NCBI GenBank assembly: GCA_017651625.1 | Contig: JAGCCP010000038.1 | Coordinates: forward strand, 1-32,128 | Source of the DNA: Candidatus Ruminimicrobiellum bubulum | GTDB lineage: Bacteria; Elusimicrobiota; Endomicrobiia; Endomicrobiales; Endomicrobiaceae | Reading direction: 5' to 3' | Length of the DNA: 32,128 bases | Shown: positions 1-32,128 of the stretch, in pieces | Layout: every line of letters starts with the position of its first letter | How positions within the stretch are numbered: position 1 is the first letter of the stretch | Position numbers and translations under genes: made by a program | The notes under the pieces: generated by a model | Database searches by the model: none | Told to the model about the DNA's origin: nothing | The model's input: only the letters and a program-made list of their open reading frames with translations

Positions 1-1
1 A

Positions 2-3000
2 ATGAGTGACGGAGCGGAAGGTAAATTAGTAGTAGAAGACAATTTAACAAACCAAGCAAATATAACACAGAAAGAAATAGAAATAACCGGTGGCGACTTT
101 GAAAATGTAAGAACAAGTTCAATAACAGCAGAAAAGATAACGGTAGCAGACGGTTCATCATTAGTAACAGATGCAGCAGGTTTGGATATAAGTGATAGTA
201 TAACAATAACCGGAGAATCAACATTGTTGAATTTGAAAGATGATGGTGAAGCAGAAATAGATGCAACAATAACCGGAGCAGGAAAGATTGTTAAAGAAGG
301 TGAAGGAACAGTAACATTGAGCGGAGACAATACATATACCGGAACGACAACAATTACAGGTGGTGCAATAGAAATAGGTTCGGCGGACAATATTAGTACA
401 AATACAATATACATGGATGGTGGTAAGTTAATAATAAGTGCAGAAGAAGAAGTAGAGTTAGGAAACGAGATAATCGGAACGGATCATAACGACGTTGATA
501 TAGAAGTAACCGGAGAAAACGCAGTATTAACAGGTGAAATATTAGGAAACGAAAACTTAGTAAAGACAGGAGAAGGAATATTAGATTTACAGATGGATTC
601 TAACTCTTATGCAGGAGATACCGTAATAGGTGAAGGCGGAATAAGAGGAACAACTGAAAATATTAACGGAAAAGTAATAGGCAGCGGAGATGAAAATTCA
701 TCAGTTGAATTCTATGATGAAGATGGTGAAGTAACATTGAACGAATTTGATACAGAAAAGTTCATAGGAACATTTGAAAAAACAGGTGCTGCAACGATGA
801 CCGTAACAAATAACTTCAAAGCGATAAATGCAAATATTACAAATGGAACATTTGTAATAAACAATGATGCTTCAATGGGTGGAAGCGGAAGCACATTTGA
901 GGTGACAGATACTATGAAATTAACCGATTCAATCTTGAAAGGTTATGGTGATATAACAACAGGTGATTTGATAATCGGTAAAAATGCATCTCTTGCTCCG
1001 GGAAATTCAACGACTACATTTAAAGTAAACGGAAACTTAATATTTGAAGATAACGGAAACTATGATGTAGAATTCGGACAGTTCGATATGGATAGTGAAG
1101 GTCATTATAATGATAATACTCAAGTATCGGGAACGACCACAATCGGAGAAGATGCAACAATAACATTGAACAACTTGGAAGGTAAATATTATGTTGCAGA
1201 AACGATAGAATTAATAAATTCCGGAACGTTGGCAGACGGATATGAATATAAAGAAGAAAATGTAACATTTAACGATAACGATGCCAGAGATTTGAGAGTA
1301 GGATATGATACGAGAATATCGACAAGAGTATATACTGAAGGAAATATTTTGAAAATAGATTTACAAAGAAAACAAAGTGAATATTCTGTGGCAACAGACT
1401 TTGACAGAAGTCATAATGAACAAGAAGCGGCAAATACAATAGATGCAGTTTCTACAGGAAAAGGAGGAGATATAACTTTACCGTTGGATGTGATGGAACA
1501 TTTCTACTATTATGAAGATCCTGAAACAGGAGAAACAAATATACCTGCATTAAAAGCAGCACTCAATGATGTTGCAGGTGTAATACATGCAAATGCAACT
1601 AACTTAACATTTTTTAATTCAAAGGCGGAACATGTATACGATAAAATTAAGGAAAGAACAAGTTATGCACCATGCACAAAAATTCACGATAGAATATGGG
1701 GAGAATATTATTACAATACATATAATGTTGACAAAGATGATAACTCACCTAAATTTAATACGACTACAAACGGATTCTTGGTAGGATTTGATATTATATC
1801 ATCGAAAAAACAAGAAGAGGAATCGCTAAACGAAAATAATGAAGACAGAGAATTAAAGATAAGTTATGTAGACGGCAACGAATCAAACGTATATTTTGTT
1901 GATGGTAACGAAGCAGGAATAAACGAATATTTTGTTGATGGAAACTTTGTTTCAAAGAAATATTATGTAAGAGGTAATGAAGACGAACCTATAGAATATT
2001 TTGATGGTAACGAAATGAAAAAGAATGAAAAATATGAACCGGTACCACAAGTATATTTTGTTGATGGTAATGATATAAAGATAAATGAAAAACCTGCAGA
2101 AAAATCTAAAGAATATTATGTAACCGGTAATGAAGAATCTCCGAACGAATACAATATTGATGGTACTGAAAATGATTCGGATATACAATATGAAGCAGAA
2201 GAATCGTCGGAGGAAGGACAATGGATATTGGGAGTTATGGGTGGATATGGTACAAACGAATTAAAACAAAGAAGAGATAAAACATCCATGAATGATATTA
2301 ATTTAGGTTTATATGGCGGGTATGAAAACAATAAATGGTTGCTAAAAGGTATGTTGTTGGGTGGATATGAACAATATACAATCGATAGAACAATAGAGTT
2401 TATGGATAGAACCGCAAACAGTGATCATAACGGTTATAGTGCAGCATTAGATTTAGAGGCAGGATATAAGATAAGTTTGAACAAAAAAGATAGTCAAGCA
2501 AGACATAAGATGTACTTGAAGCCGTTCGTTGGAGTAATCGGAAGCTATATGAATAACGAAAGTTATGAAGAAAAAGGTGCTGAATCACTGAATTTAAAAG
2601 TAGAAAATTATGATGCAGTGACAGCCGAAGCAAGAGCAGGACTTGAAATAAACGGAAAAATAAAGAAGTTCGGTTGGTATGCAAAGGCCGGAGTAAGACA
2701 GTTGTTAACCGATAAACGTAACGAAATTGAAATGTCGTTATTGGACTTTGCAGATGAAACTAAGATGAAGATATGGAGTGCAGAAAATGCACAAACGACA
2801 TTGACCGGTGGAATCGGAGCAGATTATGCTTTGTCTGAAGATTGGACAATATTTGCAAACGGATTAGGAAATTTTGCAGATGTTTCAACTAACTATTATG
2901 CAAATATAGGATTAATGTATAAATTCGGATGCAAACATAATAAAGAAGTTGCAAAGGAAAATAAAGTTGATGAAATTGTTATAGTGGATAATAAAGCAAA

Positions 3001-3523
3001 TGCGGAAGAAGAATTAAGAAAACAATTGGAAGAAAAAGCATTGAGAGAAGCAGAAGAAAGAGAAAAAGCATTAAGAGAAGCTGAAGAAAGGGAAAAGGCA
3101 TTACAGGAACAAATACAAAATTATAAAGCCAAAATTGTAAGCGAACAAGAAGCTCAACAAATGAAAGAAAAAACAATTACAAGTTTGAGAATATCCGGTC
3201 CTACATTCAAGTTTGGAACAACTGAGCTTAGTGAAGAAGGTAAAGGAAAATTGAAAGAAGTTGCACAAGAAATAAAAAATTATCCGGATGCGGACGTATT
3301 AATAGAAGGTCATACAGATAGTATAGGAAGTGATGAAGTTAACCAGAAATTATCTGAACAAAGAGCTTCTTCAGTGGCAACATCGTTAAAGAAAGATTAT
3401 AAGATTACGAACAATATTTCCGTAATCGGTAAAGGTGAAAAAGAGCCGATAGCTTCTAATGAAACAGAAGCCGGCAGAGCGAAAAACAGAAGAGTTGAAA
3501 TTATACTTACAACCGCAGAATAA
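2..3523 (+). CDS. Autotransporter with C-terminal OmpA-like domain (5' partial)
   Basis: The frame is open from the window edge, so the signal peptide and probably more passenger lie upstream. Residues about 1-490 are a repetitive, Gly/Thr/Asn-rich passenger. It contains a passenger-associated repeat (SGDNTYTGTTTITGG, about 103-117), as in beta-helical autotransporters. A barrel start follows (DRIWGEYYYN about 563, NGFLVGFDII about 590). About 140 residues then carry eight Y-x-V-D-G-N-E-like repeats (about 620-725). Aromatic barrel strands resume at GQWILGVMGGYG (about 738) and end near 978 (LMYKFG). A charged coiled coil with tandem REAEEREKAL units (about 1000-1055) leads to an OmpA-like peptidoglycan-binding domain (EGHTDSIGSDEVNQKLSEQR, then NRRVEI). 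Classical autotransporters end at the barrel, so the OmpA tail is unusual. It probably anchors the barrel to the wall. A terminator follows the stop. Confidence 0.85.
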   Translation: MSDGAEGKLVVEDNLTNQANITQKEIEITGGDFENVRTSSITAEKITVADGSSLVTDAAGLDISDSITITGESTLLNLKDDGEAEIDATITGAGKIVKEGEGTVTLSGDNTYTGTTTITGGAIEIGSADNISTNTIYMDGGKLIISAEEEVELGNEIIGTDHNDVDIEVTGENAVLTGEILGNENLVKTGEGILDLQMDSNSYAGDTVIGEGGIRGTTENINGKVIGSGDENSSVEFYDEDGEVTLNEFDTEKFIGTFEKTGAATMTVTNNFKAINANITNGTFVINNDASMGGSGSTFEVTDTMKLTDSILKGYGDITTGDLIIGKNASLAPGNSTTTFKVNGNLIFEDNGNYDVEFGQFDMDSEGHYNDNTQVSGTTTIGEDATITLNNLEGKYYVAETIELINSGTLADGYEYKEENVTFNDNDARDLRVGYDTRISTRVYTEGNILKIDLQRKQSEYSVATDFDRSHNEQEAANTIDAVSTGKGGDITLPLDVMEHFYYYEDPETGETNIPALKAALNDVAGVIHANATNLTFFNSKAEHVYDKIKERTSYAPCTKIHDRIWGEYYYNTYNVDKDDNSPKFNTTTNGFLVGFDIISSKKQEEESLNENNEDRELKISYVDGNESNVYFVDGNEAGINEYFVDGNFVSKKYYVRGNEDEPIEYFDGNEMKKNEKYEPVPQVYFVDGNDIKINEKPAEKSKEYYVTGNEESPNEYNIDGTENDSDIQYEAEESSEEGQWILGVMGGYGTNELKQRRDKTSMNDINLGLYGGYENNKWLLKGMLLGGYEQYTIDRTIEFMDRTANSDHNGYSAALDLEAGYKISLNKKDSQARHKMYLKPFVGVIGSYMNNESYEEKGAESLNLKVENYDAVTAEARAGLEINGKIKKFGWYAKAGVRQLLTDKRNEIEMSLLDFADETKMKIWSAENAQTTLTGGIGADYALSEDWTIFANGLGNFADVSTNYYANIGLMYKFGCKHNKEVAKENKVDEIVIVDNKANAEEELRKQLEEKALREAEEREKALREAEEREKALQEQIQNYKAKIVSEQEAQQMKEKTITSLRISGPTFKFGTTELSEEGKGKLKEVAQEIKNYPDADVLIEGHTDSIGSDEVNQKLSEQRASSVATSLKKDYKITNNISVIGKGEKEPIASNETEAGRAKNRRVEIILTTAE
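1865..2175 (+). repeat. Coding repeat: eight Y-x-V-D-G-N-E-like units
   Basis: The translated region holds YVDGNE, YFVDGNE, YFVDGN, YYVRGNE, YFDGNE, YFVDGND, YYVTGNE and YNIDGTE. They are separated by 5-14 polar, Glu/Lys-rich residues. The DNA words (for example gttgatggtaacgaa) also repeat, which suggests expansion by duplication. The array interrupts the autotransporter barrel between its second and third predicted strands. Confidence 0.8.
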
Positions 3524-3537
3524 TCGGATATAGTATT

Positions 3538-3573
3538 AAAAAGCAGGTAAGAAAAATCTTACCTGCTTTTTTT
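3538..3573 (+). terminator. Intrinsic terminator after the autotransporter
   Basis: An 11-bp perfect stem (AAGCAGGTAAG pairing with CTTACCTGCTT) has a 6-nt loop and is followed by a T-run. It starts about 15 nt after the stop codon. The preceding A-run would let it work on the minus strand as well. Confidence 0.9.
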
Positions 3574-3731
3574 ATTTCAAAAATTACTAATTACTAATTT
3601 CCAATTGTTTTTGGTGGTTGTTAACAACTTGTGGATAACTTTTGTTTTTAATCTGTATTTACCGAGTGAATAGGGGGTAAAACAGTGGCGGTTGATAACT
3701 GTTTTACTTGTTATTAAAGTAAAAAAAGTTG
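3574..3731. other. Non-coding AT-rich stretch with one DnaA-box-like site
   Basis: No credible gene is visible. The stretch contains a near-repeat of attactaatt, a palindrome TTGTTAACAA, and a perfect match to the DnaA box consensus TTATCCACA on the minus strand (3630-3638). A second, poorer match lies near 3693. One good box is not enough to call an origin. Confidence 0.4.
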
Positions 3732-3760
3732 TTGACAAGTATCCAATCAGCAGTTATACT
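3732..3760 (+). promoter_or_regulatory. Near-consensus sigma-70 promoter for the small RNA
   Basis: TTGACA (3732-3737), a 17-nt spacer, then TATACT (3755-3760). The predicted start, 7 nt downstream, is G3767, which is exactly the first base of the long stem of the RNA that follows. Confidence 0.85.
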
Positions 3761-3766
3761 TACATT

Positions 3767-3842
3767 GCCCTTGGTGATGTAGTAACAAGTAAAACTTGTG
3801 GTACGGACTGCCATAACTGTCCCTTTCACCAAGGGCTTTTTA
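3767..3842 (+). ncRNA. Probable 76-nt structured small RNA
   Basis: A near-consensus promoter predicts transcription from G3767. The 5' end GCCCTTGGTGA (3767-3777) pairs perfectly over 11 bp with TCACCAAGGGC (3826-3836), and a T-run follows. The closing stem is therefore also an intrinsic terminator. Between the arms are two small hairpins: ACAAGT-aaa-ACTTGT (3784-3798) and GGAC...GTCC (3804-3821). This gives a three-way junction. GGTA and TGCC could pair alternatively. I see no SRP RNA, tmRNA, RNase P or 6S signature. An open frame (3692-3886) crosses it, but it would have to start upstream of the promoter. Function unknown; it looks like a free-standing RNA rather than a leader, because the next gene is on the opposite strand. 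Confidence 0.7.
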
Positions 3843-3850
3843 TTTGCATA

Positions 3851-3876
3851 AAAAAAGCACCTTTCGGTGCTTTTTT
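3851..3876. terminator. Bidirectional intrinsic terminator
   Basis: AAAAAAGCACC, loop tttc, GGTGCTTTTTT: an 11-bp stem with an A-run on one side and a T-run on the other. It can stop transcripts from the small RNA (+) and from glnA (-), which converge here. Confidence 0.85.
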
Positions 3877-3883
3877 AAGTTTA

Positions 3884-4002
3884 TAGATTATAGCTGAAAA
3901 CTTAAAGTTTGTTGTAAGAATTCACTTTGTGAATTTTTGTTGTTTATTAGAAAATTTTGTTTCACAAAATTTTACATTAAACTTTAAACTGTAAGCTGTC
4001 GT
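3884..4002 (-). repeat. Palindromic intergenic element at the glnA 3' end
   Basis: It begins directly behind the glnA stop codon. The outer arms are imperfect inverted repeats (ttatagctgaaaacttaaag near 3891 against actttaaactgtaagctgtc near 3981). Inside are two smaller palindromes, one centred on TTCACTTTGTGAA (3921-3933) and one on AAAATTTTGTTTCACAAAAT (3952-3971). The layout of outer arms plus inner AT palindromes resembles the elements at 7107-7252 and 14077-14220, but the sequence differs. Confidence 0.55.
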
Positions 4003-5331
4003 TTAGTAGTTAACTAAATATTCATCAATTTCCCATTGATGAACTTTTGTTCTGTAAGCATCCCACTCATCAATTTTAGACTTTGTATAAAGATTAAAAG
4101 CATGATCTCCCAAAGTTTGTTTGATAAGTTCACTTTTTTGCATTGCTTTAACTGCATTTATTAAATTGTGCGGTAAATTTTCTATACCTGCTTTATCTCT
4201 TTCTTCTTTTGTCATTTGATAAATATTTCTGTCAACTGCAGGTTTTATTTTCATATTCTTTTTTATACCGTCGATTCCTGCTGCCAAACAAGATGCTAAT
4301 AAGAAATAAGGATTTGCCGAAGGATCCGGATTTCTTAATTCTATTCTGGTAGAAGCACCTCTTGCCGCGGGTATTCTTACCAAAGGACTTCTGTTTCTTG
4401 CAGACCAAGCAATATAAACAGGAGCTTCATATCCCGGAACCAATCTCTTATAAGAGTTTACAAGCGGATTGGAAATTGCAGAGAAAGATTTTATGTGATA
4501 CATCAACCCCGCAATATATTTATATGCTATTTTTGAAAGTCCCAATTTATCTTTTTCGTCATAAAAAGCATTTTTGCCATTTTTAAATAACGATTGGTTT
4601 ATGTGCATACCGGAACCGCAAATACCGAATATCGGTTTCGGCATAAATGTTGCATGTAGTCCATGTTTTTGTGCTATGGTTTTAACAACAAGTTTAAAAG
4701 TGTTTATGTTATCTGCGGTTTTTAAAGCATCCGCATATTTAAAATCTATTTCGTGTTGGCCTCTTGCAACTTCGTGGTGTGCCGCTTCTATTTCAAAACC
4801 CATATCTTCAAGAGTTAAGCACATTTCTTTTCTTGCACTTTCACCTAAATCTATAGGAGCAAGATCAAAGTATCCTGCAGCGTCATGAGTTTTCGTTGTA
4901 GGTTTTCCCTGTTCGTCTGTTAAAAATAAAAAGAATTCAAGTTCGGAACCTACATTAAATGTATAACCTAACTTTGCGGCATTTTTTAAACTTCTTTTTA
5001 AAATATTTCTCGGACAACCTTCAAAAGGTTTTCCGTCGGGAGTATAAATGTCACAAATTAATCTTGCAACTTTGCCTTCTTCCTGTTTCCATGGGAATAT
5101 TACAAATGTGTCGGGATCGGGATGTAAGTACATGTCACTTTCTTCGATTCTTGCAAAACCTTCAATAGAAGAACCGTCGAACATGCACTTATTATCTAAT
5201 GCTTTTTCGATTTGTGTTGCTGTTATTGCAACATTTTTAAGTTGACCGAAAATATCGGTAAACTGCAATCTGATAAATTTTACATCTTGTTCTTTAATGA
5301 TTTTAATAACGTCTTGTTTAGTATATCCCAT
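4003..5331 (-). CDS. glnA: Glutamine synthetase type I (alpha-like)
   Basis: Makes glutamine from glutamate, ammonia and ATP; cytoplasmic dodecamer in this family. The 442-residue length suits the alpha branch of GSI. Visible signatures are [15 protein letters not shown] (about 52-66), the Glu/His-rich metal region [13 protein letters not shown] (about 184-196), [10 protein letters not shown] (ATP site) and NRSPLVRIP with [19 protein letters not shown]. The C-terminal part lacks the NLYxLPPE adenylylation-site sequence of the beta type, so control by adenylylation is unlikely. The start is supported by AAGGAG 6 nt upstream. It is monocistronic, with its own promoter and the terminator pair beyond 3880. 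Confidence 0.97.
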
Positions 5332-5366
5332 GATATCTCCTTACGGAAATTTATGATTAGAGTAAC

Positions 5367-5394
5367 ATTATATTAAAAAAGAATTGTGTTGTAA
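5367..5394 (-). promoter_or_regulatory. glnA promoter
   Basis: On the minus strand TTACAA (5394-5389), a 16-nt spacer and TATAAT (5372-5367). The predicted start lies near 5360, giving a leader of about 30 nt that contains the ribosome binding site. Confidence 0.65.
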
Positions 5395-5435
5395 AATTTT
5401 TATATATTTTTTGTCGTTGTAGTTTGCCGTTAAAG

Positions 5436-5551
5436 ACCTTAAAATTTTGTGTTAGAATGAAACAACTAACGAATGAAGTGTACTTGGATTCCGTAAGGGT
5501 GTACTCGATTGAGTCAGTTGCAAAATTATAACCAAAATATTAAGGTCGCTA
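5436..5551. repeat. Inverted-repeat structured element between hydrogenase and glnA
   Basis: The arms GACCTTAAAATTTTG (5436-5450) and CAAAATATTAAGGTC (5534-5548) are inverted copies with one mismatch, about 83 nt apart. Inside lie GTTAG...CTAAC (5451-5470) and a segment bounded by GTGTAC...GTGTAC with CTTGGATTCCGTAAG in it. It starts about 10 nt past the hydrogenase stop. It could be a processed 3' structure or a small mobile element remnant. No protein gene is visible here. Confidence 0.45.
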
Positions 5552-5558
5552 TAAGTTG

Positions 5559-6986
5559 TTATACAGAATATTTCTTAACATCTTCGTTTGCTTGTTTGAT
5601 AGGTTTTATTGTCTCGCATCCGCCGACACATCCGCCTTTACATACCATAACTTCTATCAGGTTTGAATTACAATGCCCGTCGGCATATGCGGAAAGTTTT
5701 AAAACATTTTTCTTATCCAAATCGGTAATAAGTTCGTCTTTTATAAATTTCGTATCAATTCTTAAATAATGTTTTAATGCTTGAGATACTCCGCCGGTAA
5801 CGGCAAACTCTCTTGCATATTTTGTAGGAACATCTTCCGATTTAGTTTCTTGACATAAATCTATATTTATATGTTTCGTATTAATTATTGCTTGTAATTC
5901 CTGAAATGTTAAAACATAATCTATCAAAGGATCTTCCTGTGCTTCTTTTCTTTTCGATAAGCAAGGTCCTATAAATACCGTAATACAGTCCGGATATTTT
6001 TGTTTTGCAATTTCTGCCGTATAGTGCATCGGTGTATAAGTATCCGACACAAACGGTTTTAATTTTTCAAGATGTTTTTTTACAAGTCTTATATAAGCAT
6101 GGCAACATGATGTTGTCATAAATTGTTGTTTGTTTATTACTAACTTGTTTTCAAATTCTTCCGCTTCTTTTTTTGCGGTTATATCGGCACCTAAAGCAAC
6201 TTCAAAAACATGTTCAAACCCTATTTGTTTAAGAGCGGTTGTAATTTTACCGACAGAAGCACCGAACTGTCCGGTTATGGATGGTGCCATTAATGCTACA
6301 AGTTTTTTTGTATGCAAAAGTTTTAGAACATCAAGAAGTTGTCTTCTTACCATTATGGCACCGAACGGACAAGCACTTATGCATTTTCCGCAACTTATAC
6401 ATAAACTGTGATCAATGTTTGCTCTGCCTTTACCGTCTTTTTTTATTGCATTTACGGGACATGCTTCTTCGCATGGAACAACAAGTTTTAAAATTGCATT
6501 GTAAGGGCAGGCTTCTTTACATTTTCCGCAGTTTTTACATTTGTCCGTATCTATATGTGCTTTATGATCTTCAAAAGATATTGCACCGAAATTGCAGGCA
6601 TTTATACATTTTCTGGACAAGCATTCTTTACATATTTCGCTTACCATGAATCTGCTTTTAACACAAGCCGAACATGCAGATTCAAGTACGGTTAAAAGTT
6701 TGTTGTTTGTTTTATATTTTTTTTCGTTTTCAGGTTTAAGGTAATCCGATAAAGGCAATGCCTCATCAACATCGTTTATGGAATAGCCGAGTGCCGCAAG
6801 AGTTCTTAATTTTAAAATTGCTCTTTCTTTATACACACAACAACGAACTTGTGCATCGCTACCTTTAGGTATAATATTGAACGGTAAATGGTTAATGTCG
6901 TCAAGATTGTTTTCAAAAAATAATCTGCAAATTTCTTCCAATACTTTTGTTTTAAAATATTCCGAATAATTTATTTCCTGTTTCAT
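5559..6986 (-). CDS. Monomeric [FeFe] hydrogenase, group-B type
   Basis: Catalyses H+/H2 interconversion with ferredoxin-type electron carriers. The N-terminal region has RCCVYKERAILKLRTLAALG (about 49-68), which I associate with group B enzymes. Cys-rich stretches for iron-sulfur clusters follow, including CKNCGKCKEACP and CISCGKCISACP (about 107-213). The three H-cluster motifs are present: TSCC (about 289), GPCLSKRKE (about 337) and EVMVCKGGCVGGC (about 445), with the proton-relay Cys and all four cluster Cys. L1 reads TSCCHAY rather than TSCCP, a small deviation. No maturases (HydE/F/G) are in the window. No clear Shine-Dalgarno; TAGAAT lies 9 nt before the ATG, so the mRNA may be leaderless. 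Physiological direction is unknown; fermentative H2 production is the simplest guess. Confidence 0.9.
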   Translation of the reverse strand: MKQEINYSEYFKTKVLEEICRLFFENNLDDINHLPFNIIPKGSDAQVRCCVYKERAILKLRTLAALGYSINDVDEALPLSDYLKPENEKKYKTNNKLLTVLESACSACVKSRFMVSEICKECLSRKCINACNFGAISFEDHKAHIDTDKCKNCGKCKEACPYNAILKLVVPCEEACPVNAIKKDGKGRANIDHSLCISCGKCISACPFGAIMVRRQLLDVLKLLHTKKLVALMAPSITGQFGASVGKITTALKQIGFEHVFEVALGADITAKKEAEEFENKLVINKQQFMTTSCCHAYIRLVKKHLEKLKPFVSDTYTPMHYTAEIAKQKYPDCITVFIGPCLSKRKEAQEDPLIDYVLTFQELQAIINTKHINIDLCQETKSEDVPTKYAREFAVTGGVSQALKHYLRIDTKFIKDELITDLDKKNVLKLSAYADGHCNSNLIEVMVCKGGCVGGCETIKPIKQANEDVKKYSV

Positions 6987-7020
6987 AATATATATATTCT
7001 ATCAATTTTAAAATGAAAAG

Positions 7021-7066
7021 GGAAAACGGATGCAGTGTTTGTTGGCGAACAACCGCATCCGTTTTC
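7021..7066 (-). terminator. Strong hairpin, probable terminator of the feo/porin transcript
   Basis: A 12-bp perfect stem (GAAAACGGATGC with GCATCCGTTTTC) has an inner GTTG/CAAC stem. On the minus strand it is followed by a pyrimidine-rich, T-containing tract. It lies between the porin stop (7253) and the hydrogenase start (6986). Confidence 0.65.
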
Positions 7067-7106
7067 TTCTGTGGAGAAAGTAAATTCTCGTCAAGACTAT
7101 ACAACA

Positions 7107-7252
7107 GAAGATTTGAAGATTGGAAGATTGGATGATTGGAAGTTCAAATGTAAAATTTGCTTTGCAAATTTTGTTAATATTTAATCTTCCTTTTTTTTTC
7201 TATTCTTCCGTTCTTCTAATCTTCTAGTCTTCCAAATTGCCGACGGCAATTT
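7107..7252. repeat. Palindromic 3'-end element with 8-bp tandem repeat (copy 1)
   Basis: Left arm: five octamers close to GAAGATTG (7107-7146). Centre: palindrome AAAATTTGCTTTGCAAATTT (7152-7171). Right arm: the same octamer on the opposite strand (CTTCTAAT-like units, about 7183-7233). It ends in AAATTGCCGACGGCAATTTT, which touches the porin stop codon. The arms can fold into a long imperfect hairpin. With the hairpin at 7021-7066 it fills the 266-nt gap between porin and hydrogenase; no gene is seen in the gap. Confidence 0.7.
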
Positions 7253-8452
7253 TTAGAAACCTATTTGCATTCTTATAGAACCTACGAAAGCGGAATTATC
7301 TGCTCCGTGTTCTTCAGACATTCCACCGCAAAGATTGTTTACATACTGAATGCTTGGTGTAACGGCTAAATAGTCACTTATATTCCAGCTGTAATAAACT
7401 TCTAAATGATCTTCCGCTTTGAAATCTAATCCATAAGCATCTTTTGCTTTATCGGAAACCATCATTTGGCCGAAAGCCAAACCTACAATATCTTCATCAC
7501 CCAAAGCTTTAATTTTTGCTTGTGCACCGATACTCCATGTCTGATTGCAAGGAGAATTATAGTCGCCGTCAAAAGTGCTAATTGCAGAAGAAACAGCATC
7601 ATCTCTTTTCCAACTATATCTTGCAAATACACCGAAAATATCTGAAATTTGTTGATCTATACTAACGCCGAAACCATAATCCGTTGTTTGTTCATCATCT
7701 TCCCATTTTGTACCACCATCAAGTAAACCCCAAGCATAAATTCTGTAATTTCCTTCCATATCTTCTATGAGGCCGGGTTTAAAATTTACTTGTGCTGAAA
7801 CAAAACCATGTCTTGTAATATCATCGTTGTTAATTTCTTCATCAGGACCGATTTCAATTGTGTTTTCTACATTAAGATATTGAGCTGCAACATCTATAAA
7901 ATCGGTTTCATAAACTGCTTTCATACCGATGGCATTATCTCCGAAAGAAATTACCGGTGCATTTCTAAAAATATCACCTAAAAACTGTGATGTTTCATCG
8001 TTTGCATAAGCATTATCATCCAATGATGATGTAGGATCTATAACACCGAATGTCATTCCAAAGCTGTCAGTAAATTTATGTTCAAACCAGGCTTCGGTTA
8101 CAGATACCTGATTTCCGGAATCATCTGCATCTCTGTTAATTCCCGAAAAAGCCGTAAAACGGGTATTTGCATCGCCGCTTCCTGTTTCCAAGTGCAAAAA
8201 AGCTGTGTTGTTATCATCAAACTTTTTTTCAATTTCCAAATCTACGGAGTATGAACCGATTGCAGGTGTTTCATAAAGACCTACATTTGTTGCTTGTGCA
8301 ACATTTGATTTTTGTAAAGTTTGCAAAATCAAAGTTATTCCTCCGTTAATTGAAAGACCTTCCAAAAGACCTTCTGTCTCTGCTGCATAGGCACTTGATA
8401 TGCCTAATGTTAATCCTGCTGCCAAAAATGCTGCTGCTACTACCTTCTTCAT
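7253..8452 (-). CDS. Outer-membrane porin (OprB-like)
   Basis: 399 residues with a clean signal peptide (MKKVVAAAFLAAGLTLGISS, cleavage after AYA at 24). Amphipathic strands follow, and the C-terminus SIRMQIGF carries the terminal Phe used by the outer-membrane barrel assembly machinery. Strand patterns such as SVDLEIEKKFDDNNTAFLHL and VTEAWFEHKFTDSFGMTFG resemble carbohydrate porins of the OprB type, but substrate cannot be read from sequence. It lies 35 nt behind the FeoB-associated Cys-rich gene, with no terminator between them and a good RBS (AAGGAGAG). It is probably the last gene of the feo operon, so a role in passing iron or another metal through the outer membrane is worth considering. 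Confidence 0.8.
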   Translation of the reverse strand: MKKVVAAAFLAAGLTLGISSAYAAETEGLLEGLSINGGITLILQTLQKSNVAQATNVGLYETPAIGSYSVDLEIEKKFDDNNTAFLHLETGSGDANTRFTAFSGINRDADDSGNQVSVTEAWFEHKFTDSFGMTFGVIDPTSSLDDNAYANDETSQFLGDIFRNAPVISFGDNAIGMKAVYETDFIDVAAQYLNVENTIEIGPDEEINNDDITRHGFVSAQVNFKPGLIEDMEGNYRIYAWGLLDGGTKWEDDEQTTDYGFGVSIDQQISDIFGVFARYSWKRDDAVSSAISTFDGDYNSPCNQTWSIGAQAKIKALGDEDIVGLAFGQMMVSDKAKDAYGLDFKAEDHLEVYYSWNISDYLAVTPSIQYVNNLCGGMSEEHGADNSAFVGSIRMQIGF

Positions 8453-8487
8453 CTTTTTCTACTCTCCTTTTTATATTTTTTTGCCAA

Positions 8488-8673
8488 CTATTTTTTGTTT
8501 TTAGATTTTCTCATAAGTTGTGTCATACAACTGTCGCTTTTGGAACAACTTCCGCAATTGTTATCACAACCGCAACCGCAATCGCACTTTCCGCCTTTCA
8601 CCTGCTTAAATATTTTTTTTATAAGAACAAATGCACAAAGTGCCACAATTAATAAAACAAACAATGTTTCCAT
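8488..8673 (-). CDS. FeoB-associated Cys-rich membrane protein
   Basis: 61 residues: one N-terminal membrane helix (about 4-19), a basic stretch, then a Cys cluster (Cys30, 32, 34, 36, 40, 43, 49). This matches the small Cys-rich proteins encoded next to feoB in many anaerobes, thought to assist ferrous iron transport. It follows feoB in the same direction. The start is fixed by GGAGGTAGT directly before the ATG. Confidence 0.85.
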   Translation of the reverse strand: METLFVLLIVALCAFVLIKKIFKQVKGGKCDCGCGCDNNCGSCSKSDSCMTQLMRKSKNKK

Positions 8674-8710
8674 ACTACCTCCAACTGCTTTTTCTTGAAG
8701 GATAGCGGAC

Positions 8711-8775
8711 TAGATGTATAGAGAAACGGAAAAAGCAAAAAAAGATTGTAGTTCTCCATACATCTATACATCGCT
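8711..8775. repeat. Inverted repeat behind feoB, octamer family
   Basis: AGATGTATAGAGAA (8712-8725) and TTCTCCATACATCT (8752-8765) are inverted copies with one mismatch. On the minus strand it begins about 6 nt after the feoB stop. The units GATGTATA and GATGTATG keep the 8-nt period seen at 31019-31042 and in the elements at 7107 and 14077. Confidence 0.6.
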
Positions 8776-8776
8776 C

Positions 8777-10879
8777 CTAGAATCCCAGGAGTTTTCCGCC
8801 CTGATAAACAATGAACGATAACAAATATCCCAAAACGGTCGTCCAAGCAAAAAGTATTATCAGCCATTTTAATCTTGAACCGGCTTCTCTATAGAACACC
8901 GCTATCGCAACTATACAAGGAACATAAATTAAACAGAACATTAAAAATGCTACGGATTTTAACGGACTCCAATCCGGATCGGAAGCAATTTTATCTGCTA
9001 AAGAACCTACTGCTTCTTCATCTTCAACATCTGTTTCACCCATGGAATAAATTGTACCCAACGTACTTACCACAACTTCTTTTGCTGCAAGACCTGCAAT
9101 TAGAGCTATACCCATTTTACCGTCAAAACCGATAGGTTTTATTACAGGTTCTATGAAATGTCCTAATCTTCCGATATAACTTTGATCCATTTGTGCTGCT
9201 GCAACTTCTTCTTCCGAAACTTCGCCTAACTTTTCTTCATCTACTTTAGGGAATGTTAAACCTGCCCAAATAAGAACAGACATTAACAATATAATTGTTC
9301 CGGCTTTTTTAATATACAACCAACCTCTTTCCCACATTTTAAGTAAAAGACCTTTTATTGTAGGAACTCTGTAAGGGGGAAGTTCCATAACAAAATAGCC
9401 CGGTTCACCTTTAAACAATGTTTTCTTAAATACCCATGCGGAAAATAGTGCTATAACTACACTTAATGCATAAAATATGAACATTGTGTTTGCCGCTTGT
9501 GTTGAATTCTTGCTAAAGAATGCCGCTATAAAAAGTGCAAATATAGGAAGTTTTGCACCGCATATCATAAACGGTGTAACAAGAAGTGTAATAATTCTGT
9601 CTTTGGGATTATCTATTGTTCTTGATGCCATCATAGCAGGAACAGCGCAACCGTTAGTTGCAATCAAAAGTGAAGCAAACGATTTTCCGTGCAACCCGAA
9701 CTTTCTCATAACCCTGTCCATAATAAACACTGCTCTTGCCATATATCCTGTATCTTCAAAAAATGCTATGGCAAAGAACATACATATAATTTGCGGAAAG
9801 AATCCCAAAACTCCGCCAACACCGGCGATTATACCGTCTACTATTAATGATTGAAAAACTCCTTCAGGAATTACACCTGTTGCAAAATCAGAAAGCCAAC
9901 CGATACCGGCTTCAAACCAACCTACAATAGGTTCGGATACCGTAAATGCAAATTTAAAAATAATGTACATTACGAGCAAAAATATAGGTACTGACCAAAT
10001 TTTGTTTAAAACAATTTTATCTATTGTTTCCGTAAAATCTTTTTTTGCGGACTTTGATTTTGACAAAACGTCACTGACAACTATTTTTATCCAATCATAA
10101 ATTTTGTCTGCAAAAACAGCTTCAAGATTTTCGTTATGCAAATTGAAGATAGCCTTATTACTTTTTTCTACCTGTTCGATTATTTTTGAAGAAACAGGGG
10201 ATTTTTTAATTTTTTCCAAAGCATAACTTTCTTTTTTTATTAACTCTACAGCCAAAAAGTTAACAGGATACTTTAATACAAGATTTACATCTTCCGATAT
10301 AATCTGACAAATAGTATCTTTTTCTTTATTAATTTCTTTTCCGTAATCTATTGAAACGGATTTTATTGTTTTTTTCTTACTTAGAACATCTGTTACAACT
10401 TTTAATAATTCTTCTGTTCCTTTGTTTTTACTTGCGACTATAGGAACAGCAACTACATTATATTTTTCTTCCAATTTTTTATAATCTATTTTTTGACCTT
10501 TGTTTTCCAAAATATCGGTCATGTTCATTGCAATGATAACAGGGATTTTTAATTCCGATAACTGTGCATACAAATAAAGATTTCTTTCAAGGTTTGAAGA
10601 ATCTACAACATCTATTACAAGCTCCGGCTTTTCTTCAATTAACACATTTCTTGCTACGATTTCATCTTCCGAACTTGCCGATAAACCGTAAATACCGGGC
10701 AAATCTATAATTTGAAGTTCATAACCGTTTTTTGTTACAAATGCTTCTTTTTTTTCTACGGTAACACCGGGATAATTTCCTACATGTTGTCTTAACCCCG
10801 TTATATTGTTAAACAAACTTGATTTTCCACAGTTTGGGTTACCGGCCAAACATATTTTTACTTTTTTTAAACTTTCCAC
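8777..10879 (-). CDS. feoB: Ferrous iron transporter FeoB
   Basis: Inner-membrane Fe(II) uptake protein with an N-terminal G domain. Visible are G1 GNPNCGKS (13-20), G2 Thr40 in YPGVT, G3 DLPG (59-62) and G4 NMTD (119-122). A helical spacer leads to the membrane domain with the conserved segments GVLGFFPQI, FFEDTGYMARAVFIMDR, NGCAVPAMMASRT and FMICGAKLPIF, and a C-terminal helix bundle. The 700-residue length is typical. The start is GTG, with AGAGG 11 nt upstream overlapping the end of feoA; the family N-terminus fits this start. The gap to feoA is only 6 nt, so the genes form an operon. Confidence 0.97.
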   Translation of the reverse strand: MESLKKVKICLAGNPNCGKSSLFNNITGLRQHVGNYPGVTVEKKEAFVTKNGYELQIIDLPGIYGLSASSEDEIVARNVLIEEKPELVIDVVDSSNLERNLYLYAQLSELKIPVIIAMNMTDILENKGQKIDYKKLEEKYNVVAVPIVASKNKGTEELLKVVTDVLSKKKTIKSVSIDYGKEINKEKDTICQIISEDVNLVLKYPVNFLAVELIKKESYALEKIKKSPVSSKIIEQVEKSNKAIFNLHNENLEAVFADKIYDWIKIVVSDVLSKSKSAKKDFTETIDKIVLNKIWSVPIFLLVMYIIFKFAFTVSEPIVGWFEAGIGWLSDFATGVIPEGVFQSLIVDGIIAGVGGVLGFFPQIICMFFAIAFFEDTGYMARAVFIMDRVMRKFGLHGKSFASLLIATNGCAVPAMMASRTIDNPKDRIITLLVTPFMICGAKLPIFALFIAAFFSKNSTQAANTMFIFYALSVVIALFSAWVFKKTLFKGEPGYFVMELPPYRVPTIKGLLLKMWERGWLYIKKAGTIILLMSVLIWAGLTFPKVDEEKLGEVSEEEVAAAQMDQSYIGRLGHFIEPVIKPIGFDGKMGIALIAGLAAKEVVVSTLGTIYSMGETDVEDEEAVGSLADKIASDPDWSPLKSVAFLMFCLIYVPCIVAIAVFYREAGSRLKWLIILFAWTTVLGYLLSFIVYQGGKLLGF

Positions 10880-10885
10880 TTTGTT

Positions 10886-11113
10886 TTATACCTCTTTTAC
10901 CAAAATTTTTGATGCACTATTACTGTCTAATGCAATTTTTCCGCCTTTTAATAAGACGGTTATAAATCCGGACTTCATATCTCTTAAGATTTTTAATTCT
11001 TCACCCGGAACAAACCCTAAATCTATTAGTTTTTTTCTTTCGTCTGTGGCTATATTGTCAAAAGCCAAAAATCTTAAGGATGTATTTTCCTTCCCGTTTA
11101 ATAATGTCATCAT
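10886..11113 (-). CDS. feoA: FeoA-type SH3-like protein (second copy)
   Basis: 75 residues with the FeoA fold pattern: ERKKLIDLGFVPGEELKILR, then ITVLLKGGKIALDSNSASKILV. FeoA proteins are small cytoplasmic partners that modulate FeoB. Its start overlaps the stop of the upstream feoA (TAATG), indicating translational coupling, and feoB begins 6 nt after it. Confidence 0.92.
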   Translation of the reverse strand: MMTLLNGKENTSLRFLAFDNIATDERKKLIDLGFVPGEELKILRDMKSGFITVLLKGGKIALDSNSASKILVKEV

Positions 11114-11343
11114 TAAACCTCCACTAAAATTTGTGAAGCTTCATCTTTTCTGAGACTTAAGTTGTAACCTCTTATTGTTACTTCTATAGGATCTCCCAAA
11201 ACGGATTTTTTTGTTACAACAACTTGTTCTCCTTTCAAGATACCCATAGAAAGTAATTTTTTCGTTAAAACCGAATCAGATGCCGTTATTTTTTTTACTT
11301 TGGCGAGTTGATTCAATTTTAAATTGCTTAAAACCATCTCCAT
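11113..11343 (-). CDS. feoA: FeoA-type SH3-like protein (first copy)
   Basis: 76 residues, diverged from its neighbour but with the same pattern: LTKKLLSMGILKGEQVVVTK and PIEVTIRGYNLSLRKDEASQILVEV. Two tandem feoA genes ahead of feoB are common in anaerobes; the two products may have separate partners. The RBS AGGAGGAG is strong. This is the first gene of the feo operon, with a leader of about 75 nt. Confidence 0.92.
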   Translation of the reverse strand: MEMVLSNLKLNQLAKVKKITASDSVLTKKLLSMGILKGEQVVVTKKSVLGDPIEVTIRGYNLSLRKDEASQILVEV

Positions 11344-11425
11344 TTTTTTCTTTCTCCTCCTGTATTTTTATCATGCTTTTAGTTATTGTTAAATTTATTA
11401 GTCTTATATTATCTTTTTAGTTTTA

Positions 11426-11454
11426 ATTATAAATATTAGTTTTATCTAACTTAA
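11426..11454 (-). promoter_or_regulatory. Candidate feo promoter with possible metal-regulator site
   Basis: On the minus strand TTAAGT (11454-11449), a 17-nt spacer and TATAAT (11431-11426). Within the spacer is a short dyad TTAG-N6-CTAA (11436-11449). Its GTTAGAT word is shared with the DtxR-type gene's own promoter. Iron repression by that regulator is inferred. Confidence 0.45.
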
Positions 11455-11469
11455 AGACCAAAAAAATAT

Positions 11470-11490
11470 AAAGCACCAAGTGCTTTTTTA
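11470..11490 (-). terminator. Terminator after the permease gene
   Basis: Stem AAGCAC/GTGCTT with a 3-nt loop, 20 nt behind the permease stop. On the minus strand the tail atattttttt follows. It separates the regulator-permease unit from the feo operon. Confidence 0.65.
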
Positions 11491-11509
11491 TATAATTACA
11501 AATTATCTT

Positions 11510-12760
11510 TTAAATTCTTCCGCCAAAAGAAAATCCTATCGCTTCCACAGCCGACTTTACTTCTTCATCGGTAGGATTACCGTCAACATAAGCAACACCT
11601 TCACTCAAATTTACATTTACTTCCTTTACCGATTTCAAATTACTTATTACTTTTGTTACATTAGCTTTACAATGGTTACATGTCATCCCGTTAATTTTAA
11701 ATGCAATTTTGTTACCATTATTTTCCATAACTTCCGCCTCTTCTCTGTTTTTTTTGAACAATATTGAATTTGCTAAAAGAGCAAACAATATAAACGAACA
11801 AACAACTTTAAAATAATAAAAACCGCCGTGATGATTATGTGCAGACATACCGAAATTAGAAACATCAAACCAACTTGCAGGCAAAAAGTTGTCCATAATA
11901 AGTCCGCATCCTATCGCGCCTATAACAAGTGTTATTAAATAAATAACAAATGTTTTTTTGCCTAACACTTTACCTATAACCATCATTGAAGCAATGTTTG
12001 CAGCAGGGCCTGCCATAAGTAAAACAAGAGCAGTGCCGGGGCTCATACCTTTCATCATTAACGCTATTGCTATAGGTATGGAACCGGTAGCACAAACATA
12101 CATAGGAATTGCAACTACAAGTATTAACAACATTGTTAATAATGTGTTACCTTTAAATATTGTAAAAAAATTGTCCGGAACAAAATAGGCAATAAGGCCT
12201 GCAATTATTAAACCGAACAAAAGCATTTTACCTATATCTTCCATCATTTCAACATAACCGTACTGAAACACTCTTTTTATTTTTTGGCCGAACGAAAGTT
12301 TTTGTTCTTCTGTGTTTTTTTGAACAGCAACTTTAACAGGTTCTTCTTTTGAAGTAAAAATATTTGTTACAAGACCTGCAAAAATTGAAGTAAAAAATGC
12401 TGCTATCGGACGAATAATTGCAAAAGGAAGTCCCAACAATGAGTATGTTGCAATGATTGAATCTACTCCTGTTTGCGGTGTTGCTATAAGAAAAGAAATA
12501 ACAGAACCTTTTGATGCCCCTTCTTTGTGTAGTGCCATTGCCGTAGGTATTACGCCGCAAGAACATAACGGTAACGGAATACCAAACAACGTTGCATATA
12601 AAACAGATGTCCAATTATTTTTTGATAAATATTTTGAAAAAAGTTGTTGCGGAACGAGAACATGCAATATTCCCGCAAACAAAAAACCAAGCAACAAATA
12701 AAACGACATTTCATTAAATATTGAAAAAATAATAGTTGCTATTTCTTTTAAAAAGTCCAC
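11510..12760 (-). CDS. Permease with C-terminal HMA domain (Cu/Zn efflux type)
   Basis: 416 residues. The N-terminal two thirds are a membrane permease of the ArsP_1/UPF0718 superfamily, with PLCSCGVIPTAMAL and ATPQTGVDSI in the first half and VCATGSIPIAIALM in the second. This pattern matches the SO_0444 family of Cu/Zn efflux transporters. The C-terminus (about 350-416) is a heavy-metal-associated domain with the metal-binding motif GMTCNHC. It is probably an inner-membrane exporter; the metal is uncertain. It lies 15 nt after the DtxR-type gene, probably co-transcribed, and is closed by a terminator before feo. Confidence 0.85.
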   Translation of the reverse strand: MDFLKEIATIIFSIFNEMSFYLLLGFLFAGILHVLVPQQLFSKYLSKNNWTSVLYATLFGIPLPLCSCGVIPTAMALHKEGASKGSVISFLIATPQTGVDSIIATYSLLGLPFAIIRPIAAFFTSIFAGLVTNIFTSKEEPVKVAVQKNTEEQKLSFGQKIKRVFQYGYVEMMEDIGKMLLFGLIIAGLIAYFVPDNFFTIFKGNTLLTMLLILVVAIPMYVCATGSIPIAIALMMKGMSPGTALVLLMAGPAANIASMMVIGKVLGKKTFVIYLITLVIGAIGCGLIMDNFLPASWFDVSNFGMSAHNHHGGFYYFKVVCSFILFALLANSILFKKNREEAEVMENNGNKIAFKINGMTCNHCKANVTKVISNLKSVKEVNVNLSEGVAYVDGNPTDEEVKSAVEAIGFSFGGRI

Positions 12761-12775
12761 TGTATATATTATTCC

Positions 12776-13180
12776 TTACTTATTAGTTTTTTTAGTATTT
12801 TTTTTATCTATTTTACCTATAAAGAATATAAGTTTTGCCAATGTTTCATCGCTTATAGTATGTTCCATTCTGCAAGCATCTTTTAAAGCAATATCTTCAT
12901 CAACACCTAATATTTCAGTAAAAAACTGGACCAAAACATCTTCTTTATGTTGAATATCGTCTGCAATTTGTTTCCCTTCAGGAGTAAGTTCAACATAACC
13001 GTATTTTTCATGAATTATAAGACCTTTATCAGCAAGAACATTTAAAGCAATATTTACACTTGAATTTTTTACATCCAATTTTTTGCTTATATCTTTAACT
13101 CTTGCAATTTTGTTTTTTCTTATGAGCATACCTATCGTTTCCAAATAATTTTCCAAAGATTCGGTAAGTTTTTTGTTCAT
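12776..13180 (-). CDS. DtxR-family metal-dependent repressor, iron-type
   Basis: 134 residues from the chosen ATG. An in-frame ATG 18 nt upstream would place the RBS AAAGGAG inside the gene, so the downstream start is preferred. N-terminal winged helix-turn-helix: LTESLENYLETI, VKDISKKLDVKNSSVNIALN. The dimerisation and metal domain contains ACRMEHTISDE, matching the Cys-x2-Glu-His set of DtxR/IdeR. MntR has Glu where this has Cys. This points to Fe(II) sensing. The Asp8 ligand of MntR is Asn here (SLENYLE). There is no C-terminal SH3-like domain. A perfect inverted repeat over its own promoter suggests autoregulation. Confidence 0.88.
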   Translation of the reverse strand: MNKKLTESLENYLETIGMLIRKNKIARVKDISKKLDVKNSSVNIALNVLADKGLIIHEKYGYVELTPEGKQIADDIQHKEDVLVQFFTEILGVDEDIALKDACRMEHTISDETLAKLIFFIGKIDKKNTKKTNK

Positions 13181-13222
13181 AAAATCTCCTTTAAACAAAT
13201 AAAACTTTTTTAGTTTTTATTG

Positions 13223-13264
13223 AAAATGTTATACTAATCTAACATTTTAATAATTATTTGTCAA
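13223..13264 (-). promoter_or_regulatory. Promoter and operator of the DtxR-type gene
   Basis: TTGACA (13264-13259), a 17-nt spacer and TAGATT (13241-13236). The -10 lies between the 9-bp perfect inverted arms AAAATGTTA (13223-13231) and TAACATTTT (13240-13248). A repressor bound there would block polymerase. Confidence 0.65.
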
Positions 13265-13293
13265 GTATCTTGTATAATCGGTAAAAATAAAAT

Positions 13294-13323
13294 TTGCAAA
13301 GGATAATTGTTTTTTGTTAAAAT
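13294..13323 (+). promoter_or_regulatory. tRNA-Pro promoter
   Basis: TTGCAA (13294-13299), an 18-nt spacer and TAAAAT (13318-13323), placing transcription start about 8 nt ahead of the mature tRNA 5' end. Confidence 0.6.
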
Positions 13324-13337
13324 ACACAAATGTAAAT

Positions 13338-13411
13338 CGGGGCGTGGCGCAGGTGGCTAGCGCACTCCCTTGGGGTGGGAGAGGTCGCTGGTTCAAATCC
13401 AGTCGCCCCGA
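13338..13411 (+). tRNA. tRNA-Pro (GGG)
   Basis: 74-nt cloverleaf: acceptor CGGGGCG/CGCCCCG, D stem GCGC/GCGC, anticodon stem CTCCC/GGGAG with loop TTGGGGT, T stem GCTGG/CCAGT with loop TTCAAAT, discriminator A. Bases 34-36 are GGG, reading CCC and CCU. No CCA is encoded. It is on the + strand inside a long minus-strand block and has its own promoter and terminator. Confidence 0.95.
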
Positions 13412-13454
13412 TTTTTATAAAATTTGTTAAAGATAACATATTTGAAAACATAAT

Positions 13455-13491
13455 AAAAAAACAACGGACTTAAATATCCGTTGCTTTTTTT
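13455..13491. terminator. Bidirectional terminator between tRNA-Pro and reverse rubrerythrin
   Basis: Stem CAACGGA/TCCGTTG (13462-13468 and 13477-13483) with an A-run before and a T-run after. It can stop the tRNA (+) and the rubrerythrin transcript (-). Confidence 0.85.
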
Positions 13492-13510
13492 ATGAAATTT
13501 TAAAATATTA

Positions 13511-14056
13511 TTATTTTTTAAAATATCTCTTTAACAAACCGTCAAAACCTTTACCGTGCCTTGCTTCATCTTTTGCCATTTCATGTACTGTATCGTGAAT
13601 TGCATCGTAATTCAATTTCTTTGCTTTTATTGCAATTTCCATTTTGCCTGCACATGCACCATGTTCGGCTTGAGCTCTGAGTTCAAGGTTTTTCTGTGTT
13701 GAATTTGTTACTACTTCACCTAAAAGTTCGGCAAATTTTGCAGCATGTTCCGCTTCTTCAAAAGCATATCTTTTAAAAGCATCTGCAATTTCAGGATAGC
13801 CTTCTCTTTCCGCAACTCTCGACATTGCCAAATACATACCGACTTCTGTGCATTCTCCGTTGAAATTTGCTCTTAAACCTTCAACGATTTCTTTATCTTC
13901 AACTTGTCCGTCACCTACTTTGTGTTCGGTTGCATAAGTTTTTTCACCTTCAACTATAGCTTCAAGTTTATCTGCCGGTGCTCCGCATATAGGGCATTTA
14001 TCCGGTTTTGCACCGTCTTCACTTGTCCAACCGCAAACTTTACATACATATCTCAT
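13511..14056 (-). CDS. Reverse rubrerythrin (N-terminal rubredoxin; peroxidase)
   Basis: 181 residues. A rubredoxin domain comes first (Cys5, Cys8, Cys21, Cys24), then a four-helix diiron domain with [35 protein letters not shown] and [20 protein letters not shown]. This reversed order is that of clostridial revRbr/NADH peroxidase, which reduces H2O2 to water. The start is chosen at [10 protein letters not shown] because GGAGG stands 7 nt upstream. A longer in-frame reading would run into the repeat element at 14077. It follows rubrerythrin across that element. Confidence 0.93.
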
Positions 14057-14076
14057 TTTAATACCTCCGTGATTTT

Positions 14077-14220
14077 GAAGATTGGATGATTTGAGGATTG
14101 GAAGATTGGATGTTAAATTGTAAAATTTGCTTTGCAAATTTTATTGTTATTTAAAATTCCGCTTTACTTCTAATCTTCTATCCTTCCATACTTCTATTCT
14201 TTCAAAATTGCTTTGCAATT
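14077..14220. repeat. Palindromic 3'-end element with 8-bp tandem repeat (copy 2)
   Basis: Same layout as 7107-7252. Left octamers (GAAGATTG, GATGATTT, GAGGATTG, GAAGATTG from 14077), then the central palindrome AAATTTGCTTTGCAAATTT (about 14122-14141). The right arm carries the octamer on the other strand (about 14167-14203), followed by AAAATTGCTTTGCAATTTT, which overlaps the rubrerythrin stop codon. It fills the gap between the two rubrerythrin genes. Confidence 0.7.
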
Positions 14221-14796
14221 TTAATAATTTTCTACAAAAAGTTCCTGATATGATCTTGGATGATTGCATGCAGGGCATTTCTCTGCAGCTTCTTTAGATT
14301 CATAAACATAACCGCAGTTTCTGCATTTCCATTTTACAACACCGTCTTTCGTGAATACTTTTTCGTATTTAATATTGTCTAAAAGTTTTCTGTATCTTTG
14401 TTCGTGTGCTTTTTCAACTAATGCAATATATTTGAAACAGTCTGCAATTTCCTGAAAACCTTCTTCTTCGGCAATTCTTGCAAATTCCGGATATGCTTTT
14501 GTCCATTCTTCATTTTCACCGTCTGCTGCGGCTTCAAGATTTTGTACGGTTGTACCGATTATTCCTGCAGGAAAACTTGCTGTAATTTCCGCGGTTCCTC
14601 CTTCCAAAAATTTGAAAAACTTTTTAGCATGTTCTTTTTCGTTATCTGCTGTTTCCAAAAAAAGTGCGGATATTTGTTCGTATCCTTCTTTTTTTGCAAC
14701 CGAAGCATAAAATGTGTATCTGTTTCTTGCTTGTGATTCACCTGCAAAAGACTGCAACAAATTTTTTTCAGTTCTTGTTCCTTTTAAACTTTTCAT
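14221..14796 (-). CDS. rbr: Rubrerythrin
   Basis: 191 residues in the usual order: a diiron ferritin-like domain ([36 protein letters not shown]) and a C-terminal rubredoxin domain (CRNCGYVY...CPACNHP). Reduces hydrogen peroxide in the cytoplasm using rubredoxin-type electron donors. Two ATGs lie close together; the second (MKSLKGT) is chosen because GGGG stands 8 nt upstream and it matches family N-termini. It follows the superoxide reductase, whose product H2O2 it would remove. Confidence 0.95.
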
Positions 14797-14823
14797 AAGC
14801 ATTTCCCCTTTTAAATATTAATT

Positions 14824-14868
14824 ATTATATTAAGCTCTAATCTACTAAACAAATATGAGTTTTGTCAA
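14824..14868 (-). promoter_or_regulatory. Candidate rubrerythrin promoter region
   Basis: Two overlapping possibilities on the minus strand: TTGACA (14868-14863), 18 nt, TAGATT (14844-14839); and TTGTTT (14852-14847), 17 nt, TATAAT (14829-14824). The TTGACA...TAGATTAG arrangement also occurs at the DtxR-type gene. Confidence 0.45.
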
Positions 14869-14878
14869 ATGAAAAATA

Positions 14879-15304
14879 CTATATTTCAGTTATCCAATCC
14901 CCATGAATATTACAATGTTCTATAACGGATATTTTTTTACCTTTGGAGTTTAAAGAAATTGAGCCTTCGGGTTTTAAATTATGTGTTAAAGCTATTCCGC
15001 CTATATATTCATTATCCGCATAGAACATTATGTTTGTAATATAGTGTTCCGGCATCATAGGATGTTCAAGTTCACCGACTTTTACTTTTATTTCTTGGAT
15101 ATTTTCATTTATATTGTTTACAGAAATAACCGGAAGATGCTTTTTGTGGCTTTCACCGGTTGTTACAATATCTTCTTTTGTTTTTAATGCATCATCTTTT
15201 AGGTTAAATGCTTTTGAACTTGCATTACAAACAGGGCACTTTTCGGGTGCTGTATCCTTTAAATGAATATAACCGCATACGGAACAAACCAATGCTTTTT
15301 TCAT
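14879..15304 (-). CDS. Superoxide reductase with N-terminal rubredoxin-like domain
   Basis: 141 residues. The N-terminal zinc/iron knuckle has Cys7, Cys10, Cys23 and Cys26. The C-terminal domain is a desulfoferrodoxin/neelaredoxin fold with catalytic Glu51 and centre ligands His56 (ESHKKHLP), His81 and His87 (EHPMMPEHYI), Cys131 and His134 (EHCNIHG). It reduces superoxide to H2O2 without making O2. The N-terminal domain has the wide Cys spacing of rubredoxin (12 residues between the pairs) rather than the short desulforedoxin arrangement. Only 9 nt separate it from the flavodiiron gene; the RBS is TAGGAG. Confidence 0.9.
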   Translation of the reverse strand: MKKALVCSVCGYIHLKDTAPEKCPVCNASSKAFNLKDDALKTKEDIVTTGESHKKHLPVISVNNINENIQEIKVKVGELEHPMMPEHYITNIMFYADNEYIGGIALTHNLKPEGSISLNSKGKKISVIEHCNIHGDWITEI

Positions 15305-15313
15305 GATTTTCTC

Positions 15314-16492
15314 CTATTTTAACTTCTCAACCAACTTTATTCCCGCTTGATAACATTTTTCCAATTCTTCTTTGTTCGGTTTGAATTTTGCTCCGACCTG
15401 ATCTATAACTTCCACACCGAAAGAAGATAAATTTTCTGCTATTTCTTTTACTGCTCCGCCGGCCCATCCGAAAGAGCCGAACGAAACGGCAATTCTGTTT
15501 TTAGGTTTCATGCCTTTAATGAAATGTATAAAACCTGCAATGTAGGCCAACATTTCGTTATCGTGTGTGGAAGAACCTATAACAAATGCTTTTGATTCCA
15601 ACATTTCGTAAGCAATTTCGGCAAAATCGGTTTTTGCAATGTCGAACATTTTAACTTCTATGTTATTATCAGTTAAGGCTCTTGCAATTTCTCTTGCCAT
15701 TATTTCCGTTGAGCCCCACATGGTTTCATATACTATAACGGCTTTATTTACAACCGTATTTTTTGCCCATGCCAAATATTTTTCTATAACTTTATTTATA
15801 TCTTTTCTCCATACAAGGCCATGGCTCGGGGCAATAAAATCTACAAGTAAATTCATTTTTAAAATGTTATTTATACTTCTGTCTATCATGGCACCTAAAG
15901 GCCACAATATGTTTGCATAATATTTTGCAACTTCTTTTTCTATTATTCCGCAATCAACTTCGTCGGTAAAAGTTTTGTTTGTTGCTATATGTTGACCGAA
16001 TCCGTCATTTGAAAATAATACTTTTTGTTCCTGGCAGTATGTCATCATACTATCAGGCCAGTGAACCATTGGCACTTCAACGAAAGTCAATGTGTTATTA
16101 CCTAAATTAATTTTATCACCGGTTTTAACAACGGTTATATCAATATTTAAATTGTAATATTTTAAAAGTCCTTCTTTTAATTTTGCTGTTCCGTAAAATT
16201 TTGCATTTTTTAAAACAGTTGCCATATATTCAATCGAACCGCTGTGATCCGGTTCCAAATGGTTTAATATAACATGTTTTATTTTTTCAGGTTCTATAAT
16301 TTCGGAAATATTTTTTATAAATTCTTCTTCAAAACCTTTATGAACAACATCTATTAAAGCAGGTTCATTATCCTTAATAATATAAGAATTATAAGTAACA
16401 CCGCTTTTTGTAATGAAGGTATTACCATGAAAACTTCTCATGTTCCAATCTATTACGCCGACAGAAAAAACATCTTTTGTTATTTGCTTCAT
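15314..16492 (-). CDS. Flavodiiron protein (oxygen/NO reductase, FprA type)
   Basis: 392 residues: a metallo-beta-lactamase-like diiron domain followed by flavodoxin. Iron ligands are visible as H78-x-E80-x-D82-H83 (HLEPDH), His144 (MVHWPDS), Asp163 (NDGFGQH) and His224 (PSHGLVW). The FMN-binding loop is in VYETMWGSTEIMAREIA (about 254-270). Class A enzymes reduce O2 to water, or NO to N2O, with rubredoxin as donor; a rubredoxin gene is two genes upstream. RBS AAGGAA. It leads directly into superoxide reductase. Confidence 0.96.
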   Translation of the reverse strand: MKQITKDVFSVGVIDWNMRSFHGNTFITKSGVTYNSYIIKDNEPALIDVVHKGFEEEFIKNISEIIEPEKIKHVILNHLEPDHSGSIEYMATVLKNAKFYGTAKLKEGLLKYYNLNIDITVVKTGDKINLGNNTLTFVEVPMVHWPDSMMTYCQEQKVLFSNDGFGQHIATNKTFTDEVDCGIIEKEVAKYYANILWPLGAMIDRSINNILKMNLLVDFIAPSHGLVWRKDINKVIEKYLAWAKNTVVNKAVIVYETMWGSTEIMAREIARALTDNNIEVKMFDIAKTDFAEIAYEMLESKAFVIGSSTHDNEMLAYIAGFIHFIKGMKPKNRIAVSFGSFGWAGGAVKEIAENLSSFGVEVIDQVGAKFKPNKEELEKCYQAGIKLVEKLK

Positions 16493-16516
16493 TTTTTTAT
16501 TCCTTTTTACTTTTTG

Positions 16517-16804
16517 TTAGTCTCTTTTTTCTTTGAACAAACCTGTTATTGCAAGACCGATTAAATATATCGCAATAAACAGATATGATAAATTAACAAC
16601 GTTTGAACTTATGTGATAGAAAAAAGAACATACGATAAATGCAATAACTACAAGAGGAGCTATCGGTATAAAAGCACATATTATAGCAAGCGGATATGTT
16701 ATGTATGGAGTGAAATTTATATTTTCTTTAGCAAAAGTTATATAAATTATTGCAGCTAATACTATCTCTATAAAATAAAATAACTTTCTGGTTACTTTTT
16801 TCAA
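16517..16804 (-). CDS. Small membrane protein, function unknown
   Basis: 95 residues if started at TTG (16804-16802), which has AGGAG at 7 nt. The only upstream ATG (16843) lacks an RBS. Three hydrophobic helices are visible, with a short basic C-terminus (LFKEKRD). I do not recognise a family. It sits between rubredoxin and the flavodiiron gene on the same strand, 24 nt ahead of the latter, so it is probably co-expressed with the oxygen-defence genes. Confidence 0.65.
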   Translation of the reverse strand: MKKVTRKLFYFIEIVLAAIIYITFAKENINFTPYITYPLAIICAFIPIAPLVVIAFIVCSFFYHISSNVVNLSYLFIAIYLIGLAITGLFKEKRD

Positions 16805-16893
16805 TTTATTTCTCCTAAAAAGTAAAATTAAACTGCAACACACAACCCTTGCAGTTGTTAATATTTATTTAACTGTAAAAATTTTTACTGTTT

Positions 16894-17052
16894 TTACATC
16901 TTTTCAAAAGAATCTTTGCCTACCTGACAAACAGGACATACCCAATTTTCCGGTAATTTGTCAAAAGGTGTTCCTGCCGGTATTCCGTTGTCCGGATCTC
17001 CTTTTGCAGGATCATATTCATAACCGCATATACTGCATTTGTATTTTTCCAT
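16894..17052 (-). CDS. Rubredoxin
   Basis: 52 residues with two CxxCG-type knuckles: [10 protein letters not shown] (Cys6, Cys9) and [13 protein letters not shown] (Cys39, Cys42), and the typical [17 protein letters not shown] between them. A one-iron electron carrier and likely donor to the downstream flavodiiron protein, rubrerythrins and superoxide reductase. The start has GGAGG 6 nt upstream. It is the first gene of the minus-strand oxygen-defence run. Confidence 0.96.
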
Positions 17053-17199
17053 TATTTGCCTCCGGTAAAATTTTTATATATATTTTTGGCTAATATATAT
17101 TCAACAAATTATAGTATATTTTTAAAGTTTTTTATATAGAAATATATTCTTAAAATAAAAAGTTCAACAATTGTATCTTTTATGCTAAAATAAAACAGT
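17053..17199. promoter_or_regulatory. Divergent promoter region with probable leaderless U32 promoter
   Basis: Very AT-rich, between divergent rubredoxin (-) and U32 (+) genes. On the + strand TTCAAC (17163-17168), 17 nt, TAAAAT (17186-17191). The ATG follows 8 nt later with no Shine-Dalgarno, so transcription would begin at or next to the start codon. A promoter for rubredoxin must also lie here, but I cannot single one out. Confidence 0.5.
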
Positions 17200-19203
17200 A
17201 TGAATAACATAGAATTGCTGGCACCAAGCGGTAATATAGATTCTTTTTTAGCGGCAGTATCTGCCGGTGCAGATGCCGTTTATATAGGGTTAAAAGATTT
17301 CAGTGCAAGGGCAAAAGCCAGAAATTTTTCTTATAAACAATTAAACGAAATTTGTTCTTATGCACATCGAAAAAACGTAAAAGTTTTTGTTGCTTTAAAC
17401 ACTTTAATAAAAAATTCCGAAATAAAAGATGTTGTAAAAAATTTAGAACAAATAAGTTTATCCAATGCCGATGCCATTATTGTTCAAGATTTAGGTGTGG
17501 CGTACTTATTAAAAAAATATTTTCCTAGCATAAAACTTCATGCAAGTACACAACTTACAATACATAACAGTTATGGTGCAATACAAGCCGAGCAGATGGG
17601 GTTTAAACGTGCTGTTTTAGCAAGAGAACTTTCTTTTGATGAAATAAAAAGTATAAAAAAGAAGAGTACTATAGAGCTTGAGATTTTTTGTCACGGAGCA
17701 TTATGTTTCTGTGTTTCCGGTCTTTGCTTGTTTTCAAGTTTTATAGGCGGATACAGCGGTAACAGAGGACACTGTACACAACCTTGCAGAAGATTATGGT
17801 CCGTTGACGGTAAAAATGGATATTTTTTATCTCCGAAAGATTTTCAACTGGCAGATTATATTAGACAAATAAAAGAGATAGGAGTAACATCGTTAAAAAT
17901 AGAAGGCAGATTAAAATCGGCGGACTATGTAAGCAAAACCGTTAAAGCTTACAGATTACTAATAGATTCCGACGAAAACAATTATGAAATAAATTTAAAA
18001 CAGGCAAAAGAAATTTTGTCTCTTGATTATGCAAGGCAAAAAACAACTTTTAATTTCAGTACAAAAAATGAAGGTATTTTTGAGCCTAAAAAATCTAAAA
18101 ATATAGGATTATATTTAGGAATTGTTGAAAATAAAACAGACACAACTTTTTCTTTAAATACAAAAATAAATTTATCGATAGGTGACACCGTAAGAATAGT
18201 TGATAATAAAAAAGACAAAAGTGTTGTCTTAAAAATAGAATATTTAGATAAAAAAGAGGATAGTTATAAAATACTATATAAAGATTTATATATAGAAAAC
18301 GAGTTTGAAGTTTACAAAATTGCCGACGGAGAGCATCGGAAGATTGGAGGCTTGGAAGATTTAAAGGTTGGAAACGACAAAACAGAACTTATAAAAAATA
18401 ATAAAACTTTAAAGATTTTACCGCCTCAACCATTCAATTCAAAAAGTTCTTTGCCGAATTTGTTTGTAAGGATTAACAATATCAAATGGATGCCATTGTT
18501 AAAAAATGTTAAAGCATCTACGATAATAAAATTATCAAAAGAAAATTTGAATGTAGTAAAAAATTTTGTTTCTCAAAAAAGTGTAAATGATTTATATTTT
18601 GAGTTTCCGCCATACGTAGATGAACAAGATATAAAAATTTATGATAGTTTTATAAATTTTGTTATAGATAAAAAACATAACAAATTTTTTATAAACAATG
18701 TTTCTCAAATTTATATGTTTAAAGATAAAAAAAGTTTGTTATACGCGGGACAATATCTTTACACATTAAACAATTACAGTGCGGAATTTTTATCAAAATA
18801 TAAAATAAACGGATTTTGTTCATCTTGGGAAGATGATTTATCCAATATAAAAGATTTATCGAAAAATCTAAAAAATAATTTGATTGTATATTTGTCTGGT
18901 TTTCCCGAAGTTGTAGTATCTAAAATGAAATTTGTTGGTGAGATTAGAAACAAAAATATAAAATCCGATAAAGATGAATTTAAAGTTGTTTCCAAAGAAG
19001 ATAATATTATTGTCCCGAAATATCCGATAAATTTATTTAGTTTTAAAAATAATTTGGTAAGTATGGGAATAAAATCTTTTGGGATAGATTTATCGTATAT
19101 AGAACCTAACATAAATTACCTAACACAAATAGTTAAGGCTTTCAATAACAATGCTTATATCAGTTCTGCAAACAAATTTAATTTTGAAAGAAAATTAAAA
19201 TGA
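17200..19203 (+). CDS. U32 family protein (TrhP/RlhA-like RNA modification)
   Basis: 667 residues. N-terminus MNNIELLAPSGNIDSFLAAV...GADAVYIGLKDFSARA is the U32 signature. The Cys-rich core is present: FCHGALCFCVSGLCLFSS, then GNRGHCTQPCRR and SPKDFQLADYI...LKIEGRLKSADYV. Family members TrhP and RlhA take part in hydroxylating tRNA uridine or rRNA cytidine, despite the peptidase label. The C-terminal 350 residues are Lys/Asn-rich and poorly conserved. A run of four octamers (18339-18370), like those in the intergenic elements, lies within the frame. The stop overlaps the next start (ATGA). Confidence 0.88.
   Translation: MNNIELLAPSGNIDSFLAAVSAGADAVYIGLKDFSARAKARNFSYKQLNEICSYAHRKNVKVFVALNTLIKNSEIKDVVKNLEQISLSNADAIIVQDLGVAYLLKKYFPSIKLHASTQLTIHNSYGAIQAEQMGFKRAVLARELSFDEIKSIKKKSTIELEIFCHGALCFCVSGLCLFSSFIGGYSGNRGHCTQPCRRLWSVDGKNGYFLSPKDFQLADYIRQIKEIGVTSLKIEGRLKSADYVSKTVKAYRLLIDSDENNYEINLKQAKEILSLDYARQKTTFNFSTKNEGIFEPKKSKNIGLYLGIVENKTDTTFSLNTKINLSIGDTVRIVDNKKDKSVVLKIEYLDKKEDSYKILYKDLYIENEFEVYKIADGEHRKIGGLEDLKVGNDKTELIKNNKTLKILPPQPFNSKSSLPNLFVRINNIKWMPLLKNVKASTIIKLSKENLNVVKNFVSQKSVNDLYFEFPPYVDEQDIKIYDSFINFVIDKKHNKFFINNVSQIYMFKDKKSLLYAGQYLYTLNNYSAEFLSKYKINGFCSSWEDDLSNIKDLSKNLKNNLIVYLSGFPEVVVSKMKFVGEIRNKNIKSDKDEFKVVSKEDNIIVPKYPINLFSFKNNLVSMGIKSFGIDLSYIEPNINYLTQIVKAFNNNAYISSANKFNFERKLK
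18339..18370 (+). repeat. 8-bp tandem repeat inside the U32 coding region
   Basis: GAAGATTG, GAGGCTTG, GAAGATTT and AAAGGTTG in direct succession, followed by GAAAC. This is the same octamer and period as the intergenic elements. Translated as about residues 380-390 (RKIGGLEDLKVG). Because 8 is not a multiple of 3, the protein is not itself repetitive here. Confidence 0.6.
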
Positions 19204-20501
19204 AAAAAATTATATTATTTTTATTGTTTGTTTTTTTATTCTTTCTTAATGTTTATGCGGATAAACCGAAATATGTCTTTTTGATTGTATGTGACGGAAT
19301 GTCAGTATCAAACGAAATTGCTCTAAGTAACTTCCTTTACGGAAGAGAAAAAATGTTGGTTTGGAATAATTTTCCGATACAAGCTGTTATGACGACATGG
19401 AGCATAAATTCGTATAAAGGAGTTTATTCGGAAGATAATTTTGACAGGGAAAAAGGGTATGATACAAATATTGCGGGAACAAAGCCGTATCCTTATTACA
19501 AATCGGAACAAGCAGAAAGATATTTTAAAGATTCTGTTTCTACGGATTATGCCGCAGCGGCAACGGCTATGTCAACAGGCAAAAAAGTTTATAATAATAC
19601 CGTTTGTTATAATAAGAAAACCGATAAATTTATAGAAAACATCGCAGATAAAATAAATGAACAAAAAGAGTATAATGTAGCACTTGTAACCACGGACAAT
19701 TTTTACAATTATGTTGCTGCAGGTTTTCTAAGTCATAATAAATCGAAAAACAGTTATAATAAAATAGCCGAAGAAATATTATCAAAAACAAAACCGGAAA
19801 TAATCGTAAGTCAAAACGATATTTATGAAATGAATAAAGTGGCAGCATCTAACGGCTACTATGTTTTAGATTATCCCGAAATAAACGAGCCGCAAGTGTT
19901 TAATTTACTCAACAAAAAAATATTTGTAAGATTAAAAAATTATTATGTTCCGTATCCGATAGAATATTTTACTTCTGAAAGTTTTTTGTATAGAAATATT
20001 GATACAAAATTTTCAAAAATTGTTTCAGATACTACGAGATTGTTGTTAAAAAAGAAAAAACCTTTTTTTATGTTGGCCGAAATTACAGATGTCAGTAAAG
20101 CAAATAGTCAGAATGATTATAATAAAATGTTGGGCGCAATGTACGAATTAAATGAAACAGTTAAAAAAATTTATGATTTAATAAATTCGAATGATACAGA
20201 TATGTCTTTTGATAATAGTATTATAATCGTTGTTTCGGCATACTCTACGGGAATGTTAAGATTTAATGCTTATTTGCCGAAAGGAAATCTTCCCAGACCT
20301 AACATTCTTTTTGATAAGAAAACCATACTAAAAGCAGATATAAACATAAACTATAAAACAAAGTACAATGTTAATGAACTGGTCGGTTGCTATTGTATAG
20401 GTACAAAATCGGATTTGTTTAATAAGTATATAAACGAAAAAAATATTACAGATAATACCGATATCTATAATATTTTAAATGATATTTTAATTGCAAATTA
20501 A
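19200..20501 (+). CDS. Exported alkaline-phosphatase-fold protein, probably inactive
   Basis: 433 residues with a signal peptide (cleavage after VYA, residue 20). The fold is recognisable from VFLIVCDGMS (metal-ligand position Asp32) and STDYAAAATAMSTGKKVYN (114-132). The latter matches the nucleophile motif TDSAAAATA...TG, except that the Ser is Tyr117. Later landmarks are also altered. The Glu-Asp-His region reads MLAEITDVSKANSQND (about 290), without its His. The Asp-His pair of the TADHETGG-type motif reads VSAYSTGM (about 345). Catalysis by the usual mechanism is not expected, so a binding or scaffold role is more likely. Starts on the U32 stop (ATGA), so it is translationally coupled. 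Confidence 0.75.
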   Translation: MKKIILFLLFVFLFFLNVYADKPKYVFLIVCDGMSVSNEIALSNFLYGREKMLVWNNFPIQAVMTTWSINSYKGVYSEDNFDREKGYDTNIAGTKPYPYYKSEQAERYFKDSVSTDYAAAATAMSTGKKVYNNTVCYNKKTDKFIENIADKINEQKEYNVALVTTDNFYNYVAAGFLSHNKSKNSYNKIAEEILSKTKPEIIVSQNDIYEMNKVAASNGYYVLDYPEINEPQVFNLLNKKIFVRLKNYYVPYPIEYFTSESFLYRNIDTKFSKIVSDTTRLLLKKKKPFFMLAEITDVSKANSQNDYNKMLGAMYELNETVKKIYDLINSNDTDMSFDNSIIIVVSAYSTGMLRFNAYLPKGNLPRPNILFDKKTILKADININYKTKYNVNELVGCYCIGTKSDLFNKYINEKNITDNTDIYNILNDILIAN

Positions 20502-20930
20502 TTATTTCTTATTTTCTGAATTGTCCGACTTTGTTTTTATTGTTTGAATATTAATGTTTCGTATTGATTTTATTTCATCGTCTTTATTAAATACAACTTT
20601 TATTTCATAGTTTTTGTTGTTTACTGTTCCAAAAACAGATATTCCCTGAGTGTTTTCATCTATAGGATATATAGAAAATGTAGAAAAATAAGGGTTTGTT
20701 CTTGCATCAAAAGGGTACTCGTGACTTACAGAAACTTTATCATATTCTACATAATGACCGTTTTCTTTATAGTACTTAATACTTGCATTCAATAATTCCG
20801 AACACAAGATTTTACCATTGAGAAGTTGTTTAGAAATTTGGTAGTTTTTGTATGTTAATTTTATGGATATTACTATTACAACAACCAATGCACAAAAAAC
20901 TAAAAAAGATATAATTGTTTCTTTTCTCAT
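20502..20930 (-). CDS. Membrane-anchored protein, pilin-like layout, function unknown
   Basis: 142 residues: one N-terminal hydrophobic helix (about 6-26) continuing into an amphipathic helix (KLTYKNYQISKQLLNGKILCSELLNASIKYYKENGHY), then a beta-rich domain. This outline and the IKYYKENGHY turn recall type II/IV pseudopilins, but I see no prepilin peptidase site (G/FTxxE), so the resemblance is tentative. Its stop codon abuts that of the convergent phosphatase-like gene with no base between. The C-terminal tail is Lys/Asn/Ser-rich. Confidence 0.6.
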   Translation of the reverse strand: MRKETIISFLVFCALVVVIVISIKLTYKNYQISKQLLNGKILCSELLNASIKYYKENGHYVEYDKVSVSHEYPFDARTNPYFSTFSIYPIDENTQGISVFGTVNNKNYEIKVVFNKDDEIKSIRNINIQTIKTKSDNSENKK

Positions 20931-21020
20931 GGTTTATATTTTTTTAAATTATTTTATACTATACTTGCAACTATTATACAAAATTTAAAGATTTTTTAAT
21001 AGTACAAGATAAAAAACTTA

Positions 21021-21049
21021 TTGACTTTTTAATATATTTTTATTATAGT
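21021..21049 (+). promoter_or_regulatory. Promoter of the HU operon
   Basis: TTGACT (21021-21026), a 17-nt spacer and TATAGT (21044-21049). Start expected near 21056, about 37 nt before the HU ATG. Confidence 0.7.
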
Positions 21050-21092
21050 TTTTATATTCTCATTAGAGAGCTTTGTATATTTGGGGGAACTC

Positions 21093-21368
21093 ATGAAAAA
21101 ACCTGATGTTATTAAGCAGGTTGCAGAATGTTCGGGACTTACACAAGGTCAAGTAAATTTAGCCATAAAAGCTTTGGTTAAAGTTATTCAAGACAATTTA
21201 ATAAAAGGGGAAACGGTTTCTTTATCCGGTTTAGGTTCGTTTAAATCTAAAGACAGAAAGGCAAGACAAGGTAGAAATCCCAAAACGGGAACTATTGTTC
21301 CTGTTCCTGCCGGCAAAAAGGTTTCTTTCAAACCTACAACAACATTAAGAAAACTAATACAAAAATAA
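21093..21368 (+). CDS. HU-family DNA-binding protein
   Basis: 91 residues with the HU/IHF pattern: KPDVIKQVAECSGLTQGQVNLAIKAL helices, the turn LSGLGSFKSKDRKARQGRNPKTG, and the C-terminal VSFKPTTTLRKLI. A nucleoid protein that bends DNA. The ATG has GGGGGA 5 nt upstream; an in-frame TTG at 21081 overlaps that RBS and is rejected. The stop overlaps the aminotransferase start (TAATG), so it is coupled to an amino-acid biosynthesis gene. Confidence 0.95.
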   Translation: MKKPDVIKQVAECSGLTQGQVNLAIKALVKVIQDNLIKGETVSLSGLGSFKSKDRKARQGRNPKTGTIVPVPAGKKVSFKPTTTLRKLIQK

Positions 21369-22567
21369 TGGCAATATTAAAGATAAAACCATCAAACAAT
21401 TTGGATTCATTGCCTCCTTATTTGTTTGCAAAAATAAACAAATTAAAATTGGAGTGTTATGCTAAAAAACTTGACGTTATAGATTTGGCAATGGGCAACC
21501 CCGATATGCCCACACCGACACACATTGTAGATTGTTTATGTGATACGGTAAAACATCATAAAAATACTCACAGATACCCTCAAGCAAAAGGTATGCCTAA
21601 ATTCAGAAGAGCAGTTGCCGAATGGATGGGCAGAAGATTTGGAGTAGAATTAGATTATAATACGGAAATAATGTCTCTTATTGGTTCAAAAGAAGGTATT
21701 GCTCATTTATGTATGGCATATCTTAACGTAGGAGATTATATTTTGGTATGTGATCCTGCATATCCGGTTCATTTTAATGCCGCGGTTCTTGCGGGTGCAA
21801 AAACATATTCTATGCCGTTGTTGGAAGAAAACGATTATCTTCCCGACTTTACAAAAATTCCCGAAAGCATAGCTAAAAAAGCTAAGATGATGATATTAAA
21901 TTATCCTAATAATCCGACAGCAGCCGTTGCGGACGATCCTGCTTTTTGGAAGGAAGCAATAAGATTTTGTAAAAAATATAAAATACTTTTAATTTCGGAT
22001 AATGCATACTCCGAACTTATTTTCGGTGAGAATACTTCACCATCAATATTTGAGTTTCCGGGTGCGAAAGATGTTGCACTTGAATTTCATTCTTTTTCAA
22101 AAACGTTTAATATGGCAGGTTGGAGAGTAGGTTGGGCTTGCGGAGCAAAACAGTTACTTTATCCGCTTGAGAAATTCAAATCGTTTTTGGATTACGGAGT
22201 TCCGACTTTTATTCAGCTTGCAGCAGTTGCAGCATTAAACGGTTCTCAACAATGTGTTAAAGAACAAGCTGCAATTTATGAAAGAAGAATGAATAAAATG
22301 GTCGACGGATTAAATAAAATCGGTTGGCATGTAAGAAAGACTAAAGGAACAATGTATGTTTGGGCAGGTCTTCCCGATAACTTAAAGAAAGAAGGTTCTT
22401 TGTCTGTAGCGGAAAGACTTCTTAAAGAAACGGGTGTTGCGGTTTCTCCCGGAGCAGGATTTGGAAAGTGTGGTGAAGGATATGTGAGAATATCGTTGGT
22501 AACTCACGATAAAAGATTTCATGATGCATTATTAAGAATAAAAAAATTTACATTAAATGGAAAATAA
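21368..22567 (+). CDS. Class I/II PLP-dependent aminotransferase
   Basis: 399 residues, fold type I. Substrate-side VIDLAMGNPDMPTP, NYPNNPTA and ISDNAYSELIF are followed by the PLP lysine motif SFSKTFNMAGWRVGWACG (about 240-257) and C-terminal YVRISLVTHDKRFHDAL. Closest by pattern to alanine/aspartate or LL-diaminopimelate aminotransferases (AlaC/DapL types). Substrate not decided. Position beside homoserine dehydrogenase fits the aspartate family of amino acids. Starts on the HU stop. Confidence 0.9.
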   Translation: MAILKIKPSNNLDSLPPYLFAKINKLKLECYAKKLDVIDLAMGNPDMPTPTHIVDCLCDTVKHHKNTHRYPQAKGMPKFRRAVAEWMGRRFGVELDYNTEIMSLIGSKEGIAHLCMAYLNVGDYILVCDPAYPVHFNAAVLAGAKTYSMPLLEENDYLPDFTKIPESIAKKAKMMILNYPNNPTAAVADDPAFWKEAIRFCKKYKILLISDNAYSELIFGENTSPSIFEFPGAKDVALEFHSFSKTFNMAGWRVGWACGAKQLLYPLEKFKSFLDYGVPTFIQLAAVAALNGSQQCVKEQAAIYERRMNKMVDGLNKIGWHVRKTKGTMYVWAGLPDNLKKEGSLSVAERLLKETGVAVSPGAGFGKCGEGYVRISLVTHDKRFHDALLRIKKFTLNGK

Positions 22568-22571
22568 ATTT

Positions 22572-23852
22572 ATGAAGAAAAGTTTAAATATCGGTTTAGT
22601 AGGTTATGGAACAGTAGGTAAAGGTGTAGTAAAAATTTTGGAAAAAAACAGTGCTATCGCTTTAAGAAAAGCGGGAGTAAAAATAAATGTAAGATCTATT
22701 TGTGATTTATATCCGATAGACAAACCAAAATTATATGTTAAAAATTTTATGAACATAATAAAAGATCCCGAAATAGATATCGTTGTAGAACTTATCGGCG
22801 GATATGAGCCTGCAAGAACGGTTATTACAGAAGCTCTTAAAAACGGTAAAAGTGTTGTTACCGCAAATAAAGCGGCATTAGCAAAATATTGGGATGAAAT
22901 ATTTTCTTTAGCACAAGAAAATAAACAGATGGTATATTTTGAAGCTTCCGTCGGCGGAGTTATTCCTGTAATACAAGGTTTAAACGAAGGTCTTGCCGGC
23001 AATGAAATAAAAAGTATAAAAGGTATTTTAAACGGAACGACAAACTATATATTAAGTAAAATGACAGACGAGGGTGTTACTTACAATGATGCATTGAAAA
23101 ATGCGCAAGCATCAGGTTTTGCAGAAGCTAACCCTACGGCAGATGTTAAAGGGCTTGATACGGCAAACAAACTTGCAATATTATCTTCACTTGCTTGGGG
23201 CAGTTGGATAAAAGTTGAAGATATAAGAGTTAAAGGTATAGACCAACTTGATATAGAAGATGTTAACATAACAAGAGATTTCGGTTATGTATTTAAACTT
23301 ATAGGTTCTGCAATAAAAACAGATAAAGGTGTAGATTTGTGGGTAGAACCTTGCTTAATAGATCATCATCATTCTTTTGCAAATGTTCATAACGAATATA
23401 ATGCAATTATGATAAAAGGTGATGCTGCAGACGATGTTATGTTCTATGGTAAAGGTGCGGGACAATTACCCGCGGCTTCTGCTGTAGTTTCAGATATTAT
23501 AGATTTATCTAAATATATTGCTAACGGAACGGCAGGTGTCGTTCAAAACGTTGTATATTCAAAGAAAAAAATAGTTAAGTTTTTACCTCACGGAGACAGC
23601 AAGAGTGATTATTATTTAAGATTTTCCGTAGTTAACAGACCGGGAGTTCTTTCAAAAATTTCAGGTATATTAGGTGAGCACGGAGTATCGATAGCAAGTT
23701 TGTATCAAGACGATAGAAACAAAGATAAAAAAGTTTCAATTATAATTACAACTCACAGAGCTTTAAGTAAACAAATATCGGAAGCATTGAAAGAAATAGA
23801 TAAGTTGTCGATAATAAAAGCCAAAACCGTTAAATATAGAATAGAAGAATAA
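22572..23852 (+). CDS. hom: Homoserine dehydrogenase with ACT domain
   Basis: Reduces aspartate semialdehyde to homoserine (threonine and methionine pathway). Nucleotide-binding GLVGYGTVGKGVVKIL near the N-terminus, VVTANKAALAKYW and the catalytic region GGVIPVI...GILNGTTNYIL...NPTADVKGLDTANKLAIL, then a C-terminal ACT domain (FSVVNRPGVLSKISGILGEH), usually the threonine feedback site. The start MKKSLNIG matches family N-termini. An ATG 15 nt upstream would overlap the aminotransferase, and neither has a good RBS. Confidence 0.95.
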   Translation: MKKSLNIGLVGYGTVGKGVVKILEKNSAIALRKAGVKINVRSICDLYPIDKPKLYVKNFMNIIKDPEIDIVVELIGGYEPARTVITEALKNGKSVVTANKAALAKYWDEIFSLAQENKQMVYFEASVGGVIPVIQGLNEGLAGNEIKSIKGILNGTTNYILSKMTDEGVTYNDALKNAQASGFAEANPTADVKGLDTANKLAILSSLAWGSWIKVEDIRVKGIDQLDIEDVNITRDFGYVFKLIGSAIKTDKGVDLWVEPCLIDHHHSFANVHNEYNAIMIKGDAADDVMFYGKGAGQLPAASAVVSDIIDLSKYIANGTAGVVQNVVYSKKKIVKFLPHGDSKSDYYLRFSVVNRPGVLSKISGILGEHGVSIASLYQDDRNKDKKVSIIITTHRALSKQISEALKEIDKLSIIKAKTVKYRIEE

Positions 23853-23872
23853 ACTTCTTTTAGGAGTATTTT

Positions 23873-24148
23873 ATGGCAGCAATGTTTATGATATTCTTTT
23901 CCGTATTTTTGGCTGAGCTCGGAGATAAGACTCAAATAGCAACATTGTTGTTTGCAACAGATTCAAAGCTTTCACCGTTTCAAATTTTTTTAGCTTCTGC
24001 GGGTGCACTTGTTTTGTCGTCTGCCATAGCTGTACTGGCAGGAACATTCGCAAAAATATATTTACAACAAATACCGTTAAAATTAATAAGCGGTATTTGT
24101 TTTGTTTTGATAGGAGTTTGGACAATTTACAGTTATTATAAGGGGTAA
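23873..24148 (+). CDS. TMEM165/GDT1-family membrane protein, single-repeat form
   Basis: 91 residues with the family motif ELGDKTQIA (15-23) and three hydrophobic segments. Most GDT1 proteins have two such repeats in about 190-200 residues and export Mn2+ (or Ca2+). This one has only one repeat, so it would have to pair with itself or another half. The ORF is intact, with RBS TAGGAG. I see no second motif in the next gene. Confidence 0.85.
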   Translation: MAAMFMIFFSVFLAELGDKTQIATLLFATDSKLSPFQIFLASAGALVLSSAIAVLAGTFAKIYLQQIPLKLISGICFVLIGVWTIYSYYKG

Positions 24149-24150
24149 TA

Positions 24151-24915
24151 ATGAAAAAAAGTATAAATATTTTTATTATCGCTTTTGTTTGTTTATTTGT
24201 TTTTTCTTTTATGGCTTATGCGGAAAAAATAATAATGAATGACGGAACGGAATATGAAGGTAATATTCATCATCAAGACGATTCCGTTGTTTTCATTGTT
24301 TCTAAAGAAGATTTAATAAAGTTGAACAAATCGGACATAAAAGAAATAATAAAAGAAGACGACACTAAAAAAAAAACTGGTTTGATGATTGATAATACGG
24401 ACGTTGTTGAAGATAACAACGAGGTTGTAGTTCAAATCGGATACGATTTTTACGGCAAATATTTGCATAAAGGGCATGAAAACGAAACCGATTATTCAAA
24501 AGGTTTAACGTTCGGAGCAAAATATTATCATTATTTTCTGGATGAGCTTGGTGTAGGTTGCGGTGTAAATTTTCAAAATTCAAGAGATCTCGAAGATATT
24601 CCCGGAGAAGCTTATTTTGTTCCTACTTATATATCATTAAAACTTCGTTCTATTCCTACCGAGCCATATAAATATGGTTATATTGTCGGAAATGTAGGTT
24701 ACAATTTTTTCTTTCCCGTTTCCGAGTATGATGCGTATCTTGTAGATGAAAAAGGCGGATTATTTTATTCCTTAGGTTTAGGTATTGTATATGATAGTTT
24801 TTTGTTTGAATTATCAGCGGCTATTCACAAAGGTAATGCCAGATTAAAATCCACAACTTATAGTATTGATGTTGAATACAAAACTTACACTTTTTCAGTA
24901 GGTTATATATTCTAA
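24151..24915 (+). CDS. Exported small outer-membrane beta-barrel protein
   Basis: 254 residues. Signal peptide ends at AYA (about 23). A short N-terminal beta module (KIIMNDGTEYEGNIHHQDDSVVFIV...IKKSD-type pattern, about 25-70) is followed by an acidic linker. An eight- or ten-stranded barrel-like region follows (VVVQIGYDFYG, LTFGAKYYHYF, GVGCGVNF, YIVGNVGYNFFF, FYSLGLGIVYD) ending in YTFSVGYIF with terminal Phe. Function unknown. It starts 2 nt after the GDT1 stop with AAGGGG as RBS. Confidence 0.75.
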   Translation: MKKSINIFIIAFVCLFVFSFMAYAEKIIMNDGTEYEGNIHHQDDSVVFIVSKEDLIKLNKSDIKEIIKEDDTKKKTGLMIDNTDVVEDNNEVVVQIGYDFYGKYLHKGHENETDYSKGLTFGAKYYHYFLDELGVGCGVNFQNSRDLEDIPGEAYFVPTYISLKLRSIPTEPYKYGYIVGNVGYNFFFPVSEYDAYLVDEKGGLFYSLGLGIVYDSFLFELSAAIHKGNARLKSTTYSIDVEYKTYTFSVGYIF

Positions 24916-24967
24916 ACTAAAGTAATAAATAAAAATTTTTTCTTTTTTATTACATTATCAAATATGA

Positions 24968-24973
24968 TATAAT
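24968..24973 (+). promoter_or_regulatory. -10 box of a probable leaderless promoter
   Basis: TATAAT is 9 nt before the ATG at 24983, with no SD motif between. The -35 is weak (TTTTAT at 17 nt). Transcription would start at or just before the ATG. Confidence 0.4.
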
Positions 24974-24982
24974 CTAACTGAT

Positions 24983-26536
24983 ATGAATATAAAAAATTTT
25001 TTCGTATCTTTAATATTTGTTTTGATGCCGGTTAATATTTTTGCACGAAATAGTATTATTGTTTTTTTTGCGGAAACGGTTGACGGTATTTCGTCGAAGG
25101 TTATTCAGAAAATAGAAAGTTCCGATAAGTTTTGTCTTGCGGTTTCTTTTGATGAAGACAAATATATAAAACAAGAAATACAAGATTTAATTATTGCTCG
25201 CAAAATAGAACCGACAACAAAAATAATAGAACCTTATTTCCCTTTAATATCTTCGGAAATAAATTTAAGTTCTTCCGTTGTTTTTAATAAAGTTGACAGT
25301 TGCAAAGATGTTTTAAACAGTTATAAAAAAAATTACAGAACGACTTTTGAAATAAATAAACACGGTCTTTTTTTAAAAGGTACAGCACTAAATGACGATG
25401 TTTTAAATATGTTTTATAAAAGTAATATTTTGTGGACTATGGCAAAAAGTGAAGATGATAACGAAAAAGGTTTGTTTATAAAAAACGGTGTTGCATTATT
25501 TGTTCCGTACACTAATTTTACGTCCGGTGAAACAAAAATAAAACAGTGGTTTAGTTCTTTGAGCAACAAAAAATATATTCCGGTAATTTTGACGAGCAAT
25601 CACATTAAAAACGAAAAATTTATGTTGAATCTTATAAGTTTTGTTAATAGTGATAATAATTTTGATGTTCAATTGCCGATAAATGCGGCTTTCTACGGAT
25701 ATAATTCCAAAACAATAAAAGAGGATGTTTCTTTGGAAATGTTACCGAATATTCCGATAGAAAATATATTAAAATTGTGTTTAGCAAACAAAGAAGTAAC
25801 AGAATATAGTAACGGTAAGAAAGACGAGGAACTTTATACGATTTTATGTGATGAGCTTTCTAACATGTACAGTTATAACGTGATAAACGGAATTTTAAAT
25901 AACAATAAAAATTCTTCAAAAATATTTGATATATCGTATAACAATATTTTTAGAATATTGAATAAAAAAATTCCGAATATTAATGAGTTTCAAGAAGCTC
26001 TTATTGTTGAAAACGGTTCCGATTCGAAAGATATCGGTGTATGTAAATTTATCAAGAAAAATAATTCGTTGGTTATTTATAACGAAAGTTCGTTTTTTAC
26101 AAGTTTTTCAGTTACAAAAGGTAATGAAAGTATATATTTTAACACGGATGCTGATTTAAATTCCGTGGATAGTATCGATATTTATATCGACATGAACGGA
26201 ATAGCATATACCGGCTCTCAAAAAATGTTAAAACCTGTAAATTCATTTTTTATCCCGGAAAACAGTTGGGAATTTTGTATTAGAATAACAAAAGAAAAAA
26301 TTTATGTTTACAAATGTTTGGCAAATAATATTGATTTAATAGAAACGTTACCGAATGAGTCCGAATCTACGGATGTGTCGGTTGCATCGACGATTTTAAG
26401 AGGTAATCCTTATAATTGGAACTATCAGGTAGTTGCAATAAAAGGCGGAGAAGTTGTAGATTTTATAGGAACTAAAAACAAAAAAAATAAATTGTTTAAA
26501 AGTGTTCCGTTACAAATAAGTATGTATAATTTATAA
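24983..26536 (+). CDS. Exported protein, probable degenerate GH57-like with glucodextranase-type C-terminus
   Basis: 517 residues with a signal peptide (cleavage near IFA, about 21). The middle resembles the second half of GH57 glycosidases: a segment like LNDDVLNMFYKSNILWTMAK (about 138-157) and YIPVILTSNHIKNEKFMLNL (about 197-216). In active enzymes I expect an Asp-Gly-Glu-Asn-type catalytic stretch in that second segment; here it reads TSNHIKNE. The C-terminus (SIDIYIDMNGIAYTGSQKML, SWEFCIRI, NPYNWNYQVVAIKGGEVVDF) resembles the glucodextranase C-terminal-like domain. I infer a non-catalytic surface or periplasmic carbohydrate-binding protein. No Shine-Dalgarno; TATAAT ends 9 nt before the ATG, so the mRNA may be leaderless. 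Confidence 0.55.
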   Translation: MNIKNFFVSLIFVLMPVNIFARNSIIVFFAETVDGISSKVIQKIESSDKFCLAVSFDEDKYIKQEIQDLIIARKIEPTTKIIEPYFPLISSEINLSSSVVFNKVDSCKDVLNSYKKNYRTTFEINKHGLFLKGTALNDDVLNMFYKSNILWTMAKSEDDNEKGLFIKNGVALFVPYTNFTSGETKIKQWFSSLSNKKYIPVILTSNHIKNEKFMLNLISFVNSDNNFDVQLPINAAFYGYNSKTIKEDVSLEMLPNIPIENILKLCLANKEVTEYSNGKKDEELYTILCDELSNMYSYNVINGILNNNKNSSKIFDISYNNIFRILNKKIPNINEFQEALIVENGSDSKDIGVCKFIKKNNSLVIYNESSFFTSFSVTKGNESIYFNTDADLNSVDSIDIYIDMNGIAYTGSQKMLKPVNSFFIPENSWEFCIRITKEKIYVYKCLANNIDLIETLPNESESTDVSVASTILRGNPYNWNYQVVAIKGGEVVDFIGTKNKKNKLFKSVPLQISMYNL

Positions 26537-26548
26537 GTAGGTTATATC

Positions 26549-28489
26549 ATGAAAAAAATTATAAGTTTTTTAGTATTAAGTTGTTTTTTTATATCTGCGT
26601 ATTGCTTTGCTAAAAGTGAGGCAAAAAGTGTTGATGTTAATGTAGAAAGTAAGAAGCTGAACGTTATTTTTGACGGACAGAGTTATGAAGGAATGAACTT
26701 GTATAATATATCCGGCAGCAGTTTTTTATCCGTAAGAGAACTGGCTGCATTTTATCAAGCAAGATTGGAATGGTATTCCGTAAGTAAAAAAGTTTCGATG
26801 AAATTAAAAAATAAATCTATAGATATATACTATGATTCAAGAAAAGTCGCTTTCGGTAAAAATAAAGAAAAGTTGCAAATTCCTTCGATGTTAATAGATA
26901 AAGAAGTTTATGTTCCGGTAGAATTGTTGGGATTAAGAAGTTTTTCGGATATTTCTGAAACGATTGCTGATTTTGATTTAAAACACAGAATACTTAACGT
27001 TACCACAAAAACAAATATATCCGCAGTAAGATATTACACAAGAGAAGATGAAACTGAAGTAGTTATAGAACTTGATGAGAAATTGATTCACAGCATAAAG
27101 AAAATAAAAAATGCAATAGTTGTTTCTTTCCAAAGAGGTAAAGTTACCAAAGATCGTATAGTAGCAAATAACGGTGCGATAAAAGATATCTCTTATGAAA
27201 CTAAAGGCAGAGAAGCTATTTTTACAATAAATTTGGCTCAAACTCCAAAATCGGTAGTAGTTCAGAAGTATACAAAACCTTTGAAATTGGTAATAAATAT
27301 AGAACATACAAAAGCTGTTGATATGGCAAAACCGGCAAGTGTATATATTCCGGAAACAATAGTTGAAGCAAAGAAAATTGATAAAGTTGAAGAAGAAGTA
27401 ATAGACGAACAGAAAGAGAAAAAAGAACAAAAAGATAAAAAAGAACAAGAAACGAAAGTTGTAAAACCCGAAGAAAAACAAGAAGAAAAAATTAAAGATA
27501 ATAAAGAACCGGAAGAAAAGATTTCAACCGAACAAGGAGAAAGCAAGCCGACTGAACAACCCGAAATTAAAGAAGAAGTTTACGATACGGATGTTCCGGT
27601 AATAGATGAAAGAGTTATTGTAAACGATTCTCAAATATACGATAAGCCGGTATTGGAAGATGAGGAAGACGATTCCGAAGCTCTTGCAAAAGTAAAAGTT
27701 GTAACTGTGGAAGACGATCAAATTATAGACGACAGTTATGCCATAATAGATGATACCGAAACATTTAAAGATATAATTCCTAAGGCAAAAGAGATTGCTA
27801 AAGATGCAAAAGTTATTGTTCTTGATGCCGGTCACGGCGGACATGATCCCGGAGCAATCGGTCCGCACGGAACAAAGGAAAAAGATATTAACTTAGCTAT
27901 AGTGTTACAACTTGAAAGAATATTTAAAAAAGACAGAAATTATAAAGTTATACTTACGAGAAAAGATGATACTTTTATACCGCTTGTTGAAAGAGCAAAC
28001 ATTGCAAACAAAAATAAAGCGGATTTGTTTATATCCGTTCATTGTAATGCAAATTTAAAGAGAACAGCTTCCGGATTTGAAATTTATTTCTTGTCGGAAA
28101 AGGCATCCGATAAGGAAGCAATTTCAACGGAAACTTTGGAAAACTCCGTTATTGCATTAGAAGATAAATCCGATGAGAAAAAGACTGTATTACAAAATAT
28201 GTTATGGTCGTTGGTTGTTAACGAATATATAAACGAATCTTCGGAATTGTCGAGCTTTGTTATTGCGGAGGCTTCCGGAAGATTGAAAATTCCTAACAGA
28301 GGAATAAAACAAGCTAACTTCTATGTTTTAAGAGGAACCCAGATGCCGTCTGTTCTTGTTGAAACAGCATATATAAGTAATTATACGGAAGAAGCAAAAC
28401 TTAATACGAGCGGTTTCCAAAAAGCCGCTGCCGATTCGATATATGAAGGTGTAAAGAAATATTATGCAAGAAAATCAAACAAAAAATAA
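26549..28489 (+). CDS. N-acetylmuramoyl-L-alanine amidase (AMIN + Amidase_3)
   Basis: 646 residues, exported (signal peptide to about 21). Domains in order: a copper-amine-oxidase-N-like wall module (about 35-150, SSFLSVRELAAFYQARLEWY and VYVPVELLG), an AMIN-like beta domain (about 155-255), a long Glu/Lys-rich disordered linker (about 270-420), and a C-terminal Amidase_3 zinc domain. Zinc and catalytic residues are visible in VLDAGHGGHDPGA (about 426), Glu443 of KEKDINLA, SVHCNAN (about 496) and LVETAYISN (about 600). It cleaves septal peptidoglycan between MurNAc and L-Ala. Followed with a 26-nt overlap by murI. Confidence 0.93.
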   Translation: MKKIISFLVLSCFFISAYCFAKSEAKSVDVNVESKKLNVIFDGQSYEGMNLYNISGSSFLSVRELAAFYQARLEWYSVSKKVSMKLKNKSIDIYYDSRKVAFGKNKEKLQIPSMLIDKEVYVPVELLGLRSFSDISETIADFDLKHRILNVTTKTNISAVRYYTREDETEVVIELDEKLIHSIKKIKNAIVVSFQRGKVTKDRIVANNGAIKDISYETKGREAIFTINLAQTPKSVVVQKYTKPLKLVINIEHTKAVDMAKPASVYIPETIVEAKKIDKVEEEVIDEQKEKKEQKDKKEQETKVVKPEEKQEEKIKDNKEPEEKISTEQGESKPTEQPEIKEEVYDTDVPVIDERVIVNDSQIYDKPVLEDEEDDSEALAKVKVVTVEDDQIIDDSYAIIDDTETFKDIIPKAKEIAKDAKVIVLDAGHGGHDPGAIGPHGTKEKDINLAIVLQLERIFKKDRNYKVILTRKDDTFIPLVERANIANKNKADLFISVHCNANLKRTASGFEIYFLSEKASDKEAISTETLENSVIALEDKSDEKKTVLQNMLWSLVVNEYINESSELSSFVIAEASGRLKIPNRGIKQANFYVLRGTQMPSVLVETAYISNYTEEAKLNTSGFQKAAADSIYEGVKKYYARKSNKK

Positions 28490-29279
28490 TAGAGCGATAG
28501 GAATATTTGATTCGGGTTTTGGCGGGCTTACGGTTATGTCTGCCGTATCAAAGTTGTTGCCGAAAGAAAATCTTATTTATTTCGGAGATACAGCTCATGT
28601 TCCTTACGGCTCGAAATCTAAAAAAATCGTTACTGAATTTGCAACAAAAATTTCCAAATTTCTTGTTAAAAATAATGTAAAAATGATTGTTATTGCATGT
28701 AATACGGCTTCCGCATTCAGTTTGGATTATTTGAAAAAGAATATAAAAGTTCCCGTTATAGGTGTAATAAAAGCAGGTTCCGTAATGGCGGCACAAAATA
28801 CAAAAAATAAAAGAGTTGGTGTTATAGGAACCGAAGGAACGGTTAAAAGTAGTGCTTACGAAAAAGAAATAAAAAAATATGATAAAAGTATAAATTGTTT
28901 TTCACAGGCTTGTCCGTTGTTTGTTCCGTTAGTTGAGGAAGGATGGAACAACGGCAAAATAACGGAAGATATTATAAATGTTTATTTAAAAAATTTAGTT
29001 GATAAAAAAATAGATACGATAATTTTGGGATGTACGCATTATCCGTTACTAAAAGAAACAATAAAAAAAGTTATAGGTAATAAAATAAATATTATTGATT
29101 CCGCAAATGCCGTTGCATTGGCGGTAAAAAGTTTGTTAACAGAAAAAAAATTATTGAGAAATTCCGGGAAAGCTACATATAAATTTTATGTTAGCGACGG
29201 TCCGGAAAAATTCAAAAATATAGGCAGCAAATTCTTGGGTAAAAAAATATTAACCGTAAAAAAAGTGGAGATAGATTAG
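28464..29279 (+). CDS. murI: Glutamate racemase
   Basis: 271 residues. Catalytic cysteines are in VIACNTASAF (first Cys) and ILGCTHYPLL (second Cys); the N-terminal AIGIFDSGFGGLTVM and YFGDTAHVPYG are typical. Supplies D-glutamate for peptidoglycan. The ATG overlaps the amidase gene by 26 nt; no later start precedes the conserved IFDSGFGG, so the overlap is probably real. It fits with the amidase upstream. Confidence 0.97.
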   Translation: MQENQTKNNRAIGIFDSGFGGLTVMSAVSKLLPKENLIYFGDTAHVPYGSKSKKIVTEFATKISKFLVKNNVKMIVIACNTASAFSLDYLKKNIKVPVIGVIKAGSVMAAQNTKNKRVGVIGTEGTVKSSAYEKEIKKYDKSINCFSQACPLFVPLVEEGWNNGKITEDIINVYLKNLVDKKIDTIILGCTHYPLLKETIKKVIGNKINIIDSANAVALAVKSLLTEKKLLRNSGKATYKFYVSDGPEKFKNIGSKFLGKKILTVKKVEID

Positions 29280-29280
29280 T

Positions 29281-29649
29281 ATGAAATATAAACTTTCCGT
29301 ATTTAAACATTTTTCATCGGCACATGCTTTAAGGGGATATAAAGGTAAATGTGAAAATTTGCATGGACATAATTGGAAAGTAAGAGTTTGTCTTTGCGGA
29401 ACAAAACTTGATGATATTGGTATGCTTGTAGATTTTACGGATATGAAAGCACATCTCGATAAAATAATGTCAAAGTTGGATCACAAGTTTTTAAATGAAA
29501 CAGCTCCTTTCGATGAAATAAATCCTACCGCGGAAAATATTGCAACATTCATATTTAATGAAATGAAAATTTTCGAAACAGAAGATATAAAAGTTTGTGA
29601 AGTTGAAGTATGGGAAAGCGAAACATCTTCGGCGGTAGTATCGTTATGA
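29281..29649 (+). CDS. queD: 6-carboxytetrahydropterin synthase QueD
   Basis: 122 residues. Zinc ligands His15, His28 and His30 (SSAHAL, NLHGHNW), catalytic Cys24 (KCENLHGH), then LDHKFLN and the closing EVEVWESE. Converts 7,8-dihydroneopterin triphosphate to carboxytetrahydropterin, an early step toward preQ0 and queuosine. Starts 1 nt after murI with GGAG upstream; its stop overlaps queC. Confidence 0.96.
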   Translation: MKYKLSVFKHFSSAHALRGYKGKCENLHGHNWKVRVCLCGTKLDDIGMLVDFTDMKAHLDKIMSKLDHKFLNETAPFDEINPTAENIATFIFNEMKIFETEDIKVCEVEVWESETSSAVVSL

Positions 29650-30293
29650 AACAAAGAGCCATAGTATTATTTTCAAGCGGATTGGATTCTACAACTGTTT
29701 TGTATTATGCAATGAGTAAAGGGTATGAATGCCATTGTTTAATATTTGATTATGGTCAAAAACACAGTAAAGAAGTGGCTAATGCCAAAAAGTTTGCCAA
29801 AAGTTTAAAGGTAAATTATCATGTCGTAAAAACATCTATTCCATGGGATAAGAGTTCGTTAATAAACAAGGACAAAAAAATTCCCGAACACAAACAAATA
29901 AAAGAAGGGTTTGTCCCGTCAACTTATGTTCCGGGAAGAAACACTATATTTTTATCTTATGCGATTTCTTATGCGGAAACAATAAAAGCAAAAAAAATAT
30001 TTTTGGGAATAAATGCGGTAGATTTTTCTTCTTATCCTGACTGTACGCCACAATATTTAAAATCGATGCAACAAGTAATGAAAGCATTAAAGAACGGTAT
30101 AGAAATTTGTGCACCAATAGAAAAATATTCCAAAGCTCAAATAATAAAGTTGGGAACAAAATTAAAAGTTCCTTATGAAAAAACTTGGAGTTGTTATAAC
30201 GGTAAAAATAAACCTTGCGGAAAATGTGATTCCTGTAAATTAAGAGCCAAAGGTTTTAAAGAGGCGGGTATAGATGATCCGGCACTTAAATAA
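29646..30293 (+). CDS. queC: 7-cyano-7-deazaguanine (preQ0) synthase QueC
   Basis: 215 residues from MKQRAIVLFSSGLDST. PP-loop SSGLDST (9-15), STYVPGRN, and a four-Cys zinc site CYNGKNKPCGKCDSC near the C-terminus. Makes preQ0 from carboxydeazaguanine with ATP and ammonia. The ATG overlaps the queD stop (ATGA), which is preferred over an upstream in-frame ATG inside queD. Confidence 0.97.
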   Translation: MKQRAIVLFSSGLDSTTVLYYAMSKGYECHCLIFDYGQKHSKEVANAKKFAKSLKVNYHVVKTSIPWDKSSLINKDKKIPEHKQIKEGFVPSTYVPGRNTIFLSYAISYAETIKAKKIFLGINAVDFSSYPDCTPQYLKSMQQVMKALKNGIEICAPIEKYSKAQIIKLGTKLKVPYEKTWSCYNGKNKPCGKCDSCKLRAKGFKEAGIDDPALK

Positions 30294-30993
30294 AGATGTT
30301 GCTCCTATAGATGAAGTATTTTTTTCGTATCAAGGTGAAGGTATTTATGCCGGAATACCACAGATATTTGTTAGATTTTCGGGGTGTAATTTAAGATGCA
30401 ATTATTGTGATACACCAAAATCTTTAAAAGTAAATTCCGGTTCAAAATATTTTACTACACAAGCATTGTTCGAATATATAACCGATATATATAATCAAAA
30501 CAAAGATAATTTCTACGGACAAAAACCATCCGTTTCTTTTACCGGTGGAGAACCATTGTTGTATGCGGACTTTATTTCAGAGCTGATAAAAAAATATTTA
30601 AAGAATAAATTTTCGGCATATATTGAAACTAACGGAAGTTTACCGCAACAAATAAAAAAGATTTATAAGTATTGTGATGTTGTTTCTATGGATATAAAAT
30701 TTAAATCTGCTTGCGGTAAAGATTTGTTTAAAGAACATACGAACTTTTTGAAAATATGCAAAAACAAAGTTTTTGTTAAAACAGTTATAACCGAAAAAAC
30801 TACAGAAAAAGAATTTATAAAATCGGTTAATACTATTTCAAAAGTGTCTAATAAAACTCCGCTTATTATTCAACCTTCAAGTTTCGATAATATTACAAAT
30901 AAAAAAGTTTTAAAGTTTTATTCCATAGCAATAACAAAAATAAAAGATGTCAGAATTTTACCGCAATTACACAAGTTGTGGAGAATAAGATAA
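30274..30993 (+). CDS. queE: 7-carboxy-7-deazaguanine synthase QueE
   Basis: 239 residues, radical SAM. The cluster motif is C38-x3-C42-x2-C45 (GCNLRCNYCDT), then SFTGGEPLLY and YIETNGSLP. It does the ring contraction between QueD and QueC, completing the three-gene preQ0 set. It overlaps queC by 20 nt, with AGAGG about 10 nt before the ATG. An ATTGC-type palindrome follows its stop immediately. Confidence 0.96.
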   Translation: MIRHLNKDVAPIDEVFFSYQGEGIYAGIPQIFVRFSGCNLRCNYCDTPKSLKVNSGSKYFTTQALFEYITDIYNQNKDNFYGQKPSVSFTGGEPLLYADFISELIKKYLKNKFSAYIETNGSLPQQIKKIYKYCDVVSMDIKFKSACGKDLFKEHTNFLKICKNKVFVKTVITEKTTEKEFIKSVNTISKVSNKTPLIIQPSSFDNITNKKVLKFYSIAITKIKDVRILPQLHKLWRIR

Positions 30994-30994
30994 A

Positions 30995-31045
30995 AATTGC
31001 TTTGCAATTTTGAGGCATAGATGTATAGAAGTATGGATGTATGGA
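30995..31045 (+). repeat. Short palindrome plus 8-bp tandem repeat behind queE
   Basis: AAATTGCTTTGCAATTTT (30996-31013) directly follows the queE stop. Then come octamers GATGTATA, GAAGTATG, GATGTATG and GAAACTAC. It matches, on the opposite strand, the right end of the element at 14077-14220 (palindrome, a few bases, then GAAGTATG-type octamers). It looks like a half copy. Confidence 0.65.
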
Positions 31046-31098
31046 AACTACAAGAAAGAAACAATGAAAAATTTGTTTTTTTTGTTCGGAGCAATAAA

Positions 31099-31782
31099 AT
31101 GACGATGTGTAAAAGTGAGCTAGAAACTTTTGGAAACAAATTCGTAAAAATATTGAATAAAAACAATCTGATAGCAAGTTTCGATGATACTTGTTTTAGA
31201 GATTATCTTTTGCAAATATCATTGAAAAATCAATTAATAAAGCTAGGTAAAATAGGTGTTTATTACAAACCTTCAAAAAAATCTTTTTCGTTAGTTACAA
31301 CAAATATTAAAGATAAAAATGCTGTTGAAATAATAAACAAATGTTGGGACGAAGTTAACGGATTTAAAACGTTTAAGGAAGAATCCGGTATTTATGAGGC
31401 TTTTGTTGATGGCTCTTATATAGATGGTAAAACAGGGTATGGGGCAGCAATATTTTTGGGTGACAAAGAAATAGAAAAATTTTCAGGAAGACTTGATGAT
31501 ACATCAACAAGGCAATTCGGTGGGGAACTTTATTCTGTTACTCTTGTTTTAAAATGGTGTGAATTGAATAATATAAAAAAAATAAGAATAAACTATGATT
31601 ATTTAGGTATAGAATATTTTGCCACAGGTAAATGGAAACCAAAAAACAGCCTTGCACAGGAGTATGTGGAGATAGTTTCTTCATGTAATATAGATATATT
31701 ATGGCGAAAGATAGATAGCCATACCGGAAACAAAAAGAACGATTTAGCGGATAAATTAGCTAAAGACGGTGCTAACAAATAA
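31099..31782 (+). CDS. RNase H-like protein with unknown N-terminal domain
   Basis: 227 residues from the ATG with GGAG 8 nt upstream. A longer in-frame reading from 31021 would begin inside the octamer repeat and lacks an RBS. The C-terminal RNase H fold carries the complete active set: Asp104 (FVDGSY), Glu143 (GGELYS), Asp167 (NYDYLGIE), His208 (DSHTGN) and Asp215 (NDLADKLA). It degrades RNA in RNA-DNA hybrids. Residues 1-95 are a separate domain I do not recognise; it is not obviously the hybrid-binding domain of some RNases HI. Probably read from the que operon or alone. Confidence 0.85.
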   Translation: MTMCKSELETFGNKFVKILNKNNLIASFDDTCFRDYLLQISLKNQLIKLGKIGVYYKPSKKSFSLVTTNIKDKNAVEIINKCWDEVNGFKTFKEESGIYEAFVDGSYIDGKTGYGAAIFLGDKEIEKFSGRLDDTSTRQFGGELYSVTLVLKWCELNNIKKIRINYDYLGIEYFATGKWKPKNSLAQEYVEIVSSCNIDILWRKIDSHTGNKKNDLADKLAKDGANK

Positions 31783-31870
31783 ATTTCACAAAAATTTCAC
31801 AAATGTTTCAAGGAAAATTCTCACCAAAAGACTATAATTTAAAATAGTAAAATAGCGAATGAAAAACAGA

Positions 31871-31899
31871 TTGAAAAATTATACAAAAGAGATTATACT
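31871..31899 (+). promoter_or_regulatory. Promoter of the right-edge gene
   Basis: TTGAAA (31871-31876), 17 nt, TATACT (31894-31899). The leader of about 43 nt is purine-rich and ends in an SD region (TAAGGAG, AAAGGA). Confidence 0.75.
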
Positions 31900-31948
31900 T
31901 TTAGAGGGGTAAAAGGGTAGCAAAGTAAGGAGAAGAGAAAGGAATAAA

Positions 31949-32128
31949 ATGGCAAGATTGATTAATAAAAAATCAATTAAAGGTTTATTATCTGTAAGGG
32001 TAATGAGAATTACTCTTGCGATGGTCATATTTCTTAGCATGATAATAAACGGATTTATGCCGAAATCGATAGAGAATAAAGAGAGCATAGCGGCGATAAT
32101 CGGGGCGGTAGTAAACAACGTGATAGTG
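31949..32128 (+). CDS. N-terminus of an exported protein (3' partial)
   Basis: 60 codons open to the window edge. MARLINKKSIKGLL is basic and is followed by a hydrophobic stretch (MRITLAMVIFLSMIINGFMP), an extended signal peptide of the kind used by large autotransporters. A strong promoter and RBS precede it. The codon style at the edge (cggcgataatcggggcggta) resembles the autotransporter at the left edge. I suspect another member of that surface family, but only the leader is visible. Confidence 0.7.
   Translation, partial: MARLINKKSIKGLLSVRVMRITLAMVIFLSMIINGFMPKSIENKESIAAIIGAVVNNVIV

Follow-up and report, generated by a model that had tools for sequence, protein, structure and literature searches.

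A probable clade-restricted small RNA gene in Candidatus Ruminimicrobiellum whose closing stem is predicted to double as the terminator

The trans-acting intergenic small RNAs (sRNAs) of the Escherichia coli RyhB and Spot 42 class are transcribed from their own sigma-70 promoters, are 70 to 150 nt in length, and end in a Rho-independent terminator. The staphylococcal Rsa RNAs, from Gram-positive bacteria, are Hfq-independent and strongly structured, and use an invariant unpaired loop as the seed. We analyzed a 32,128-nt stretch of DNA from Candidatus Ruminimicrobiellum bubulum (the window) that contains an intergenic unit comparable to both of these systems. As in the RyhB and Spot 42 class, the unit has its own sigma-70 type promoter, an intrinsic terminator, no downstream gene on its strand, and a short phylogenetic range; it differs from that class in that Hfq was not detected, and in that the terminator is not a separate 3′ hairpin but is formed by the stem that closes the entire RNA. 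It is like the Rsa RNAs in having a strong structure that presents an invariant unpaired loop, with Hfq proposed here not to be needed, but there is no sequence relation to them and no C-rich UCCC loop, the loop being CCAUAA inside UGCCAUAACU. In our interpretation, the unit is very probably a genuine sRNA gene that is new, is confined to one clade, and belongs to a known kind. A full-text search of open papers found none that combined Elusimicrobiota with small RNA and non-coding RNA.

The putative promoter (positions 3732 to 3760, plus strand) consists of TTGACA at 3732 to 3737, a 17-nt spacer, and TATACT at 3755 to 3760, giving 11 matches to the 12 consensus positions; only three sites with at least 11 matches were found on the two strands of the window. 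Six bases past the −10 hexamer begins GCCCTTGGTGA (3767 to 3777), which pairs with TCACCAAGGGC (3826 to 3836) at 11 of 11 positions without a mismatch, and TTTTT comes next. The sRNA is therefore assigned to the plus strand, because both the promoter and the T-run face that direction, with a predicted length of about 76 nt (within 3767 to 3843), a start at 3767, and an end in the T-run at 3837 to 3841. The 3′ arm of the closing stem and the T-run together (3826 to 3841) make up the intrinsic terminator, the sequence of which is invariant in the six genomes that carry the RNA. The GC content of the RNA is 44%, compared to 28% upstream, 25% downstream, and 32% in the whole window. A sequence-only reading of the locus had proposed a near-consensus promoter with its predicted start at the first base of the 11-bp stem, a terminator formed by the 3′ arm of that stem and the T-run, and an RNA more GC-rich than its surroundings, and all of these proposals are borne out.

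The predicted folding energy of the 80-nt strand was −31.1 kcal/mol, as opposed to −16.6 ± 2.9 kcal/mol for 200 dinucleotide shuffles, none of which was as low (z = −4.98). Among 8012 segments of 80 nt in the window, it was found that equally strong folds were present only in a tRNA region and in one other hairpin, at 7017 to 7096. The base-pair probability of the closing stem was 1.0 in all sequences; that of hairpin 2 was 0.71 to 0.98, and the probability that the CCAUAA loop is unpaired was 0.78 to 1.0. Hairpin 2, GGAC-UGCCAUAACU-GUCC (3803 to 3820, plus strand), is wholly invariant in the six genomes and is the proposed functional site. In hairpin 1 (ACAAG-UAAAA-CUUGU, 3786 to 3800, plus strand), the 5-bp core is kept in the six genomes and the loop is variable, whereas the outer GUA/UAC pairs are broken in two of the six. 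The two inner hairpins of the three-way junction proposed earlier are thus retained as hairpin 2 and the ACAAG/CUUGU helix, but the exact junction is not fixed because of these broken outer pairs. Compensating changes in the closing stem (3767-3777/3826-3836), which had been suggested as a check, gave little information: all 11 pairs are kept, the only change being one-sided (U-G for C-G in two genomes), and the number of two-sided compensatory changes in the RNA stems was zero in the six genomes, among which the sequence hardly varies. Because the RNA barely varies, support from covariation is almost nil, and with no two-sided compensation, the fold is therefore neither proved nor disproved by covariation.

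The distribution of the RNA was evaluated by blastn and by a covariance model made from the six copies. Homologues were found in 6 of the 11 genomes of Ca. Ruminimicrobiellum (Elusimicrobiota, rumen), with covariance-model scores of 90 to 110 bits; this genus is described as rumen Endomicrobiaceae that are possibly associated with ciliates (PMC11257099). None was found in the other 66 genomes of the family, nor in the other 330 genomes of the phylum when 341 were searched with the covariance model under strict filters. When the exact core pattern was scanned against 84,980 species, only Elusimicrobiota rumen metagenome-assembled genomes matched, one of them named Candidatus Ruminimicrobiellum ovillum, and there were zero matches in viral contigs. 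Three extra core matches with two mismatches within the family (G016, G046, and G083) are about the number expected by chance and were rejected: none folds like the RNA, and two are coding sequence resembling glyA. Genome G007 has two copies of the RNA on two contigs with the same neighbours, and the second copy is probably a strain duplicate. The five genomes of the genus with no match are mostly incomplete, fragmented assemblies. The contig with the closest glnA stops inside that gene in one genome (G004), and in another (G009) the contig stops 135 nt past glnA. Absence from these five genomes is not firm and may in part be due to assembly gaps.

Conservation was evaluated in an alignment of the six genomes that covered about 260 bp of upstream and 90 bp of downstream sequence. 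The flanks do not align, and between them lie sharp conserved islands, of which TTGTTGACAA includes the −35 hexamer and TATACTT includes the −10 hexamer. All six genomes agree at both hexamers and over 38 consecutive columns of the RNA (about 40); in window positions, RNA invariance extends from about 3796 to 3841, broken only by the loss of one T in one genome. The promoter spacer (17 nt) is variable, and is 18 nt long in one genome. A working promoter would be expected to show this combination of fixed hexamers and a variable spacer. Of the 122 fourfold degenerate sites of glnA in these six genomes, 42 (34%) are invariant, and so the probability that a 38-column invariant run would arise by neutral chance is about 1e-18, assuming independent sites. 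By this comparative measure, the RNA sequence was shown to be under strong purifying selection.

The gene contexts of the six loci were also compared. In four genomes, the unit lies between an autotransporter-OmpA gene and a convergent glnA gene; in G001, its neighbours are glnA and a uracil-5-methyltransferase family gene that is transcribed in the direction away from the unit; and in G007, they are an autotransporter-OmpA gene and a convergent gene for an MgsA-type AAA+ ATPase. In the window, glnA (with glutamine synthetase domains) occupies 4003 to 5331 and is convergent to the RNA, in agreement with the earlier statement that no gene on the same strand lies downstream. The promoter, RNA, and terminator stay together beside these three different gene pairs, which argues that the unit is an independent gene. 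The original span of 3732 to 3876 holds as one unit for the promoter and the RNA to about 3843, but not for the bidirectional terminator-like hairpin AAAAAAGCACC-TTTC-GGTGCTTTTTT at 3849 to 3876. This hairpin is present beside glnA in four genomes but is missing or has been replaced in G001 and G007; because it does not travel with the unit, we regard it as separate from the RNA, and it is probably the glnA terminator. The proposal of a lineage-specific sRNA is supported by occurrence in one genus only, by the footprint over the hexamers and the RNA, and by a unit that remains intact beside changing neighbours. Regarding the neighbours themselves, the gene at 2 to 3523 of the window encodes an autotransporter with a PATR repeat, a beta-domain, and then a C-terminal OmpA domain, and its middle part contains degenerate repeats of the YFVDGNE... 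type that vary strongly in length between relatives. G000 has two same-type glutamine synthetase genes, on contigs C25 and C33, whose proteins are 84% identical.

A search of 4227 Rfam families at gathering and relaxed thresholds gave no credible match, and none above the gathering threshold, consistent with the initial view that the RNA belongs to no known family. The best sub-threshold matches on the RNA strand were SprD, Atu_C8, and ncr1015, with 20 to 24 bits compared to gathering scores of 50 to 100. These families are likewise small AT-rich RNAs with a terminator hairpin; the matches are due to chance, and most are driven by the 3849-3876 hairpin and flank.

Two conserved elements lie upstream of the promoter. 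The first, ACTTGTGGATAACTTT (3627 to 3642), has 13 consecutive invariant columns in the six genomes, seen in the footprint as the island ACTTGTGGATAA(C)TTTT within a poorly conserved region, and includes TTATCCACA (minus strand, 3630 to 3638), a perfect DnaA-box sequence about 93 nt upstream of the −35. The second, GTTGATAAC ... GTTATTAAA (3690 to 3720, plus strand), immediately precedes the promoter and forms an imperfect inverted repeat in which TTGTTATTAAA and GATAA are invariant; together with an A-run, these form the island at 3690 to 3728. This repeat is a possible activator site or UP element. This genome has further copies of the box TTATCCACA: one lies just upstream of dnaA, accompanied by two other DnaA-type boxes, and two are in the intergenic sequence that follows a ParB-like gene on that same contig (C40). 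In G000:C40 coordinates, three DnaA boxes upstream of dnaA and two in the ParB-like/helicase-like intergenic region were noted at about 38440-38590 and 50595-50650. The latter region is flanked by a ParB-like C terminus and an ATPase or helicase-like gene (names read from sequence). This DnaA-box region of C40 is likely to be oriC, and an origin at the sRNA locus was rejected, the DnaA-box cluster being at dnaA and after the ParB-like gene on C40. The pattern TTGTGGATAA occurs 13 times genome-wide compared to 27 times for a reversed control pattern, and so it is not enriched; besides the sRNA site, three copies are clearly intergenic (one at dnaA and two after the ParB-like gene). Given the lack of enrichment and the intergenic copies at the sRNA, dnaA, and ParB-like sites, the sRNA may be under DnaA control, but this is unproven. 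The fuller proposal, of a new sRNA family in an Hfq-less and possibly ciliate-associated lineage that is controlled by DnaA through the box and weaker look-alikes extending to the −35, seems to us rather improbable; if it were true, the level of the sRNA would follow the initiation of replication.

These upstream sequences also bear on a reading in which the role of the conserved unit lies at the DNA level, such as in DnaA binding or titration, with the RNA incidental. The perfect box and the further conserved blocks fit such a role, but conservation is strongest in the RNA and the promoter hexamers and not in the box, and there is one perfect box here whereas the cluster is at dnaA and after the ParB-like gene on another contig, which makes this reading very unlikely. 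A position between convergent genes and an end in an intrinsic terminator might suggest a mere terminator or a chance fold; this is refuted by the footprint, in which the hexamers and the RNA are invariant in six genomes and the spacer and flanks are not, and we give it almost no credence. If the RNA were a riboswitch or a premature-termination leader that regulates a gene downstream of it, this would account for a closing stem that doubles as a terminator, as in some leader aptamers. However, the gene that follows is convergent, and thus on the other strand, at all six loci, which largely refutes this possibility and agrees with the earlier judgement that the RNA is not an ordinary leader; moreover, no Rfam riboswitch matched, even at the relaxed threshold, and the competing inner pairing that was examined is improbable (P up to 0.2). 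We consider a leader highly improbable. It is extremely improbable that the locus encodes a small protein. A 64-codon frame from a TTG crosses the RNA in the window, and a 17-codon GTG frame starts inside it, but the relatives differ by 1-nt indels that put all frames through the RNA out of register, which rules out a conserved open frame; in addition, invariance is as great at third codon positions as at the other positions, and no ribosome-binding site was seen. The homologues keep the RNA sequence and not an open frame.

As for the mode of action, we lean toward an independent regulatory RNA that acts in trans by Hfq-free pairing of the CCAUAA loop with mRNA, with expression tuned by factors. 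The 11-bp closing stem would cap and stabilize the RNA and present the invariant hairpin GGAC-UGCCAUAACU-GUCC, the unpaired CCAUAA loop would pair in trans with one or more mRNAs without Hfq, and expression would be tuned by factors that bind the conserved upstream blocks, including the block with the DnaA-box sequence. A role in cis is unlikely because the neighbouring genes differ among genomes and the one downstream is convergent in every case. Hfq was detected in 0 of 21 genomes, including that of the window, and CsrA in 0 of 13 genomes (the same genome and relatives); the positive controls worked in both searches. The first of these results speaks against an Hfq-dependent sRNA, and the second, with the presence of one GGA-type motif only, against a CsrA-sequestering RNA of the CsrB or RsmY type: the RNA has a single ACGGAC, partly within a stem, with multiple GGA loops absent. 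Since neither Hfq nor CsrA was found, an Hfq-independent RNA sealed by its terminator stem is the most economical reading. Targets were searched for with the complement of the loop hairpin, as the 11-mer AGTTATGGCAG and as a 16-mer with two mismatches, and this search found no start-codon site common to the sRNA-bearing genomes. Therefore, we can only infer pairing with mRNA, and binding to a protein is a serious competing possibility. Action as a protein decoy or scaffold would fit equally well with a stem and loop that together are almost wholly invariant over about 40 nt, and it is consistent with the failure to find Hfq or a conserved pairing target; on the other side, there is no candidate protein, and CsrA, the best-known decoy target, was not detected, with only one GGA-type motif in the RNA. 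We regard protein binding as possible though doubtful. Whichever applies, this RNA is well bounded, strongly conserved, and present in genomes in which no Hfq was detected, which makes it a clean candidate for Hfq-free post-transcriptional regulation in a possibly ciliate-associated lineage, and the conserved DnaA box supplies a specific and testable hypothesis for its control.

A flavodoxin-like gene with GGAGG-N7-ATGGCAG at an internal ATG was rejected as a target, because this arrangement occurs both in genomes that carry the sRNA and in genomes that lack it, and is not seen in that of the window. In several genomes of the genus, the flavodoxin-like genes (L071, L081, L065, L077, L068, and L079) encode an N-terminal membrane segment, and all six have an internal Shine-Dalgarno-like GGAGG followed by ATGGCA, resembling a second start that would give a soluble form.

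Two other structured stretches were seen in the window. A strong hairpin (GGGAAAACGGATGCAG...CGCATCCGTTTTCTTC) at 7020 to 7070, between an iron-sulfur hydrogenase-like gene and the next gene, is terminator-like on both strands (z = −3.9 and −4.9). On the minus strand, positions 8705 to 8800, beside the 3′ end of a feoB-like gene, are highly structured (z = −5.7), with a stem of the GATGTATAGATG...CATCTATACATC type.
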